In this document: positions 1 through 64,000 of the stretch, piece after piece
Position numbering within the stretch: the stretch's first letter is position 1
How the letters are laid out: the number at the start of each line of letters is the position of its first letter
Source: Falsiroseomonas algicola
Lineage (GTDB): Bacteria; Pseudomonadota; Alphaproteobacteria; Acetobacterales; Acetobacteraceae
DNA: 64,000 bases
Direction of reading: 5' to 3'
Assembly (NCBI RefSeq): GCF_011040385.1
Contig: NZ_JAAIKB010000007.1
Location: 124,001-188,000, forward strand
The notes under the pieces: generated by a model
The model's database searches: none
Seen by the model: only the letters and a program-made list of their open reading frames with translations
Told to the model about the DNA's origin: nothing
Program-made: the position numbers and the translations under genes

Positions 1-2
1 AC

Positions 3-293
3 TGGCGCCAGGGGGTGGAGGTCACGGCCAACCACCCCGCGGAGCGTGACCTGGCCGCCGGGGCGGCCGCCGCCGTGGCGCCGCTGCGCCGCGACGTGCC
101 GCCGGCCATGACGGGCGAGGATTTCAGCTGGTTCCTGAAGGAGGTGCCGGGCGCCTTCGTCTGGATCGGCAACGGCCCGGCCGAGGATGGCCGGGAACTG
201 CACAACCCCCGCTACGACTTCAACGACGCGGTCCTGCCGGTCGCCAGCGGCTTCCTGGCGGAAGTGGCGAAGCGCGCCTTGGCCGGGGGCTGA
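3..293 (+). CDS. M20 family amidohydrolase, C-terminal end (5' end outside window)
   Basis: Only the last ~96 residues are present, and the frame is open from the window edge. The GEDF motif followed by FLKEVPGAFVWIGNG and then LHNPRYDFND matches the C-terminal catalytic-domain signature of M20D amidohydrolases (hippurate hydrolase / N-acyl-amino-acid hydrolase type). In that family the His of the LHxPxYDFND segment is a metal ligand. The substrate cannot be told from this fragment. The gene ends 6 bases before the stop of a convergent small gene on the minus strand. Confidence 0.85.
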   Translation, partial: WRQGVEVTANHPAERDLAAGAAAAVAPLRRDVPPAMTGEDFSWFLKEVPGAFVWIGNGPAEDGRELHNPRYDFNDAVLPVASGFLAEVAKRALAGG

Positions 294-299
294 CGGCGG

Positions 300-479
300 C
301 TATTTCGGCTTCAGCAGGTCGAAGAGCTTCGAGCCGGGCTGGCCGTTGAGGTAGCTGAACTGCTCCGTATCCGGGTCGGCGCTGCCGCCGCTGACCTTGG
401 CCAGGGCTTCGTCGTCCAGGCGTTGCGGGGGCTTCGGCGCGCCGTCGCGGCTCGGGCGGCTCGTGGGCTTGTCGCGCAT
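300..479 (-). CDS. Small double-glycine leader peptide (59 aa), copy B
   Basis: A 59-residue frame, MRDKPTSRPS... to ...LLKPK, ending in TAG. Its centre carries PQRLDDEALAKVSGG. The LDDxALxxVxGG pattern is the hallmark of double-glycine leaders, which peptidase-containing ABC exporters cleave just after GG. Cleavage there would leave a 27-residue core, SADPDTEQFSYLNGQPGSKL plus seven more residues. The ATG lies 4 bases after the TGA of the similar upstream gene, so translation is probably coupled, and it has no clear ribosome site of its own. The core has no cysteine and no known bacteriocin motif. No exporter or modifying enzyme is visible in the window. The leader call is by motif and the function is unknown. 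Confidence 0.68.
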   Translation of the reverse strand: MRDKPTSRPSRDGAPKPPQRLDDEALAKVSGGSADPDTEQFSYLNGQPGSKLFDLLKPK

Positions 480-483
480 GGGA

Positions 484-651
484 TCAGGGCTGGCCGATGG
501 TCCCGCCGAGCAGCTGCTGGATCTGCTGCGGCGTCATGGTGGAGAGCTGGGAGTCGGTCAGAAGCCCGCCCGCCACCTGGTCGAGCGCGGCGTCATCGAG
601 CGGCTGCGGCGCCGGCTTGGGGCTGCCGGGCTTCGGGGGCTGGTCCGTCAT
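484..651 (-). CDS. Small double-glycine leader peptide (55 aa), copy A
   Basis: A 55-residue frame, MTDQPPKPGS... to ...GGTIGQP, ending in TGA, with a strong AGGAGG site about 7 bases before the ATG. Its N-terminal half is proline-rich like that of copy B, and PQPLDDAALDQVAGG aligns with PQRLDDEALAKVSGG of that copy. The predicted core after GG is 26 residues (LLTDSQLSTMTPQQIQQLLG plus six), polar and glutamine-rich, without cysteine. The pairing of two paralogous leaders with unrelated cores in one transcript fits secreted peptides such as bacteriocins or signals. A nitrile-hydratase-type precursor is less likely because the leader is short. Gene reality rests on the ribosome site, the paralogy and the conserved motif. 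Confidence 0.72.
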   Translation of the reverse strand: MTDQPPKPGSPKPAPQPLDDAALDQVAGGLLTDSQLSTMTPQQIQQLLGGTIGQP

Positions 652-666
652 CGCGATCCTCCTTCG

Positions 667-681
667 GCGCCATGATGGCGC
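667..681. promoter_or_regulatory. Short inverted repeat before the peptide pair
   Basis: GCGCCAT-G-ATGGCGC is a perfect 7+7 dyad with one central base. It lies about 16 bases upstream of the start of the first double-glycine peptide and just before its ribosome site. It could be an operator. The site is not assigned to any regulator. Confidence 0.25.
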
Positions 682-735
682 GGCCCCGGCGGGGCGCCAA
701 GCAAGCGCCTGCCGATCCGCGCCATGGGAATCGCC

Positions 736-1692
736 TCAGCCGAGAACGCGCTTCAGCCAGGCGCCGCCCTCGGCGGCCGCGCGCCGGGCCGCCGAGACAT
801 GGTTCAGGGACCGCAGGAAGCCATGCGCGGTGCCGGGGAAGACGGTCTGCTCCACCGCCACCCCGCTGGCCCGCAGCCTGTCGCCCATGGCGTAGTTCTC
901 GGAGGCCAGGACATCGAGTTCCGCGATGTGCAGCAGGCAGTCGGGCAGGCCGCGCAGGTCGGCGCGGAGCGGGCTGGCCAGGGGGTTCAGCCGGTCCGCG
1001 TGGCGGGGCAGGTAGCAGTCGAAGTAGAAGCGCATCTTCTCCCGCGTCAGGAAGTAGCCATCGGCAAATTCGCGGTAGGACGGGGTGTCGAGGTCGGCGT
1101 CGAAGACGCCGTAGTTCAGCAGCAGGCCGCGCAGGCGGAGCGCCGGGTCCGTCTCCCGCAGCAGCAGCGCGACGCCCATGGCAAGGTTGGCCCCGGCGCT
1201 GTCGCCGCCGACCACGATGCGGGCCGGGTCGAGGCCCCATTCGGCGCCATGCTTCGCCACCCAGCGCACCACGGCCGCGCATTCCTCCAGCGCCTGGGGG
1301 AAGGCGGCCTCCGGGGAGAGGGCGTAGTCCGGGCCGATCACGGCGCATCCGCCGCCAGCGGCGTATTCGCGCATCAGCCGGTCATGCGTGTCGATGCTGT
1401 TCCAGACGAAGCCGCCGCCATGGATGTAGACCAGCACGGGAAGCCCGGCGGCCGCGCTAGGCTTGTGCAGGCGGCACTGGATGCGCCGGCCGCGGATCGG
1501 CAGCCAGCGGTCGCCCGATTCGGCCATGGAGGGGCCGCCGGCCGCGAGCGGGATGTTCAGCGCCTCCGTCGTCGCGCGGGCCTCGTCCAGCGGCAGCGTC
1601 AGCGTGATGGGGGGCAGCTTCGCGCCCTCCGCCTCCATCAGCTGGTTGAAGGCGAGCATTTCGGGATCCCAGCGCGGGTCCGGTGCGGGCAT
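736..1692 (-). CDS. Alpha/beta hydrolase, hormone-sensitive-lipase family esterase
   Basis: A 318-residue alpha/beta hydrolase. The oxyanion motif HGGGF sits at residues 91-95 and the nucleophile motif GDSAG at 163-167 (Ser165). The likely acid is the Asp of AELDVLASE, and the likely catalytic His is in GTAHGF. HGGG plus GDSAG defines the HSL (family IV) carboxylesterases, which cleave short acyl esters. No signal peptide is visible, so it is probably cytoplasmic. The substrate is unknown. It is the first gene on the minus strand, 84 bases upstream of the double-glycine peptide pair and in the same direction, so readthrough is possible but a shared job is not implied. Confidence 0.9.
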   Translation of the reverse strand: MPAPDPRWDPEMLAFNQLMEAEGAKLPPITLTLPLDEARATTEALNIPLAAGGPSMAESGDRWLPIRGRRIQCRLHKPSAAAGLPVLVYIHGGGFVWNSIDTHDRLMREYAAGGGCAVIGPDYALSPEAAFPQALEECAAVVRWVAKHGAEWGLDPARIVVGGDSAGANLAMGVALLLRETDPALRLRGLLLNYGVFDADLDTPSYREFADGYFLTREKMRFYFDCYLPRHADRLNPLASPLRADLRGLPDCLLHIAELDVLASENYAMGDRLRASGVAVEQTVFPGTAHGFLRSLNHVSAARRAAAEGGAWLKRVLG

Positions 1693-1818
1693 GATGGCGT
1701 CCTGCGTTCCTCGGTCGGACCATCGGAAGCGTTAACGCGCCATGCCGCAAGCCCCCGTCAGCGTCGCGAGAAGGTCGGTTGTGCCGGGCCCCGGCACCGG
1801 CTCATGCTGCGCCGCACC

Positions 1819-4467
1819 ATGAGCCTCACCGCCACCCTCATCCGCCGTCCCGCCGGGCGATTCCACGAAGACGCGCTGTATCGCCCACGCGATGTCGTGC
1901 TGGTCGCGGATCCGGCGCTGCCGGTTTCCGCGCTGCTCGCGGCCAACCTGGCCGCGGGCGGGTTCAAGGGCAGGCTGAGCGTCGTCGGCATGGTGGCGGA
2001 GGGGCTGCACCCCGTGGCCAGCATCGCCGATCTGGCGGAGGCGCCGGACCTGGCCGTGCTGTCGCTGCCGCCGGAGGCGCTGGAAGGCGCCATGCTCGAC
2101 CTGGCCGCGCGGGGCTGCCACGCCGCGATCGTGCCGGGCCAGGCGACGGACCTGCTGGCGCTGTCGAAGCGCACGGGGGTGCGGGCGCTGGGGCAGGGCA
2201 GCTTCGGCGTCTGCGTGCCCGCGATCGGGTTGAATGCGTCGCTGACCCACCTGGCGCCGCGGCCGGGCAAGCTGGCGCTGGTCTGCCAATCCTCCGCGCT
2301 GGCCCGCGCCGTGATCGACTGGGCGGAGGCGGAGAGCGTCGGCTTCAGCCATGTCATCGGCATCGGTGGCAATGGCGACCTCGGCTTCGCCCATGCGCTG
2401 GACTGGCTGTCCCGCGACCCCGGCACGGCGGCGATCCTGCTCGACCTGCGGCGCATCAAGAACCGGCGCATGTTCATCTCCGCCGCCCGCGCCGCGGCGC
2501 GGACCCGGCCGGTGGTGGCGATCCGGGCGGGCGGGCGGCTCGATGATCCCTCCGGCGTCACCGATGCGGTGATGGAGGCGGCGCTGCGCCGCGCCGCCGT
2601 GCTGCGCGTGGCGGGGCTGGATGACCTGCTCTCGGCGGCGGAGACGCTGGCGCGGGTGAAGCTGAACCCGCAGGGCGGGCCGGGGGACCGGATCGCGGTG
2701 GTGGGCAATGCCACGGGGCTCGGCCAGATGGCCGCCGATGCGGTGCTGGCCGGCCAGGCACGGCTGGCCGAACTGCCGGAGGCCGCCCTGGCGGCGCTGA
2801 AGATCGGCATCGGCGGCGGCTGGACGGGGCGGAACCCCATCACGCTCGGCCCCCGCGCCGGCACCACGCTGGGGGAGGCCGCCGCCATGCTGGCGGGGCT
2901 GCCGGAGGTGGATGCGGTGGTCGCGGTCCATGCGCCGGTGCCGGGGGAGGACCCGGTGACGATCGGCGCCGCGCTTTCCGCCGCCGCCCGGGCGACGCGG
3001 CGCGCGCCGGTGCTGGTGTGCTGGGCGGGGCAGCATACGGCGGGGGCGCAACGCGCGGCGCTGGCGGAAGCGGGGCTCGCCGTCTTCCCGACCCCGGAAG
3101 CGGCGGTGCGCGGCGCGCTGCACCTGCTGCATGACCGGCAGAACCGTGCCGCCGCGGCGGAACTGCCGGGACGGCAGGTGCTGGCGCTGCGGCCGGACCG
3201 CGCCGCCGTGACGGCCCTCTTCGCAAAGGTGCGGGCGGAAGGGCGGCTTTCCCTGACCGAGGACGAGGCGTTGTCGGTCCTTTCCGCCTATGGGCTTCCC
3301 GTGGTGCCGGGCCGCGTGGCGCAGACGGTGGACCAGGCCGTCGCGGCGGCGGCGGCGATCGGCTTCCCCGTGGTGCTCAAACTCCGCAGCGCGGAGATCG
3401 ACCGCAAGACGGAGGTCGGCGGCGTGACGCTCGGCCTGCGCAGCACCATCGCGGTGCGGGAGGCGGCGATGGCGATGGTGGCGCGGGTGAAGGCCGAGCG
3501 GCCGGACGTGGTCCTTTCGGGCTTCCTGGTGCAGCGGCAGGCGCCGCGGGCGCAGGAATTGCGGCTGCGGCTCGGCGATGATGCGATGTTCGGGCCGCAT
3601 ATCGGCTTCGGCATGGGCGGCACGGCGGCCGACCTGCTGGAGGATGAGGGCTTCGACCTGCCGCCGCTGAACCACACCCTCGCCCGCGCCCTGATCGGGC
3701 GGACGCGGGCGGCGAAGCTGCTGGCGGGATACCGCGACCACAAGCCGGTCGATATCGACGCGGTGGTGGAGGCGCTGGTCCGCCTGTCGCAGATCGCCAT
3801 CGACTTCCCGGAGATCGCGACGCTCGGCATCAACCCGCTTTTCGCCGATGCGGCGGGCGTGCTGGCGGTGGATGCCTCGCTGGAGTTGCGCCCGGCGGGG
3901 GAGAGCGCACTGCTGGCGGTGCCGCCCTATCCCGAGGAATGGATGGCGCCCTGGCGCAGCCGTTCGGGGGAGGAGTTGCTGATCCGCCCGATCCGGCCGG
4001 AGGATGCGGAAGCGCATGCCGCCTTCTTCCGGCGCCTGACGCCGGAGGACATCCGCTACCGCTTCTTCAGCCAGCTGCGGGAGCTGCCGCGGGTGCAGAT
4101 CGCCCGCATGACGCAGATCGACTACGACCGGGAGATGGCCTTCGTCGCCATGCGCGCCCTGCCGGATGGGACGGAGGAGATGCTGGGCGTCTCGCGCCTC
4201 ATCCGCGAATCCGATGGCGAGACCGGCGAATTCGCCGTGGTGGTCGATGGCCGCATGAAGGGGCAGGGACTCGGACGGCTGCTGATGCAGCGGCTGTTCG
4301 ACTGGGCGCCGGAGGCGGGCATCCGCACCGTGGTCGGCAGCGTGCTGGCGGACAATGCGCCGATGCTGGCCTTCGTGAAGTCGCTGGGCTTCAGCGTGAA
4401 GCGCAGCGCGGAGGATGAGGATGTGGTGGAGGCGCGGCGGGTGGTGGCAGAGGGCGTCCATCCGTAG
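1819..4467 (+). CDS. pat: Pat-like protein: CoA-binding/ATP-grasp acyl-CoA synthetase domains fused to GNAT acetyltransferase
   Basis: About 882 residues. In order: a CoA-binding Rossmann domain (~14-140), a succinyl-CoA-ligase-like domain, an ATP-grasp domain (~472-694, with VVLKLRS and GGVTLGL) and a GNAT domain (~720-870). This is the order of Pat/YfiQ protein lysine acetyltransferases, which acetylate and silence acyl-CoA synthetases. True ADP-forming acetate-CoA ligases carry a phospho-His loop of the type ASHTGAL after the VVxIRxGxR strand. Here that place reads IRAGGRLDDPSGVTDAV, with no His and a shortened loop, which favours the acetyltransferase role. The start is uncertain: ATG 1819 (MSLTATLIRR) or the in-frame ATG 1804, neither with a good ribosome site. 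It diverges from the esterase. Confidence 0.88.
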   Translation: MSLTATLIRRPAGRFHEDALYRPRDVVLVADPALPVSALLAANLAAGGFKGRLSVVGMVAEGLHPVASIADLAEAPDLAVLSLPPEALEGAMLDLAARGCHAAIVPGQATDLLALSKRTGVRALGQGSFGVCVPAIGLNASLTHLAPRPGKLALVCQSSALARAVIDWAEAESVGFSHVIGIGGNGDLGFAHALDWLSRDPGTAAILLDLRRIKNRRMFISAARAAARTRPVVAIRAGGRLDDPSGVTDAVMEAALRRAAVLRVAGLDDLLSAAETLARVKLNPQGGPGDRIAVVGNATGLGQMAADAVLAGQARLAELPEAALAALKIGIGGGWTGRNPITLGPRAGTTLGEAAAMLAGLPEVDAVVAVHAPVPGEDPVTIGAALSAAARATRRAPVLVCWAGQHTAGAQRAALAEAGLAVFPTPEAAVRGALHLLHDRQNRAAAAELPGRQVLALRPDRAAVTALFAKVRAEGRLSLTEDEALSVLSAYGLPVVPGRVAQTVDQAVAAAAAIGFPVVLKLRSAEIDRKTEVGGVTLGLRSTIAVREAAMAMVARVKAERPDVVLSGFLVQRQAPRAQELRLRLGDDAMFGPHIGFGMGGTAADLLEDEGFDLPPLNHTLARALIGRTRAAKLLAGYRDHKPVDIDAVVEALVRLSQIAIDFPEIATLGINPLFADAAGVLAVDASLELRPAGESALLAVPPYPEEWMAPWRSRSGEELLIRPIRPEDAEAHAAFFRRLTPEDIRYRFFSQLRELPRVQIARMTQIDYDREMAFVAMRALPDGTEEMLGVSRLIRESDGETGEFAVVVDGRMKGQGLGRLLMQRLFDWAPEAGIRTVVGSVLADNAPMLAFVKSLGFSVKRSAEDEDVVEARRVVAEGVHP

Positions 4468-4538
4468 ATGCGGGCATCGTTCACATTCGAGTGACTTGGC
4501 GGGCGGACGAGAGGGGACCACCGCCATCCGAGGCTGAC

Positions 4539-6296
4539 ATGGCTACGACCGGCGCCCTGTTCCGGGGCTCCCGCTTCAACGACACCCTGACCGGCACGGC
4601 GGGGGACGACATCCTCTACGGCCTGGGGGGCGAGGACCGGCTGGTCGGCGGGCTCGGCGCGGATACGATGGTGGGCGGGCTCGGTCACGACACCTATGTC
4701 GTGAGCGATTCACGCGCGCGGATCATCGAGGCCGCGGACGAGGGCACCGATACCGTCTTCTCCTCCGTGCACTTCTCCCTCGCCGATGCGGGGGATGCGG
4801 AGAGGCTGGTGCTGACCGGGCGCGCCGCGATCAACGGCACGGGCAATGCGCTGGACAACGTCATCACCGGCAATGCCTCCGCCAATGTGCTGGATGGCGG
4901 CGCGGGGGCCGATACGATGATGGGCGGGCTGGGGTCCGACACCTACTTCATCGACGATGCCGGTGACCGCGTGGTCGAAGCCGATGGCGGGGGGACCGAC
5001 ATCGTCATCAGCGGCGTCAGCTTCGTGCTGCCGCGCTATGTCGAGGTCCTGGAACTGACCGGGGCTGCGATCCTCGGCACCGGCAACGAACAGGCGAACC
5101 GCATCACCGGCACGGCCGGCGACAACATCCTGGATGGCAGGCTGGGCGCCGACACGCTGGCAGGCGGCGACGGCAACGACGTCTACGTCGTCGACAATCT
5201 TCGTGACGTGGTCACGGAACTCGCGCTGGGGGGCTCGGCCGACCTCGTGCGGGCCTCCATCTCCTGGACCCTGTCGGCGGAGGTGGAGCAGCTTGAACTC
5301 GTCTCCGTCTCCGCGGTGCGCGGCATCGGCAATGGCCTCGACAACCTCATCACCGGCAGCGCCGCGCCGAACTGGCTGGATGGAGCGGCGGGCGCCGATA
5401 CGCTGCAGGGCGGCGCGGGCGACGACACCTATGTCATCGACGATACCGGCGATGTCGTGATCGAGGGTGCCCGCGGCGGGCTCGATACCATCCGCACCAG
5501 CGTGCAGCTGCAGGGCGGCCTGGTCGAGCATGTCGAGAACCTGGTGCTGACCGGAAGCGCCGCCATCGATGCCATCGGCAATGCGGCGGCGAATGTGCTG
5601 GACGGCAACGGCGCCGCGAACACGTTGGATGGCCAGGGTGGCGCCGACCTGATGCGGGGCGGCGGCGGCGACGACACCTACGTGGTGGACCACCTGCAGG
5701 ACAGCGTGGTCGAAGTGGCGTCGGCGGGCCGCGACACGGTGGTATCCGCCGTCTCCTTCGTGCTGGGCGCCAATATCGAGGATCTGGTGCTGACCGGCAG
5801 CGCCCAGTCCGGCACCGGCAATGCGGGCGCCAACCTGCTGCGCGGCAGCGCCGGCGACAACCGGCTGGACGGCAAGGCCGGCAATGACGTGCTGGTGGGC
5901 GGCGCGGGGCGCGACATCCTGACCGGCGGCAGCGGCGCCGACCGCTTCGTCTTCGAGACGCTGGGCGATTCGCGATCGCCCTCCGCCTTCGCGGGCACCT
6001 ACCACGATGCCGGGATCGACCAGGTGGCGAGGGAGGCTGATGTCATCACGGACTTCAGCCGCGTGGCGGGCGACCGGATCGACCTGCACGGGCTGGTCGA
6101 TGGCCAGGACGTGCCCGCGCTGACCTTCGTGGGCAACCAGGGTTTCAGCGGTGCCTGGCAGGTGCGCTACGAATACGCGACCCACAGCAAGGTCGGGCTG
6201 CTCTGGGTCAATGCCGATGCGGATACGGAGACGGCGGAGTTCGTCGTCGCCATCCAGGGCGTCAGGCTGATCGAGGCGCGCGACCTGATCCTGTAG
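4539..6296 (+). CDS. RTX-type calcium-binding repeat protein
   Basis: About 585 residues from ATG 4539 (CGAGG 8 bases upstream), preferred over the in-frame ATG at 4491. The N-terminus enters directly into glycine/aspartate repeats. Five modules of 80-83 residues each contain LDGGAGADTMxGGxGxDTYVVD and end in xVVE. They are followed by denser nonapeptides (GNDVLVGGAGRDILTGGSGAD) and a C-terminal domain (DVITDFSRVAGDRIDLHG... to ...ARDLIL) like that of serralysin-type secreted proteins. Such proteins leave the cell by type I secretion with an uncleaved C-terminal signal and fold on binding calcium. There is no catalytic domain, so a surface or matrix role is plausible. No type I exporter is in the window. 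Confidence 0.9.
   Translation: MATTGALFRGSRFNDTLTGTAGDDILYGLGGEDRLVGGLGADTMVGGLGHDTYVVSDSRARIIEAADEGTDTVFSSVHFSLADAGDAERLVLTGRAAINGTGNALDNVITGNASANVLDGGAGADTMMGGLGSDTYFIDDAGDRVVEADGGGTDIVISGVSFVLPRYVEVLELTGAAILGTGNEQANRITGTAGDNILDGRLGADTLAGGDGNDVYVVDNLRDVVTELALGGSADLVRASISWTLSAEVEQLELVSVSAVRGIGNGLDNLITGSAAPNWLDGAAGADTLQGGAGDDTYVIDDTGDVVIEGARGGLDTIRTSVQLQGGLVEHVENLVLTGSAAIDAIGNAAANVLDGNGAANTLDGQGGADLMRGGGGDDTYVVDHLQDSVVEVASAGRDTVVSAVSFVLGANIEDLVLTGSAQSGTGNAGANLLRGSAGDNRLDGKAGNDVLVGGAGRDILTGGSGADRFVFETLGDSRSPSAFAGTYHDAGIDQVAREADVITDFSRVAGDRIDLHGLVDGQDVPALTFVGNQGFSGAWQVRYEYATHSKVGLLWVNADADTETAEFVVAIQGVRLIEARDLIL
4689..5692 (+). repeat. Tandem ~83-codon repeats inside the RTX gene
   Basis: The DTYVVD-type segments recur at 4689, 4938, 5178, 5424 and 5673, that is every 249, 240, 246 and 249 bases (83, 80, 82 and 83 codons). 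Each unit holds one calcium-binding RTX block plus a beta-rich linker (VLTGxAxxGTGNxxxNxITG). Near-constant unit length with codon-level divergence suggests old duplication and a chance of length change by recombination. Confidence 0.85.
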
Positions 6297-6311
6297 CCGA
6301 GCGCCGCCTTC

Positions 6312-7187
6312 TCAGCCGGCCGTGGCCTTGATGAGGTCACGGACGCGCTGGGCCGCGGCCGCCCCCTTCAGCGCATCGCGCCAGGCCACTTCCGCCACGC
6401 GCTGATGCGCGGCCACCGCTTCATCCGCCGCGGTGATGGAGCCGACGCCGAGGCCGCCATTCGGCGCGGTGTCGGCGGGGAAGGGGGAGGCGACGACATG
6501 GGCGCGTTCGCGCCCGCGCATGACCATGAAGCCGCCGGAGGGCTCCGCCCCGGTGGCGATGCCGAGCTGAACGCCGATCGGCACGCTTTCCATCATGGCG
6601 GCGATGGCTTCCGCTTCCTGCCGCGCGGCGGCCAGGCAGCGCTGGCGGGTGCGTTCCGGCACCGTCAGCCCGGCGGCGACGCCTTCCGCCAGGAAGCGCT
6701 TCAGCGCGGCCTCGCTCAGGATGGCGATGATGGTCGGGCGACGGGAGGCGTGGAGGCGCTTGCGGGCGGCCAGCAGGCCAAGCGCCTGGTCGGCGCTGGC
6801 GCGGGCCTGCATGCGCTCCGGCGCCGCATCCGCGGCTTCCGTCCAGGCTTCGCCGACGGCGCCATCGAAGGCATCGCTGGTGACCTGGTAGCAATAGGCG
6901 CCGCCGACGAGAAGGATCTGGTCGGCCTGTTCCTCCACCTGGCGGAGGCGTTCCTGGAAGGCGAGGGGACGGGCGAAGTATTCGACGCCGATGCCGAGCA
7001 GCGAGAGCGGCGAGATCTTCAGCAGTTCGGCCAGCCGCCGGATCGTGTCCAGCTTGATGACCTCGCCCTTCTCGTAGCGGTAGAGCGCGGCGCGGGAGAC
7101 GCCGAGGCGGGCGGCGATCTCCTCCGCACGGAGGCCGGATTCGAGCCGATAGGCCCGGAGCTGCTGCCCGATATCCGCGAAGCGCAT
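6312..7187 (-). CDS. XRE-family transcriptional regulator
   Basis: A 291-residue protein with an XRE helix-turn-helix at residues ~5-60 (IGQQLRAYRLESGLRAEEIA, then ARLGVSRAALYRYEKGE). The rest is a long C-terminal region without a recognised ligand domain. ATG 7187 is chosen because GGGGGA lies 6 bases upstream; an in-frame ATG 27 bases earlier lacks this. It converges on the RTX gene with 15 bases between. An operator may be one of the dyads in the upstream gap (7388-7404). Target genes are unknown; the next genes on the same strand are the glxR operon. Confidence 0.87.
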   Translation of the reverse strand: MRFADIGQQLRAYRLESGLRAEEIAARLGVSRAALYRYEKGEVIKLDTIRRLAELLKISPLSLLGIGVEYFARPLAFQERLRQVEEQADQILLVGGAYCYQVTSDAFDGAVGEAWTEAADAAPERMQARASADQALGLLAARKRLHASRRPTIIAILSEAALKRFLAEGVAAGLTVPERTRQRCLAAARQEAEAIAAMMESVPIGVQLGIATGAEPSGGFMVMRGRERAHVVASPFPADTAPNGGLGVGSITAADEAVAAHQRVAEVAWRDALKGAAAAQRVRDLIKATAG

Positions 7188-7387
7188 GCAATCCCCCGTA
7201 GGTCGCACCAACAAGACACAACCACGACCGGGAGACAGAATCTCACCTGTGTGGTCCGGGCGCTAAAATGCGGGACGTTCGCGCCTGACGCAACGTGAAA
7301 AACGCGGCAAAATTGTATCGCGATGCGGGAGAATGCCGCTTCAGGTTGTAAAACACCGAGCGGGCTACAGCGCGCCGCGCGATCCAG

Positions 7388-7404
7388 CCGCGAATGATTC
7401 GCGG
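7388..7404. promoter_or_regulatory. Dyad upstream of the XRE regulator, possible operator
   Basis: CCGCGAAT-G-ATTCGCGG is a perfect 8+8 inverted repeat about 200 bases before the XRE start. XRE regulators commonly bind such dyads and often control their own gene. The link here is inference from position. Confidence 0.3.
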
Positions 7405-7447
7405 TCGCAGCCGAGTTTCCGTGATCGATCCTGACGGCCGGAGATAC

Positions 7448-7473
7448 CCGGATCACTCAAACGAGTGATCCGG
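7448..7473 (-). terminator. Stem-loop after glxR
   Basis: CCGGATCACTC and GAGTGATCCGG form a perfect 11 bp stem around AAAC, 23 bases past the glxR stop. On the minus strand it is not followed by a clean T run (GTATCTCC), so it is either a weak intrinsic terminator or an mRNA 3'-end stabiliser. Because the stem is AT-mixed and perfect, an operator role is also possible. Confidence 0.5.
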
Positions 7474-7495
7474 ATTTGATATCACAACTTCGTGT

Positions 7496-8383
7496 TCAGG
7501 CGTCCGGCGCCACCTTGTGGGCGGCCATCGTCTCCAGCGCCTTCACCAGCCCCGAATGGTCCCAGGCCGCGCCGCCCAGCGCCGCGCAGGCGGCCATGAG
7601 CTGGGCGGTGGAGGCGGTGTTGGGCAGCGCCACGCCGAGCTCCTTGCCGGCGGACAGCGCCAGCGCCAGGTCCTTCTGGTGCAGCTCGATCCGGAAGCCC
7701 GGGTTGAAGGTGCGCTTGATCATCCGCTCCCCGTGCAGTTCCAGGATGCGGGAGGTCGCGAGGCCGCCCATCAGCGCCTGGCGCACCTTGGCCGGGTCGG
7801 CGCCGGCCTTGGAGGCGAAGACGAGGGCCTCGCCCACCGCCTCGATCGTCAGCGCCACGATGATCTGGTTGGCGACCTTGCAGGTCTGGCCGGCGCCGTT
7901 CTCCGTGCCGACCAGGGTGATGTTCTTGCCCATCTTCTCGAAGACCGGGAGCGCGCGGTCGAAGGATGATTGGGCGCCGCCGACCATGATGGTCAGCGCG
8001 GCGTTCTTCGCGCCGACCTCGCCGCCGGAGACGGGGGCATCGAGGTATTCGCCGCCCAGCGCCTTGATCTTCTCGGCAAAGACCTTGGTTGCCGTCGGGC
8101 TGATCGAAGACATGTCGATGACCAGCGTGCCGGGCTTGAGGCCGGCGGCGACGCCATCCGCGCCGAACAGCACGGCTTCGACATCGGGGGTGTCGGGGAC
8201 CATCGTGATGACGATCTCGGCGCCCGCCGCGACGGCGGCGGCGGTCGGCGCCACCGCGAAATTGGCGCGGTCCTCGGCGGTGAGCGACTTCCGCTCCACC
8301 ACCGTGACGTCATGGCCCGCGGCCTTGAGGTGGCCGGCCATGGGGCGGCCCATGATGCCGAGTCCGAGGAATCCGATGTTCAT
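7496..8383 (-). CDS. glxR: 2-hydroxy-3-oxopropionate reductase / 3-hydroxyisobutyrate dehydrogenase family
   Basis: A 295-residue beta-hydroxyacid dehydrogenase. The NAD(P) site GLGIMGRPMA is at residues 7-16, the substrate motif DAPVSGG at 115-121, and the catalytic lysine is Lys169 in CKVANQ. The family reduces tartronate semialdehyde to glycerate or oxidises 3-hydroxyisobutyrate. The hydroxypyruvate isomerase gene upstream in the same operon favours the glyoxylate/tartronate semialdehyde role. GGAGAG precedes the ATG, which overlaps the stop of the nicotinamidase-like gene by 4 bases (ATGA). Confidence 0.88.
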   Translation of the reverse strand: MNIGFLGLGIMGRPMAGHLKAAGHDVTVVERKSLTAEDRANFAVAPTAAAVAAGAEIVITMVPDTPDVEAVLFGADGVAAGLKPGTLVIDMSSISPTATKVFAEKIKALGGEYLDAPVSGGEVGAKNAALTIMVGGAQSSFDRALPVFEKMGKNITLVGTENGAGQTCKVANQIIVALTIEAVGEALVFASKAGADPAKVRQALMGGLATSRILELHGERMIKRTFNPGFRIELHQKDLALALSAGKELGVALPNTASTAQLMAACAALGGAAWDHSGLVKALETMAAHKVAPDA

Positions 8384-9036
8384 GCGTTCTCTCCGTGAAG
8401 CGTGTCGGCGGTGGTGAAGCGGATGCCCTGCGCTTCCAGCCGGGCGCGGCTGGCATCGAGCGCGGCGGCATCGCCAAGGCGGGAACAGGCATCCTCGACC
8501 ACCCAGGTCTCGAAGCCCGCGGCGGCGGCGTCCTCCGCCGTCCAGTCCACGCAATAGGGGCGGGTGATGCCCGTGATGAAGAGGCGCCGGACACCGACGG
8601 CGCGCAGCCATTCCGCGAGGCCGGTGCCGGTGCTGCGGTCGTTCTCCCGGAAGCCGGAATAGCTGTCGATTTCGCGGCGAAACCCCTTGCGGAGGATCAT
8701 CACGACCTTGGCCTGGTCGAGATCGGGGTGGATGGCGGCGCCGGGCGTGGCGCGCACGCCATGATCCGGCCAGAGGACCTGGGTGCCGTAGGGCAGTTCG
8801 ACGGTGTCCAGCGGCGCCTTGCCGGGATGCTGGCTGGCGAAGGACAGGTGCCGGGGATGGTGCCAGTCCTGCGTCACCACGGCGCGGGCGATGGGGCCGG
8901 CAAGGACGCGGTTGATCACGGGGATCACCGCCTCCGCCCCCGGCACCGGGAGTTCGTCGGGACACAGCGCCATGAAGGTGGGCTGCGGGTCCACGACCAG
9001 CAGCAGATCCGCCTCCGGGTGCAGGGTGAAGGGCAC
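8380..9036 (-). CDS. Nicotinamidase-like cysteine hydrolase (isochorismatase fold)
   Basis: 218 residues of the PncA/isochorismatase fold. The catalytic triad is visible: Asp16 (VVDPQPTF), Lys117 (LRKGF) and Cys162 (TRPYCVDW). Metal ligands of nicotinamidases are suggested by Asp57 and His59 (DWHH) and His92 (PDHG). KGFRREIDSYSGFREND resembles the nicotinamidase substrate loop, so NAD salvage (nicotinamide to nicotinate) is the best guess. It is sandwiched between hyi and glxR, with 2 bases to hyi and overlapping glxR, so a different amide linked to glyoxylate metabolism cannot be excluded. Confidence 0.83.
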   Translation of the reverse strand: MPFTLHPEADLLLVVDPQPTFMALCPDELPVPGAEAVIPVINRVLAGPIARAVVTQDWHHPRHLSFASQHPGKAPLDTVELPYGTQVLWPDHGVRATPGAAIHPDLDQAKVVMILRKGFRREIDSYSGFRENDRSTGTGLAEWLRAVGVRRLFITGITRPYCVDWTAEDAAAAGFETWVVEDACSRLGDAAALDASRARLEAQGIRFTTADTLHGENA

Positions 9037-9038
9037 GA

Positions 9039-9818
9039 TCAGCCCTTGTAGGGGGCGAACCAGCCGAGGCCGGCCACCGTCTCCGCCGCCGGCTTGTATT
9101 CGCAGCCGATCCAGCCGCGGAAGCCGAGCTCGTCGATCTTCCTGAAGACGAAGGGCCAGTTGACCTCGCCCGTGCCGGGTTCGTTGCGGCCGGGATTGTC
9201 GGCGACCTGCATGTGCGCGGTGATCGGCAGGTACTTCTCGATCCGCTTCACCAGGTCACCCTCCGTGATCTGGCAATGGTAGAGGTCGAATTGCAGGCCG
9301 ACCTTGTCGGCGCCCACGGCCTCGATCACCGCGGCGCCCTGGGCCAGGGTGTTGAGGAAGAAGCCCGGGATGTCGCGGTGGTTGATCGGCTCGATCACCG
9401 GCTTCACGCCAGCGGGGTTCGCCTGCTCCGCCGCCCAGGCGAGGTTGGCGGCCAGCGTGCCGGTCATGCTGTCATGCGCGACGCCGGCCGGGGCCAGGCC
9501 GGACATGACATGGATGCGGGGGCAGGAGAGGGCGGCGGCGTAGTCGAGCGCCCGCTTGAAACCCTCCCGGAACTCGGCCTGGCGGCCCGGCAGCGCCGCC
9601 TGGCCGCGCTCGCCCTTCGTCCAGTCGCCGGGCGGCGCGTTGAACAGCACCTGCTGCAGGCCGTTGTCGCGCAGGCGGCCGGCGATGTCGCTGGCCGCGA
9701 AGTCATAGGGGAAGAGGAACTCCACCGCCTTGAAGCCTGCCTTGGCCGCGGCCTCGAACCGGTCGAGGAAGGGCACCTCGTTGAACATCATCGAGAGGTT
9801 GGCGGCGAAGCGCGGCAT
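9039..9818 (-). CDS. hyi: Hydroxypyruvate isomerase
   Basis: 259 residues of the xylose-isomerase-like TIM-barrel family. MPRFAANLSMMFNEVPFLDR at the start and EPINHRDIPGFFLN and QFDLYHCQITEGDL inside are typical of Hyi, which interconverts hydroxypyruvate and tartronate semialdehyde. The metal-binding acids are probably the Glu of EPIN, the Asp of QFDLYH, the His in DLYH and the terminal Glu of IGCEYKP. It is the first gene of a three-gene operon (hyi, nicotinamidase-like, glxR); with GlxR it can channel hydroxypyruvate to glycerate. Confidence 0.92.
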   Translation of the reverse strand: MPRFAANLSMMFNEVPFLDRFEAAAKAGFKAVEFLFPYDFAASDIAGRLRDNGLQQVLFNAPPGDWTKGERGQAALPGRQAEFREGFKRALDYAAALSCPRIHVMSGLAPAGVAHDSMTGTLAANLAWAAEQANPAGVKPVIEPINHRDIPGFFLNTLAQGAAVIEAVGADKVGLQFDLYHCQITEGDLVKRIEKYLPITAHMQVADNPGRNEPGTGEVNWPFVFRKIDELGFRGWIGCEYKPAAETVAGLGWFAPYKG

Positions 9819-9967
9819 GGTCTGTCTCCTGTCCCTGGCCCGTGATTCCTTGGGGGCGTGATGCCCCCTGTGGCGCGGGCGGGCAAGCCCGGCGAGGGGC
9901 GGCGGGGTTGCTGCTGCGCCGGGCGCGGCGTTCCGCTATGCCTCTGATGTCCCGCCTCGGAGTGACC

Positions 9968-11041
9968 ATGGACCAGGATGCCATTCGACCCGCCAGGCTG
10001 CTCGGGCTCTTCGCGCTGGGGCTGCTCGGGATGGGCTGCTTCCTGGTGCTGCGGCCCTTCATCTCCGCGCTGCTCTGGGCGGTGATCCTGGCCTTCACCA
10101 CCTGGCCCGCCTTCCGGCTGCTGCGGGAACGCACGGGGCTGTCCCCCGGCACGGCCGCGGTGGTGATGGTGACGCTGGAATTCATCCTGATCGGCCTGCC
10201 GCTGGTCTTCGCCACGCCGACCAGCCGGGAGGAGATCGAGGGCCTGCGCGGCAGCGTGGAGCGGCTGCTGCTGGAGGGGCTGCCCAATCTGGTGGTGTGG
10301 CTCGGCACGCTGCCCTATGTGGGTCCGACGCTCGGCGGCTACCTGGAGGGCTGGGATTCGACCTTCGCCGGGTTGTTCGATGCGGTGCGCCCCTTCGCCG
10401 GCACCATCGCGACCAACGCCCTGTCGCTGCTGCTGGCGGTGCTGTCGGGTCTGGCGGAGCTGCTGCTCGCGATCTTCCTCGCCTTCTTCTTCTACCGGGA
10501 CGGGCCCGCCATGGCGGCGCAGGCGGAGCGCGTGATGGAGAAGCTGGCAGGCCCGAAGACCAGGCGGCTGATCCAGCTGACCGGGGATGTGACCCGCGGC
10601 GTGGTCTATGGGCTGCTCGGCACGGCGGTGGTGCAGGGGGCGATGACGACCTTCGGGCTCTGGCTGGCTGGCGTGCCGCAGCCGGTGCTGCTGGGCGTGG
10701 TGGCGGGGGTGATCTCCATCCTGCCGATCGGGGCGCCGGTGGTCTGGATTCCGGCCACCATCTGGCTCTTCACCCAGGGGCAGACGGGGTGGGGCATCTT
10801 CATGCTGGTCTATGGGGCGGGGGGCATCTCCTCCGTGGACAACTTCATCCGGCCCTGGATGATCAGCCGCGGCGCCGACCTGCCGCTGCTGCTGACGCTG
10901 CTGGGCGCCATCGGGGGCGTCTTCGCCTTCGGCATCCTCGGCCTGTTCCTGGGGCCTGTTCTGCTCGCGGTGGGCTACACGCTGCTGAAGGATTGGGCGA
11001 AGGACGGCGCCGCGGCCAGCCCGCCGGGCCGGGCGACCTGA
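9968..11041 (+). CDS. AI-2E family transporter-like membrane protein
   Basis: 357 residues from ATG 9968 (GGAG in CGGAGTGACC just upstream), preferred over the in-frame ATGs at 9842 and 9947. About seven hydrophobic segments: two near the N-terminus, a soluble loop (~75-150), then a paired group ending in LGIFG-like FGILGLFLGPVLLAVGYTLL. This is the layout of the AI-2E exporter/PerM family. Family members have been linked to autoinducer-2 export, Na+/H+ exchange or sporulation, so the substrate here is unknown. It stands alone, divergent from hyi. Confidence 0.85.
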   Translation: MDQDAIRPARLLGLFALGLLGMGCFLVLRPFISALLWAVILAFTTWPAFRLLRERTGLSPGTAAVVMVTLEFILIGLPLVFATPTSREEIEGLRGSVERLLLEGLPNLVVWLGTLPYVGPTLGGYLEGWDSTFAGLFDAVRPFAGTIATNALSLLLAVLSGLAELLLAIFLAFFFYRDGPAMAAQAERVMEKLAGPKTRRLIQLTGDVTRGVVYGLLGTAVVQGAMTTFGLWLAGVPQPVLLGVVAGVISILPIGAPVVWIPATIWLFTQGQTGWGIFMLVYGAGGISSVDNFIRPWMISRGADLPLLLTLLGAIGGVFAFGILGLFLGPVLLAVGYTLLKDWAKDGAAASPPGRAT

Positions 11042-11134
11042 ACATCGGGCTTCCCCCTGCCATCGCGGCGGGATAATGACCGAACTGTCACAGACGCGGA
11101 CGGTGATCCGCGATGCGAACGGGGGAGTTTCCGG

Positions 11135-12748
11135 GTGATGAGACGGACGTTGTTGGCGGCGGCCGCCCTGCTGGGTGCCGGGCTGGGCCTCGGCCTGGGG
11201 GCCGGGGAGGCGGAGGCGCAGCAGAACCGGACGGTGCGCTGGTCGGCTGCCGGGGATGCGAACACGCTCGACCCGCACAGCCAGAACATCGGCACGGTCG
11301 CGATGATCCTGCAGCAGATGTACGACACGCTGATCACGCGCAACGCCGACCTCTCGCTCCGCCCCGGCCTGGCGACGGAGTGGCGGACGGTGGAGCCGAC
11401 GCGCTGGCGCTTCACCCTCCGCCAGGGTGTCCGCTTCCATGAAGGCGAATCCTTCACGGCCGACGACGTGGTGTTCAGCATCAACCGCGCCCTCGCACCC
11501 ACCTCCAACTTCGGCATCTTCGTCGATACGGTGGAGCGGGCGGAGAAGGTGGACGACCACACGGTCGACATCGTCCTCAAGATCGCCGACCCGATCCTGC
11601 CGAACAAGCTGGCGTCGGTGTACATGGTCTCGCGCTCCTGGCACGAGAAGCACAACGCCGTCCGGCCGCAGAACACGCGGGCGCGGGAAGAAATGTATAC
11701 CGTCCGCAACGCGAACGGGACCGGCGCCTTCCGCCTGGTATCGCGCGAGGGCGATGTACGCACGGTGATGCGCCGGAACGAGGATTGGTATGGCTGGCGG
11801 GAGCCGGACAACACCAACGCCAACATCCAGGAACTGGTCTTCCGGCCCATCGCCTCCGACGCCACGCGCATCGCGGGGCTGCTCTCGGGCGAGGTGGATT
11901 TCGTGCTCGATCCTCCGCTGCAGGATCTGGCGCGGCTGCGCAACGCGCCGAACATCCGCGTGGTGGAGGGGCCGGAGATCCGGACCATCTTCATCGCGAT
12001 GGACACCTATCGCGATGAGCTTCTCTACAGCGATGTCCGCGGCCGCAACCCGATGAAGGACCTGCGCGTCCGTCAGGCGCTGTATCACGCGATCGACATC
12101 CAGGCGATCAACCGCACCACCATGCGCGGCTTCAGCGTGCCGACCGGCACCTTCTTCCCGCCGCAGGTGAATGGCTACACGGCGGCCGAGGATGTGCGCC
12201 TGCCCTTCGACCCCGCCCGTGCCCGCGCGCTGCTGGCGGAGGCCGGGTATCCGCAGGGCTTCGGCATCACGCTGGACTGCCCGAACAACCGCTACATCAA
12301 TGACGAGCAGATCTGCCAGGCGATCGCGGCGATGTGGGCGCGCGTCGGCGTCCGCACCAGCGTCCGCGCGCAGCCGCTGGCGCCCTTCTTCGCGCAGATC
12401 CAGCGCGACGATGTCAGCGTCTACCTGCTGGGCTGGGGCGTGCCGGCGCTGGATGCGCTCTATTCCTTCCAGTCGCTGGTCGCGACCCGGAACGGTGCGC
12501 AGGGCGACGGCATCTGGAACTATGGCCGCTATTCCAACCCGCGGATGGATGCGCTGATCCAGCGCATGAAGACCGAGACCGGGGAGAGCCGCACCGCCGC
12601 GATCCATGAGGCGCTGCGCATCTACCGGGAGGACGTGCCCCATATCCCGCTGCACCACCAGATGATCCCCTGGGCGATGCGCAGCAACGTCCACGTCCCG
12701 CACGCCGCGAACAACCAGCCCTTCTTCCGTTTCGCGCGCGTCGATTGA
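11135..12748 (+). CDS. ABC transporter periplasmic peptide-binding protein (family 5)
   Basis: 537 residues, of which the first ~27 (MMRRTLLAAAALLGAGLGLG, then GAGEAEAQ) are a signal peptide. WSAAGDANTLDPHSQNIG, LITRNADLSLRPGLATEW and TLRQGVRFHEGE are the usual opening of DppA/OppA-type receptors, and GTGAFRLVSR is the conserved central segment. The start may be GTG 11135 or ATG 11138; GGGGGAG lies 7-10 bases upstream. It heads a five-gene operon (receptor, two permeases, two ATPases). A strong stem-loop follows the stop and may help keep receptor mRNA in excess over permease mRNA. The ligand is unknown; peptides are likely. Confidence 0.92.
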   Translation: MMRRTLLAAAALLGAGLGLGLGAGEAEAQQNRTVRWSAAGDANTLDPHSQNIGTVAMILQQMYDTLITRNADLSLRPGLATEWRTVEPTRWRFTLRQGVRFHEGESFTADDVVFSINRALAPTSNFGIFVDTVERAEKVDDHTVDIVLKIADPILPNKLASVYMVSRSWHEKHNAVRPQNTRAREEMYTVRNANGTGAFRLVSREGDVRTVMRRNEDWYGWREPDNTNANIQELVFRPIASDATRIAGLLSGEVDFVLDPPLQDLARLRNAPNIRVVEGPEIRTIFIAMDTYRDELLYSDVRGRNPMKDLRVRQALYHAIDIQAINRTTMRGFSVPTGTFFPPQVNGYTAAEDVRLPFDPARARALLAEAGYPQGFGITLDCPNNRYINDEQICQAIAAMWARVGVRTSVRAQPLAPFFAQIQRDDVSVYLLGWGVPALDALYSFQSLVATRNGAQGDGIWNYGRYSNPRMDALIQRMKTETGESRTAAIHEALRIYREDVPHIPLHHQMIPWAMRSNVHVPHAANNQPFFRFARVD

Positions 12749-12794
12749 CCCTGGCCGGGGCGCGTGCAAAGGCGCGCGCCCTGATTGCCTGAAG

Positions 12795-12820
12795 CGGGGC
12801 GTGCCCGAGGGCGCGCCCCG
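12795..12820 (+). promoter_or_regulatory. Stem-loop between receptor and permease genes
   Basis: CGGGGCGTGCCC and GGGCGCGCCCCG pair over 12 positions (one G-U) around GA, 46 bases after the receptor stop and 25 bases before the permease start. There is no T run. Such hairpins after binding-protein genes commonly protect the upstream mRNA or cause partial termination. That role here is inferred from position. Confidence 0.45.
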
Positions 12821-12845
12821 GTTGCCTTGAAGGAACCCTCCGCCC

Positions 12846-13829
12846 TTGTTCGCCTTCATCGTCAGCCGCGTGCTGCAGGCGCTACCCGTCATGCTGACGG
12901 TGGCGCTGCTGTCCTTCGCGATGTTCGCCTATGTCGGCGACCCCGTCGCCATCATGCTCGGCCAGGACTACACGGAAGCGCAGCGCACGCAGCTGATTTC
13001 CGACCTGGGCCTGGACCAGCCCTTCTTCGTGCAGTTCTTCAAATTCGTCGTGAACGCAGCGCAGGGCGAATTCGGCCTGTCATACCGCCTGTCGCGCCCG
13101 GTGGCCGACCTGATCGCGGAACGCGCGCCGGCGACGCTGGAGCTGGCGCTTTGCGCCGCCGCGCTGGCGCTGGCGATCGGGGTGCCGATGGGGGTCTATA
13201 CGGGCCTCTATCGCAATTCCTGGCTCAGCCGCTTCTTCCTGACCTTCAGCCTGATCGGCGTGTCCCTGCCGACCTTCCTGATCGGCATCCTGCTGATCCT
13301 GACCTTCAGCGTGTGGCTGGGCTGGCTGCCGAGCTTCGGCCGGGGCGACACGATCCGCTGGGGCTGGTGGAGCACGGGGCTGGCGACCTGGTCGGGCCTG
13401 AAGGCGCTGATCCTGCCGGCCATCACGCTCGGCCTGTTCCAGCTGACGCTGATCATGCGCCTGGTGCGGGCGGAGATGCTGGAAGTGCTGCGCACGGACT
13501 ACATCAAGTTCGCCCGCGCGCGGGGGCTGACCAACCGCGCCGTCCATTTCGGCCATGCGCTGAAGAACACGCTGGTGCCGGTGATCACCATCACCGGCCT
13601 GCAGCTTGGCGCCATCATCGCCTTCGCCATCGTGACGGAGACGGTGTTCCAGTGGCCCGGCATGGGGCTGCTGTTCATCCAGAGCGTCGGCGCCGCCGAC
13701 ATTCCCGTGATGTCCGCCTACCTGCTGCTGATCGCGCTGATGTTCGTCACCATCAACCTGATCGTCGACCTGCTCTACTACGCCGTGGACCCGCGCCTGC
13801 GCATCGGCGGCGGCAAGGGGGGGCACTGA
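12846..13829 (+). CDS. ABC transporter permease, DppB type
   Basis: 327 residues, about six membrane segments. The N-terminus MFAFIVSRVLQALPVMLTVA and the EAA-loop region RAEMLEVLRTDYIKFARARG, then LTNRAVHFGHALKN, are typical of DppB/OppB. The start appears to be TTG 12846 with AGGA 11 bases upstream, since no ATG or GTG gives the standard N-terminus. It forms the inner-membrane pore with the next gene product. Confidence 0.92.
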   Translation: MFAFIVSRVLQALPVMLTVALLSFAMFAYVGDPVAIMLGQDYTEAQRTQLISDLGLDQPFFVQFFKFVVNAAQGEFGLSYRLSRPVADLIAERAPATLELALCAAALALAIGVPMGVYTGLYRNSWLSRFFLTFSLIGVSLPTFLIGILLILTFSVWLGWLPSFGRGDTIRWGWWSTGLATWSGLKALILPAITLGLFQLTLIMRLVRAEMLEVLRTDYIKFARARGLTNRAVHFGHALKNTLVPVITITGLQLGAIIAFAIVTETVFQWPGMGLLFIQSVGAADIPVMSAYLLLIALMFVTINLIVDLLYYAVDPRLRIGGGKGGH

Positions 13830-13832
13830 ACC

Positions 13833-14756
13833 ATGGCCCGGACGCAAGGCGCCATGGCGCGCTTCCTCGACAGCGACATCTGGTATTCCTTCACCCGGTC
13901 GCCCATCACGGTGGCCTCCGCCATCGTGGCCTTCATCTGCATCGGCGGCGCGGTGCTGGCGCCCTGGATCGCGCCGCACAACCCCTTCGACCTGGCCTCC
14001 CTCCAGCTGATGGATGCCTTCAAGCCGCCGGCCTGGACGGAGGAAGGCGACCCTACCTACTGGCTCGGCACGGATGACCAGGGGCGGGACGTGCTCTCCG
14101 CCATCATGTATGGCGCGCGCGTCTCGCTGCTGGTCGGCTTCTGCGCGGTGCTGCTCTCCGTCTCCGTCGGCATCACGGTCGGTCTTGCGGCCGGCTATAT
14201 CGGCGGCACGACGGATGCGGTGCTGATGCGCATCGCCGATATCAAGCTGACCTTCCCGACCATCCTCGTCGCGCTGCTGATCGATGGTGTGGTGCGCGCG
14301 GCCCTGCCGCGGGAGGTGCATGACCAGATCGCGCTCTATGTCGTGATCTTCGCCATCGGCATCTCCAACTGGCCGTCCTTCGCCCGCACCGTCCGCGGAT
14401 CGACGCTGGTGGAGCGCAACAAGGAATACGTCCAGGCGGCGCGCGTCATCGGCCTGTCGCGGTCGCGCATCATGATCACGCATGTGCTGCCGAATGTGCT
14501 CGGCCCCGTGCTGGTCATCGCGACGCTGAACCTCGGCTTCGCGGTGCTGGCGGAGGCGACGCTATCCTTCCTCGGCGTCGGCGTGCCGCCGACCCAGCCC
14601 TCCCTCGGCACGCTCATCAGGATCGGCAACGACTTCCTGTTCAGCGGCGAGTGGTGGATCACCATCTTCCCGGGCATTGCGCTGATCGTGCTGGTGCTGT
14701 CCGTCAACCTGCTGGGCGACTGGTTGCGCGACGCCCTGAACCCGAAGCTCCGCTGA
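13833..14756 (+). CDS. ABC transporter permease, DppC type
   Basis: 307 residues. An N-terminal OppC-type membrane segment (FTRSPITVASAIVAFICIGG) is followed by LGTDDQGRDVLSAIMYGARV and the EAA loop STLVERNKEYVQAARVIGLS, then LGVGVPPTQPSLGTLI. All are standard DppC features. It starts 4 bases after the DppB-type permease, and its TGA overlaps the ATG of the first ATPase (TGATG), indicating coupled translation. Confidence 0.93.
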   Translation: MARTQGAMARFLDSDIWYSFTRSPITVASAIVAFICIGGAVLAPWIAPHNPFDLASLQLMDAFKPPAWTEEGDPTYWLGTDDQGRDVLSAIMYGARVSLLVGFCAVLLSVSVGITVGLAAGYIGGTTDAVLMRIADIKLTFPTILVALLIDGVVRAALPREVHDQIALYVVIFAIGISNWPSFARTVRGSTLVERNKEYVQAARVIGLSRSRIMITHVLPNVLGPVLVIATLNLGFAVLAEATLSFLGVGVPPTQPSLGTLIRIGNDFLFSGEWWITIFPGIALIVLVLSVNLLGDWLRDALNPKLR

Positions 14757-15760
14757 TGTCCGATATCAAGCCCATCCTCGAGGTCCGCAATTTGCGGGTC
14801 GAGTTCCCGACGCGGCGCGGCCTGCTGGTCGCGCTCGACGACGTGTCCTTCAGCATTGCGCCGGGCGAGGTGCTCGGCGTGGTCGGTGAATCCGGCGCCG
14901 GCAAGTCCATGACCGGGGCCGCCATCATCGGGTTGCTTGAACCACCAGGCCGCATCGCGGGCGGCCAGATCCTGCTGGAAGGCCGCCGCATCGACAACCT
15001 TCCCTACCAGGACCTGCGCCGCATCCGCGGGCGGGAGATCGGCGCGATCTTCCAGGACCCGCTGACGACGCTGAACCCGCTCTACACCGTCGGCGCGCAG
15101 CTGATCGAGACGATGGTCACGCACCTGCCGCTCAACCCGGCGCAGGCGCGGGCCAAGGCGATCGAGTGGCTGGAGCTCGTCGGCATCCCTGCCGCCGCGC
15201 AGCGCATCGACAGCTACCCGCATGAATTCTCGGGCGGCATGCGCCAGCGCGTGGTGATCGCGCTCGCCCTCTGCGCGGAGCCGAAGCTGATCGTGGCGGA
15301 TGAGCCGACGACGGCGCTCGACGTCTCCATCCAGGCGCAGGTCATCGCGCTGCTGAAGCGCCTGGCGCGGGAGAAGGGGACGGCAATGATGCTCGTCACC
15401 CACGACATGGGCGTGATCGCGGAGACGGCGGACCGCGTGGCCGTCATGTATGCCGGCCGCATCGTGGAGATCGGCGCGGTGCGCAACGTGGTGAAGCACG
15501 CGGCGCACCCCTATTCCTCAGGCCTCATGGGATCCATCCCGCCGGTCAGCCGCAGGCTGGATCGGATGCAGCAGATCGATGGCGCCATGCCGCGGCTCTC
15601 CGCCATCCCGAAAGGCTGCCCCTACAACCCCCGCTGCCCGAAGGTATTCGATCGCTGCATGGTGGAACGGCCTGAACTGATGCCGGCGGAAGGCAACCTG
15701 GCCGCGTGCTGGCTGTATGCCGATGGCGCGCCTGCGGCGGAGGCAAAGCATCATGGCTGA
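14756..15760 (+). CDS. ABC transporter ATP-binding protein, DppD type
   Basis: 334 residues. Walker A is GESGAGKS, the Q-loop is IFQDPLTTLNPLYTVG, the signature FSGGMRQRVVIALAL, Walker B LIVADEPTTALDV and the switch VTHDMG. The C-terminal oligopeptide-transporter extension has the cysteine cluster GCPYNPRCPKVFDRC that is seen in DppD/OppD and binds an iron-sulfur cluster in studied relatives. ATG 14756 overlaps the previous stop. It pairs with the DppF-type ATPase downstream, whose start overlaps this gene by 8 bases. Confidence 0.93.
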   Translation: MSDIKPILEVRNLRVEFPTRRGLLVALDDVSFSIAPGEVLGVVGESGAGKSMTGAAIIGLLEPPGRIAGGQILLEGRRIDNLPYQDLRRIRGREIGAIFQDPLTTLNPLYTVGAQLIETMVTHLPLNPAQARAKAIEWLELVGIPAAAQRIDSYPHEFSGGMRQRVVIALALCAEPKLIVADEPTTALDVSIQAQVIALLKRLAREKGTAMMLVTHDMGVIAETADRVAVMYAGRIVEIGAVRNVVKHAAHPYSSGLMGSIPPVSRRLDRMQQIDGAMPRLSAIPKGCPYNPRCPKVFDRCMVERPELMPAEGNLAACWLYADGAPAAEAKHHG

Positions 15761-16787
15761 TGCGACCCCGATGCTGGAGACGCGCGACGTCGCGCGCTTC
15801 TTCGACGTCTCTCGCCCGCCGCTCCAGCGCCTGCTGGCCGGCGAGGGCAAGCGGATGCTGCGCGCCGTCGATGGCGTGTCCTTCAGCATTCCGAAGGGCA
15901 CGACGCTGTCGCTGGTCGGCGAAAGCGGCTGCGGCAAATCGACCGTCGCGCGCCTGGTCGTCGGCCTCTACAGCCCGACGCGGGGCAGCGTGATCTTCGA
16001 TGGGCGCGACCTGGCGGAGGCGCGGGCGGACAGCACCCAGCGCCGCCGCATGCAGATGATCTTCCAGGACCCCTATGCCAGCCTCAATCCGCGCTGGCGG
16101 GTGCGCGACATCATCGCGGAGCCGATCCGCGCCTTCGGCCTGTCGAAGGACAAGGCGGAGATCGAGGCGCGGGTCGGGCAGTTGCTGACGCAGGTCGGTC
16201 TCTCCCCGCTGGATGGCGCGAAGTTCCCGCACGAGTTCTCGGGCGGCCAGCGGCAGCGCATCTCGATCGCCCGCGCGCTGTCCTCCAACCCGGAATTCCT
16301 GGTCTGCGACGAACCGACCTCGGCGCTCGACGTCTCGGTGCAGGCGCAGATCCTGAACCTGATGAAGGACCTCCAGCAGCGGCTGGGGCTCACCTACCTC
16401 TTCATCAGCCACAATCTGGCGGTGGTGCGGCAGGTCAGCGACCGCGTCGGCGTGATGTATCTCGGGCGGCTGGTGGAGCTGGCGCCGGCGGAGACGCTCT
16501 TCGAAACGCCGCGCCACCCCTATACTCGCGCGCTGATGGAGGCGATCCCGGACCTCGACATGACGGGGCGGCAGCGCATCCCGGTGGGGGGCGAGGTGCC
16601 GAGCCCGATCAACCCGCCCAGCGGCTGCCCCTTCCACCCCCGCTGCCCGCTGGCGAATGACCGCTGCAAGGCGGAGATTCCGGCGATGATGCCGGCGCGC
16701 GGCACGCCGCAGACGCTGGTGGCCTGCCACGCGGTGGAGGAAGGGCGCGACCGCATGGGCGCGCCGCTGGTGGAGGCGGTGGGGTAG
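15753..16787 (+). CDS. ABC transporter ATP-binding protein, DppF type
   Basis: 344 residues. Walker A is GESGCGKS, Walker B is FLVCDEPTSALDV, the signature FSGGQRQRISIARAL, and the end is of oligopeptide-transporter type with GCPFHPRCPLANDRC. There is a slightly long N-terminus before the ATPase core (SRPPLQRLLAGEGKRML), as in DppF. It is the last gene of the operon, followed by a cluster of stem-loops before the convergent creA gene. Confidence 0.93.
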   Translation: MADATPMLETRDVARFFDVSRPPLQRLLAGEGKRMLRAVDGVSFSIPKGTTLSLVGESGCGKSTVARLVVGLYSPTRGSVIFDGRDLAEARADSTQRRRMQMIFQDPYASLNPRWRVRDIIAEPIRAFGLSKDKAEIEARVGQLLTQVGLSPLDGAKFPHEFSGGQRQRISIARALSSNPEFLVCDEPTSALDVSVQAQILNLMKDLQQRLGLTYLFISHNLAVVRQVSDRVGVMYLGRLVELAPAETLFETPRHPYTRALMEAIPDLDMTGRQRIPVGGEVPSPINPPSGCPFHPRCPLANDRCKAEIPAMMPARGTPQTLVACHAVEEGRDRMGAPLVEAVG

Positions 16788-16793
16788 AACCAG

Positions 16794-16874
16794 CGGACCG
16801 GTCTCTTGACCGGTCCGAGCGCCCGAATGGGCGCCGCGGCATAGGCCGCGAAGCCAAGGAAACCGGAGGTTTCC
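16794..16874. terminator. Cluster of stem-loops between convergent genes
   Basis: Three hairpins in 81 bases. CGGACCGGT/ACCGGTCCG (9 bp, 16794-16817) has loop CTCTTG. GCGCCC/GGGCGC (16819-16834) has loop GAAT. GGAAACC/GGTTTCC (16858-16874) has loop GGA. A weaker GCGGC/GGCCGC pairing lies between the last two. They sit between the end of the ABC operon (+) and the end of creA (-), so one or more may terminate either transcript. None has a long T run. Confidence 0.5.
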
Positions 16875-16934
16875 GCCCGGCGTCTGAGGGGGGCCTGAGC
16901 GGCCACGCGAAAGGGCCGTTGGCTTTTGGGCGCC

Positions 16935-17399
16935 CTACCTGACCGGCACCACCGCCACCGCATTGTAGGGGCTACCGTCGATCAGGCGGGTGCTCCAGGC
17001 GAGGTAGACGACGGAGTTCCGCTCCTCATCGATGAAGCGGTGCACGCGCGTCTCCTTGAAGAACAGGCTGGTGTTGCTTTCGAACACCATCTCGCCGCGC
17101 TCGCCGCGGCGGGCGCCGGGTTGGATCTGGACCTGGCCGGTGGCGGCGCAGGTCAGGGCGAAGCGGGCGGGGTCCTCCGCCACGCCGAGCATGCCCGACA
17201 GGCCACCGGTGCGCGCCTGGCTGATCCAGCAGGAGACGTTGCGCACCTCCGGATCGTCGAAGCGCTCCACCACCACGCGATGGCTGCGCGTCAGGCCGAG
17301 ATTGGTGATGGCCGTGTTCACATGGCCGACCTCCCGCGTCTCATCCGCCAAGGCGGGGATCGGCAGCAGCAGCAGCGTGGCGAGGATGGCGGCGCGCAT
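16935..17399 (-). CDS. creA: CreA family protein
   Basis: 154 residues with a signal peptide (MRAAILATLLLLPIPALA). NTAITNLGLTRSHRVVVERF, DDPEVRNVSCWISQARTGG and AEDPARFALTC match the CreA family of small exported proteins, whose role is not firmly known. ATG 17399 has AAGGAG about 8 bases upstream; a slightly earlier in-frame ATG at 17417 lacks this and would spoil the signal peptide. It lies 28 bases downstream of gamma-glutamyltransferase 1 on the same strand. Confidence 0.88.
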   Translation of the reverse strand: MRAAILATLLLLPIPALADETREVGHVNTAITNLGLTRSHRVVVERFDDPEVRNVSCWISQARTGGLSGMLGVAEDPARFALTCAATGQVQIQPGARRGERGEMVFESNTSLFFKETRVHRFIDEERNSVVYLAWSTRLIDGSPYNAVAVVPVR

Positions 17400-17427
17400 G
17401 GTCGTGTTCTCCTTCATTCGCCCGAGG

Positions 17428-19107
17428 TCAGTCACCAAGGGCCACGCCCTCCCGCCGGGGATCGGCGGCGCCGAGCAGGCCGTTCGGCGTGATGCGGATG
17501 GCGGTGAGGCCGGATTCGATGACGCGAACATCGGGGCGGTGGCCGCGGGCTTCCAGGGCAGGGGCCAGCGCGGCCGCTGATGTGCCGGCCTCCAGCTCCG
17601 TCAGCGCCGTGCCGACCACGCCGATGCGCGGAAGCGCCAGCGCCTCCGCGGGCGGAAGGTTCCAATCCAGCATCGCGATGAGCGACTGGGCGACATGGCC
17701 GATGATGCGGGCACCGCCCGCGGAGCCCGCGGCCAGCACCGCGCGGCCGCCGGCATCGAGCACGATGGTAGGGGACATGGAGGATCGGGGACGCTTGCCG
17801 GGCTCGACCCGGTTGGCGACGGGGCGGCCATCGGCTTCGGGGAGGAAGCTGAAATCCGTCAGCTCGTTGTTCAGCAGGAAGCCGCGGACGAGGATGCGGG
17901 CGCCCATCACCGCCTCGATCGTCGTGGTGAGGGAGACGACATCGCCCCAGCCATCGACGATGGTGATGTGGCTGGTGCCGGCCTCGTAATCCTGTTCCTG
18001 CGGCGCCAGCGCCGCGTCCCGCCAGGGCGGGTTGCCGGCGCGGGGCGGGGGCATGGCGCGGTCGCGGTCGATCAGCTGGGCGCGGCTGGTGAGGTAGCCG
18101 GGGTCGAGCAGGCCGCGGACGGGGACGCGGACGAAATCCTCGTCGGCCAGATAGAGGTTGCGGTCGGCGAAGGCGAGACGCGAGGCCTCCCCGATCAGAT
18201 GCGCGGCGTCGAGGCTGCCGGGGGCGAGGGCGCGGAGGTCGAAATGCTCCAGCAGGCCGAGGATCTGGCCGACGGCAACGGCACCCGAGCTTGGCGGGCC
18301 CATGCCGCAGAGGCGATACACGCGATAGGGCGCGCAGACGGGGTCGCGGCGGCGGGGCTGGTAGGCGGCGATATCGGCTTCCGTCATGCCGCCGGGATTG
18401 GCGTGGCCCTGCACGGCGATGGTGATGTCCTGCGCGATGGGGCCGCGGTGCAGCGCATCCGCGCCCTCCACCGCCACGGCGCGGAGCGTGGCGGCCAAGG
18501 CGGGGTTGCGGAGGAGGGTGCCGGGCGGGTGGGCATTGCCCTCCGCGTCGAAGAAATAGGCCCGCGCGCCGGGGTCTCGGCGCAGGCTTTCGGCATTGGC
18601 GGCGGCGGCGGCGGCCATGCGGCGGGGGACGGGGAAGCCAGTCTCGGCGAGGCGGATGGTGGGCGCGATCAGCTGAGCCCAGGGCAGCTTGCCGTGCTCG
18701 CGGTGGGCGGCTTCCAGCATGCGGAGCAGTCCGGGCACGCCGACGCTGCGGCCGCCCTCCATCGCCTGGGCGAAGGGCATGGGCGTGCCGTCGGGGCGCA
18801 GGAACAGGCCGGGCGTGGCGGCGGCGGGGGCGGTTTCCCGGCCATCCCAGGCGGTGACGGCCTGGCTTTCGCTGTCGTAGTGCAGCATCAGCCCGCCGCC
18901 GCCGATGCCGGCGGCCTGCGGTTCCGTCAGCGTCAGCATCACGGCGGCGGCGATGGCGGCATCCGTGGCGCTGCCGCCGGCGCGCAGGATCTCCAGCGCG
19001 GCTTCCGTGGCGGGCGGGCTGGCGGTGGCGGCCATGTGGCGGCGCGCCGGGGTCTGGGCCTGGGCGGGGATCGCCAGGGCCAGGAGGAAGAGCAGGACGA
19101 ATCGCAT
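17428..19107 (-). CDS. ggt: Gamma-glutamyltransferase 1 (exported)
   Basis: About 559 residues with a signal peptide ([18 protein letters not shown]). [20 protein letters not shown], the GIGGGGLML segment and the autocleavage motif GTSHITIVD (nucleophile Thr near residue 378) are visible, with [12 protein letters not shown] and [11 protein letters not shown] downstream. These are the hallmarks of periplasmic gamma-glutamyltransferase, which cleaves itself into two chains and breaks down glutathione. The start may instead be GTG 19116. It is the only one of three paralogues in the window with a signal peptide. It diverges from yraN with a 38-base gap. Confidence 0.92.
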
Positions 19108-19145
19108 CTCGTTCACCGCGTGTGGCGGGGATAGCCTAGGACACG

Positions 19146-19514
19146 ATGCGCGATCCCGTCATGCGCCGGGCCTCCGAGGGGCGGGGCCGGCACGCCGAAA
19201 GCCAGGCCAGCGCGGCGCTGGCGGCCGATGGCTTCCTGGAAGTCGCCCGCCGCGTCCGCACCGGCGTCGGCGAGATCGACCTCGTCATGGAGCGCGACGG
19301 GTTGCTGGTCTTCGTCGAGGTGAAGGCGCGCGCCACGCTGGGGGAGGCGGCGGTGGCGCTCGGCCCGCGGCAGCAGGGGCGGCTGCTGGCGGCCGGCGAG
19401 GCTTGGATGGCGGCCAATCCCGGCCATGGCGCGAAGGGCGTCCGCTTCGACCTGCTGCTGGTGGATGGCGCGGGGCGGGTGCGGCGGATCGCCGATGTGA
19501 TCCGGGCCTGGTGA
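19146..19514 (+). CDS. yraN: YraN / UPF0102 family endonuclease-like protein
   Basis: 122 residues. The family core [20 protein letters not shown] followed by KAR shows the (E/D)-ExK-type nuclease signature of the UPF0102 group, preceded by [17 protein letters not shown] role in recombination or DNA processing is suspected for the family but not settled. Its stop overlaps the next ATG (TGATG). In many alphaproteobacteria yraN lies close to comM, which is also true here, 1.4 kb away. Confidence 0.9.
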
Positions 19515-19999
19515 TGCCACTCGCGATCGTCCTTCGCCTGGATGACGCCGCGGCCGCGGCGGTGCGCGCCGTGGCAGGGCGCCTGTGGCCGGAGGCGCCG
19601 CCGCCGGAGTATCCGCCGCATGTGACGCTGATCCGCACGGAGGATGAGGGCGCCGCGCCGCGCCTGCTCGCCGCGATGCGCGCGCTGCCGGCGGCGCCCC
19701 TGCAGATCCGGCTGGAAGCGCTGCGCCACTTCGCGGGTCCGCCGCCGGTCTGCTGGCTGGCGCCGGCGCCGGATTCGACGCTTGCGGCCTGCCATGCGGC
19801 GCTGGTCACGGCCCTCGCGGGGGTGGCGCTGCATCCGCACAGCCAGGCCCCGGACTGGACGCCGCATGTCACGCTTTTCGCCGGACAGGCGCAGGACGGC
19901 CCGGTGGTGCCGATCGAGGGCTGGCTGGTGGCGGCGGAGCTGGTGCGCTTTCCGCCGCCGGTGCCGCTCGCGCGGCGAGTGTTCATCCCGGCGGCGTGA
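19514..19999 (+). CDS. 2'-5' RNA ligase / 2H phosphoesterase family protein
   Basis: 161 residues with the two HxT motifs of the 2H superfamily: HVTLI at 36-40 and HVTLF at 118-122. The family cleaves or joins 2',5' or cyclic phosphodiesters in RNA; the cellular substrate is not known. Translationally coupled to yraN, and its 3' end overlaps the end of the convergent panC by 17 bases. Confidence 0.85.
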   Translation: MPLAIVLRLDDAAAAAVRAVAGRLWPEAPPPEYPPHVTLIRTEDEGAAPRLLAAMRALPAAPLQIRLEALRHFAGPPPVCWLAPAPDSTLAACHAALVTALAGVALHPHSQAPDWTPHVTLFAGQAQDGPVVPIEGWLVAAELVRFPPPVPLARRVFIPAA

Positions 20000-20822
20000 A
20001 GTCCATATTGTCCAGCAGCCGCACATCGCCGAGCCGCGCCGCGGCCAGCAGCCGGCCGGGGCCGGATTGCCAGGGCGTCAGCGTCTCGGGCTGCACCAGC
20101 GCCAGGTAGTCCGGCGCGAAGCCTGCCGCGCGCAACTGGTCCTGCGCGTCCCTCAGCACGGGATCGGCCGGCGCGCCGGCCGCGATCCGGTCGAGCGATT
20201 CGCGCATCAGCCTGGGCAGCAGGGGCGCCAGCGCGCGCTCCGACGCGCTGAGGCGAATGTTGCGGGACGACATGGCGAGGCCATCGGCTTCCCGCACCGT
20301 CTCGTGCGGGATGATGCGGATGGGCAGGTCGAGGTCCGCGACCACGCGCTTCACCACCTGCAATTGCTGCCAGTCCTTCTCCCCGAACACCGCCACATCG
20401 GCACCGGTCTGGCTGAACAGCTTGGTGCAGACGGTGGCGACGCCGCGGAAATGGCCGGGGCGGGCCGTGCCCTCGAAGCCCTGGGCGGGGCCCGTCACCT
20501 CGATGACCGTCGCGGCGCCGGGGGGATACATGGTCGGCACGTCCGGCATCCAGACCAGGTCCGTGCCGAGCGATTCCAGCTTGCGCAGGTCGCCTTCCTC
20601 GTCGCGCGGGTAGCGGGCGAGATCCTCGGTGGGCAGGAACTGCAGCGGGTTGACGAAGATGGAGACGACGACCGCCTCCGCATGGCGCTTCGCCTCCGTC
20701 ACCAGCGCCAGGTGACCCTCATGCAGCGCGCCCATGGTGGGGACGAGGGCGAGGCGCTGGCCGGCCATGCGGCAGGCGGCGGTGGCGGCGCGCAAGGCCG
20801 CAAGGTCGCGGATGACCCGCAT
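19983..20822 (-). CDS. panC: Pantoate--beta-alanine ligase
   Basis: 279 residues. LALVPTMGALHEGHLALV (His34 and His37 of the nucleotidyl-transfer HxGH site), VFGEKDWQQLQVVKRVVADL and MSSRNIRLSASER are diagnostic of PanC, which forms pantothenate from pantoate, beta-alanine and ATP for CoA synthesis. The length is normal. The remaining pan genes are not in the window. It ends against the 2H phosphoesterase gene with a 17-base convergent overlap. Confidence 0.95.
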   Translation of the reverse strand: MRVIRDLAALRAATAACRMAGQRLALVPTMGALHEGHLALVTEAKRHAEAVVVSIFVNPLQFLPTEDLARYPRDEEGDLRKLESLGTDLVWMPDVPTMYPPGAATVIEVTGPAQGFEGTARPGHFRGVATVCTKLFSQTGADVAVFGEKDWQQLQVVKRVVADLDLPIRIIPHETVREADGLAMSSRNIRLSASERALAPLLPRLMRESLDRIAAGAPADPVLRDAQDQLRAAGFAPDYLALVQPETLTPWQSGPGRLLAAARLGDVRLLDNMDFTPPG

Positions 20823-20900
20823 GGTGATGGCTGCTCCCGGGCTTGTTGCTCGGGAGAGTGGGTGTGGCGGGTGCGGCGCGGCAAGGGTGGCGGGCGCGGA

Positions 20901-21764
20901 TCACCCATTCCGCCCGGGCATCCGGTGGCGGAAGGCCAGTGCCTCCGCGACATGCGCCCGTGCCGTGCGCGGAAGGCCCGCGAGGTCCGCGATGGTGCGC
21001 GCCACGCGCAGCGCGCGGACGGTGCCGCGCGTGGAGAGGCGGAGGCGCGTGCTGGCGGTCTCCAGCAGCGTCAGCGCCTCGGACTCGGCGGTGGATTGCA
21101 GCGCGTCCCACTCGGCCTCCGCGTTGCAGCGCGCGCCGCCGCGGGCGCGCTGGCGGTCCCGCGCGGCGGCGACGCGGGCGGCGACGATGTCGGACTTCTC
21201 GCCGATCGGCGCGCGGGCGAGTTCGGCGGGGGGCAGGGGCTGGACCTCGATGGTCAGGTCCATGCGGTCCAGCAGCGGGCCCGAGAGGCGCATCTGGTAA
21301 TCCTGCCCGCAGCCCGGCGCCTTGGCGCATTCGCGGGCGGGATCGCCGAGATGGCCGCAGCGGCAGGGGTTCATCGCCGCGATGCATTGGAAGCGCGCGG
21401 GGTAGGTGACGTGCGCATTGGCCCGGCTGATGGTCGTGCGGCCGGTCTCCATGGGCTGGCGCAGCGCCTCCAGCGCCGGCCGCGGGAATTCCGGCCACTC
21501 GTCCAGGAACAGCACGCCGAGATGCGCCAGGCTGATCTCCCCGGGCCGCGCGCGGTGGCCGCCGCCGACCAGCGCGGCGACGGAGGCGCTGTGATGCGGC
21601 TCCCGGAAGGGCGGGCGGCGCAGCAGCAAGCCATCCTCCAGCATCCCGGCCACGGAATGGACGAGGGAGACGTCCAGCGCCTCGGCCGGCGTCAAATCCG
21701 GCAGCAGGCCGGGCAGGCGCGCGGCCAGCATGGATTTGCCGGCGCCGGGCGGGCCGACCATGAG
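20901..21764 (-). pseudogene. comM: comM, 3' fragment (ATPase part), cut off by an integrated element
   Basis: This fragment begins at MVGPPGAGKS, the Walker A of the ComM/YifB Mg-chelatase-like ATPase, and runs to the normal C-terminus. It includes FLDEWPEFPRPALEALRQPM, the cysteine cluster CRCGHLGDPARECAKAPGC and SGPLLDRMDLTIEVQ. ComM is a helicase that promotes branch migration during natural transformation. The N-terminal 215 codons lie at 27004-27648 with 5,239 bases of foreign DNA between. Deleting 21765-27003 rejoins both parts in frame to 502 codons reading HNLLMVGPPGAGKS. The fragment could be translated from ATG 21761 but has no ribosome site of the host gene. Confidence 0.93.
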
Positions 21765-21786
21765 CCTGTTATTGACAATGGACCCC
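21763..21786. other. attL: left junction of the element
   Basis: The AG core is at 21763-21764, then 9 bases, then arm GACAATGGACCCC at 21774-21786. Left of the core is comM sequence. The core is inferred as the only dinucleotide shared with attR that restores the comM frame and consensus. Serine integrases use a 2-base crossover, which fits. Confidence 0.82.
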
Positions 21787-21834
21787 GCCGAAACGATGTT
21801 TGGGGCCCGTCACGGCACGGTAGGGAGACCCACG

Positions 21835-23385
21835 ATGCGGCCTAGGGCCTTCAGTTACCTTCGCTTTTCCACCCCGGAGCAGATGAAGGGGGACAGCTTT
21901 AGACGGCAGACGGCGGCGGCGGAGCAATATGCCGCCCGTCACGGCCTAGACCTCGACACCTCCCTTACCTTTCAGGACCTAGGCGTGTCGGCCTTTCGGG
22001 GTCGCAACGCTGAGGCGGGACGCCTGGCGGACTTCAGGCAGGCGGTAGAGGACGGATTGGTTCCGCCAGGCTCGTATTTGCTCGTTGAAAGCCTAGACCG
22101 CATTTCACGCCAGGCCGCGCGAAAGGCGTTGGGCGTCCTCGGCGATATCACTGAGGGCGGGGTCACTGTCGTGACGCTGAACGATGGCCGGGCATATGAC
22201 CACGCCAGCCTCGACAACGACCCGATGTCGCTTCTCCTTGCCCTGCTGACCTTTATTCGGGCCAACGAAGAGAGCGCGACCAAGGCGAAGCGGCTGAGGG
22301 CAGCGTGGGAAGGCAAGCGCCTGAAGGCAGCGGACAAGCCCCTGACTTCCCGCATCCCGGCATGGCTGGAACTGGACAAGGCGACGGGGACCTTCCGCGT
22401 CATCCCGGAGCGGGCGGCAGTCGTGCGGCGCATCTTCGACATGCTGAAGGCGGGGGTGGGGCAGCACGCCATTGCCGAGACCTTCAACCGCGAAGGCGTC
22501 CCGACCTTCGGGGACCCCGGCACCAAGCGCAAAGCCGAAATGTGGCATCGTTCTTACATCGCAAAGATTGCAGGCAGCAACACGGTTATCGGCACGATGA
22601 CCCCGCACGAAACCGACCACAGCACCGGCAAGAAGGCCAGGAAGCCGTTGCAGCCCATCGAAGACTACTACCCGGCGGTGGTGGACCCTGAGACCTTTCA
22701 GGCCGTCCAGGCGCAACGGACCACCGGCAGGGCCCCGATTGTCCGGGGGGCGGGGGCGGGGGCGATCCAAAGCATCTTCGCGGGCCTTGCACGGTGCCCG
22801 TTGTGCGGCAGCACGATGACCCGCGTGCAGAAGGGCCCCAAGGGCGGGGCACCCCGGCTTGTCTGCACCAAGGCGAAGGCAGGGGCCGGGTGCCAGTATG
22901 TCTCAGTCAGGGCGGACCACGCGGAGGCGGCGCTACTCGACAACCTCAGCTTCATTCACGGCACGATGCCCACCGGCGAGGACACGCTAGACGGGGCAAT
23001 GGCAGAAGCAGACTTGAAGCTTTCGGTGGTGCGGGACGCCATCGGGAACCTTGTCGATGCCATCGCACAGGGCCCTTCACATGCCCTTTCCGCCCGACTG
23101 AGGGACCTTGAGGCGGAGGCGGCACGGCTTGAGCAGGAAGCCCGCGACCTCGCCCGCCAGGCGGCTGAGGCGGACCCGGTGCAGGTGGGGCGGCGGATGA
23201 CGGACCTAGAGGCGGCGGCGGCGGCAGAGCCCCGAGACCCCGCCCGCATCAATGCCTTGCTGCGCCAATCCTTTGACGGCGTGGTGGTGGACTACCGCAG
23301 GGGGCAACTGCGGTTTGCGTGGAAGCAGGGCGGGGAGACAAGCGTGGCCTTCATGGTCCCGACAGAGGACTTTGCAGGGGAGTGA
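21835..23385 (+). CDS. Large serine recombinase (integrase) of the element
   Basis: 516 residues from ATG 21835 (GGGAG 7 bases upstream). The resolvase-type catalytic domain is at residues ~1-150, with nucleophile Ser12 in YLRFSTPEQ and Arg10; ESLDRISRQ is a further active-site stretch. The recombinase domain follows at ~170-290 (TKAKRLRAAWEGKRL... AVVRRIFDMLKAGVGQHAIA). A zinc ribbon holds Cys321, Cys324, Cys344 and Cys353. A charged coiled-coil segment (~420-480) precedes the C-terminus. This is the full layout of phiC31/TP901-type integrases, which insert circular DNA at an attB. Its position beside attL and the intact domains suggest it is active. Confidence 0.95.
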   Translation: MRPRAFSYLRFSTPEQMKGDSFRRQTAAAEQYAARHGLDLDTSLTFQDLGVSAFRGRNAEAGRLADFRQAVEDGLVPPGSYLLVESLDRISRQAARKALGVLGDITEGGVTVVTLNDGRAYDHASLDNDPMSLLLALLTFIRANEESATKAKRLRAAWEGKRLKAADKPLTSRIPAWLELDKATGTFRVIPERAAVVRRIFDMLKAGVGQHAIAETFNREGVPTFGDPGTKRKAEMWHRSYIAKIAGSNTVIGTMTPHETDHSTGKKARKPLQPIEDYYPAVVDPETFQAVQAQRTTGRAPIVRGAGAGAIQSIFAGLARCPLCGSTMTRVQKGPKGGAPRLVCTKAKAGAGCQYVSVRADHAEAALLDNLSFIHGTMPTGEDTLDGAMAEADLKLSVVRDAIGNLVDAIAQGPSHALSARLRDLEAEAARLEQEARDLARQAAEADPVQVGRRMTDLEAAAAAEPRDPARINALLRQSFDGVVVDYRRGQLRFAWKQGGETSVAFMVPTEDFAGE

Positions 23386-23416
23386 GGGGGCGGAAGGGTA
23401 TTGGGAGGGGTCTTCA

Positions 23417-23436
23417 CGGTGCAGTCAGCTGCACCG
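23417..23436. repeat. Element hairpin repeat, copy 1 (20 bases)
   Basis: CGGTGCAGTCAGCTGCACCG: an 8 bp stem around TCAG, between the convergent stops of the recombinase and the membrane-protein gene, so it can act as a two-way terminator. Identical copies lie at 25082 and 25470. Confidence 0.85.
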
Positions 23437-23443
23437 TTCGCCA

Positions 23444-24169
23444 CTATTTGCTGATTAGCTGAATGGCAGCGATCAATAGCGCAGCCGCAGGACCTATCAG
23501 AGCAATTAGGAAAGCGCCACCATGTTTCTCCCAGAAATTTGCTTCGAGCCGCGCCTTGTCAACAAATATCCGGCTTCTGCCTTGCCGAAAAAACAGATAT
23601 GCGACCAGCGGACCCAGTAACATACCGACCAAGCCCGCACCCAAATCACCAAAAGGGAAATGCAAAGCGGCCGCGATTTTCCCAGCGAACTCTACGACCA
23701 CCAAAATCAGTGCCAGAACCGCCAAGACCCACACGATGCCGAGAACCATGTTTGCGGCCGGATGCTCCCCCACGTCTGGAAGGCTCATCCTTGCACACTT
23801 CTTCAGCCGCGCAGTCAATCGGTCTGCAGCGTCACGCCCGGCTGGATATCGCGCTAACGACGTTGCGGATACGGTTGCCCCGTTACTCTGATCTAAATAA
23901 AGAAATAACCAAGCATTGTCGGCCACAATGTCAATTTTCTTTGGTCGGGGATCGTTGCCCGTTTCGATTAATTGGGTCACACTGGAATACTCATAATCGT
24001 TCGTGGAGAGTTTATACGAACCAACCGTTTGAGTTAATATTCGATGAATTTCTTCAAGATCATCCTTGTAAATATCTACCTTGCTAAACCTGTTTCTAAT
24101 ATCCTTCGTAATGGGCTTGGGGCCGGTGTCGCCCGGCTCATTTGCACCAGACAGCGCGTTCATTGGCAT
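23444..24169 (-). CDS. Element-encoded membrane protein of unknown function
   Basis: Up to 241 residues; starts at ATG 24169 or 24163 cannot be told apart and neither has a strong ribosome site. Residues ~1-130 are soluble and charged (ITKDIRNRFSKVDIYKDDLE, then WLFLYLDQSNGATVSATSLA). Three hydrophobic segments follow (MVLGIVWVLAVLALILVVVE, a GAGLVGMLLGPLVAYLFF segment, and FLIALIGPAAALLIAAIQLI). I do not recognise a family. Base composition is lower in G+C than neighbouring genes, a sign of transfer. It converges on the recombinase and follows the HNH gene on the same strand, 44 bases downstream. A sensing soluble domain plus membrane domain would fit an effector or stress protein, but that is speculation. 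Confidence 0.7.
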   Translation of the reverse strand: MPMNALSGANEPGDTGPKPITKDIRNRFSKVDIYKDDLEEIHRILTQTVGSYKLSTNDYEYSSVTQLIETGNDPRPKKIDIVADNAWLFLYLDQSNGATVSATSLARYPAGRDAADRLTARLKKCARMSLPDVGEHPAANMVLGIVWVLAVLALILVVVEFAGKIAAALHFPFGDLGAGLVGMLLGPLVAYLFFRQGRSRIFVDKARLEANFWEKHGGAFLIALIGPAAALLIAAIQLISK

Positions 24170-24213
24170 CCCATGTTGCTGCGTTTATCGTCCATGTCGC
24201 ATGTGCAGCGACC

Positions 24214-25014
24214 CTAGCGCAAACCTTGTGCGCCGTTAGGCTCAGTGAGTTGCACAGGAAGCAAGGCCCCGCGAAGTTCCTCCACAGTCAGCCAGGGCCG
24301 GGCGGAGTGGATCATCCGGTGGCAATTGGCGCAAAGCAACGCCAGGTCACTGAGGCGGGTGGTCTCCCCGGGGCGGAGTGTGTGGACGGGCCGGGTATGG
24401 TGGCACTCGATGAAGCCCGCGCCCCTCTGCCCATAGCGGGCCCCGAAGTCGAACCCGCAAGCCTCACAAGCGAGGCCCTTCCCGGCCTTCAGGGCCGCCG
24501 CCTTGCGCTGTTCGACAAGCTTCCGACTTCGCTCCCGGAACCGATGAAGGCGCGTTAGCACCCGTCCCTCCGGCGCCTCCGCCTCCATGGGGTCATCCTC
24601 CCCGGGGTCTGGGGCGGGGAGGGACGGCCCCTCATTGCCCATAATGGCCGCTTCGATGGCCTTTGCGGTGGCATGTAGCCGGGCAGGATCGGCGGCGAAG
24701 GTGTCCCAGACCGGGCCCTCCTCCTTGTTCCCGGCCTTCAAGCCCTTCTTGCCCTCGGCGGTGTAGTCCGGATCGAAGCGGCGGAAGTTCTGCAACTTCA
24801 TGTAGCAGCCCGCCGGGTTCCGCAGGTCGGGGCGTCCCTCCTCACCCCCCGCCCGATGAAGGCGATTGAGGACCTTCGACAGGGCCGTGACCTCGGGGCC
24901 ACCCTTGCTAGGGAGCCTGGGGCGGTGGGCAATATACAGGCTGAGGGCTAGGATCAGTTCGTCTCGCGACCACGGCGGGTTGCGACCGGCCGGGGTGTCA
25001 TCGCCTGGGGTCAT
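24214..25014 (-). CDS. HNH endonuclease, McrA-like, element cargo
   Basis: 266 residues from ATG 25014; a TTG at 25056 would add 14. The N-terminal domain (WSRDELILALSLYIAHRP... RNPAGCYMKLQNFRRFDPDY) is of the type found in front of HNH nucleases in predicted restriction enzymes. A basic linker (RLHRFRERSRKLVEQRKAAA) follows, then the HNH domain: Cys183-x2-Cys186, catalytic ECHH (His205/His206), and Cys228-x2-Cys231 with NCHRMIH. Family knowledge suggests cutting of modified or foreign DNA. No methylase is adjacent, which fits a modification-dependent nuclease. It probably shares a transcript with the membrane protein. Confidence 0.85.
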   Translation of the reverse strand: MTPGDDTPAGRNPPWSRDELILALSLYIAHRPRLPSKGGPEVTALSKVLNRLHRAGGEEGRPDLRNPAGCYMKLQNFRRFDPDYTAEGKKGLKAGNKEEGPVWDTFAADPARLHATAKAIEAAIMGNEGPSLPAPDPGEDDPMEAEAPEGRVLTRLHRFRERSRKLVEQRKAAALKAGKGLACEACGFDFGARYGQRGAGFIECHHTRPVHTLRPGETTRLSDLALLCANCHRMIHSARPWLTVEELRGALLPVQLTEPNGAQGLR

Positions 25015-25081
25015 TCCGCCATCATCACGCCCCGCAACGGGCACCGCAACGGGCAACTGCGGGCCGCTCAGGGGCCCTTTC

Positions 25082-25101
25082 CGGTGCAGTCAGCTGCACC
25101 G
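25082..25101. repeat. Element hairpin repeat, copy 2 (20 bases)
   Basis: Identical to the copy at 23417. It lies 68 bases upstream of the HNH start, where it could be a leader hairpin or operator rather than a terminator. Confidence 0.85.
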
Positions 25102-25288
25102 ATAGCCGTGGCGGGGAGACGCGACGAGCGATTGCCGATTATGGACCACCTTATACCGCCGAACGCCGCGCCAATTAGGGACCACCTATGCCGGGAAGCT
25201 GATATTTAAGATGCATATTAAGGTGCTCTTAGAGGGAACCGTAAATGGAACCCTCCCCATACCACCCTCATTGAAGACCCTTAGAGGG

Positions 25289-25305
25289 CCCTTTAAAGGG
25301 GCGCC
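25289..25305. repeat. Palindrome CCCTTTAAAGGGGCGCC, copy 1
   Basis: First of three related palindromes in the gene-free part of the element, each centred on TTAA and followed by GCGC in the same orientation. Possible binding sites for an element protein. Confidence 0.55.
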
Positions 25306-25328
25306 TCCCTCCGCCCCCCTCACCGAGG

Positions 25329-25343
25329 CCCTTTTAAGGGCGC
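25329..25343. repeat. Palindrome CCCTTTTAAGGGCGC, copy 2
   Basis: Second TTAA-centred palindrome, 40 bases after the first and in the same orientation. A more degenerate relative, CCCCTAAGGGCCCC, lies at 25452-25465. Confidence 0.5.
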
Positions 25344-25469
25344 TGGAAGGGAGACCCCCACCGTGGCCGCCTCCCAGCCACCTCCCTCGGTCTGCCCTTC
25401 CTCGGTCGCTGTGCCCGGGCATCTTGTGGTGGGGGTCGTCGGGGTGGGTTTCCCCTAAGGGCCCCGTAG

Positions 25470-25489
25470 CGGTGCAGTCAGCTGCACCG
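25470..25489. repeat. Element hairpin repeat, copy 3 (20 bases)
   Basis: Third perfect copy of CGGTGCAGTCAGCTGCACCG, in the gene-free region and not next to any believable coding end. Confidence 0.85.
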
Positions 25490-25541
25490 GAAGCGAGGCA
25501 GCGGCTGGGGCCCCGGAAAGGGGGCGGTCTCCTGGGCGGGT

Positions 25542-25556
25542 CCCTTAAGGGGCGCC
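25542..25556. repeat. Palindrome CCCTTAAGGGGCGCC, copy 3
   Basis: Third TTAA-centred palindrome of the set, 213 bases after copy 2 and in the same orientation. Confidence 0.5.
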
Positions 25557-25828
25557 AACGGGGCAGCGAGCAGCCTTGTGGGGTGGTGATGGCAATTAGA
25601 CCGTCTTTCCCGGTCTCCCAGCCGGCGGAGAGCGTTCCGGTCAATGGTGGGCCGGATCGGCGGCAAGCCTAACCACGCCATCTAGCTGGCAACCGATTAT
25701 CTGTTGCATTTTCGCAACACTCTCCCTGGGGTCATACTGTTTTTGAAATAGTCCCGCTTGGGGGAGTATCATTGCGATATCGGTCTGAAGCGCCAATCTG
25801 GTCTCCCGCATCGAAGCAGGGGAGCCGC

Positions 25829-26056
25829 ATGACGATGGCGCTTAGTCTGGTGATTGATGGGCATGGGGTATTTGCCCGGGTGGCGCGTTGGGAAGCCTAT
25901 GCCCGGAAGGACCGCACAGGACCCCGGCGGTGGTCCCTTGAGCGGGAACGGGGGGCGGTGGACGTGTCGGCGGGGACCCTCCGCATCACGGTCTCAGCGG
26001 TGCCGACCACCGAACCGCAAAGGGCACCGGCAGGGCACAGTAACCAGCCCGGCTAG
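25829..26056 (+). CDS. Small hypothetical protein of the element (75 aa)
   Basis: ATG 25829 is preceded at 5-11 bases by AGGGGAG, a strong ribosome site, and an AT-rich promoter-like stretch lies 60-120 bases upstream. The product (MTMALSLVIDGHGVFARVAR... to ...GHSNQPG) has no known motif, no signal peptide and no membrane segment. The last dozen codons and the TAG lie inside the first copy of a 79-base direct repeat. It may be a small regulator or excision factor, but nothing in the sequence shows that. Confidence 0.5.
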   Translation: MTMALSLVIDGHGVFARVARWEAYARKDRTGPRRWSLERERGAVDVSAGTLRITVSAVPTTEPQRAPAGHSNQPG

Positions 26057-26100
26057 GAACTCTGTGGACGCCCCTCAGCCGGTCGCCCTGTAGTGCCGCC
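26022..26100 (+). repeat. 79-base direct repeat, copy 1
   Basis: It covers the end of the 75-residue frame and 44 bases beyond. It matches 26207-26285 along its full 79 bases without gaps, with under ten differences. The period is 185 bases. Confidence 0.8.
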
Positions 26101-26206
26101 TCCCAGCCCGCGCCTGAACCATTGCACGGGCTTCCATACTCTCAGCCGCGTGGGGGAGCGGGCGAAGGTGCGGGGGAGGGGTGCGCGGGCGCGGGGGAAC
26201 CTCCAC

Positions 26207-26285
26207 GGGCACCGGCAGGGCACAGTAACTAGCCCGGCTAGGAACTCTGTTGAAGCCCCTTAGCCGGTCGTCCGGTAGTGCCGCC
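26207..26285 (+). repeat. 79-base direct repeat, copy 2
   Basis: Same orientation as copy 1 at 26022. The shared 12-mer CTAGGAACTCTG falls at 26238-26249, matching 26053-26064 in copy 1. Confidence 0.8.
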
Positions 26286-26521
26286 GCCGGGGCCCTGTCC
26301 AAACCCTTGCAGGGCCTTCCAAACCCTGAAGCACGGCCCGGGGCGACCCAGCGCCGGGGAACTCTCCCCGATGTTTTTGCCGCAAACCTGAGAGGGCAAC
26401 CCCTCGGGGCCGGGATCGGATTACCCCCCGTGCCCCCTCGGGAGGGTGGCGGGGTGGTGGTGCCTTGGGTGAGGGTGCCAGGGTCGGGGGACCACCGGGG
26501 CCAGACCACCGCCGGGAACCT

Positions 26522-26533
26522 CTAGGAACTCTG
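26522..26533 (+). repeat. Third copy of the 12-mer CTAGGAACTCTG
   Basis: The same 12 bases that sit inside both 79-base repeats, here followed by a different sequence apart from a CCGCCGCC tract. It marks a decayed or partial third repeat. Confidence 0.6.
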
Positions 26534-26664
26534 CTCGGGGCATCCACCGCCGCCGCCCGGGCCCCCCCGCACCTCCCGCCATGGCGCCCCGTCTCTCGCC
26601 CCGCGAAGGGCCCGCTATGGGCATGTCATGGAGACCCGTGCCAGGCCGCTATCGGTGGGGCGCG

Positions 26665-26952
26665 TCACAGGTCGTCGGCCCATTCCTCGGCCCCGACCTC
26701 TGGGTAAGGCAGCACCTCCCCCGGTCGCGCCAGGTGCATCGGCACCCGCACAGGGGCGGCGAGGGGCACCCGAACGGGCCCGGCGGTCCATCCGTCACCG
26801 ATGAAGGCTAGGTCGCCCTCGCCCCGGCCGCATTGGCTGCAAGCCCGCCACAGGCGCACCACCGGATGAACGCCCATCCCAAGGGCCACGGCGCGGTCCA
26901 TGCACAGGGCGGTCCGGGTTCCACACCACCGGCACCCGACCAGAACCCCCAC
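26665..26952 (-). CDS. Possible small zinc-ribbon protein of the element (up to 95 aa)
   Basis: An open frame that is continuous with, and in the same frame as, the interrupted comM N-terminus. Within the element it could start at GTG 26952 or ATG 26901; neither has a clear ribosome site. It holds two CxxC pairs, GCRWCGTRTALC and RACSQCGRGE, as in zinc ribbons, followed by a proline-rich tail ending EEWADDL. If read from the comM start it would be a fusion of 215 ComM residues and 112 element residues. Coding is supported by the paired cysteines and the length of the open frame in GC-rich DNA, but only modestly. Confidence 0.42.
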   Translation of the reverse strand: MGVLVGCRWCGTRTALCMDRAVALGMGVHPVVRLWRACSQCGRGEGDLAFIGDGWTAGPVRVPLAAPVRVPMHLARPGEVLPYPEVGAEEWADDL

Positions 26953-26979
26953 GCGGGCGCGGGCAAGAGCGGAGGCGGT

Positions 26980-27003
26980 GGGGTCCACTGTCCCTATCAG
27001 CAG
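26980..27003. other. attR: right junction of the element
   Basis: Arm GGGGTCCACTGTC at 26980-26992, then 9 bases, then the AG core at 27002-27003, after which comM resumes (minus-strand codons CTC AAC read as HNL). The arm is the inverse of the attL arm with one mismatch, at the identical distance from the core. Confidence 0.82.
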
Positions 27004-27648
27004 GAGGTTGTGGCCGCCGGCGGCCGCGATCTCGAGCGCGCGCTTGGCGCTTTCCTGGCCGCGCACCTCGCTGAGGCAGGGGGCGGCCTGGACGCGGTCA
27101 TCGAGCCGGGGCGGGGAGGGGGCGGAGAGCGTCTGGGTGCCGCGGAAGTGGTTGATGAGCGCGGGCAGGTCGGGTGGTGCGAGGACCTGGATGCGCCCGG
27201 CCCAGGCGGCTTCCGGCCCCTGGCGTTCCGGGCAGACCAGGCCGAGTTCCCGCGCGCTGGCCGCCATCGCCGCCGGCAGCACGCCGGCCACCGGCGCCAG
27301 CGTGCCATCCAGCGCCAATTCGCCGAGGGCCGCGAAATCGGCGAGTTCGTCTCGGGGCAGGATCTCCATCGCAGCCAGCACGCCGAGCGCGATGGGGAGG
27401 TCGAAATGGCTGCCCTCCTTCGCCAGATCGGCGGGCGCCATGTTCACCAGCACCCGCTTCGGCGGCAGGGACAGGCCGATGGCGGTCAGTGCGGCGCGGA
27501 CCCGTTCACGGGATTCGCCCACGGCCTTGTCCGGCAATCCGACGACGAGGAAGGCGGGCAGGCCGGGCGCGATCTGGACCTGGACCTCGACAGGCAGGGC
27601 TTCGACGCCGCTGAAGGCGAAGGTCTGGATCCGGGCGATCGTGCTCAT
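27004..27648 (-). pseudogene. comM: comM, 5' fragment (N-terminal domain)
   Basis: 215 codons from MSTIARIQTFAFSGVEALPV through the Lon-protease-like ChlI domain (LPAFLVVGLPDKAVGESRER, VNMAPADLAKEGSHFDLPIA) to RGQESAKRALEIAAAGGHNL. It stops exactly where Walker A should begin. The frame then runs on into the element to a stop at 26665, so a 327-residue chimera without an ATPase may be made. The host gene is therefore broken unless the element excises. The 3' part is at 20901-21764. Confidence 0.93.
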
Positions 27649-27680
27649 TCGCCCGAGGGTTGATGAAAATCAGCCCCGGA

Positions 27681-28712
27681 TCAACTGTTCCATCCGCTGA
27701 TGAAACGGACGAGCAGCGTGCCGAGCAGGTCCACATTGTAGCCGCCCTCCTGCACGATCGCGCTCGGCAGCCCGGCCTTCGCGATCATGGCGCCGGCACG
27801 GGCGAAGCCGTCCTCCGTGACCGACAGCGCGTTCAAGGGCTCATGCTCGCTGGCGTCGAAGCCGAGCGAGACGACCAGCGCCTCCGCGCCGAACTGCCGG
27901 ATGGCGGCCAGGCCGTGCTCGACGGCGGCGAGCCAGGGCGCGTCGCCCGAGCCGTGCGCGAGGGGCAGGTTGAGGTTGCAGCCGAGGCCGGCGCCGCCGC
28001 CCTTCTCCCCGCAATAGCCGACATACCAGGGGTAGTAGCCCGTGGGGTCGCCATGGACGGAGACGGTGAGGACATCCGGGCGTTCCCAGAAGATTCCCTG
28101 GGTGCCGTTGCCGTGGTGGCTGTCGATGTCGAGCACGGCGACGCGCGCGGCCCCGGCGCGACGCAGCGCCTCCACCGCGATGGCAGCGTTGTTGAGGTAG
28201 CAATGGCCGCCGGCCCGCGCCGCATAGGTGTGGTGGCCGGGCGGGCGGCACAGCGCATAGGCGGTGCGGCCGGCGGCGGCTTCCTCGGCGGCGGCGAGCG
28301 CGCAGGCGGCGGCGCCGAGGCTCGCCGCCCAGGTGCCGGGGCCGATCGGGCAGGCCGTGTCGGCGGTGTACCAGCCGATGCGGCCGATCAGGCCCGTGGG
28401 GCAGGGCGCGCCCTGGGCCAGCATCTCCGGGCTCGGATGGACATTCGCCACGATCTCCGGCCCCGCGCCGGGCAGCGCGGCCCATTCGGCCGGTGCGTCG
28501 CGCAGGAAGTCGAGGAAGGCGGCGGGGTGCACGGCCTCCAGCGCCGCGCGGGGCGCGTCGGGTGGCGTGGCGGGCGGCAGGCCGAGGCGGTGCAGGCCTT
28601 CCAGCAGCGACGCCGCGCGGGCCGGAACCTCGAAATTCTGGCGCACCTGGCCGCGCATCAGGAAGAAGCGCGGGCTGTGCAATTCCTGGGCAGGATGGGC
28701 GAAGGTTTTCAT
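27681..28712 (-). CDS. Histone-deacetylase-family hydrolase, acetylpolyamine amidohydrolase-like
   Basis: 343 residues. CRPPGHHTYAARAGGHCYLN carries the tandem active-site histidines, DIDSHHGNGTQGIFWERPDV the zinc-binding Asp/His, and SLGFDASEHEPLNAL the second zinc Asp. The opening MKTFAHPAQELHSPRFFLMR matches bacterial acetylpolyamine amidohydrolases more than AcuC. Expected reaction: zinc-dependent deacetylation of acetylated polyamines or related amides in the cytoplasm. It lies divergent from the second peptide ABC operon (89 bases between starts), and its stop is 32 bases past the comM start region. Confidence 0.88.
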   Translation of the reverse strand: MKTFAHPAQELHSPRFFLMRGQVRQNFEVPARAASLLEGLHRLGLPPATPPDAPRAALEAVHPAAFLDFLRDAPAEWAALPGAGPEIVANVHPSPEMLAQGAPCPTGLIGRIGWYTADTACPIGPGTWAASLGAAACALAAAEEAAAGRTAYALCRPPGHHTYAARAGGHCYLNNAAIAVEALRRAGAARVAVLDIDSHHGNGTQGIFWERPDVLTVSVHGDPTGYYPWYVGYCGEKGGGAGLGCNLNLPLAHGSGDAPWLAAVEHGLAAIRQFGAEALVVSLGFDASEHEPLNALSVTEDGFARAGAMIAKAGLPSAIVQEGGYNVDLLGTLLVRFISGWNS

Positions 28713-28801
28713 GGCGCCGACGGTAAGTGGCGTTTCGTGGCCTTGTCCATGCGGCGCGCAGCGGTCTAGCGTTCCTCAACGACGTTGGGAGACTTCACGG
28801 A

Positions 28802-30403
28802 ATGAGCATCTCGCGCCGCGGCCTCATGGCCGCCACCGCCGCCGCTGCCGGCATGGGCCCGACGCTGATGCGGGTGGAGGATGCGCTGGCGCAGGGCATC
28901 CAGCCGCGCCGCGGCGGCACGCTGACCACGATCCTGCAGCCGGAGCCGCCGGTGCTGCAGATCGGCGTGAACAACCAGGGGCCGACGCTGATCGCGGCCG
29001 GCAAGATCTTCCAGGGCCTGGTGAAGTTCAGCCCGACGCTGGAGCCGCTGCCGGAACTGGCGGAAAGCTGGACCATCAGCCCCGATGCGCTGACCTACAC
29101 CTTCAAGCTGCGGAACAACGTCAAATTCCATGACGGCACGCCGATGACGGCGGATGATGTCATCTTCTCCATCATGAAGTTCCACATGGAGGTGGCGCCC
29201 CGCGCACGGGCCATCTTCCAGCGCATCGACAAGGCGGAGGCGCCCGATCCGCACACCGTCGTGCTGACCCTGAAGGCGCCCTTCGAGCCCTTCCTGCTGA
29301 TGTTCGACGTCACCGCCTGCGCCATCGTGCCGAAGCACCTCTTCGATGGGCAGGACTACCGCACGGCGCCCGCCGTGCAGCGCCCGATCGGGACGGGGCC
29401 GTTCCGCTTCGCGGAGTGGCAGCGCGGCAATTTCATCCGGCTGGAGCGCTTCGCCGACTACTGGAAGCCGGGGCAGCCCTACCTCGACGCGATCATCTAC
29501 CGCATCGTGCCGGACAGCCAGTCGCGGCGCCTGGCGCTGGAGACGGGCCAGGTGTTGATGACGGCGGCGGGCGACATCGAGCCCTTCGACACCCCCGCGC
29601 TGCGCGCGCGGCCGAACCTGGAAGTCCTGACGACGGGGTGGGAATACTTCTCTCCCCTGTCCTGGATCGAGACCAACCACCGCGTCGCTCCGCTCGGCGA
29701 TGTGCGGGTGCGCCAGGCGATCAGCCGCGCCATCGACCGCAACTTCATCGCGCAGCGGCTGTGGTTCAACATCGGCAAGCCGGCCACGAATCCCGTGGCC
29801 AGCACGACGAAGTTTCATGACCCCAGCGCCCGCATCGCGGGCTTCGACCCCCGCGCGGCGATGCAGCTGCTGGATGCGGCGGGGCTGCGGCCTAACGCCC
29901 AGGGCGTGCGCGCCACCATCAAGCACCTTGTGCTGCCCTATGGCGAGGTCTGGACGAGGTTGGCGGAATATCTCCGCCAGTCGCTGCGCCAGGTCGGCAT
30001 CCAGCTGGAGCTGGAGAGCACCGATGCCGGCAGCTGGGCGCGGCGGATCGGGGCCTGGGAATACGAAACCTCGATCAATTTCGTCTACCAGTTCGGCGAT
30101 CCGACGCTGGGGGTGGAGCGGACCTATGTCTCCTCCAACATCCAGCGCGTGACCTTCACCAATACCGGCGGCTATTCGAACCCGCGGGTGGACCAGTTGT
30201 TCGCGGCCGCGCGGGATGGCCAGACGGCGGAACAGCGCCGCGTGGCCTTCAGCGAGGTGCAGAAGATCCTGGTGGAGGAAGTGCCGCAGATCTGGCTGAT
30301 GGAAATGGCCTTCCCCACCATCCACGACAAGCGCGTGCAGAATGCGGTCAGGCTTGGCACCGGCGTGCATGCCAGCTACGACGACGTGTTCCTGACAGCC
30401 TGA
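28802..30403 (+). CDS. ABC transporter periplasmic peptide-binding protein (family 5), operon 2
   Basis: 533 residues from ATG 28802; the in-frame ATG at 28727 would bury the export signal. The N-terminus MSISRRGLMAATAAAAGMGP has a twin-arginine-like SRRGLM motif. GGTLTTILQPEPPVLQIGVN, FKLRNNVKFHDGTPMTADDV and PIGTGPFRFAEW are standard for DppA/OppA-type receptors. It heads an operon of receptor, two permeases and a fused double ATPase, followed by three peptidase/amidohydrolase genes. The ligand is likely a peptide or modified amino acid. Confidence 0.92.
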   Translation: MSISRRGLMAATAAAAGMGPTLMRVEDALAQGIQPRRGGTLTTILQPEPPVLQIGVNNQGPTLIAAGKIFQGLVKFSPTLEPLPELAESWTISPDALTYTFKLRNNVKFHDGTPMTADDVIFSIMKFHMEVAPRARAIFQRIDKAEAPDPHTVVLTLKAPFEPFLLMFDVTACAIVPKHLFDGQDYRTAPAVQRPIGTGPFRFAEWQRGNFIRLERFADYWKPGQPYLDAIIYRIVPDSQSRRLALETGQVLMTAAGDIEPFDTPALRARPNLEVLTTGWEYFSPLSWIETNHRVAPLGDVRVRQAISRAIDRNFIAQRLWFNIGKPATNPVASTTKFHDPSARIAGFDPRAAMQLLDAAGLRPNAQGVRATIKHLVLPYGEVWTRLAEYLRQSLRQVGIQLELESTDAGSWARRIGAWEYETSINFVYQFGDPTLGVERTYVSSNIQRVTFTNTGGYSNPRVDQLFAAARDGQTAEQRRVAFSEVQKILVEEVPQIWLMEMAFPTIHDKRVQNAVRLGTGVHASYDDVFLTA

Positions 30404-30406
30404 GGG

Positions 30407-31390
30407 ATGGATCCCGCGAAGCTGCCGGGGTTCCTCGCGCAACGTCTGGTGAAGGCGGCGATCGTCGTGCTGGCGATCGTCGTCTGCAACTTCTTCCTGA
30501 TCCATGCGGCGCCGGGGGACCCGGCCTCCGTCATCGCGGGGCAGTCCGGCGCCGCGGATGAACGCTTCCTGCAGCAGCTGCGCACGCAGTTCGGGCTGGA
30601 CCAGCCGCTGCATGTCCAGCTCTGGATCTATGTGAAGGGCGTGCTGACGCTGGACCTCGGCTTCAGCCACCGGCAGCAGATGCCGGTGTCGACGCTGATC
30701 ATGGACCGGCTGCCGGCGACGCTGCTGCTGACGGGCGCGGCCTTCGCCTTCGCCATCACGCTCGGCATCACGCTCGGCACGCTGGCCGCGCGGCGGGTCG
30801 GCACCTGGGCGGATAGCGTCATCACCGTGCTGGCGCTGACCTTCTACGCGACGCCGCTCTTCTGGGTCGGCCTCATGCTCGTGCTGTTCTTCAGCGTCTG
30901 GCTGGAATGGCTGCCGAGCTTCGGGATGATGAGCGTGGGCGCCAACCTGGCGGGCCTCGCGCTGGTGCTGGATGTGGCGAAGCATCTGTTGCTGCCGGCA
31001 CTCACCCTCGGGCTGTTCTACATGGCGGTCTATGCGCGCCTGACGCGCGCCACCATGCTGGAAGTGGCAGACCAGGATTTCGTGAAGACGGCGCGCGCCA
31101 AGGGCGTGCCGGAGGGGCAGGTGGTGCGCCGCCATGTGCTGCGGAACGCGCTGCTGCCCGTCATCACCTTCGCGGGCATCCAGGCGGGGCAGCTGATCGG
31201 CGGATCGATCCTGGTGGAGACGGTCTTCGCCTGGCCGGGCATCGGGCGTTTGGCGTTCGAGGCGCTGCTGGCCCGCGACTATCCCGTGCTGATGGGCGTC
31301 TTCTTCGCGACCTCCGTCATGGTGGTGCTGTTCAACCTGCTGACGGACCTGCTCTACGCCGTGGTCGATCCCCGCGTGGAGGTCGCGTGA
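30407..31390 (+). CDS. ABC transporter permease, DppB type, operon 2
   Basis: 327 residues. The N-terminal membrane segment LVKAAIVVLAIVVCNFFLIH is followed by AAPGDPASVIAGQ, then five further segments and the EAA loop RATMLEVADQDFVKTARAKG. It starts 4 bases after the receptor stop. The TGA overlaps the ATG of the next permease (TGATG). Confidence 0.92.
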   Translation: MDPAKLPGFLAQRLVKAAIVVLAIVVCNFFLIHAAPGDPASVIAGQSGAADERFLQQLRTQFGLDQPLHVQLWIYVKGVLTLDLGFSHRQQMPVSTLIMDRLPATLLLTGAAFAFAITLGITLGTLAARRVGTWADSVITVLALTFYATPLFWVGLMLVLFFSVWLEWLPSFGMMSVGANLAGLALVLDVAKHLLLPALTLGLFYMAVYARLTRATMLEVADQDFVKTARAKGVPEGQVVRRHVLRNALLPVITFAGIQAGQLIGGSILVETVFAWPGIGRLAFEALLARDYPVLMGVFFATSVMVVLFNLLTDLLYAVVDPRVEVA

Positions 31391-32223
31391 TGGCTTTTCT
31401 CAAGAGCTTCGCGCGCAACAAGGGCGCGGTGGTGGGGGTTGTGGTGCTGGCGCTGGTCTTCGTCGTGGCGGCGCTGGCGGATGTGATCTTTCCGGGCACG
31501 CCCTGGGACATGGTGGCCGCGCCCTTCATGCCGCCGGGCGAGATGGACATGCTGCTGGGGTCGGACAGCCTCGGCCGCGATGTCGCGGCGGGGATCGCGC
31601 ATGGGGCGCGCATCTCGCTGCTGGTTGGCGCCGTCAGCACGGTGGTGGCGCTGGCGCTCGGCGTCTCGCTGGGCGCGCTGGCGGGCTATGTCGGCGGCGT
31701 GGTGGACGACCTCGTCATGCGCTTCACCGAGTTCTTCCAGACCATCCCGAGCTTCGTGCTGGCGATCCTGCTGGTGGCGATCTTCACGCCGACGATTTCC
31801 TCGGTCGTCTTCGCCATCGCCGTGGTGTCCTGGCCGCCCGTCGCGCGCGTGGTGCGGGCGGAGTTCCTGTCGCTGCGGTCGCGGGAATTCGTGCAGGCGG
31901 CGGAGGTGCTGGGCAAGTCACGGCTGTCGATCGTGGTGGGGGACATCCTGCCCAATGCGCTGTCGCCGATCATCGTGCTGTCGTCGCTGATGGTGGCGAA
32001 TGCGATCCTGCTCGAAAGCGCGCTGTCCTTCCTCGGGCTGGGTGATCCGAACCTCATGACCTGGGGCTTCCTCATCGGCTCCGGGCGCAGCGTCATCCGG
32101 CTGGCCTGGTGGATGAGCGTCTTCCCGGGTGTGGCGATCTTCCTGACGGTGCTGGCGCTGAACCTGGTCGGGGAGGGGCTGTCGGATGCGCTGAACCCGC
32201 GGCTCGCGGGGAGGCGGACATGA
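31390..32223 (+). CDS. ABC transporter permease, DppC type, operon 2
   Basis: 277 residues. LLGSDSLGRDVAAGIAHGAR and the EAA loop EFLSLRSREFVQAAEVLGKS define a DppC-type permease, and FLGLGDPNLMTWGFLI is the usual C-terminal segment. ATG 31390 overlaps the upstream TGA, and its own TGA overlaps the ATG of the ATPase gene (ATGA), indicating tight coupling along the operon. Confidence 0.93.
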   Translation: MAFLKSFARNKGAVVGVVVLALVFVVAALADVIFPGTPWDMVAAPFMPPGEMDMLLGSDSLGRDVAAGIAHGARISLLVGAVSTVVALALGVSLGALAGYVGGVVDDLVMRFTEFFQTIPSFVLAILLVAIFTPTISSVVFAIAVVSWPPVARVVRAEFLSLRSREFVQAAEVLGKSRLSIVVGDILPNALSPIIVLSSLMVANAILLESALSFLGLGDPNLMTWGFLIGSGRSVIRLAWWMSVFPGVAIFLTVLALNLVGEGLSDALNPRLAGRRT

Positions 32224-33821
32224 GCCTGCTCCGCGTCGAGGGCCTGACCGTGGCCCTGCCGCCGGGCGGGGACCGGCCGCATGCGGTGGAGGGCATCGAC
32301 CTCACCGTCGATCCCGGCGAGATCGTCTGCGTCGTCGGGGAATCCGGATCGGGCAAGTCGATCACGGCGAATGCCGTGATGGGGCTGCTGCCGAAGACGC
32401 TGCCGCGCAAGGCGGGCCGCATCTGGCTGGGCGAGACGGAGCTGACGGCGCAATCGCCGGAACAGCTCCGCGCGCTGCGCGGCAGCCGGATGGCGATGAT
32501 CTTCCAGGAACCGATGACGGCGCTGAACCCGCTGATGCGCGTTGGCGACCAGATCGCGGAGGCGCTGTCCGTTCATGGCGAGAAGCGCCGCGCGCGCGAT
32601 CGCGTGCCGGAACTGCTGGCCGCCGTGAACCTGCCGGACCCCGCCGCCATCGCCCGCGCGCACCCGTTCCGGCTCTCGGGCGGGCAGCGGCAGCGCGTGA
32701 TGATCGCCATGGCGCTGGCGCTGGAACCGGCGCTGCTGATCGCGGATGAGCCGACCACGGCGCTCGACGTCACCACGCAGATGCAGATCCTGCGCCTGGT
32801 GCGGGAGATCCAGTCGCGGAAGGGCATGGGGGTGATGTTCATCACCCATGATTTCGGCGTGGTGGCGGAGATCGCGGACCGCGTCGCGGTGATGCAGCGC
32901 GGGCGCATCGTAGAGCAGGGCGCGGCCGCCGAGGTGCTGAACAACCCCCGGCACGATTACACCCGCGCGCTGATCGCCGCCGTGCCGCATGGCGCGCCCG
33001 GCGAAGCCCGCGCCGCCGTCGCGACGGAGACGGTGCTGGAAGCCAGGGGCGTGGCGAAGACCTACACCCGTGGCGGCTGGTTCGGTGCCCGCGCGCTGGT
33101 GAAGGCGGTGCATGACGCCGACTTCACGCTGAAGCGTGGCGAGACGCTGGGCCTCGTCGGGGAATCCGGGTCCGGCAAATCGACGCTGGCGCGCTGCGTG
33201 GTGGATCTGGTGCGGCCGGAGGCGGGGCAGATGCTCTTCCACGGCCAGGACCTCCGCCCGCTGTCGCGCAGCGCGCGAAAACCCTTCCGCAAGCGCATTC
33301 AGATGGTGTTCCAGGACCCCTATGCCTCCCTCAATCCAAGGCGGCGGGTCGGCGAGATCATCGCGGAGGGGCCGATCACCCATGGCGAGGCGCGGGAGCG
33401 CGCGCTGGACCGGGCGCGGGACCTGCTGCGGCTGGTGAAGCTGGATGACGGCGCGATGGACCGCTTCCCGCATGAATTCAGCGGCGGCCAGCGGCAGCGC
33501 ATCGGCATCGCCCGGGCGCTGGCCATGGAGCCGGAGCTGCTGATCGCGGATGAGCCGGTCTCGGCGCTGGATGTCTCCGTCCAGGCGCAGGTGCTGGCGC
33601 TGCTGGCGGAAATCCGCGCGCGGCTCGGCCTGACCATGCTCTTCATCACGCATGACCTTCGCGTGGCGGCCCAGGTCTGCGATCGCATCGCCGTGATGCA
33701 ACGCGGCGCGATCGTGGAGCAGGGGCGGACCGCCGACGTCTTCGGCAATCCGCAGCACAGCTATACTCGGGCGCTGCTGGACAGCATCCCCGGACGGGGC
33801 TGGACTCCGCCTACCTTCTGA
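32220..33821 (+). CDS. Fused double ABC ATPase (DppD-DppF type), operon 2
   Basis: 533 residues with two complete nucleotide-binding domains. The first (~1-255) has GESGSGKS, LSGGQRQRVMIAMAL, LLIADEPTTALDV and ITHDFG. The second (~275-530) has GESGSGKS, FSGGQRQRIGIARAL, LLIADEPVSALDV and ITHDLR. This is the YejF/GsiA arrangement, where one polypeptide replaces DppD plus DppF. By contrast, operon 1 at 14756-16787 keeps two separate ATPases. The C-terminal cysteine cluster of DppD/DppF is absent. Confidence 0.94.
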   Translation: MSLLRVEGLTVALPPGGDRPHAVEGIDLTVDPGEIVCVVGESGSGKSITANAVMGLLPKTLPRKAGRIWLGETELTAQSPEQLRALRGSRMAMIFQEPMTALNPLMRVGDQIAEALSVHGEKRRARDRVPELLAAVNLPDPAAIARAHPFRLSGGQRQRVMIAMALALEPALLIADEPTTALDVTTQMQILRLVREIQSRKGMGVMFITHDFGVVAEIADRVAVMQRGRIVEQGAAAEVLNNPRHDYTRALIAAVPHGAPGEARAAVATETVLEARGVAKTYTRGGWFGARALVKAVHDADFTLKRGETLGLVGESGSGKSTLARCVVDLVRPEAGQMLFHGQDLRPLSRSARKPFRKRIQMVFQDPYASLNPRRRVGEIIAEGPITHGEARERALDRARDLLRLVKLDDGAMDRFPHEFSGGQRQRIGIARALAMEPELLIADEPVSALDVSVQAQVLALLAEIRARLGLTMLFITHDLRVAAQVCDRIAVMQRGAIVEQGRTADVFGNPQHSYTRALLDSIPGRGWTPPTF

Positions 33822-33834
33822 CGCGGGACTTCGC

Positions 33835-35130
33835 ATGACCGACATGACGCTCGACCCCGGCGCCCGCCGGGCCATCCTGGAGGCCTGCGACCAGTTGCGG
33901 GCGGAGGCCGAGCAGGTGCTGATGCGCCTGGTGCGCTGCCCCTCGACGCTCGGCAACGAGCATTCCGCGCTGTCGGAGATGGGGCGGCAGTATGAGGCGC
34001 TGGGCCTGAAGCCCTTCGCGGTGCCGACGGATGTGGCGGCGCTGGAGGGCCATCCGGGCTTTTCGCCCCCGCTGATCCCCTATGCCGGGCGCGACAACAT
34101 CGTGGCCGTGCATCGGCCGCGGGAGGCCAAGGGCCGCAGCCTGGTGCTGCAGGGGCATGTGGATGTGGTGCCGGAAGGGGCGGAGGATGAATGGACCACG
34201 CCGCCCTATGAGCCCGCCATCCGGGGCGGCCGCATGTATGGCCGCGGGGCGGGGGACATGAAGGCGGGGATCGTCAGCTACCTCACGGCCTTCCGCGCCC
34301 TGAGGCTGGCCGGCCTGCAACCCGCCGCCGAGGTGCAGATGCAATCGGTGATCGAGGAGGAATGCACGGGCAATGGCGCGCTGGCCTGCATGGTCGCGAT
34401 GCCCAAGGCCGATGCCGTCATCATCCCCGAACCGGGCCCCGGCCTGCCCGCGCTCTACTCGGCGGAGGTCGGCGTGGTCTGGGCCTGGGTGACGGTCACG
34501 GGCCGCCCCGCGCATGTGCGCGACAAGCAGGCAGGGGTTAACGCGGTCGAGGCCGCGATGGCGATCTGGCGCCGCTTCGAGGACTACGAGCGGGAGATGA
34601 ATGACGGCTCGCGCATCCACCCGAGCTTTCGCGGCGTGAACCACCCCGTGAACGTCAACCTCGGCACCTTCGAGGGCGGCGAGTGGAATTCCTCCGTGCC
34701 GACGCGCGCGAAGCTCGGGCTTCGCGTCGGCGTCATGATGGGGAACACGGCGGCGAATGTGCGCGCCGATATCGAGCGCATCGTGGAGGAGGCGCGCGGC
34801 GACGCGGCGATGAAGGGCGCCAAGGTGAAGCTGGAATTCCAGGGTTTCATGGCCGATCCCTGCGTCTTCGACATGCAGGCGCCGATCGTTCGCATGGCCG
34901 CAACAAGTTACGCCGATCTGACGGGGCATGAGCTTCGGCACTACCCCGCCACGGGCCTCACGGATGGCCGCTTCTTCCAGCTCTACCAGGGCACGCCCGT
35001 CGCGTGCTTCGGGCCGGATGCGCAGGACATCCATGGCATCGACGAAAGCGTCGGCATGGACAGCATGCACGACATCACGCGGACCATCGCGGTGACCATG
35101 GCGGGCTGGTGCGGGGTGGAAAAGGCATGA
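33835..35130 (+). CDS. M20 family metallopeptidase (ArgE/DapE type)
   Basis: 431 residues. LVLQGHVDVVPEG (metal His), MYGRGAGDMKAG (bridging Asp) and MQSVIEEECTGNGA (catalytic and metal Glu) give the M20 active site; GTPVACFGPDAQDIHGIDES holds the final His. The family removes N-acyl groups or cleaves small peptides. It is 13 bases after the double ATPase, and its end overlaps the next hydrolase (ATGA), so it is in the transport operon. It probably acts on imported substrate in the cytoplasm. Confidence 0.9.
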   Translation: MTDMTLDPGARRAILEACDQLRAEAEQVLMRLVRCPSTLGNEHSALSEMGRQYEALGLKPFAVPTDVAALEGHPGFSPPLIPYAGRDNIVAVHRPREAKGRSLVLQGHVDVVPEGAEDEWTTPPYEPAIRGGRMYGRGAGDMKAGIVSYLTAFRALRLAGLQPAAEVQMQSVIEEECTGNGALACMVAMPKADAVIIPEPGPGLPALYSAEVGVVWAWVTVTGRPAHVRDKQAGVNAVEAAMAIWRRFEDYEREMNDGSRIHPSFRGVNHPVNVNLGTFEGGEWNSSVPTRAKLGLRVGVMMGNTAANVRADIERIVEEARGDAAMKGAKVKLEFQGFMADPCVFDMQAPIVRMAATSYADLTGHELRHYPATGLTDGRFFQLYQGTPVACFGPDAQDIHGIDESVGMDSMHDITRTIAVTMAGWCGVEKA

Positions 35131-36365
35131 GCAATTTCCGGCCTTCGGGCGCGAGGCTCTGGGACAGCCTCATGGAATTCGCCGCCATCGGGGCCACGGC
35201 CAAGGGCGGCTGCAACCGGCAGACGCTGACGGACCTCGATGGCCAGGCCCGCGCGCTGCTCCAGCGCCAGGCGGAAGCTGCCGGCGCGACGCTGACGCTC
35301 GACCGCCTCGGCAACATGGTGCTGACGCGCCCCGGTCGCGATCCCTCGCGCAAGCCGGTCGCCATCGGCAGTCACCTCGACACCCAGCCGACGGGGGGCA
35401 AGTTCGACGGCGTGCTCGGCGTGCTGGCGGGCCTGGAGGTGCTGCGCGCGTTGCACGAGGCGGGGGTGGAGACGGAGGCGCCCGTCACGCTGGTGAACTG
35501 GACCAATGAGGAAGGGGCCCGCTTCTCGCCGCCCATGATGGGCAGCGGCGCGGCCATGGGCATCTTCACGGAAGCGGAAGTGCTGGCGAAGCAGGACAGC
35601 GCCGGCGCCACCTTCGGCGGCGAACTCGCCCGCATCGGCTGGGCCGGCAGCGCCGATCCCGCCGCGCTGCAGGGCCTCGGCGCCTATTTCGAGCTGCATA
35701 TCGAACAGGGCCCGGTGCTGGAGAGGCTTGGCCTCGACCTCGGCATCGTCACCCATGCGCTGGCGCAGCACTGGTTCGAGGTGACGGTGACCGGCGAGGA
35801 GGCGCATGGCGGCAGCGCCATGGCTGGGCGGCGCGACGCCATGATGTCGGCGGCCGAGATGATGACGGCGATCGAGCGCCTGGCGCTGGAAGCCGGCGCC
35901 CGCGCCACGGTCGGCCGCGTCACGGTGCATCCGGACAGCCGCAACGTCGTGCCCGGCCGCGTCTGGTTCAGCCTCGACACCCGCCACGACCATGAGGACG
36001 ACCTGGCGAAACTCGCCGCCGCGTTGCGGGCGGAAGCCGCCGCCATCGGCGCGCGGCGTGCCGGCATCGCGATCGAGGTCGCGGACTTCTGGATCTCGCC
36101 CGCCACCCCCTTCGATGCTGGGTTGGTGGGCAGGCTCCGGGACTCCGCGGTTGCCCGCGGCATTCCGCACCAGGAGATGCCGACCGCCATCGGGCACGAC
36201 GCCGTCTATTGCGCGCGCCGGGTGCCGAGCGTGATGATCTTCGTGCCCTGCCATGGCGGCATCAGCCACAACGAGGCGGAGAGCATCACCCCGGAATGGG
36301 CGGAAGCCGGGTTGCTGGTCCTGGCCGATGCGGTGCTGGCCACCGCCGGCGTGGCGAAGGGGTGA
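35127..36365 (+). CDS. Zn-dependent hydrolase, N-carbamoyl-L-amino-acid hydrolase / allantoate amidohydrolase type
   Basis: 412 residues of the hydantoinase/carbamoylase group of M20. GSHLDTQPTGGKFDGVLGVL, WTNEEGARF, ELHIEQGPVLERLGLDLGIV and GEEAHGGSAMAGRRDAMMSA are characteristic, and DSRNVVPGRVWFSLDTRHD resembles the NVIPG segment. Likely substrates are N-carbamoyl amino acids or ureidoglycolate-type compounds. ATG 35127 overlaps the M20 stop. Confidence 0.88.
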   Translation: MSNFRPSGARLWDSLMEFAAIGATAKGGCNRQTLTDLDGQARALLQRQAEAAGATLTLDRLGNMVLTRPGRDPSRKPVAIGSHLDTQPTGGKFDGVLGVLAGLEVLRALHEAGVETEAPVTLVNWTNEEGARFSPPMMGSGAAMGIFTEAEVLAKQDSAGATFGGELARIGWAGSADPAALQGLGAYFELHIEQGPVLERLGLDLGIVTHALAQHWFEVTVTGEEAHGGSAMAGRRDAMMSAAEMMTAIERLALEAGARATVGRVTVHPDSRNVVPGRVWFSLDTRHDHEDDLAKLAAALRAEAAAIGARRAGIAIEVADFWISPATPFDAGLVGRLRDSAVARGIPHQEMPTAIGHDAVYCARRVPSVMIFVPCHGGISHNEAESITPEWAEAGLLVLADAVLATAGVAKG

Positions 36366-36369
36366 GGGC

Positions 36370-37875
36370 ATGACGCGCATCGCCATCGGCGGCTTCCTGC
36401 ACGAAAGCCACTCCTTCGCGCCCATCCCGACCACCTGGGCGGATTTCCTCTCGCCCGGCGGCTGGCCCGCGGTGCAGCGGCCGGCGACGCTGCTGGACAC
36501 GCTCCGCCCCTCCGCCGTGCCGGCGGCCGGCGCCATCAAGGCGGCGGAGGCGGCGGGTGTCACGCTCGCGCCGTTGTCCTGGGGCTTCGCCAATCCGGCC
36601 GGGCCCGTCACCGCCGAGGCCTTCGAGCGGCTGGCGGCGCTGATCTTCCATGACCTCCAGGCTGCGCTCGATGAAGGCCCGCTCGATGGCCTCTACCTCG
36701 ACCTGCACGGCGCCATGGTGGCGGAGCATTTCCCGGATGCGGAGGGGGAGTTGCTGCGGCGCGCACGCGCCATCCTCGGCCCGGATGTGCCCATCACCGC
36801 CAGCCTCGACCCACACTGCAACCTGACGGCGGCGATGGTGGAATACGCCGACGCGCTGGCGCCCTTCCGCACCTATCCGCATGTGGACATGAAGGAAGCC
36901 GGCGCGCGGGCCATGGCGCTGCTGCTGGACCGCATCCGGCTCGGCCGGCCCTTCGCCAAGGCCTTCCGGCAGCTGGACTACCTGATCCCGATCACCGGGC
37001 AATGCACGCTGGTGCCGCCGATGGCCGATGCCATGGCGGCGCGTGCGGCCCTGGCCTCCCGGACGGAAGTGGCTGAACTCGGCCTCTGCTTCGGCTTCCC
37101 CTATGCGGATTTCCCGGATTGCGGCGTCGGCATCGCGGCCTATGCGGTGGACCAGGCGCGAGCGGATGCGGCGGCGGATGGGCTTCTGGCCGACCTCAAG
37201 GCGCGGGAGGTCGCCTTCACGCCCGACATCCATGCGGCGAAGGAAGGGGTCGCCAAGGCCATCAAGCTGGCGGACAAGGCGCGCAAGCCCATCGTGCTCG
37301 CGGACACGCAGGACAATCCCGGCGGCGGCGGGCATGGCGACACGACGGGTCTGCTCGCCGAACTCATCGCCCAGCGCGCGGAAGGCGCGGTGCTGGCGCT
37401 GATCAACGATGCCGAGAGTGCCGCCGCCTGCCATGCGGCCGGGGAGGGCGCGGTCGTCGCCCTCAGCCTCGGCGGAAAGTCGGATGGCGCGCCGCTCTCG
37501 GTGCAGGCGCGCGTCCTGCGGCTGACCGATGGGCGCTTCATGTGCACGGGCCCGATGGCCGGCGGCAACTGGGCGGATCTCGGTCCCACCGCGCTGGTCA
37601 GCCCCACGCCCGGTGTTCGCGTGATCGTGACCAGCCGGAAGATGCAGGCCTATGACCAGGCGCTGTTCCGGCATGTGGGCGTGGAGCCATCGACCCAGCG
37701 CATCCTCGCGCTCAAGTCCAGCGTGCATTTCCGCGCGGATTTCCAGCCGATTGCGGAGGCGGTGCTGGTCGTCGCCGCGCCCGGGCCGGTGGTCGCGGAC
37801 CCCGCCACGCTGCCCTTCACAAGGCTGCGGCCCGGGCTGCGGCTGCGTCCCGGCGACAACAGACGAACTGCATGA
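36370..37875 (+). CDS. M81 family metallopeptidase (MlrC-like)
   Basis: 501 residues. FLHESHSFAP near the N-terminus, DGLYLDLHGAMVAEHFPDAE with the DxHG metal site, ASLDPHCNLT and FRTYPHVDMKEAG are M81 signatures, and DTQDNPGGGGHGDTTGLLAE is the conserved C-terminal block. MlrC cleaves linearised microcystin in Sphingomonas, but most homologues act on unknown small peptides. Its place after two M20 enzymes and a peptide transporter argues for a peptide-use operon. GAGGGC precedes ATG 36370. Confidence 0.9.
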   Translation: MTRIAIGGFLHESHSFAPIPTTWADFLSPGGWPAVQRPATLLDTLRPSAVPAAGAIKAAEAAGVTLAPLSWGFANPAGPVTAEAFERLAALIFHDLQAALDEGPLDGLYLDLHGAMVAEHFPDAEGELLRRARAILGPDVPITASLDPHCNLTAAMVEYADALAPFRTYPHVDMKEAGARAMALLLDRIRLGRPFAKAFRQLDYLIPITGQCTLVPPMADAMAARAALASRTEVAELGLCFGFPYADFPDCGVGIAAYAVDQARADAAADGLLADLKAREVAFTPDIHAAKEGVAKAIKLADKARKPIVLADTQDNPGGGGHGDTTGLLAELIAQRAEGAVLALINDAESAAACHAAGEGAVVALSLGGKSDGAPLSVQARVLRLTDGRFMCTGPMAGGNWADLGPTALVSPTPGVRVIVTSRKMQAYDQALFRHVGVEPSTQRILALKSSVHFRADFQPIAEAVLVVAAPGPVVADPATLPFTRLRPGLRLRPGDNRRTA

Positions 37876-38450
37876 CCCCTGCCCACCCTGGCATCGCCGC
37901 TTTTCCGCCCCTAACTGCGCGCGTGATCGCGCTTTCCCCCAGCATCCCGGCAAGGACCCGCCCTTTGCTCCGCCCCGCCATCCCGGCCCCTGCCCCCACC
38001 CAGACCGCGCTGCGCCTCGAACGCGTGGCGCGGCTGCCGGAGGGATTCGCCGACCTGGCGGCGGATGCGCATGGCAGCGGGGAGCGGATGCTGGAGGTGC
38101 TGCGGGAGGATTGGGAGTCAGGCTCCATCCGCTTCGATCGCTGGGGCGAGGCGCTGTTCGCGCTGCACGGGCCGAATGGCCTGGTCGGCATGGGCGGGCT
38201 GACGCGTGATCCCTTCGCCGGCGATGACGTGCTGGGCCGGGTGCGGCGCTTCTACATCCGGCGTTCCGCCCGCCGCGCCGGCGCGGGGCGCGCGCTGCTC
38301 GGTGCCGTCGTCGCGGAGGCGACGGCTGCGGGCTATCCGCGGCTCCGCGTCCGCGCGCCCGCTTCGGCCTTCGCCTTCTATGAGGCCTGCGGCTTCCTGC
38401 GCGCGGTGCGGGAGAAGGGCGCCACGCACATCCTGCCGCTCAGCCCCTGA
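37872..38450 (+). CDS. GNAT family N-acetyltransferase
   Basis: 192 residues. The acetyl-CoA loop RRFYIRRSARRAGAGRALLG (R/Q-x2-G-x-G/A type) and the C-terminal FAFYEACGFLRAV define a GNAT. The first ~45 residues are proline/alanine-rich and may not belong; a later start is possible. ATG 37872 overlaps the M81 stop (ATGA), suggesting cotranscription. The substrate is unknown. It ends flush against the convergent kdgK. Confidence 0.8.
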   Translation: MTPAHPGIAAFPPLTARVIALSPSIPARTRPLLRPAIPAPAPTQTALRLERVARLPEGFADLAADAHGSGERMLEVLREDWESGSIRFDRWGEALFALHGPNGLVGMGGLTRDPFAGDDVLGRVRRFYIRRSARRAGAGRALLGAVVAEATAAGYPRLRVRAPASAFAFYEACGFLRAVREKGATHILPLSP

Positions 38451-39380
38451 TCAGGCGCCGCGCGCCGCGAGGAAGGCATTGACCTCCGCGGCGCTCGGGA
38501 TCGGTGCCACGGCGCCGAAGCCGGTGGTGGAGAGCGCGGCCGCGGCATTGGCGTAGCGCGCGGCCTGCCAGACATCGTCGCCCGCCACGGCGCGGGCGAG
38601 GAAGGCGCCGGCGAAGGTGTCGCCCGCGCCGGTCGCATCGACGGAGTCCACGGCGAAGCCCTCGACCGTCGCGCGGGCCTCCCGCGTCGCCACCATCACG
38701 CCGCCGGCGCCGAGCTTCAGCAGCACCAGGGGGCAGAGGCGGAGGTAGAAATCCGCGATCGCCTCCGCCTCCTGCAGCCCGGTCAGCAGGCGGGCATCGT
38801 CCAGGCTCGGGAAGCAGATATCGGCCAGGCCGACGGCGGTGTGGATGCAGGCGGAGGCGCGGCGCAGCGGCCAGAGGCGGAGCCGCAGGTTGGTGTCGAA
38901 GCTGACGGTCACGCCGGCGCCGCGCGCGACCTCGATGGCGCGGAAGGCGGCGTCGCAGGCGCTGTCGGAGATGCCGAGGCTGATGCCGGAGAGGTGCAGG
39001 ACGCGGGCGCGGCGGATCGCCTCCTCCGGCACGTCGGCCGGCTTCATGCGGCTGGCGGCGCTGCCCTTGCGGTAGAAGGTGAAGTGGTGCCCGCCCTCGT
39101 CATGGGTGACGAAATAGACGGCGGTCGGCGCATCGGGGTCGAGGCGCACGGTGCTGGAATCGACGCCCTCCATGGCCCAGAGGGCGCGGAAGCTGTCGCC
39201 GGCCGAATCCTCGCCGAGATGCGTGACCATGCCGACATCGGCGCCGCTGCGGGCGGCGGCGACGGCGGCATTGGCGGTGTCGCCGCCATGGCCTTCCAGG
39301 TAGAGGCGCCGCCCGTCCGGTCCCGGGGGAAGCTGGTTGAATTCCAGCATGGGTTCGCCCAGGCACAGGATGTCCGGCAT
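38451..39380 (-). CDS. kdgK: 2-dehydro-3-deoxygluconokinase (PfkB family sugar kinase)
   Basis: 309 residues. GHGGDTANAAVAAARSGADV near the N-terminus and DATGAGDTFAGAFLA with the catalytic Asp in GAGD are the two PfkB signatures. FDTNLRLRLWP and the company of eda indicate KDG kinase, giving KDPG from 2-keto-3-deoxygluconate. It is third in an rpiR-eda-kdgK group on the minus strand, 96 bases after eda. Confidence 0.9.
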   Translation of the reverse strand: MPDILCLGEPMLEFNQLPPGPDGRRLYLEGHGGDTANAAVAAARSGADVGMVTHLGEDSAGDSFRALWAMEGVDSSTVRLDPDAPTAVYFVTHDEGGHHFTFYRKGSAASRMKPADVPEEAIRRARVLHLSGISLGISDSACDAAFRAIEVARGAGVTVSFDTNLRLRLWPLRRASACIHTAVGLADICFPSLDDARLLTGLQEAEAIADFYLRLCPLVLLKLGAGGVMVATREARATVEGFAVDSVDATGAGDTFAGAFLARAVAGDDVWQAARYANAAAALSTTGFGAVAPIPSAAEVNAFLAARGA

Positions 39381-39437
39381 GGCGGATTCTCTCCCCGATC
39401 AGCCCTTCTCAACGGTCCCTGCTTGGGCGACTTCGCG

Positions 39438-39455
39438 CCCCGGATCAAGCCGGGG
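39438..39455. terminator. Small stem-loop between eda and kdgK
   Basis: CCCCGG-ATCAAG-CCGGGG, a 6 bp stem. It falls in the 96-base gap between the two genes and may reduce readthrough into kdgK. There is no T run. Confidence 0.3.
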
Positions 39456-39476
39456 ATCAAGCGGGCGTGAGCGATT

Positions 39477-40106
39477 TCAGGCCTGCATGATGCCGAGCAC
39501 GTCGCGCGCCGCGGCCTCGATGCCCGCGCGGTCGCCGCGCGCCAGCAGGCCTTCATCCACCAGGCGGCCGCCGATGCCGATGAAGGCGGCGCCGGCCGCC
39601 AGGTAGTCCGGCGCGTTGCGGGCATCGACGCCGCCGGTCGGGCAGAAGACGGTATCGGGGAAGACGGCGCGCAGCGCCTTCACATGGCCGGGGCCGCCGG
39701 CCGAGCTGGCCGGGAAGATCTTCACCACATCGGCGCCGCCGGCGAGTGCCGCGCGCACCTCCGTGGGGGTCATGGCGCCGAGCATGGCTATGGCGTCCGC
39801 CTGGTGCGCGGCCTCCGCCAGCGCGGGATCGACCCAGGGCGCCACCAGGAAGCGCGCGCCGGCCGAGAGGCAGGCCTCCGCGGCGGCGCGATCCGGCACG
39901 GTGCCGGCGCCCACCAGCAGGGCGGGGTCGCTGGCGAGGTCGCGGATCAGCGCCGGGGCGTCGGGCACGGTCATGGTGATCTCGAAGATCGAGAGGCCGG
40001 CGCCGCGCAGCCATTCGACCGCACGGGCGGCCAGCGCCGTGCTGGAGGTGCGGATGACGGGGATGATGCGCGCCTGGCGCAGCTGGGGGATCAGCTTGTG
40101 GGTCAT
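39477..40106 (-). CDS. eda: KDPG aldolase (2-dehydro-3-deoxy-phosphogluconate aldolase)
   Basis: 209 residues. Glu42 (FEITM) and the Schiff-base lysine Lys129 (VVKIFPAS) match class I KDPG/KHG aldolases, as do VGAGTVPD, FLVAPWVDPALAEAA and CPTGGVDARNAPDYLAAGA. It splits KDPG to pyruvate and glyceraldehyde 3-phosphate. Its ATG overlaps the stop of the RpiR regulator by 4 bases, so regulator and enzyme are translated together. Confidence 0.93.
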   Translation of the reverse strand: MTHKLIPQLRQARIIPVIRTSSTALAARAVEWLRGAGLSIFEITMTVPDAPALIRDLASDPALLVGAGTVPDRAAAEACLSAGARFLVAPWVDPALAEAAHQADAIAMLGAMTPTEVRAALAGGADVVKIFPASSAGGPGHVKALRAVFPDTVFCPTGGVDARNAPDYLAAGAAFIGIGGRLVDEGLLARGDRAGIEAAARDVLGIMQA

Positions 40107-40987
40107 GCCGTCATCCTGCGCGCATCCACCGCCGCCGTCATCCGCGCCTGCCGCGCCGCGGCGGTGGGTGGCGCCAGCAGCGCGGTTGCGACGCAGATTG
40201 CGTCGCCGATCGCGAACTGGGTGTGGCGGAACGCCGCCGGGGCGAGTGGCGAGTCGTCATCGGCCGGGCCGGGGCAGGGGACCAGCAGCGACGCGGCGGC
40301 GGCGAGGGGAGAGCCCGGGCGGGTCAGGGCGATGACGGTGGCGCCGGCCGCTGCCGCCTCCCGCGCCGCCTCCACCACCTCCCGCGTCCGGCCGTCGCGG
40401 GAGAGGCAGAGCACCACGGCATCGCCATCCAGCGTCGCGGCGGCCATGGCCTGGGCGTGCGGGTCGGCGCGCGCGATCACGCCGCGGCAGGTGGCCATGA
40501 GGCGAAGGGCGATGTCGGCGGCGACGCCGGTGGAGGCGCCGATGGCCCAGACCTCCACCCGCGTCGCGCGCAGCAGGAGGAGGGCAGCACGCTCGATCGC
40601 CGCGCCGTCCAGTGCGGTGCGCAGCTGCGCCAGGGCGGCGATGGCGGCGTCCAGCACGGCGGTGGCGGCGTCCGGCACCGGGGTCGTGCTGTCGATCCGG
40701 GCGCGCGCGCGCGGGGGCGGCGCGGCATCGGCTACGGCTTCCGCGCGGTTCAGCGCCAAGCGTAGATCGGCGAATCCCTCGAAGCCGAGGGTGCGGCAGA
40801 AGCGGATGACCGTGGGTTCGGAAACGCCGGCCGCGCGGGCCAGGCTGGCGGTCGTGGCCGCCATGATGGCGGCGGGGTCGGCGGCGACCAGATCGGCCAC
40901 CTTGCGCTCGGCCGGGCTCAGCCGGTCGAGCACCTGGGCGTCGAGAACCTGGGCAATGCGGTCCCGCAATCGGGTCCCCTCCGTCAT
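40103..40987 (-). CDS. RpiR/HexR family transcriptional regulator
   Basis: 294 residues. An N-terminal HTH_6 domain (ASLARAAGVSEPTVIRFCRT, then LGFEGFADLRLAL) is followed by a SIS sugar-phosphate-binding domain (EVWAIGASTGVAADIALRLM, VLCLSRDGRTREVVEAAREA). Such regulators sense KDPG or other sugar phosphates and control Entner-Doudoroff genes. The overlap with eda supports control of this KDG/KDPG operon. Confidence 0.9.
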   Translation of the reverse strand: MTEGTRLRDRIAQVLDAQVLDRLSPAERKVADLVAADPAAIMAATTASLARAAGVSEPTVIRFCRTLGFEGFADLRLALNRAEAVADAAPPPRARARIDSTTPVPDAATAVLDAAIAALAQLRTALDGAAIERAALLLLRATRVEVWAIGASTGVAADIALRLMATCRGVIARADPHAQAMAAATLDGDAVVLCLSRDGRTREVVEAAREAAAAGATVIALTRPGSPLAAAASLLVPCPGPADDDSPLAPAAFRHTQFAIGDAICVATALLAPPTAAARQARMTAAVDARRMTA

Positions 40988-41020
40988 TGGCCCGTGACTA
41001 CAGGGCGGAGGGGGGTGGCC

Positions 41021-41350
41021 TCAAGCGAGGCGGGCCATCGCCTCCGCGGTGGCCTGGAGGCGAAGCGCCTCTGCCTGGGCGCGGGCGGTGTCCTGCGCGG
41101 CGGCGTCGAGGTTGGTCTTCAGCATCTGGGCGCTCTCGCCAAGGCCGGTCATGGCGGTGTTGAGGCCGGCGATCTGGGCGCGGAAATCGGCGACGGCGAC
41201 GCGCTGTTCCTCCAGCGCCTGCTCCAGGCGGCGCAGCGCCAGGCGGAGGCGGCGTTCGCCGGCATCGGGGAAGGCGACGATCTGGGCGTCCTGCGCGGCG
41301 GCGGGCGAGGCCTCCGCGGTCTGGATCTGGCTGGCCGTGTCGTCGCGCAT
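41021..41350 (-). CDS. Hypothetical coiled-coil protein
   Basis: 109 residues, mostly helical with heptad spacing (LRLALRRLEQALEEQRVAVA, FRAQIAGLNTAMTGLGESAQ), no membrane segment and no cysteine. It may be a small structural or division-related coiled coil, but I recognise no family. The upstream 134 bases include an unusually AT-rich stretch (41395-41440), probably its promoter. Confidence 0.65.
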   Translation of the reverse strand: MRDDTASQIQTAEASPAAAQDAQIVAFPDAGERRLRLALRRLEQALEEQRVAVADFRAQIAGLNTAMTGLGESAQMLKTNLDAAAQDTARAQAEALRLQATAEAMARLA

Positions 41351-41463
41351 CGGGGGCTCCGGGGTGAGGTGTTACCGGAACCTTAAGCCGTCTTGGAAAA
41401 GAGACAAGCTGAATTTAAAGGAACACTTCATCTTTATCCCTCACCCACCGGGGATTGCGCTTA

Positions 41464-41475
41464 CCCACCGGTGGG
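41464..41475. promoter_or_regulatory. Palindrome CCCACCGGTGGG
   Basis: A perfect 12-base dyad 9 bases past the stop of the DUF3429 gene, with a half-site CCCACCGG 20 bases away at 41443. It lies upstream of the coiled-coil gene, so it may be an operator or a minimal terminator. Confidence 0.25.
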
Positions 41476-41484
41476 CGGGGCCTC

Positions 41485-41916
41485 TCAGGCCAGCAACGCG
41501 CCGAGGCCGAGGCTGGCCGCGGCCGTCAGGGAGAGCACCCACCGCAGCCGCATATAGGCGGGCGGCACCAGGCCGCGCGCCGCGCCCCGCGCCTCCACCG
41601 CCGCCGTCGCCAGGATGCCGGCGGCCAGCAGCGCGAGGCCGGGCCGCAGCGGCAGCAGCAGCGCGATCCAGGCGATGAGGGAGGGCAGGACGCCGAGCGC
41701 CAGCCGGGGCGTCGTGGCGCCCGCCTCCGATTCGGGGGCGCGCAGCGCCAGGCCCCAATGCACGGCGCCGAGGAAGGCCAGGATGGCGGCGCCATAGGCA
41801 GCCAGCGCGGGCGGCGCCCAGCCGATGGAGAGCGCCGTGGCCGCGGTGAGGCCAAGGAAGGGGATCAGCCCGGCGGCGCCGAGCAGCAGGGCGGAGGGGG
41901 GAAGCGGCTGGTTCAT
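41485..41916 (-). CDS. DUF3429 domain membrane protein
   Basis: 143 residues with about four membrane segments. AAILAFLGAVHWGLALR is the DUF3429 core (conserved HWG). The family function is unknown. It diverges from the CorC/HlyC gene, with 142 bases between starts. Confidence 0.8.
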   Translation of the reverse strand: MNQPLPPSALLLGAAGLIPFLGLTAATALSIGWAPPALAAYGAAILAFLGAVHWGLALRAPESEAGATTPRLALGVLPSLIAWIALLLPLRPGLALLAAGILATAAVEARGAARGLVPPAYMRLRWVLSLTAAASLGLGALLA

Positions 41917-42058
41917 GGCCGCAATGTGCGCCGATCCGCGCGGCCGGGAAGACCCGTCCCGCGGCCACCCTGGCAGGATCGTGCACCCTTCGCCGTTTCA
42001 TCTGCCCCGCGTCGCCGCTACATCTGCGGCCTTCCGGAAGAAGGGATTTCCAACCGCG

Positions 42059-43366
42059 ATGGCCACGGGCCTCGAACTGCTGCTGATCATCGTCCTGGTG
42101 CTGCTGAACGGCGCCTTCGCGATGAGTGAACTTGCCATCGTCTCCGCGCGCCGCACGCGGCTCGCGGCGCTGCAGCGGAAGGGCAGCGCCGGGGCCGCCG
42201 CGGCGATCGCCCTGGCGGAGGATCCGCAGCGCTTCCTGCCCACCGTGCAGGTGGGCATCACCCTGGTCGGAATCCTGGCCGGCGCCTTCGGCGGCGCGCG
42301 GCTGTCGGCCACCATCGCGGAGCTGCTGGCGCCGGTGCCGGGCGTCGGCGCCTTCGCGAATGAGATCGGCTTCGCGCTGGTGGTCATGCTGATCACCTAT
42401 CTCAGCCTGATCATGGGCGAGCTGGTGCCGAAGCAGCTGGCGCTGCGCAACCCGGAGGCGATCGCCATCGTCGTCTCCCGCCCGCTCTCGACGCTGGCGA
42501 AGTTCACGGCGCCCGTCATCTGGCTGCTCTCGACCTCCTCGGCCCTCGTGCTGCGGCTCTTCGGCCGGCACGACCCCTCCGAGAACTCCGTGACGGAGGA
42601 GGAGGTGAAGGCGGTGGTGGCGGAGGGCGCGACCTCCGGCGCCATCGAGACGGAGGAGCGGCACATGATCGAGCGCGTGCTGCGCCTGGCCGACAAGCCG
42701 ATCCGCGCCCTGATGACGCCGCGCACCGAGATCGAGTGGATCGACCGCACCGCGCCGCCGGAGGATGTGGCGGCGCGGCTGCGGGCTTCCGGCGTCACGC
42801 GCTTCGTCGTGGCGGACAGGCGCGTGGACAATGTGGTCGGCGTGGTCGCGGCGAAGGACCTGCTGGACCAGCTGCTGGAGGGGTCGCCGCTCTCGGTCGC
42901 GCGCGCGCTGCGCCAGGCGCGGGTGCTGCCCGACACGCTTTCGGCGCTGGATGCGCTGGAGCGGCTGCGCGACGACCCGATCGGCATGGCGCTGGTGATG
43001 GACGAGTATGGCAGCTTCGAGGGGGTGGTCACCGCCTCCGACCTGCTGGAGGCGATCGTCGGCGAGCTGGGGCCGGTCGCGACCGACGAATCCGCCCCGG
43101 TGCTGCGCCACGATGGCAGCCTGCTGCTGGAAGGCATGATGCCGTCGGATGAGCTGAAGGCACGGCTCGACCTGCCCGACCTCCCGAAGGAGGGCACCTA
43201 TCACACCGTGGCGGGGCTGATGCTGGCGCTGCTGCAGCGCGTGCCGAAGGAGGGCGACCGCATCGCCTGGGCCGGCTGGCGGTTCGAGATCATCGACATG
43301 GATGGCCGCCGCGTGGACAAGGTGCTGGCGGTGAAGGACGAGACGATCATGGTTCAGGGGCCCTGA
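42059..43366 (+). CDS. Hemolysin/CorC family protein (DUF21, CBS pair, CorC_HlyC domain)
   Basis: 435 residues. The DUF21 membrane domain (~1-185) begins LLLIIVLVLLNGAFAMSELA and has LPTVQVGITLVGILAGAFGG. A CBS pair (~205-325) has IRALMTPRTEIEWID and GMALVMDEYGSFEGVVT, and the C-terminal CorC_HlyC domain (~350-430) ends DGRRVDKVLAVKDE. Family members are linked to Mg2+/Co2+ efflux and membrane homeostasis; the hemolysin name is historical. The stop codon lies inside the first of three hairpin repeats. Confidence 0.9.
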   Translation: MATGLELLLIIVLVLLNGAFAMSELAIVSARRTRLAALQRKGSAGAAAAIALAEDPQRFLPTVQVGITLVGILAGAFGGARLSATIAELLAPVPGVGAFANEIGFALVVMLITYLSLIMGELVPKQLALRNPEAIAIVVSRPLSTLAKFTAPVIWLLSTSSALVLRLFGRHDPSENSVTEEEVKAVVAEGATSGAIETEERHMIERVLRLADKPIRALMTPRTEIEWIDRTAPPEDVAARLRASGVTRFVVADRRVDNVVGVVAAKDLLDQLLEGSPLSVARALRQARVLPDTLSALDALERLRDDPIGMALVMDEYGSFEGVVTASDLLEAIVGELGPVATDESAPVLRHDGSLLLEGMMPSDELKARLDLPDLPKEGTYHTVAGLMLALLQRVPKEGDRIAWAGWRFEIIDMDGRRVDKVLAVKDETIMVQGP

Positions 43367-43432
43367 CGGGCCCGGGGGGTCGTCCAGGGGCCCTGACGGG
43401 CCCCGGGGTGGTGCAGGGGCCCTGACGGGCCC
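43355..43432 (+). repeat. Triple tandem hairpin repeat at the end of the CorC gene
   Basis: CAGGGGCCCTGACGGGCCC occurs at 43355, 43385 and 43414 (spacing 30 and 29). Each forms GGGCCC-TGAC-GGGCCC. The first copy contains the last codons and TGA of the CorC/HlyC gene. They lie between convergent genes and could together terminate both, although there is no T run. Confidence 0.75.
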
Positions 43433-43446
43433 TTGAGGGTGGCGGG

Positions 43447-43941
43447 CTACTGCCCGCCGCCGTTGCCCCGCGCCTTGGCGATGGGGGCGATGAACTGGGG
43501 CTCCGTGTCCCAGGGGAAGAGGATCCAGGTGTCCTGGCTCACTTCCGTGATGAAGGTATCGACCGTCGGCTTGCCCGCGGGCTTCGCATAGACCGTGGCG
43601 AAATGCGCCTTGGGCAGCATGGCGCGCACCACCTTGGCGGTGGTGCCGGTATCGACCAGGTCGTCGATCAGCAGCCAGCCCTCGCCCTGGCTCTCCAGCG
43701 CCGCCTGGGGCGGCTTCACCACCTGCGGCTGGCCGCGCTGCTCCTCGTCATAGGTCACGACGCTGACCGTCTCGATCAGGCGGCAATCGAGTTCGCGGGC
43801 CACGATGGCCGCCGGGATCAGGCCGCCGCGGGTGATGGCGACCATGCCGGTCCAGGGGCCGCGTTCCACCAGGCGCCAGGCCAGGGCCTTGCCGTCCCGG
43901 TGCAGCTGGTCCCAGGTCACGGTGTAGTAGCGGGGCGCCAT
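43447..43941 (-). CDS. gpt: Xanthine-guanine phosphoribosyltransferase
   Basis: 164 residues from ATG 43941 (GAGGA 8 bases upstream); an in-frame ATG at 43965 is less likely. [20 protein letters not shown] and the PRPP loop [20 protein letters not shown] are diagnostic, and DTWILFPWD near the C-terminus is typical of Gpt. It salvages xanthine and guanine to nucleotides with PRPP. It follows csaA on the same strand. Confidence 0.93.
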
Positions 43942-43967
43942 CGTCTCTTCCTCTGAATCAGGCACGG

Positions 43968-44306
43968 TCAGAACATCTTCCCGCCATCGGGCACCTTCAG
44001 GTCGGGCTTCAGCAGCACGACGGCGCCGTTCTCATCCGGCACGCCGAGCACCAGGACCTCGCTCTCGAAGCCGCCGATGCGGCGGGGCGGGAAATTCACC
44101 ACCGCCATCACCTGGCGGCCGATCAGCCGGTCCGGCGAGTAGTGGACGGTGATCTGGGCGGCGGACTTCCGCGTGCCGATCTCCGCCCCGAAATCGATCC
44201 AGAGCTGGATCGAGGGCTTGCGGGCGGTCGGGTGCGGCTGCGCGTCCACGATCGTGCCGGCGCGGATCTCGACCTTCTCGAAATCGGCATAGGTGATCGG
44301 TTCCAT
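43968..44306 (-). CDS. csaA: CsaA-like tRNA-binding domain protein
   Basis: 112 residues that are a single OB-fold EMAP/tRNA-binding domain: [40 protein letters not shown] and [20 protein letters not shown]. CsaA homologues bind tRNA and have been described as export chaperones; the true role is unclear. ATG 44306 has AGGA 6 bases upstream. It is 26 bases upstream of gpt, likely one transcript. Confidence 0.9.
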
Positions 44307-44429
44307 GGCGCGTCCTACCGCGGGGCGGACAACAGGGGAAGGGGGTCCACTTGCGCGGCCGGCCTGCCCGGCGCATTGACCGGAAAGCCCCGCCGGGGGC
44401 CCGCGACACAGAAGGCGAGCCGCACCCTC

Positions 44430-45191
44430 ATGCTGCCGACGACCCCCTCCTTCCGCCTGGACGGCATGCGCGCCCTGGTCACGGGGGCGAGCAAGGGGAT
44501 CGGGCGGGCGGGCGCGGTGGCGCTGGCGGCCGCGGGGGCGGAGGTGGTGGCCGCGGCGCGCAGCCTGGATGAGCTGGAGGCGCTGACGACGGAACTGGGC
44601 GAGGCAGGGCTCGCAGCCCGGGCGGCGCAGCTCGACGTCACGGACCGCACGGCGGTGCGCGCGCTGGTGGAGGCCTCCGGCCCCTTCGACATCCTGCTGA
44701 ACAATGCGGGCACGAACATCCGCCAGCCCTTCCTCGAGGTGGAGGATGGCGCGCTGGATGCGCTGCTCGATCTCAACCTGCGGTCCATGTTCACCGTGGC
44801 GCAGGCGGTCGCGCAGGGGATGGCGGCGGAGGGGAAGGGGGGTGCGATCATCAACCTCTCCTCCGTCAACGGCCATGTCGCGGGGCTGAACCGGAGCGTC
44901 TACACGGCGACCAAGCACGGGATCGAGGGGCTGACCAAGGCCATGGCGGTGGAACTCGGGCCGAAGGGCATCCGGGTGAACACCATTGCGCCGGGCTTCG
45001 TGGATACGCCGCTGACGGCCGGCTTCCTGGCGGATGAGAAGGTGCGGAACGCCCAGATCCGCCGCACGCCGCTGGGGCGCATCATGACGGTCGAGGACAT
45101 CATGGGCGCCATCGTCTTCCTGGCCTCGCCGGCCAGCGCCATGGTCTCCGGCACCTGCCTGCTGATCGATGGCGGCTTCTGCGCGCAATGA
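44430..45191 (+). CDS. SDR family oxidoreductase
   Basis: 253 residues of a classical short-chain dehydrogenase: the cofactor motif TGASKGIG (residues ~18-25), NNAG (~91-94), catalytic Ser in LSSVNG, and YTATKHG with Tyr and Lys. It resembles gluconate 5-dehydrogenase / FabG-like enzymes, but the substrate cannot be set from sequence. There is no strong ribosome site. It is followed at once by a strong terminator that begins inside the last codons. Confidence 0.88.
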   Translation: MLPTTPSFRLDGMRALVTGASKGIGRAGAVALAAAGAEVVAAARSLDELEALTTELGEAGLAARAAQLDVTDRTAVRALVEASGPFDILLNNAGTNIRQPFLEVEDGALDALLDLNLRSMFTVAQAVAQGMAAEGKGGAIINLSSVNGHVAGLNRSVYTATKHGIEGLTKAMAVELGPKGIRVNTIAPGFVDTPLTAGFLADEKVRNAQIRRTPLGRIMTVEDIMGAIVFLASPASAMVSGTCLLIDGGFCAQ

Positions 45192-45220
45192 GCGGCTGCG
45201 CCGCTCATTGCTGCGTTTTT
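45185..45220 (+). terminator. Intrinsic terminator after the SDR gene
   Basis: GCAATGAGCGGC-TGC-GCCGCTCATTGC is a perfect 12 bp stem that includes the SDR stop codon, followed by TGCGTTTTT. Two smaller hairpins follow before the next gene (GGCGCC-GTTC-GGCGCC and GGCGTGGC-AACC-GCCACGCC). Confidence 0.85.
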
Positions 45221-45354
45221 CAAGCGCGCGGCACTGGCCGCGGGCGCCGTTCGGCGCCTCGGCGTGGCAACCGCCACGCCGCCTTTCCGGTGGCGCTGCA
45301 TGGAAACAGCCACGCCGCCTGCTCTCTTCCCATGACGTCCAAGGGTCCTGATCG

Positions 45355-46962
45355 ATGAAGCGCGATTTCCATGCCCCCGGCCGCAGCGCCGTCTATGCCG
45401 CGAACGGGATGGCCGCGACCTCCATGCCGCAGGCGACGCTGGCCGCGCTCGACATCCTGCGCGCCGGCGGCAATGCCATGGACGCTGCCATCGCGGCCTG
45501 CGCCGTGCTCGGCGTGGTGGAGCCGCAGAGCACGGGCATCGGCGGCGACTGCTTCTGCCTCTATGTGCCCGCGGGCTCCAGCCAGGTGATCGCGCTGAAC
45601 GGGTCGGGCCGCGCGCCGCGCGGTGCGACGCCGGAGGCGCTGCGCGCCTCGGGCCTCACCGCCATGTCGCCGACCTCCGCCCATTCCGTGACCGTGCCCG
45701 GCGCCATCTCCGCCTGGGCCAAGCTGAACGAGGCGCATGGAAAGAAGTCGCTGGAGGAAATCCTGGCGCCGGCCATCGGCTATGCCGAGAACGGCTTCTT
45801 CCTCTCCGCCCGCGTCGCCAGCGACTGGGAAGGCTCCGTCGGCAAGCTGGCCAAGCATGGCCCGGCCGCCAAGCACTTCCTGAAGGATGGCGCGGCCTTC
45901 GCGCTGGGCGACAAATTCGTGAACCCGAAGCTCGGCGCCACCATGCGCGCCATCGGCAAGCACGGCGCCAAGGCCTTCTATGAGGGCGCCATCGCCGCCG
46001 ACATGGTGAAGACCCTGCGCGAGGCCGGCGGCACGCACACCGAGGAGGATTTCGCCCGCGGCGCCTCCGTGGCCGGCTTCGTTGATCCCATCAAGCGCGC
46101 CTGGCGCGACATGGAGGTCTTCCAGTGCCCGCCGAACGGCTCGGGCATGATCACGCTGATGGTGCTGGCGCTGATCGACAAGCTCGGCTTCCCCGAGGAA
46201 GGCTTCCTGAGCACCGAGCGCCTGCACCGGCACATCGAGGCCGCGCGCCTCGCCTATCGCGACCGCGACGCCTTCCTGGCCGACCCGTCCCAGGTGGAGG
46301 TGCCGGTGGAGCATCTACTCTCCGACACCTACCTCGATGCGCTGGCCAGGCTGGTGCGGGATGACCGCGCCATGCCGGAGATGCCGCTGGCCGGGCAGTC
46401 CGACCTCGCGAAGCACAAGGACACGGTCTACCTCTCCGTCGTCGATCGCGACGGCAATGCCGTCTCCTTCATCAACTCGCTGTTCGAGGGTTTTGGCAGC
46501 GGCATCTACGCGCCGGAGGCTGGCGTGATGCTGCAGAACCGCGGCTACGGCTTCCGGCTGGAGGAAGGCCACCCGAACTGCATCGCGCCGGACAAGCGTC
46601 CCATGCACACCATCATCCCGGGCATGGTGATGAAGGACGGCCAGGCGGTGATGCCCTATGGCGTCATGGGCGGGCACTACCAGCCGATGGGCCAGACCAA
46701 CTTCCTGGTGAACCACTTCGTCTATGGCCTCGACGTGCAGGAGGCGCTGGACGCGCCGCGCCTCTTCCCGCGCCTCGGCAAGGTGCAGGTGGAGCAGGGC
46801 ATCCCGTCCTCGGTCTTGGATCGCCTGAACCGGCTCGGCCATGAGTGCGAGTTGATCGACAAGCCGCATGGCGGCGGCCAGGCGATCCTGATCGACCGCG
46901 AGCGCGGCTGCCTTGTCGGGGGCTCCGACCCCCGCAAGGATGGCTGCGCGATGGGCTACTGA
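45355..46962 (+). CDS. Gamma-glutamyltransferase family protein 2 (no signal peptide)
   Basis: 535 residues. GMAATSMPQATLAALDILRA near the start, GIGGDCFCLY, and the autocleavage motif KHKDTVYLSVVDRDGNAVSF with nucleophile Thr near residue 357. PNCIAPDKRPMHTIIPGMVM and MGGHYQPMGQTNFLV are typical of the cytoplasmic YwrD-like branch. There is no signal peptide, so it probably acts inside the cell on gamma-glutamyl compounds or acylated amino acids. An amidase gene follows 13 bases downstream, suggesting an amide-hydrolysis operon. Confidence 0.9.
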   Translation: MKRDFHAPGRSAVYAANGMAATSMPQATLAALDILRAGGNAMDAAIAACAVLGVVEPQSTGIGGDCFCLYVPAGSSQVIALNGSGRAPRGATPEALRASGLTAMSPTSAHSVTVPGAISAWAKLNEAHGKKSLEEILAPAIGYAENGFFLSARVASDWEGSVGKLAKHGPAAKHFLKDGAAFALGDKFVNPKLGATMRAIGKHGAKAFYEGAIAADMVKTLREAGGTHTEEDFARGASVAGFVDPIKRAWRDMEVFQCPPNGSGMITLMVLALIDKLGFPEEGFLSTERLHRHIEAARLAYRDRDAFLADPSQVEVPVEHLLSDTYLDALARLVRDDRAMPEMPLAGQSDLAKHKDTVYLSVVDRDGNAVSFINSLFEGFGSGIYAPEAGVMLQNRGYGFRLEEGHPNCIAPDKRPMHTIIPGMVMKDGQAVMPYGVMGGHYQPMGQTNFLVNHFVYGLDVQEALDAPRLFPRLGKVQVEQGIPSSVLDRLNRLGHECELIDKPHGGGQAILIDRERGCLVGGSDPRKDGCAMGY

Positions 46963-46975
46963 GGATATCCTGGCC

Positions 46976-48472
46976 ATGACCGAACCCTGCGACCTCTCCG
47001 CCGGCGAGGCGCGGCGCCTCATCGGCACGCGCAAGCTCTCCCCGGTGGAACTGCTGGACAGCTGCCTTTCCCGCATCGGTGCCGTGAACCACGCGGTGAA
47101 CGCGATGGTGGCGATGGATACCGACCGGGCGCGGGAAGGGGCGAAGGCGGCGGAGGCCGCGGTCATGGCCGGGGCGAAGCTGGGCCCGCTGCACGGGCTG
47201 CCGATCGGCATCAAGGACCTGGAGGAGACGAAGGGGCTCCGCACCACCTGGGGCAGCCCGATCTTCGCCGACCATATCCCGACGAGGGACGAGGCGATGG
47301 TCGCCAACCTGCGCGAGGCGGGGGCGATCGTCGTCGGCAAGACCAACACGCCGGAATTCGGCGCCGGCGCCAATACCCGCAACCTCGTCTATGGTGCCAC
47401 GGGCAACCCCTTCGACCCCACGCGCTCCGCGGCCGGGTCCTCCGGCGGCTCGGCCGTGGCGCTGGCCTGCGGGATGGTGCCGATCGCGTCGGGCAGCGAC
47501 ACGGGGGGCTCGCTCCGCAACCCCGCGGCCTTCAACGGAATCGTGGGCTTCCGGCCCTCGCCGGGCCTGGTGCCGGCGGAGCGGCGCGGGCATGGCTGGT
47601 CGCCGCTGCCGGTGCTGGGCCCGATGGCGCGCAATGCGCGGGACGCGGCGCTGCTGCTCTCCGCCATGGCGGATGACGATGCGCTGGACCCGCTGGCCTA
47701 CACCCTGCCGGATCGGCGGGTGCGGGGCGGGGACCGCAACCTGTTCCCGCCGATGCAGGTCGATCTCGGCGCGCTGCGCGTCGCGGCCACGCCCGATTTC
47801 GGCTTCGCGCCGACCGAGCGCCACGTGCGGGAGGTGTTCGCGTCGCGGGTCGCCGCGCTGACGCCGCTCTTCGGCCGGGTCGAGGAAGCCACCCCCGACT
47901 GCGCCGGAACCGACGAGGCCTTCGAGATCCTGCGCGCGACCAGCTTCGTCGCCAGCCATGCGGAGAAATGCCGCACGCGGCCGCAGGATGTCGGCCCCAA
48001 TGTGCGGGCGAATGTCGAGGAGGGGCTGCGCTACAGCCTGGCCGACTATGCCCGCGCGGCGACGGAGCAGACCCGCATCTACCGGCTGTGGCAGGGCTTC
48101 TTCGCGAAGCACGACATCATCATCACGCCGGCCATCACCATCAGCCCGCGCCCCTGGTCGGAACTCTACCCGGCAGAGATCGACGGCCAGCCGACGCGCA
48201 CCTACTTCCACTGGCTGGCCATGGCCTATGCGGTGACGCTGGTCGGCCACCCCGCGGTCAGCCTGCCGCTCGGCCTGGACAAGGCGGGCATGCCCTTCGG
48301 CCTGCAGATCGTGGGGCCGCGCGGCGGGGACGCGCTTGTGCTGGCCGTCGCGGCGGCGATCGAGGAAGCCGTCGCAGGCGATTCGTCGCTCGCCCGCCCG
48401 GTGCCCGATATCGCCAAGCTCACTGCCGCGGCGCCGATCTCGGCCATGCCGAGCTTCAAGTCCTGGGCGTAG
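46976..48472 (+). CDS. Amidase signature family hydrolase
   Basis: 498 residues. The Ser-cisSer-Lys triad is visible: Lys in PIGIKDLEET, Ser in RSAAGSSGGSAVAL and the nucleophile Ser in SGSDTGGSLRNPAAF. It is not GatA by context, as gatB and gatC are absent. Substrate unknown. GAGGA lies 10 bases before ATG 46976. It probably shares a transcript with gamma-glutamyltransferase 2. Confidence 0.9.
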   Translation: MTEPCDLSAGEARRLIGTRKLSPVELLDSCLSRIGAVNHAVNAMVAMDTDRAREGAKAAEAAVMAGAKLGPLHGLPIGIKDLEETKGLRTTWGSPIFADHIPTRDEAMVANLREAGAIVVGKTNTPEFGAGANTRNLVYGATGNPFDPTRSAAGSSGGSAVALACGMVPIASGSDTGGSLRNPAAFNGIVGFRPSPGLVPAERRGHGWSPLPVLGPMARNARDAALLLSAMADDDALDPLAYTLPDRRVRGGDRNLFPPMQVDLGALRVAATPDFGFAPTERHVREVFASRVAALTPLFGRVEEATPDCAGTDEAFEILRATSFVASHAEKCRTRPQDVGPNVRANVEEGLRYSLADYARAATEQTRIYRLWQGFFAKHDIIITPAITISPRPWSELYPAEIDGQPTRTYFHWLAMAYAVTLVGHPAVSLPLGLDKAGMPFGLQIVGPRGGDALVLAVAAAIEEAVAGDSSLARPVPDIAKLTAAAPISAMPSFKSWA

Positions 48473-48499
48473 CGGGCTGCGCTTGCGCAGCCTCCAGGC

Positions 48500-48742
48500 C
48501 TACCAGCGGCGATAGCCGCGGTCGTAGCCCCGTTCGTAGCCATAGCCCCGGTGGCCGTAGGACGGGTGCCGGTCGTAGTGGCGGTGCCTCGGCTGGTCAT
48601 TGGCCGAGGCGATGGCGATGCCCGCCAGCGCCACGCCGGCGCCCAGCGCCAGGCTGGCCGGCACGTTGACCGTGCCGTCCGGGTTCTGGCAGGCGCCGAG
48701 CATCAGGGCAGCGGAGAGGGCGAGCGGGGCGAGGATGCGCAT
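48500..48742 (-). CDS. Small predicted lipoprotein with His/Tyr/Arg-rich tail
   Basis: 80 residues. A lipoprotein signal ends in LMLGAC (lipid Cys18), then a Gly/Ala-rich possible membrane segment (ASLALGAGVALAGIAIASAN) and a tail rich in His, Tyr, Arg and Gly (HRHYDRHPSYGHRGYGYERG). Such tails may bind metal or be intrinsically disordered. GGTTCC lies upstream but no strong ribosome site is evident. Family unknown. Confidence 0.7.
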   Translation of the reverse strand: MRILAPLALSAALMLGACQNPDGTVNVPASLALGAGVALAGIAIASANDQPRHRHYDRHPSYGHRGYGYERGYDRGYRRW

Positions 48743-48842
48743 CGGGGGAACCTCCTGGGCAGGAAGCTTCCCCCTTGGGCAGGGCGGGCGCGGGGCCGCA
48801 TCATGGCGGCGCCGCGACGATGGTGGCGCCGCGAAGGCGCCG

Positions 48843-49097
48843 TCAGGCCCGCCCGCCGGAGAAGGCGTTGAAGGTCTGGATGGTGTAGGTGTCCTTCACC
48901 CCCGCAACGCTCTGCACGCGTTCCACCACGAACAGGCCGATATCCTGGTCCGCCTCCAGGTAGAACTTGCCCAGCAGATCGTACTGCCCGCTGGTCGAGT
49001 GCATCTCGGACAATTCGGAGATGCTGTCCGCCATCTCCCGCGCCACGGCATAGGCGCGGCCCATCTCGCACTTGATCATGACGAAGATGGCTCGCAT
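48843..49097 (-). CDS. Stand-alone Lrp/AsnC ligand-binding domain protein
   Basis: 84 residues comprising only the RAM/ligand-binding domain of Lrp/AsnC regulators (IFVMIKCEMGRAYAVAREMA, SGQYDLLGKFYLEADQDIGL, VKDTYTIQTFNAF). The helix-turn-helix is absent. Such single-domain proteins are known as amino-acid sensors or partners of full-length Lrp. Monocistronic. Confidence 0.83.
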   Translation of the reverse strand: MRAIFVMIKCEMGRAYAVAREMADSISELSEMHSTSGQYDLLGKFYLEADQDIGLFVVERVQSVAGVKDTYTIQTFNAFSGGRA

Positions 49098-49364
49098 CGC
49101 GGGGGCTCCATGAAACGGTGTTGGGGCCAGATTGGCGTGCCGCGGCGCGCCGGGGAAGGGCGGGGTTCCCGGCACGTTCATTGCATGGCTAAATTTGAGC
49201 GTTACGTCTTGCAAACCGCCGCAAAGCGGGTCAACTGCGGTCGGACAGGGTAGGCTTGCCCAAGGGGCGGGACATTTTGTCCGGACTGACGAGTAGCGGG
49301 ATCGTGACTCTCGCCCGTCCCCTCCCGGGCCGGGCCAGAACAATGCTGTCAGGACTGGGGTCGC

Positions 49365-50477
49365 ATGCGCACAACCTCCCAGCTCGCCGTTCTGGCCCTC
49401 ATCGGAGGGCTCGGGGCTGCGTGGCACATCTATGGTGAGCAAGTCGGCCTGCCGCGCCCGCTCGCCCTGGTGGGGCTGGAGGCCGCGCCGGCCCCGGCTG
49501 CCCGCGGTGGTGGCGGCGGGCCGATCGGCGTGGCCGTGGCGCCCGTGCGGGTCGGCACCGTGGTGGACCGGGCGGAGAGCGTCGGCACGGTCCGCGCGCG
49601 CGATTCGGTCTCCATCACCGCCAAGGTCACCGGCATCGTCACCGCCATCCGCTTCCAGGAAGGCCAGCGGGTGCGGGAAGGGGACCAGCTTGTGGACCTG
49701 GAAGCCGCCGCGGTGCGGGCGGAGCTCGACCAGGCGCGCGCGCTCTTCGACGATGCGCGCAGCCAGGTGATTCGCGCCCGCCAGCTGCAGCCCGGCCAGA
49801 GCATCGCCGCCCAGCGGCTGGAAACGCTGGAGGCCGTGGCCCGCCAGGCCGAGGGCCGGGTCCGCCAGGCCCAGGCCAGGCTGGAGGAGCTGCGCGTCGC
49901 CGCCCCCTTCTCCGGCCGGGTCGGCCTGCGCCAGGTCAGCGTGGGCGCGCTGGTGCAGCCGGGCACGCTGGTCACGACGCTGGATGACATCTCCCGCGTC
50001 CGCGTCGAATTCGCGGTGCCGGAGGTCTTCGTCGCCCGGGTGCGGGAAGGCAGCACGGTGGTCGCGCGCAGCACCGCCTTCGGCGACCGGCGCTTCACCG
50101 GCACCGTCGCCGTGGTGGATACGCGCATCGACACCAATACGCGCACGGTCCGAGTCGTCAGCGAATTCGACAATGCCGATGAGGCGCTGAAGCCCGGCCT
50201 GTTCATGACGGTGGAGCTGGTGCTGAACCGGCGCGAGGATGCGCTGCTGGTGGCGGAGGAGGCGCTGGATCCCCTCGGCGACCGCAACTTCGTCTACGTG
50301 ATCCGCGACAATCGCGCGCGGCGCGTCGAGATCCGCGTCGGCCAGCGCCTGCAGGGGGAGGTCGAGGTCCTGTCGGGCGTCCAGCAGGGCGACCATGTCG
50401 TGGTCCGCGGCATCCAGCGCCTGCGCAACGACGCGCCCGTGCGCGTGACAGAGACGCTGACCCGCCCGACCTCCTGA
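49365..50477 (+). CDS. RND efflux periplasmic adaptor subunit
   Basis: 370 residues with an N-terminal membrane anchor or signal (TTSQLAVLALIGGLGAAWHI). The barrel-lipoyl halves are SVGTVRARDSVSITAKVTGI and LRVAAPFSGRVGLRQVSVGA, split by a short coiled coil (RAELDQARALFDDARSQVIR). A beta-barrel domain and C-terminal membrane-proximal domain follow. It is the AcrA/MexA-type adaptor for the next gene product. The 267 bases upstream hold no gene and are probably promoter. No outer-membrane channel gene follows. Confidence 0.92.
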   Translation: MRTTSQLAVLALIGGLGAAWHIYGEQVGLPRPLALVGLEAAPAPAARGGGGGPIGVAVAPVRVGTVVDRAESVGTVRARDSVSITAKVTGIVTAIRFQEGQRVREGDQLVDLEAAAVRAELDQARALFDDARSQVIRARQLQPGQSIAAQRLETLEAVARQAEGRVRQAQARLEELRVAAPFSGRVGLRQVSVGALVQPGTLVTTLDDISRVRVEFAVPEVFVARVREGSTVVARSTAFGDRRFTGTVAVVDTRIDTNTRTVRVVSEFDNADEALKPGLFMTVELVLNRREDALLVAEEALDPLGDRNFVYVIRDNRARRVEIRVGQRLQGEVEVLSGVQQGDHVVVRGIQRLRNDAPVRVTETLTRPTS

Positions 50478-50503
50478 CCGGCTGCAAGACGGGATAACCG
50501 GCC

Positions 50504-53500
50504 ATGGTGCTTTCCGACGTCTCCATCAAGCGACCTGTCTTCGCGATGGTCATCAGCCTGATGCTGATGGTGCTGGGCCTGGCGGCGCTGATGCGCCTGC
50601 CCGTGCGCGAATACCCCGCCATCGACCCGCCGGTCGTCTCCGTCACCACCACCTATCGCGGCGCCTCCGCGGCCGTGGTCGATACGCAGATCACCGAGAT
50701 CCTCGAAGCCGCCGTCGCGGGGATCGAGGGCATCAAGTTCATCACCAGCCAGTCGCGCGACGAACGCAGCCAGATCACCATCGAGTTCCGCCTCACCCGC
50801 AACGTGGACGCCGCATCGAATGACGTGCGCGACCGCGTGGCGCGGTCGCTCGCGCGCCTGCCGGAACAGGCCGACACGCCGGTGGTGCAGAAGGTCGATG
50901 GCGATGCGCGGCCGATCCTCTGGGTCGCGCTGGTGTCCGAGGCGCTGTCGCCGATGGAGCTGACGGAAGTGGCGCGGCGCCGCTTCGTCGATCGCCTCGC
51001 CATCGTCGAGGGCGTGGCGCAGGTGCTCGTGCTGGGCGAACGCAAGCCCTCCATGCGGATCTGGCTGGACCGCCAGGCGCTGGCGGCCCGCGGCCTGACG
51101 GTGCAGGACGTGGAGGACGCGATCCGGCGCGAGAATGTGGAACTGCCAGGCGGGCGCATCGAGAGCACGGCGCGCGAGCTGACGGTCCGCACCGATACGC
51201 GCATGAGCCGGCCCGAGCAGTTCCGCGGCCTCGTGCTCGCGCGTGCCTCGGGCGGGCAGGTGCTGCTGGGCGACGTCGCGCAGGTGGAGGTGGCGCCGGA
51301 GGATACGCGCGGCGAATACCGCATCAACGGCAAGCCCGGCGTCGGCCTCGGCATCCTGCGGCAATCCACCGCCAACACGCTGTCGGTCGCCGATGGCGTG
51401 AAGGCGGAGGTGGAGCGCATCCGCGCCTCCATGCCCGACGGCGTCGAGGTGGTGATCGGCTATGACGAGAGCACCTTCATCGCGCGGTCGATCTATGAGG
51501 TCGAGCATGCGCTGATGGTGGCGCTGGCGCTGGTCGTGATCGTCATCTTCTTCTTCCTGCGGTCCTGGCGCGCCACCATCATCCCGGCGGTCGCCATCCC
51601 GGTCTCCCTCATCGCCTCCTTCACCGCACTCGCCGCGCTCGGCTTCTCGCTCAACGTGCTGACGCTGCTGGGCCTGGTGCTGGCCATCGGCCTGGTCGTC
51701 GATGACGCCATCGTGGTGCTGGAGAATGTCCATCGCCGGATCGAGGAGGGGGAGGAGCCGCTGCTGGCGGCCATCCGCGGATCGCGGGAGATCGCCTTCG
51801 CCGTCATCGCGACGACGCTGGTGCTGGTGGCGGTCTTCGTGCCGCTGTCCTTCATGGGCGGCAACACGGGGCGGCTCTTCACGGAATTCGGCTTCGCGCT
51901 GGCGGCCTCCGTCATCTTCTCCGGCCTCATCGCGCTGACGCTGACGCCGATGATGTGTTCCAAGCTGCTGAAGGCGCATGAGGGGGAAAGCCGCCTCATC
52001 CGCTGGACGGAGCCCTTCTTTCTCGGCATGAACTGGGTGCTGCGGACCACGCTGAAGCGCGCGCTGGCCGCGCCGCTGATCACGCTCGGCGTTTCCGGCG
52101 TGCTCTGCGGCCTGGCGGTGGTGCTGTTCAACATCCTCCCCAAGGAATTCGCCCCGGTCGAGGATCGCGGCACCATCATCATCCCGACCACGGGGCCGGA
52201 GGGTGCCTCCTTCGCCTATACCCGCGAACAGGTGGTGCGCGTCGAGCGCATCCTGCAGCCTTTCGTGGAACGCGGCGAGGTGGACAGCCAGTTCGCGACC
52301 ATCGGCGGCTTCCAGCGGCCGGCGCAGTCCAACGTCGCCAACATCTTCATGCGCCTCGCGCCCTGGGACCAGCGGGACCGCAAGCAGCAGGCGATCGCGG
52401 CGGAGATGATGCCGCAGCTCCTCGCCATCCCGGGCGTGCGCGCCTTCGCGCTGAACCCGCCCTCGCTCGGCCAGCGCGGCTTCCAGCCGCCGGTGCAGTT
52501 CGTCATCGGCGGGTCGGACTACAACACGCTGGTGCAGTGGCGCGACCGCTTCCTGGAACGAGCCCGGCAGAACCCGCGCCTGCAGAACCTGGACAGCAAC
52601 TACCGCGAGACCAAGCCCGAGATCCGCGTCGAGATCGACCGCCGCAAGGCGGCCGAGATGGGTCTTTCCATCCAGGCCGTCGGCCGCACGATCGAGACGA
52701 TGCTGGGCTCGCGGGAGGTCGGCACCTACGTCGAGGGCGGCGACGAGTACAAGATCCTGGTCCAGGCGCGGGAACAGGACCGCGCGACACCCTATGACCT
52801 GCAGAACATCTTCGTCCGCACCAGTGCGGGCGGGCAGCTCGGCCTGATCGCGGGCAGCGGGTCCTCCCAGGGGGCGCTGGTGCCGCTGTCCAACGTCGTG
52901 ACCCTGAGCGAGCGGGCGCGGCCGCAGAGCCTGGCGCGCGAGGACCGAGTGCGGGCCATCACCATCACCGCCTCCCTCGCGCCCGGCTACACGCTGGGCG
53001 AGGCGCTGGCCTTCATGGAACAGACGGCGCGGGACGTGCTGCCGCCGGAAACGCGCATCAGCTACCGGGGCCAGAGCCTGGAATTCAAGGAAAGCTCCGG
53101 CGCGCTCTACGTGACCTTCGCGCTGGCGCTGCTCGTGGTGTTCCTGGTGCTGGCCGCGCAGTTCGAGAGCTTCATCCACCCGCTGATCATCCTGCTCTCC
53201 ACGCCATTGGCGCTGACGGGCGGGCTGCTCGCGCTGCACTTCACCGGCGGCACGCTCAACATCTTCAGCCAGATCGGCATGATCCTGCTGATCGGGCTGA
53301 TGGCGAAGAACGGCATCCTGGTGGTGGAATTCGCCAACCAGCTGCGGGACCGCGGGCTTTCCGTGCATGACGCGGTGCTGGAAGCCTCCGTCGTGCGGCT
53401 GCGGCCGATCCTCATGACCTCCATCGCGACCGTCTTCGGCGCGGTGCCGCTGGCCATGGCGACGGGGGCGGGGGCGGAAAGCCGGCAGGCGCTGGGCATC

Positions 53501-53665
53501 GTGATCGTGGGCGGCGTCACCTTCTCCACCTTCATCACGCTCTACGCCGTGCCGGCGCTGTACCTGCTGCTGGCGCCCTTCACCAAGCCCATCGGCGCCG
53601 TGGCGGCCAAGCTGGCGGAGCTGGAGCGTGGCGCGGGCAAGCCGCATCCTGCGCCGGCGGAATAG
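50504..53665 (+). CDS. RND multidrug efflux permease (AcrB/MdtB family)
   Basis: 1,053 residues, the usual length. The N-terminus VSIKRPVFAMVISLMLMVLG, the proton-relay LVVDDAIVVLENVHRRIEEG, the second half starting near IGLMAKNGILVVEFANQLRD, and two large periplasmic loops are all as expected for inner-membrane HAE1 pumps. A proton-driven trimer exports hydrophobic compounds with the adaptor upstream (26 bases). A strong terminator follows. Confidence 0.94.
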   Translation: MVLSDVSIKRPVFAMVISLMLMVLGLAALMRLPVREYPAIDPPVVSVTTTYRGASAAVVDTQITEILEAAVAGIEGIKFITSQSRDERSQITIEFRLTRNVDAASNDVRDRVARSLARLPEQADTPVVQKVDGDARPILWVALVSEALSPMELTEVARRRFVDRLAIVEGVAQVLVLGERKPSMRIWLDRQALAARGLTVQDVEDAIRRENVELPGGRIESTARELTVRTDTRMSRPEQFRGLVLARASGGQVLLGDVAQVEVAPEDTRGEYRINGKPGVGLGILRQSTANTLSVADGVKAEVERIRASMPDGVEVVIGYDESTFIARSIYEVEHALMVALALVVIVIFFFLRSWRATIIPAVAIPVSLIASFTALAALGFSLNVLTLLGLVLAIGLVVDDAIVVLENVHRRIEEGEEPLLAAIRGSREIAFAVIATTLVLVAVFVPLSFMGGNTGRLFTEFGFALAASVIFSGLIALTLTPMMCSKLLKAHEGESRLIRWTEPFFLGMNWVLRTTLKRALAAPLITLGVSGVLCGLAVVLFNILPKEFAPVEDRGTIIIPTTGPEGASFAYTREQVVRVERILQPFVERGEVDSQFATIGGFQRPAQSNVANIFMRLAPWDQRDRKQQAIAAEMMPQLLAIPGVRAFALNPPSLGQRGFQPPVQFVIGGSDYNTLVQWRDRFLERARQNPRLQNLDSNYRETKPEIRVEIDRRKAAEMGLSIQAVGRTIETMLGSREVGTYVEGGDEYKILVQAREQDRATPYDLQNIFVRTSAGGQLGLIAGSGSSQGALVPLSNVVTLSERARPQSLAREDRVRAITITASLAPGYTLGEALAFMEQTARDVLPPETRISYRGQSLEFKESSGALYVTFALALLVVFLVLAAQFESFIHPLIILLSTPLALTGGLLALHFTGGTLNIFSQIGMILLIGLMAKNGILVVEFANQLRDRGLSVHDAVLEASVVRLRPILMTSIATVFGAVPLAMATGAGAESRQALGIVIVGGVTFSTFITLYAVPALYLLLAPFTKPIGAVAAKLAELERGAGKPHPAPAE

Positions 53666-53690
53666 CCAGGCCCTTCCGCGACACGGCGAG

Positions 53691-53726
53691 GCGGCCGCCG
53701 GATAGCCCGGCGGCCGCTTCTGTTTT
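53691..53726 (+). terminator. Intrinsic terminator after the RND permease
   Basis: GCGGCCGCCGG-ATAGC-CCGGCGGCCGC (11 bp stem, 53691-53717) followed by TTCTGTTTT. It separates the efflux genes from the TPP enzyme gene 35 bases further on. Confidence 0.88.
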
Positions 53727-53761
53727 AAACCCCTTCGGTCAGTTCGAAGGGGAGGCCAGCA

Positions 53762-55432
53762 GTGGCAGGGATCGAGGCTCGGACCGGGGGTCAGTTGCTC
53801 GCGGATGCGCTGGTCGCGAATGGCGCGACGCATGTCTTCGCGGTGCCCGGCGAAAGCTATCTCGACCTGCTCGACGGCCTCTATGCCCAGCGCAACCGGG
53901 TCGAACTCGTCACCTGCCGGTTCGAGGCGGGGGCCGTCCACATGGCCGAAGCCCATGGCAAGCTGACGGGGCGGCCGGGCGTCGCGGTCGTGACGCGCGG
54001 GCCCGGCGCCTGCCATGCCGCCATCGGCGTCCATGTCGCCTTCCAGGACAGCACGCCGCTGGTGCTGCTGGTCGGCCAGATCCCGATGAACGAGACGGAT
54101 CGCGAGACCTTCCAGGAAGTGGACTATCGCCGCTTCTTCGGCCCCATCGCGAAATGGGTGACCCAGATCGACGAGGCCGCGCGCATCCCGGAGCTGATGG
54201 CCCATGCCTTCGACGTCGCGACCAGCGGCCGCCCGGGCCCCGTGGTGGTGGCGCTGAGCGAGGAGATGCAGAAGCATCTGGTGGAGGCCGTGGATATCGG
54301 CCCGGCCCCCGTGCTGCCGCCGCATCCCGCGCCGGATGCGCTGCCGCGCCTGATGGCGATGCTGGAGAAGGCGGAGAAGCCGCTGGCGATCCTGGGCGGC
54401 AGCCGCTGGACCGACCAGGGCCGCGCCGATATCGCGAAGTTCCTGACCGCCAACGACATCCCCGTCGCCGTGGGCTTCCGCCGGCAGGGCCTGTTCGACG
54501 GCACCTCCGCCCATTTCGCGGGCGATCTCGGCGTCGGTGCGGATGCCGGGCTGGTGGCCAAGGCGAAGGAGAGCGACCTGATCCTGGCCATCGGGACGCG
54601 GATCGGGGAGCCGGTGAGCCAGGGCTACACGATCTTCGACATGGCGGGCTCCAAGCCCATCATCCATGTCTACCCCGACCAGGCGGAGATCGGGCGCGTC
54701 TATCGCCCCGCGCTCGGCATCGTCTCCGACCTCAACGCCTTCGCGGCCAGCGCGGCCGCGCTGCCGCCGGTGGCCTCGCCCCGCTGGGCGGGCTGGCGTG
54801 CGGAGGTGCGCAAGGCGCGGGAGGCGCAGGCCAAGGCGCCGTCCTATGAGGGTTCGCTGAACCTCGCCGTGGCGCTGCAGGAACTGGAGAAGGTGCTGCC
54901 CGCCGACACGATCTTCACGACGGATGCCGGCAACTTCGCCACCTGGCCGACGCGCTTCATGCATGTGTCGGAGAAGCAGGACTTCCTCGGCCCGACCAAC
55001 GGCGCCATGGGCTATGGCATCCCGGCCGCGATCGGCGCGGCGATCACCCATCCCGACCGCACGGTGCTGTGCTTCGTCGGCGATGGCGGCGCGCTGATGA
55101 CGGGGCAGGAGATCGCGACGGCCTTCCACCACGGCGCCGCGCCCATCGTGATGGTCTTCAACAACGGCATGTACGGCACGATCCGCATGTACCAGGAGAG
55201 GACCTATCCCGGCCGCGTCTCCGGCACCGCGCTGACCAACCCCGATTTCCGCCTGTTCATCGAAAGCTTCGGCGGCCACGGCGAAGTCGTGGAGACGACG
55301 GAGGAGATGGTGCCGGCCTTCCAGCGCGCGAAGGCCAGCGGCAAGCCCGCGATCATCGAGGTGCGGATGAACCCGGAGCAGGTGACCAACCGCGCGACCA
55401 TTGCGCAGCTTCGGGCGCAGGCGACGAAGTAG
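53762..55432 (+). CDS. Thiamine-pyrophosphate-dependent enzyme (acetolactate synthase-like)
   Basis: 556 residues, GTG start with GGGGAGG about 6 bases upstream. The N-terminal PYR domain has AVPGESYLDLLDGLYA and the cofactor-activating Glu in CRFEAGA. A central domain (EKPLAILGGSRWTDQG) follows, then a PP domain with GDGGALMTGQEIATAFHHGA and IVMVFNNGMYG (the GDG...NN diphosphate motif). It belongs to the acetolactate synthase / benzoylformate decarboxylase / oxalyl-CoA decarboxylase superfamily. No small regulatory subunit gene is adjacent, so a catabolic role is more likely than branched-chain synthesis. Substrate unknown. Confidence 0.88.
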   Translation: MAGIEARTGGQLLADALVANGATHVFAVPGESYLDLLDGLYAQRNRVELVTCRFEAGAVHMAEAHGKLTGRPGVAVVTRGPGACHAAIGVHVAFQDSTPLVLLVGQIPMNETDRETFQEVDYRRFFGPIAKWVTQIDEAARIPELMAHAFDVATSGRPGPVVVALSEEMQKHLVEAVDIGPAPVLPPHPAPDALPRLMAMLEKAEKPLAILGGSRWTDQGRADIAKFLTANDIPVAVGFRRQGLFDGTSAHFAGDLGVGADAGLVAKAKESDLILAIGTRIGEPVSQGYTIFDMAGSKPIIHVYPDQAEIGRVYRPALGIVSDLNAFAASAAALPPVASPRWAGWRAEVRKAREAQAKAPSYEGSLNLAVALQELEKVLPADTIFTTDAGNFATWPTRFMHVSEKQDFLGPTNGAMGYGIPAAIGAAITHPDRTVLCFVGDGGALMTGQEIATAFHHGAAPIVMVFNNGMYGTIRMYQERTYPGRVSGTALTNPDFRLFIESFGGHGEVVETTEEMVPAFQRAKASGKPAIIEVRMNPEQVTNRATIAQLRAQATK

Positions 55433-55463
55433 GGGCGCGCCGAGGCGCTCAGGCAGGGTGATC

Positions 55464-55485
55464 GGGGGCGCCGCGCGGCGCCCCC
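55464..55485. terminator. Stem-loop between convergent genes
   Basis: GGGGGCGCC-GCGC-GGCGCCCCC, a perfect 9 bp stem between the stop of the TPP enzyme (+) and the stop of the Bug receptor (-), fit to end both transcripts. Confidence 0.6.
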
Positions 55486-55492
55486 GCCCAGC

Positions 55493-56461
55493 TCACTCCG
55501 GCTGGAGGCCCGTGGCCCGCACCAGCCCCTGCCACAGCGCCCGCTGCGTGCGCATCAGCGTGCCGAACTCCGCCGGCGTGCTGGGGAAGGGCGCGTTGCC
55601 GTTGGCGGCCAGGCGCTCCACCAGCTGCGGGTTCTTCAGCCCCTCATTGATGACGCTGTTCATGCGCGCCACGATCGGCTCCGGGATGCCGCGCGGGCCC
55701 ATCACGGCGGAGAAGCTCGGCAGGTCGTAGTCGGGCACGCCCTGTTCCTGCACGGTCGGGAATTCCGGCGCGAGGGGCCAGCGCGTGGGGTTGGTGACGG
55801 CCAGCGCCCGCACCTGGCCCGCGCGCACGGCGGGGATGACGCCGGAGAAGCTGTCGAACACCACTTGGATGTTGCCGGAGATGAGGTCAGCCAGCGCCGG
55901 CGCCGCGCCGCGATAGGGCACATGCGTCAATTCGACGCCGGTCCGCTGCATGAACAGCACGCCGAGCATGTGGTTGGCGCCGCCCGCGCCGGCGCTGCCG
56001 TAGTTCAGCTTCCCCGGATTGGCGCGGGCATAGGCAATCAGCTCCTGGATGTTGCGCACCGGCAGGCTGTTGGTGACGCAGACCATGGCCGTGCCGGTGG
56101 CGAAGGTGGCGATGGCGGTGAAGTCGTCCACACCCTCATAGCCCGGGGTCTTGAACAGCAGCGGCGCGCCGAGGTGGCTGGACGGGCTCGCCATCATGAT
56201 CGTGTAGCCATCGGGGGCGGATTGCGCGACATGCGCCGTGCCGATGGTGCCGCCGGCGCCCGCGCGGTTGTCCACCACCACCGGCACGCCGAGCCCTTCC
56301 TGCAGCACCTGCGCCTGGAGCCGGCCGGCGATGTCGCTGGCGCCGCCCGGGGGATAGGGCACCACCAGGCGGATCTGGCGCGCGGGCCAGGGGGCCTGGG
56401 CCAGGGCAGGCATGGCGAGCAGGGAGGCACCCAGGGCAGGCAGGGCGCGGCGGCGGATCAT
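55493..56461 (-). CDS. Bug family (tripartite tricarboxylate transporter) substrate-binding protein
   Basis: 322 residues with a signal peptide (MIRRRALPALGASLLAMPAL). WPARQIRLVVPYPPGGASDI, VDNRAGAGGTIGTAHVAQSA, YGSAGAGGANHMLGVLF and PYRGAAPALADLISGNI are the Bug/TctC hallmarks. These proteins bind small carboxylates or amides in the periplasm. No membrane partner (TctA/TctB) is adjacent, as is common for the expanded Bug families of Acetobacteraceae and Burkholderiales. Confidence 0.94.
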   Translation of the reverse strand: MIRRRALPALGASLLAMPALAQAPWPARQIRLVVPYPPGGASDIAGRLQAQVLQEGLGVPVVVDNRAGAGGTIGTAHVAQSAPDGYTIMMASPSSHLGAPLLFKTPGYEGVDDFTAIATFATGTAMVCVTNSLPVRNIQELIAYARANPGKLNYGSAGAGGANHMLGVLFMQRTGVELTHVPYRGAAPALADLISGNIQVVFDSFSGVIPAVRAGQVRALAVTNPTRWPLAPEFPTVQEQGVPDYDLPSFSAVMGPRGIPEPIVARMNSVINEGLKNPQLVERLAANGNAPFPSTPAEFGTLMRTQRALWQGLVRATGLQPE

Positions 56462-56496
56462 GGGCGGGATTCCCGGAATCGTTGTGGACGCGGGAA

Positions 56497-56898
56497 TTAA
56501 GCCCTGGAAAGGTTCGGCCGCAAAGCGCCTTGCGGAACGGAGGGCGCGGCGGGCGGCGGTGCCACCAGGCCCGGGCGCGGCGCGGCGGGCGGCGGGCGCG
56601 GCAGCCTCTCAGCCCGCGGGGGCGTGCCGCGCGCCTCCCGCGTCGCGCGGGTCGGGCCCAGCATGAGTTCGCGGCGCTGGCCCGGCGTCATCGCATCCCA
56701 GCGCGCCTGCATCTCCGGCCGGTCGGGGCGGGCATCGCGTTCCAGGTCGCGGCCGAAGCGGCGCACGGCGCGGCCGCGCTGCTGGGAATCGAGCGCCGAC
56801 CATTCGCGCTCCACCCAGGACAGGTCCGGGGCGGCGCGCTGCGCGGCGGCGGGCGGCGACAGCAGCAGCAGGGGGAGAAGAAGAAGGACTCTCAGCAT
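56497..56898 (-). CDS. Small exported DUF3106-like protein
   Basis: 133 residues with a signal peptide (MLRVLLLLPLLLLSPPAAAQ). WSALDSQQRGRAVRRFGRDL, then RWDAMTPGQRRELM, is the DUF3106 pattern of a repeated helix with L/M-x-P/SxQR. It ends in a proline-rich tail. ATG 56898 has GGGAG upstream. A second protein of similar design lies just upstream on the same strand. Function unknown. Confidence 0.75.
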   Translation of the reverse strand: MLRVLLLLPLLLLSPPAAAQRAAPDLSWVEREWSALDSQQRGRAVRRFGRDLERDARPDRPEMQARWDAMTPGQRRELMLGPTRATREARGTPPRAERLPRPPPAAPRPGLVAPPPAAPSVPQGALRPNLSRA

Positions 56899-56953
56899 GG
56901 CGGGGCTCCCTTCCAGGGACCATGGCAGGGGCGGGGGCCCGGATGCCAGCGAA

Positions 56954-57292
56954 TCAATCGGGCGGCGAGGGCCGCGGCAGTCCGGCGCCGAAGACCAGCG
57001 CATTCCGCTCCGGCAGGCCGAGCCCGTCCCAGACCGGCGCCGCCTCGGCCTCCGTCCTTGCCACCGGCGTTTCGCCCCGGCGCATGCGGGCCAGGACGCG
57101 GCGGCGCTGGGCGGGGGTCAGCTGTTCCCAGAAGCGGGTCAGCCAGGCCTCACGCCGCACCCGGGTGGCGAGGGTCGGCGGCGGCGCGGGGGCGGGCGGC
57201 GGGGCGGGTGCCGGGGGCCGAGGCGCTGGAACGGGCGCGCAGGCGGCGACCGCCAGCAGCAAGCCCCACGCGAATCCCCGTCGTCCCGGCAT
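56954..57292 (-). CDS. Small predicted lipoprotein, DUF3106-like
   Basis: 112 residues from ATG 57292. The lipobox is LAVAAC (Cys near residue 18), then a proline/alanine linker, then WLTRFWEQLTPAQRRRVLAR, which resembles the DUF3106 helix of the downstream gene. ATG 57328 in frame would displace the lipobox. The pair probably arose by duplication with one member now lipid-anchored. Confidence 0.65.
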   Translation of the reverse strand: MPGRRGFAWGLLLAVAACAPVPAPRPPAPAPPPAPAPPPTLATRVRREAWLTRFWEQLTPAQRRRVLARMRRGETPVARTEAEAAPVWDGLGLPERNALVFGAGLPRPSPPD

Positions 57293-57351
57293 GGCCGCAC
57301 CGTTGCAACCGGCCCGGCGCCCGGTCAATTCAACCGGGCGTCACGGCCGCG

Positions 57352-59139
57352 TCAGCGCCCGACGGCGTAGCCCTGCATGCCGCGAGGATTGGCGCCGGCG
57401 AAGAGCTGGCCGTCGCTCTCCTGCCGCGCGCCGGTCAGGCGGCCTTCCGACCACTCGCCGCCCACCTCGACCAGGTGGCCACGCGCCTTGAGGGCTTCGG
57501 CGATCTCGGCTGGGTAGCGGCCCTCGACCACGACCTTCCCGGGCTTGGCCACGCGCGGCCAGAAGCTGGAGGGCCAGTGTTCCGTGTGGAAGCTCGGCGC
57601 GTCGATCGCCTGCTGGATGGTCAGCGCGTGGTCCACCATGCGGCTGAACATGATGGGCTGCCACTGGTCCTGCTGCTCTCCGCCCGGGGTGCCGAAGCTG
57701 AGCCAGGGGCGGCCGTCCTTCAGCGCCATGGCGGGGGAGAGCGTCGTGCGCGGCCGCTTGCCCGGCTTCAGGCCGTTCGGTAGCGACTCGTCCAGCCAGA
57801 ACATCTGCCCGCGCGTGCCGAGGCAGAAGCCGAGCCCGGGGATCGCCGGCGACGACTGGAACCAGCCGCCGGACGGCGTGGCGGAGACCATGTTGCCCTG
57901 CGCGTCGATGACATCGATGTGGCAGGTGTCGCCGCCCGAGGCGCCGAGGCGGGAGACGGTGGGCTCCCCGGCGCCGGGCGCGCGGGTCAGCAGTTCCGTC
58001 CGGGCGGCGGCATTGTGGTCCACCCAGGGGGTGGCCATGCCGGGCAGGCTGCCGGGGCGCAGCTCCATGGACGCCGCCTCGCCGATCAGCTTGCGGCGTT
58101 CCTCGTTGTAGGCGTCGGAGAGCAGGTGATGGATGGGGACGTCGACGAAGTTGGGGTCGCCATAGAAGGCCTCACGGTCCGCGAAGGCGAGCTTCATGGC
58201 CTCGATGACCGTATGGGCGAACTGCTCCCCCATCGGGTCCATCGCCGCCATGTCGAAACCCTCGAGCAGCGCCATGGTCTGCAGCATGGTCGGGCCCTGC
58301 GACCAGACGCCGCATTTCAGCAGCGTCGTGCCGCGGTAGTCGCGCTTCAGCGGCGCCTCGATGCCCGCCCGCCAATGCGCCATGTCGTCCGCCGTCAGCA
58401 CGCCGCGGTGGCGCTGGCCGGAGGTGTCGAGCATCTCGTTCTTCGCGAAGAAATCGCCGATGGCCTCGGCCACGAAGCCGCCATACCAGGCGTTCCGCGC
58501 GGCCTCGATCTGCGCCACGCGGTCATGGCCGGCGGCCTCGGCCTCTCGCAGCAGGCGCTCCCAGGTGTCGGCCAGCGTCGGGTTGGCGTAGAGGCCGCCG
58601 GCGACGGGGCCGCCATTGCGGAGCCAGATCTCCGCCGAGGTCGGCCATTCCGATTCGAAGAGCGGCCGCACCGTGTTCAGCGTGGCGACGACGCGCGGCA
58701 CGTAGTGGGCGCCGCGGCGGGCATAGCCGATGGCGTAGGACAGCACGTCGCGCAGCGACCAGGTACCCCAGTCCCGCAGCATCAGCGCCCAGGCATCGAA
58801 GGCGCCGGGCACCATGGCGGGCAGGAAGCCCGTGCCCGGCACCAGGTCCAGCCCGAGATCGTCCTTGATGTGGGAGACGGTCAGCTTCGCCGGCGCCACG
58901 CCCTGGCCGCAGACCACGCGCTGCGCGCCCGCCTTGGCGTCATGCAGGATGATGGGGCAGTCGCCGCCCGGGCCGTTCAGATGCGGCTCCACCACCTGAA
59001 GCGTGAAGCCCGCCGCGGCCGCCGCATCGAAGGCGTTGCCGCCACGCTCCAGCACCGACATGCCGACCTGGGAGGCGATCCAGTGGGTGGAGGCGACGAC
59101 ACCGAAGGTGCCGGCGATCTCGGGGCGCGTCGTGAACAT
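57352..59139 (-). CDS. Gamma-glutamyltransferase family protein 3 (no signal peptide)
   Basis: 595 residues. FGVVASTHWIASQVGMSVLE opens the large subunit, VEPHLNGPGGDCPIIL follows, and the autocleavage motif is SGGDTCHIDVIDAQGNMVSA with nucleophile Thr near residue 405. KPGKRPRTTLSPAMALKDGR and GTPGGEQQDQWQPIMF are typical of this family. It lacks a signal peptide. It is about as different from the other two paralogues in the window as they are from each other, so it is not a recent copy. Substrate unknown. Confidence 0.9.
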   Translation of the reverse strand: MFTTRPEIAGTFGVVASTHWIASQVGMSVLERGGNAFDAAAAAGFTLQVVEPHLNGPGGDCPIILHDAKAGAQRVVCGQGVAPAKLTVSHIKDDLGLDLVPGTGFLPAMVPGAFDAWALMLRDWGTWSLRDVLSYAIGYARRGAHYVPRVVATLNTVRPLFESEWPTSAEIWLRNGGPVAGGLYANPTLADTWERLLREAEAAGHDRVAQIEAARNAWYGGFVAEAIGDFFAKNEMLDTSGQRHRGVLTADDMAHWRAGIEAPLKRDYRGTTLLKCGVWSQGPTMLQTMALLEGFDMAAMDPMGEQFAHTVIEAMKLAFADREAFYGDPNFVDVPIHHLLSDAYNEERRKLIGEAASMELRPGSLPGMATPWVDHNAAARTELLTRAPGAGEPTVSRLGASGGDTCHIDVIDAQGNMVSATPSGGWFQSSPAIPGLGFCLGTRGQMFWLDESLPNGLKPGKRPRTTLSPAMALKDGRPWLSFGTPGGEQQDQWQPIMFSRMVDHALTIQQAIDAPSFHTEHWPSSFWPRVAKPGKVVVEGRYPAEIAEALKARGHLVEVGGEWSEGRLTGARQESDGQLFAGANPRGMQGYAVGR

Positions 59140-59227
59140 TCGGTGTCAGACCCATGCAACTGTCTTGAGTAGTGGGATAGGCGCAGGCAGAAGCGGCGCG
59201 GTCAATATTGCGGTGCATGATCCGGCG

Positions 59228-59806
59228 ATGCTGGTTGCTGTCGTGGGCCCGTCCGGTGCGGGCAAGGATACGCTGATGGGCGCGGCGCGGGACCGGCTGC
59301 TCGGCGATGCGCATTTTGTCTTCGCGCGCCGCGCGATCACGCGACCTGCAGAGGCCGGTGGCGAGGATCATGAGGCCATGACGCCCGCCGATTTCGCCGC
59401 GCGGCGGGAGGCCGGCGGCTTCGCGCTGTGGTGGGAGGCGCATGGCCTGTCCTACGGCATCCCCCGCGCCATCGAGGCCGAGATGGCGGCGGGCCGCGTC
59501 GTCATCGCCAATCTGTCGCGCGGCGTGCTGGCGGATGCCGATGCGCGCTACCAGCTCCGCGTGCTGCGAATCACCGCGCCGCTGCCGGTGCTGACGGCGC
59601 GGCTGCTGGCGCGGGGGCGGGAGAAGGCCGCCGATATCGAGGCCCGGCTGGCGCGGGAGGTGACGCTGCCCGCCGGGCTCGATGTGGTGACGGTGATGAA
59701 TGACGGCCCGGTGCAGGCGGGCGTCGAGGATGTGCTGGCCGCGCTCAGCCGAGCAGCGGCAGACGCTCGGCCAGCAGGAAGGGCGCGCCCGGCCCCGCCT
59801 GGGTGA
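59228..59806 (+). CDS. phnN: Ribose 1,5-bisphosphate phosphokinase PhnN
   Basis: 192 residues from ATG 59228, with GTG 59213 as an alternative; neither has a clear ribosome site. The P-loop GPSGAGKD is at residues 7-14, then FARRAITRPAEAGGEDHEAM and WWEAHGLSYGIPRAIEAEMA, as in PhnN, which makes PRPP from ribose 1,5-bisphosphate in phosphonate breakdown. It lies on the strand opposite to the rest of the phn genes. Its last 62 bases overlap the end of the DUF1045 gene tail to tail. Confidence 0.9.
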   Translation: MLVAVVGPSGAGKDTLMGAARDRLLGDAHFVFARRAITRPAEAGGEDHEAMTPADFAARREAGGFALWWEAHGLSYGIPRAIEAEMAAGRVVIANLSRGVLADADARYQLRVLRITAPLPVLTARLLARGREKAADIEARLAREVTLPAGLDVVTVMNDGPVQAGVEDVLAALSRAAADARPAGRARPAPPG

Positions 59807-60416
59807 AGAGGCAGAGTTCCGTCACGCGGCGGGGCTGCGCGGGCACGCCGCCCAGATGCGCCTCCAGCGCCGGCCAGACCACGGCGCGTTCCTCCGGCGA
59901 GAGGCGCCGCGTCAGCGTGACGTGGAACCACCACTGGTCCAGCACATAGTGGTAGCCCCAGAGGTGGAGCAGCTCGCGCTGCCGCTCCGTCATCCGCGCG
60001 GGGTTGCGGCGGGCGATCTCGGCGTCCGTGGGCGGTTCTCGATGGGCGTCGAGGCCGGTGACGCAGGCATCGCAGAGATCCTGCAGCGCCTGGCACTTCT
60101 CCGATTCCAGCAGGGCCAGGAAGCCGTGATGGTCGGCGAGCTTCAGCGGCGGCAGCGCGAAGGGGCGCGTGCGCGCGGCCAGCGCCATGGCATCCGCGCG
60201 CATCGCGGCCCAGGAGGTGCGCAGCCGGAAGGGCGGCTTCAGCGTGGCGTGCAGGCCGTAGCCGCGGGCGTCCGCCGTGATCTCCGCGATGTCGAGGCCC
60301 GGCAGGGCGGGCTGGGGCAGCGTCGCGCCGGTTTCCGTATCCCGACCCAGCCATTGCGAGCCGAGGCGGTGCAGCGGATCCTCCAGCCGTGGCGCCCAGT
60401 AGAGCGCGACGCGCAT
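59745..60416 (-). CDS. DUF1045 phosphonate-metabolism protein (2H-like)
   Basis: 223 residues. [33 protein letters not shown] and WWFHVTLTRRLSPEER match DUF1045, a family found in phn clusters. The two H-x-T motifs place it with 2H phosphoesterases, and PhnPP-type cyclic phosphodiesterase activity may be suspected as phnP is not visible here. Its ATG abuts the phnM stop, and its 3' end overlaps phnN on the other strand. Confidence 0.88.
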   Translation of the reverse strand: MRVALYWAPRLEDPLHRLGSQWLGRDTETGATLPQPALPGLDIAEITADARGYGLHATLKPPFRLRTSWAAMRADAMALAARTRPFALPPLKLADHHGFLALLESEKCQALQDLCDACVTGLDAHREPPTDAEIARRNPARMTERQRELLHLWGYHYVLDQWWFHVTLTRRLSPEERAVVWPALEAHLGGVPAQPRRVTELCLFTQAGPGAPFLLAERLPLLG

Positions 60417-61558
60417 CAGGCGACGCGCTCCCCGGCGCGCCAGACCTTGCGGACGATCGCGTGGCCCTCATGCGGGCGGACCTGCACCAGGTCGGCGCGC
60501 AGCCCGGCCTCGATCCGGCCGCGATCGGTGAAGCCGGCCATGCGGGCGGCGCGGTCGGTGATCATGGCCACCGCATCGGGCAGCGTCGTGTCGCCATGCC
60601 CGACGGCCAGCCAGGCAGCCTCGATCATGGCGGGGGGGACGTAGTCGCTGGCCAGCACATCGACCGCGCCGGCCCGCACCAGATCGGCGGCGGCGACGTT
60701 GCCGGAATGGCTGCCACCGCGGACGATGTTGGGCGCGCCGGCGATGACCTGCACGCCGAGGCGCTTGGCGGCCTCCGCGGCCTCCATCGCCACGGGGAAT
60801 TCACTGATCATGATGCCGTCCGCGGCATTGGCCGCGATCTCCTCCGGCGTGGCGTCGTCGTGGCTCGCCAGCGGCAGGCCGCGATGCTTCACGCGGTCGA
60901 TCAGCCAGCGGCGCTGGGGTTCGCGGAGCCGCCCGCGCTGTTCCAGCAATTCGTTGATGCGCTTCTCCACCTGCTCCGGCGTCAGGCTGTGCTGGCGGAC
61001 GCGCATCTTCCGGTAGCGCTCGACATCCCGGTACTGGCCGACACCCGGGGAGTGGTCCATCAGGCTGATCATGCGCACGAGCGGATGGTCGGCGACGGGA
61101 TCGACCAGCTCCACCATGTCCGCGGCGGGCAGTTCGCAGCGGAGGTGCAGGAAGTGATCGCTGCGGAGCAGGCCGGTGCCCGCCAGCGCATCGAGGTCCT
61201 GCACGCCTTCCCTGAAGGTCTGGGTCCGGCCCGCATCGAAGCCGAGGTCACCGAGGCAGAGCGCGTCCAGCACCGTGGTCACGCCGGCCGCCGCCGTCTG
61301 GCTGTCATGCGCGATCATGGCGGAGCGCGACGGCCAGCGCGCGGTCGCGCGCGGCTGCACCTGGCGTTCCAGATTGTCCGTGTGCACGTCCACGATGCCG
61401 GGGATGACGTGGTCGCCGCCGAGGTCCTGCGCCCCCGCGGCATGGCTGCGGCCGGGCTGCACCTCCGCGATGCGGTCGCCACGGATGACGATGGTCCCCT
61501 CCATCACCTCCTTGGGCAGGACGAGGAGGGCGTTGGTGAGAATGACTTCGGGGCTCAT
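60416..61558 (-). CDS. phnM: Alpha-D-ribose 1-methylphosphonate 5-triphosphate diphosphatase PhnM
   Basis: 380 residues of the amidohydrolase superfamily. [20 protein letters not shown] holds the metal His, and [12 protein letters not shown] and [16 protein letters not shown] are typical. PhnM removes diphosphate from the triphosphate intermediate before C-P cleavage. The start overlaps phnL by 4 bases. Confidence 0.95.
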
Positions 61559-62253
61559 GCGGCGTCCTGGATGGGGGCAACGTCGAAAATGCGGTCGGCG
61601 ATCCGGTCACGGACCTCCGTATCGTGGAAGATGCCGATGAGGGCGGCACCGCGGGCCTTCGCCTCCTCGATCACGCCGATCACGACCTGGCGGTTGGCGG
61701 CGTCGAGGCTGGCGGTGGGCTCATCGAGCAGCAGCACGGGGTAGTCGGCGGCGAAGCCGCGGGCAAGGTTGATGCGCTGCTGCTCGCCGCCGGAGAAGGT
61801 GGCGGGCGGCAGGCCATGCAGGCGCTCCGGCAGGTTGAGGCGGAGCAGCAGGTCCCGTGCGCGGGCGCGGGCAGCGTCGGGGGTAACGCCGCGCGCCGTC
61901 AGCGGCTCCGCCACGATATCCAGCGCACCGATGCGGGGGATGACGCGGAGGAATTGCGAGACATAGCCGAGCGTGTCGCGGCGGATGGCGCGCACCAGGC
62001 GCGGATCGGCGGTGGCGAGGTCCACGACCTCGCCCCCATGGCGGATCAGGATGCGCCCGGCGCCCGCGCCGTAATTGCCGTAGAGGCAGCGCATGAGCGT
62101 GGACTTGCCCGCGCCCGATGGCCCGGCCAGCGCCACGCATTCGCCGGGCATGACGGTCAGCGACACGTCATCCAGCACAGGGATGCGGACGCCGCCCTGG
62201 AGGTGCAGGCGGAAATCCTTGGAGAGGTTTTCCGCTTTCAGAACCCAGGTCAT
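61555..62253 (-). CDS. phnL: Phosphonate C-P lyase system protein PhnL (ABC ATPase-like)
   Basis: 232 residues. Walker A GPSGAGKS is at 44-51, the signature is [15 protein letters not shown], and Walker B is [12 protein letters not shown]. PhnL associates with the PhnGHIJ core and is not a true transporter ATPase. ATGA overlaps join it to phnM and phnK. Confidence 0.94.
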
Positions 62254-63008
62254 GCCGCCAGCACCGAGGAGACGAGGAGTTGCGTATAGGCGTGCTGCGG
62301 ATCGTCCAGCACGCGGTCGGTCAGGCCTTCCTCCACCACCTGGCCCTGGCGCATGACCAGGATGCGATGCGCCAGCAGCCGCGCGGCGGCAATGTCATGC
62401 GTCACGATCAGCACGGCGAGGCCAAGGTCCGCGACCAGTGCGCGGATCAGGTCGAGCAGCCTGGCCTGGACGGAGACGTCGAGCCCGCCGGTCGGCTCAT
62501 CCATGAAGACGAGCTTCGGGCGCGTCACCAGCACGCGGGCAATCTGCAGGCGCTGCTGCATGCCGCCGGAGAACTTGCCTGGGATGTCGTCCATGCGGGC
62601 GGGGTCGATCTCGACGCGCTTCAGCCATTCCGTCGCTTCCGCGCGGATGTTGCCGTAGTGGCGCGCGCCGACGGCCATCAGCCTTTCGCCGATATTGCCG
62701 CCGGCGGTGACGCCGAGCCTGAGGCCGTCACGCGGGTTCTGATGCACGAAGCCCCATTCCGTGCGCATCAGGCGCCGCCGCGCCGCTTCCGGCATGGCCA
62801 GCACATCCTCGCCGCGATAGGTCACCGCACCCGCATCGGGGCGCATGAGGCCGGACAGCACGCGGAGCAGCGTGGTCTTGCCGCTGCCCGACTCGCCGAC
62901 GATGGCCACGACCTCGCCCGGATGGATGTCGATCGCGACATCGTCGAGCGCGGCGACGCGGCCGAAGCGGAGCTGCAGGCCGCGCGCCTCCATGAGCGGC
63001 GTGCTCAT
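62250..63008 (-). CDS. phnK: Phosphonate C-P lyase system protein PhnK (ABC ATPase-like)
   Basis: 252 residues. Walker A GESGSGKT is at 38-45, the signature is [15 protein letters not shown], and Walker B is [32 protein letters not shown] is a PhnK-type Q-loop. It binds PhnJ on the C-P lyase core. ATG 63008 overlaps the phnJ stop. Confidence 0.94.
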
Positions 63009-63856
63009 TCCGCGGCCTCCTTCATCGCCTGGCGTTCCTGGCAATGGTCGGTGTCGGAGCAGACGAAGATGCGCCCGCCCTTGTCGTCCACCAGCACCTC
63101 ATCGAGGTAGGTGTCGCGCGACCCGCAGAGCTCGCAGGCATGCGGCGCGCGGATGGGGCGGAAGGGATGATCCTCGAAGTCGAGGCTCCGCACATGGGTG
63201 TAGGGCGGCACGGCGTAGATCCGCTTCTCCCGCCCCGCGCCGAACAGCTGCAGCGCCGGCATCATGTGCATCTTCGGATTGTCGAAGGCCGGGATGGGGC
63301 TGGGCGACATCAGGTAGCGCTCGTTCACCATCACGGGGTAGCTGTAGCTGGTCGCGATATGGCCGTGCTTCGCGATGTCCTCGTAGAGCTTCACATGCAT
63401 CAGGCCGTAATCGGCCATGGCGTGCAGGCGCCGCGTCTCCGCGATCCGCGGTTCCAGCCGCGCGAGGGGCTCCGGGATCGGCACCTGGTAGACCAGGATC
63501 TGGCCCTCGGTCAGCTTGCGTTCCGGGATGCGATGGCGGGTCTGGATGATCGTGGCCTCCGCCGTGCGTTCCGTCGTCGCGATGCCCGCGGTGCGGCGGA
63601 AGAAGGCGCGGATGGAGACGGCGTTGGTGGTGTCGTCGCTGCCCTGGTCGATCACCTTCAGCACGTCGCGCGGCCCGAGCACCGCGGCCGTCACCTGGAT
63701 GCCGCCCGTGCCCCAGCCATAGGGCAGCGGCATCTCGCGCGATCCGAAGGGCACCTGGTGGCCGGGGATGGCGACGGCCTTGAGCAGCGCGCGGCGGATC
63801 ATCCGCTTCGTGCTCTCATCCAGATAGGCGAAGTTGTAGCCGGCATCGGTGCTCAT
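63005..63856 (-). CDS. phnJ: C-P lyase subunit PhnJ
   Basis: 283 residues. The radical-SAM cysteines are Cys241, Cys244 (CELCG), Cys266 and Cys272 (CSDTDHC), and the radical glycine is Gly32 in AIPGHQVPFG; both sets fall at the numbers known from the E. coli enzyme. It cleaves the C-P bond of ribosyl phosphonates, releasing the alkane. It is intact. Confidence 0.96.
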   Translation of the reverse strand: MSTDAGYNFAYLDESTKRMIRRALLKAVAIPGHQVPFGSREMPLPYGWGTGGIQVTAAVLGPRDVLKVIDQGSDDTTNAVSIRAFFRRTAGIATTERTAEATIIQTRHRIPERKLTEGQILVYQVPIPEPLARLEPRIAETRRLHAMADYGLMHVKLYEDIAKHGHIATSYSYPVMVNERYLMSPSPIPAFDNPKMHMMPALQLFGAGREKRIYAVPPYTHVRSLDFEDHPFRPIRAPHACELCGSRDTYLDEVLVDDKGGRIFVCSDTDHCQERQAMKEAAE

Positions 63857-64000
63857 TCGCCGCGCTCCTTCATGGCAGCGGCGCGCATGGTGCGGACATT
63901 CTCCAGCTCCGACTGGAAATCGACGTAATGCGGCAGCTTCAGATGCTCCACGAAGCCCGTCGCCTCGACATTGTCGCAGTGGCTCAGCACGAATTCCTGC
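63853..64000 (-). CDS. phnI: C-P lyase subunit PhnI, C-terminal end (rest outside window)
   Basis: The last 48 residues are present, reading EFVLSHCDNVEATGFVEHLK, then LPHYVDFQSELENVRTM, and ending in KERGE. This is the conserved C-terminus of PhnI, and it overlaps phnJ by 4 bases. phnG and phnH are expected upstream beyond the window. Confidence 0.92.
   Translation of the reverse strand, partial: QEFVLSHCDNVEATGFVEHLKLPHYVDFQSELENVRTMRAAAMKERGE

Follow-up and report, generated by a model that had tools for sequence, protein, structure and literature searches.

The comM gene on the minus strand of the window (the whole 64,000-nt stretch of Falsiroseomonas algicola DNA analysed) is interrupted at codon 216 by 5,239 bp (21765-27003), which very probably represent a small mobile element that was integrated when its large serine recombinase (LSR) joined the attP of the element to an attB site in comM. 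The product of comM helps bacteria to recombine DNA that they have taken up. Sequence comparison established the ends of the element, a 2-bp overlap, a dyad in attP, an empty site in a relative and further insertions at this codon in many hosts. In the proposed event, the LSR would join the attP of the element to the attB in comM across the overlap CT (coding strand), with which codon 216 begins, giving hybrid attL and attR sites and parting codons 1-215, the N-terminal domain, from codons 216-502, the AAA+ part with the Walker A motif. As the two comM parts are separated, full-length ComM would no longer be made and ComM function is presumably lost. The features of the locus are as follows.

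20901-21764, minus strand: comM C part, codons 216-502 and stop, Walker A intact
21763-21764: overlap AG in attL (coding strand CT, bases 1-2 of codon 216)
21765-21789: left-end attP half-site of the element, dyad with the right arm (19/25)
21835-23385, plus strand: LSR, 516 aa, with Resolvase, Recombinase and zinc ribbon domains
23418-23435: 18-bp palindrome GGTGCAGTCAGCTGCACC, copy 1
23444-24169, minus strand: 241-aa protein, no family match above cut-off
24214-25056, minus strand: HNH endonuclease, 280 aa, TTG start as listed
25083-25100: 18-bp palindrome, copy 2
25471-25488: 18-bp palindrome, copy 3
25829-26056, plus strand: small protein, 75 aa
26012-26327: 131-bp direct repeat, two copies (26012-26142, 26197-26327), 82% alike
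26665-27003, minus strand: putative coding stretch, lying in the element and continuing the frame of the comM N part to a stop
26977-27001: right-end attP half-site of the element, dyad
27002-27003: overlap AG in attR
27004-27648, minus strand: comM N part, codons 1-215

Ends of the element and the split comM gene

Both comM parts are open and match the Mg_chelatase/ChlI and YifB (TIGR00368) models. A previous sequence-only reading had placed the split at the Walker A motif; the cut in fact falls three codons upstream of this motif (GPPGAGKS, codons 219-226), which is whole within the C part. The single 502-codon frame that it described on removal of 21765-27003 was reproduced in silico and reads GHNLLMVGPPGAGKS. 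Many neighbouring joins are likewise in frame, so frame restoration is little proof of the ends and was dropped as such.

Three lines of sequence evidence confirm the ends. AG is present at both 21763-21764 and 27002-27003, representing a 2-bp overlap, and because of this overlap the left boundary may validly be given as 21763 or 21765, which reconciles the two values stated previously. When the element ends are joined, 19 of 25 positions pair in a dyad centred on AG; this centre was the best among those tried, followed by the identical centre without the overlap (18 positions). An AGC core, read by eye, was ruled out, as AG centres the dyad and yields the HNLLM spacing found in relatives. Finally, comM is uninterrupted in a genome of the same genus (G004), which provides the empty site. 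Rejoined comM aligns with this gene without a gap at the junction and with 97% amino acid identity; at the nucleotide level, 93% of the 1,512 nt are identical and all 6 gap positions are located elsewhere. The overlap, the dyad, the empty site and the LSR domains thus uphold the earlier proposal of a serine-recombinase element in comM.

That a rearrangement, which the sequence-only reading had itself raised as a rival origin of the two fragments, or an assembly error parted the comM halves is scarcely credible. No support for such an event was found, and the uninterrupted comM in G004 makes rearrangement unnecessary. The 2-bp overlaps match, and the same-codon cut is found in many separate assemblies, three of which are titled complete (loci L101, L106 and L133).

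The recombinase and the contents of the element

The LSR starts 70 bp from attL, its frame is open and all three domains are present. It matches the phrog_95 integrase (E 4.1e-77), and its domain set, the 2-bp overlap and the dyad-symmetric attP are features of the LSR class. This protein is the likely catalyst of integration, and a putative directionality factor may permit the reverse reaction.

Hydrophobic segments of the 241-aa protein were judged by eye only. The HNH protein weakly resembles restriction models of types II and IV; as these matches are confined to this one protein, the cargo is not claimed as a defence island. No match to Rfam was obtained for the element up to E 0.5, and scans for promoters (2 promoter-like sites versus 1.0 in shuffles) and terminators (1 terminator-like site versus 4.8 in shuffles) were set aside. 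Neither TnsF, Tn7 proteins nor a tyrosine recombinase were found in the element ORFs (four scanned with Pfam, six with PHROGs).

An immobile remnant, in which a phage or satellite became fixed in comM and decayed, leaving an inactive LSR, is a possible but unlikely alternative. The element is only 5.2 kb long and about 1.9 kb of it carries little convincing coding sequence. A PHROGs scan of six element ORFs yielded no structural or packaging genes, which does not fit a prophage, and no relaxase or conjugation family was matched in the ORFs scanned, with small ORFs covered in part and by models that are not relaxase-specific. Moreover, the 75-aa protein shows 57% identity over 58 aa to a protein encoded in a prophage-like region of this genome, and the palindromes are also present in that region. 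However, the open LSR with its full domain set and the presence of both att half-sites are at odds with a remnant, matches to the cargo DNA in 58 related genomes amount to two short pieces, and elements of similar size are common at comM loci (3.6-10.5 kb at 31 two-sided loci, the upper bound being set by the 10-kb flank).

Recurrence at codon 216 in other genomes

A scan of species genomes found 185 LSR relatives, of which the best 80 were kept. A comM part cut near codon 216 adjoins the LSR in 58 of these 80, which is not a prevalence, since the ranking used similarity to five query LSRs and four of these lie in comM. The 58 loci span four phyla, with Planctomycetota and Verrucomicrobiota represented by a single metagenome-assembled genome each. 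With the window and locus L091 added (60 loci), the LSR lies within 300 bp of the comM part in 57 loci and within 1.2 kb in all 60, the alignment ends around codon 216, and the 5' end of the LSR is nearest the junction in 59. Of 29 two-sided loci, 28 have the same dinucleotide on either side at codon 216, compared to 18 of 29 for the next best among control offsets of -8 to +8. The attP dyad has a mean of 15.4/26 over 29 sites; controls gave 5.7-7.7 when slid by 1-5 bases and 10.9 with arms of different elements. The usual core is CT or TT, with arms near ATAACATG and GGGTC, and the LSR is the only cluster common to all 32 two-sided elements.

For 22 of the 80 relatives no comM was found in the fetched stretch; some of these lie near contig ends and others probably have different targets. 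In genome G031, for example, an LSR relative (37-39%) is located on a contig without comM, and comM itself reads through codon 216. A supposed same-site insertion in G150 was rejected, as comM reads through the site and then enters a run of N. G136, also first taken for such a case, is no more than a candidate: its comM breaks off at the site, and the two contigs that carry the pieces share 4 bp. Viral contigs scanned with a single LSR gave one candidate stretch and none confirmed.

In a quick LSR tree without bootstrap (83 rows, 60 labelled comM; two phage rows were added and L170, too short, was left out), the comM label required 8 changes versus a shuffled mean of 20.1, with 5 forced by starred branches and with the label "none" including rows near contig ends. 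The label is clustered but does not form one clean clade, and a single origin of comM targeting was rejected. Vertical inheritance of the insertions is contradicted in Bradyrhizobium, where LSR dS exceeds comM dS, and, in the opposite direction, in the Halomonas pair L109/L132 (LSR dS 0.79, comM dS 1.3-1.4).

Active lysogeny is known for some elements in comK and sporulation genes, and the split in comM could likewise be a reversible switch, with regulated excision restoring comM whenever recombination is called for. In the window, the N and C parts of comM are each open, and their dN/dS against G004 is 0.14 (N part) and 0.05 (C part), below the 0.18-0.45 of pairs without the window; two of the control genes (L022 and L026) carry a TAG. 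Homologues of comEC and dprA were found in the host genome, and the best match of the LSR profile among solved structures is SP-beta YokA, which has a role in excision. Recent insertion accounts equally well for intact parts, though, and neither a directionality factor nor a regulatory link was identified. In addition, the comM part is truncated, split or carries a stop (tblastn) in 8 of the 60 interrupted loci (L106, L109, L111, L113, L130, L131, L132 and L139); apparent stops in four further N parts fall in or near the read-through. Such a switch is improbable. A broader version is likewise improbable: here one serine-integrase group would track one comM codon over four phyla, with matched dinucleotide, shared attP arm pattern and swapped cargo, and excision upon host competence or induction of the palindrome-sharing prophage would restore ComM.

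Choice of site and comparison with known systems

The attB window (codons 209-222) is conserved above the gene mean, with rank 50 among 487 windows and rank 102 among 488. In the diverse set, the window that adjoins it, from codon 216, comes fifth among the non-overlapping windows. Conservation of the Walker A DNA, previously suggested as the reason for insertion here, is thus insufficient on its own to single out the site. The suggestion that different elements converge on comM fared better: beside the LSRs at codon 216, genome G381 of the same bacterial family has a Tn7-like transposon elsewhere in comM, at around codons 281-304, with genes like those for TnsA, a Mu-type transposase, TniB and TniQ. 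The most likely reason for targeting comM, judging from the literature, is that a dispensable yet widely conserved gene offers a broad host range. A possible extra gain, suggested in the sequence-only reading and argued in passages of PMC4774983 and PMC11472951, is that without ComM there would be less recombination able to remove the element, and it is plausible that the insertion blocks transformation. The positions found, with serine integrases just before Walker A and Tn7-like elements further downstream, bear on why competence-linked genes are targets.

Among characterized recombinases, the integrases of SP-beta (YokA) and phage A118, for which structures are solved, share the LSR architecture but are distant, and their targets are other than comM. 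YbcK of lambda-like phages (32% identity) and the Burkholderia phage JC1 recombinase (37%) are among the best-ranked phage matches, and no comM was found near either within the match plus up to 1.5 kb.

The element belongs to an already known kind, LSR elements in comM with broad host spread. According to portions of Durrant et al. 2022 (PMC10083194), competence genes are enriched targets, diverse LSRs occur in a "magnesium chelatase/ATP-dependent protease" gene, and 12.4% of predicted site-specific integrases target the gene annotated magnesium chelatase, which is equated here with comM/yifB by annotation. As in that study, an LSR element lies in this gene, and related LSRs are found there in other hosts. 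The comM name, the codon and an att consensus for the gene are not given in the main-text portions of that paper. The present analysis supplies a precise att site for a gene reported to draw about 1 in 8 predicted site-specific LSRs, finds it in use in four phyla (two of them via one metagenome-assembled genome each) and provides dozens of candidate integrases with mapped sites.

Phage WO sr1WO, as described in part of PMC9203015, is an LSR in the Wolbachia magnesium chelatase gene; phage WO is a prophage, unlike the element described here, and the likeness is by gene annotation. Croucher et al. 2016 (PMC4774983) describe comM insertions with CF65_00446-like integrases at an orthologous place across species; the relevant passages do not state the integrase type. 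Tn6022 and Tsy are also comM-specific and, in the sections of PMC10293859 concerned, are targeted by TnsF, use Tn7-like or tyrosine-recombinase chemistry and insert near Walker B. By comparison, no TnsF was found in the scanned ORFs of the element described here, which cuts comM upstream of Walker A.

The interrupted comM gene and its element

In the window, comM lies on the minus strand as two parts separated by 5,239 bp. The features are as follows.

27004-27648, minus strand: comM N part, codons 1-215, matching the ComM/YifB model
20901-21764, minus strand: comM C part, codons 216-502, matching the ComM/YifB model
21835-23385: large serine recombinase (LSR) with Resolvase, Recombinase and zinc-ribbon domains and a match to phrog_95 (integrase)
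23418-23435, 25083-25100 and 25471-25488: three copies of an 18-bp palindrome

As the sequence-only reading had stated, removal of the element (21765-27003) yields a single frame of 502 codons, with a junction that reads GHNLLMVGPPGAGKS. Frame restoration was rejected as proof of the element ends; because many other joins are also in frame, the ends were placed on other evidence. The dinucleotide AG at 21763-64 is repeated at 27002-03, and the reconstructed attP forms a 19/25 dyad around this AG, the best among the centres tried. Moreover, a genome of the same genus (G004) carries an uninterrupted comM (97% protein and 93% DNA identity), which aligns across the junction without a gap. While these data support the proposed split of comM, its placement in the Walker A motif did not hold, as this motif (codons 219-226) is undamaged within the C part and the cut is three codons upstream.

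The G+C content of the element is 60-68%, versus 70-75% in its surroundings. Besides the LSR, the element encodes a protein of 241 aa that matched no family above the cut-off, an HNH endonuclease whose restriction-type matches were weak and a 75-aa protein with 57% identity over 58 aa to a protein of a prophage-like region in the same genome. Beyond the 75-aa protein, no convincing genes were found in the approximately 1.9 kb from 25.1 to 27.0 kb, a stretch that also holds a pair of 131-bp repeats (26012-26327; 82% alike). When the DNA outside the LSR gene was compared with 58 related genomes, two gave matches, all of them short. The LSR matches in the phage collection (175 records) and the plasmid collection (59 records) all stayed below 60% identity.

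The 18-bp palindrome has exactly three exact occurrences in the 6.56-Mb genome, all inside the element. With up to two mismatches allowed, a 20-bp form was found at nine sites, of which three fall within the prophage-like region of contig C22; near-copies were also seen on C33, C1 and C66. The prophage-like region (L186; G000:C22:594000-613000) encodes a phage-type integrase, a ParB-like protein, a small serine recombinase and a tail-spike-like protein, and has the small protein and the palindromes in common with the comM element.

Insertions at codon 216 in other genomes

A ComM match at E 1e-12 was found in 374 of 397 genomes of the family. In a second search, which covered 24 genomes with two or more ComM matches and 16 others, comM was plainly split, next to an LSR, at codon 216 in three genomes (the window, G074 and G422), a minimum, since insertions on contig breaks escape detection and single-match genomes were partly checked for completeness. 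In G136, comM is broken across two contigs at the integration site (end of L079, start of L080), with 4 bp in common; possibly an element was lost in assembly. In another alphaproteobacterial family, G048 (L091, L092 and L093) has its comM parts separated by 26.6 kb, and an LSR adjoins the N part.

When species genomes were scanned using five aligned LSRs as the query, 185 relatives were found. Among the best 80 of these, a comM part lay by the LSR in 58, as it did in the window and L091; the remaining 22 had no comM within the fetched stretch. The 58 loci belong to Alpha- (38), Gamma- (10) and Betaproteobacteria (4), Desulfuromonadia (3), Syntrophia, Planctomycetota and Verrucomicrobiota (1 each). 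The tblastn ends scatter around codon 216, with C parts beginning at 194-216 and N parts finishing at 214-239, except in L113 and L132, where the N parts are broken. The LSR adjoins the C part, opposite to comM, in 41 of 60 loci and the N part, in the direction of comM, in 18; L154 is the sole locus with the LSR 3' end, rather than its start, nearest the comM junction.

Codon 216 begins with CT at 31 of 39 N-side junctions (TT 6, GT 1, TG 1) and at 38 of 50 C-side junctions (TT 11, GT 1). Both sides matched in 28 of the 29 two-sided loci read, the exception being L125; at offsets from -8 to +8 the next best was 18/29. As the coding-strand core is the same in both arrangements, the LSR gene can be on either side of attP. 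The att arms tend to ATAACATG beside the core, with GGGTC about 20 bp out, and the attP dyad averaged 15.4/26, compared to 5.7-7.7 when slid and 10.9 with arms from different elements.

Conservation and convergence on comM

The sequence-only reading had proposed Walker A DNA conservation as one possible reason for targeting. The attB window (codons 209-222) is conserved above the gene mean both in 60 diverse loci (0.72 vs 0.59) and in 30 family loci (0.84 vs 0.78), yet it ranks only 50/487 and 102/488, respectively; thus, conservation does not single out the site, although it may contribute to site choice. In the diverse set, the window starting at codon 216 was fifth among non-overlapping ones, and the most conserved covered codons 295-308 (AHLGVLFLDEWPEF), the Walker B stretch.

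In G381, of the same family, comM is cut at approximately codons 281-304 (L082; G381:C6:19000-33000) by Tn7-like genes whose products carry TnsA, Mu-type transposase, TniB and TniQ domains; a neighbouring gene has a sub-cut-off phage-integrase N-terminal match. Together with the LSR at codon 216, this indicates two unrelated chemistries at two places in comM, in agreement with the suggested convergence of unrelated elements on this gene. The TnsF-guided elements Tn6022 and Tsy have been reported to insert at the conserved Walker B region (PMC10293859), and ComM loss has been argued to favour the inserted element (PMC4774983, PMC11472951). Homologues of comEC and dprA are present in the genome of the window, their presence alone being no proof of competence.

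History of the elements and prior reports

Among 32 two-sided elements (31 by a stricter rule), the LSR was the sole ORF cluster (at least 70 aa) found in all. Of the three clusters next in rank, two lie over the LSR on the opposite strand, and one, which contains a small resolvase-like protein, joins 20 elements by single linkage. In six Bradyrhizobium pairs, LSR dS (0.98-1.88) exceeded comM dS (0.15-0.52), so that the elements must have been gained separately; many other pairs were saturated. In Halomonas (L109/L132), LSR dS (0.79) was below comM dS (1.3-1.4), which also speaks against vertical descent. The dN/dS values were 0.03-0.33 for split pairs and 0.18-0.45 for pairs without split genes; the split comM genes thus look young or still constrained. 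A comM part was visibly damaged in 8 of 60 loci.

In the literature passages covered, no statement of the codon of insertion or of an att consensus was found. LSR targeting of this gene has a prior report in Durrant et al. 2022 (PMC10083194), where 12.4% of predicted site-specific integrases were assigned to a gene named magnesium chelatase, which we identify, from the YifB family name, as ComM/YifB, and phage WO sr1 integrates in the Wolbachia magnesium chelatase gene (PMC9203015).
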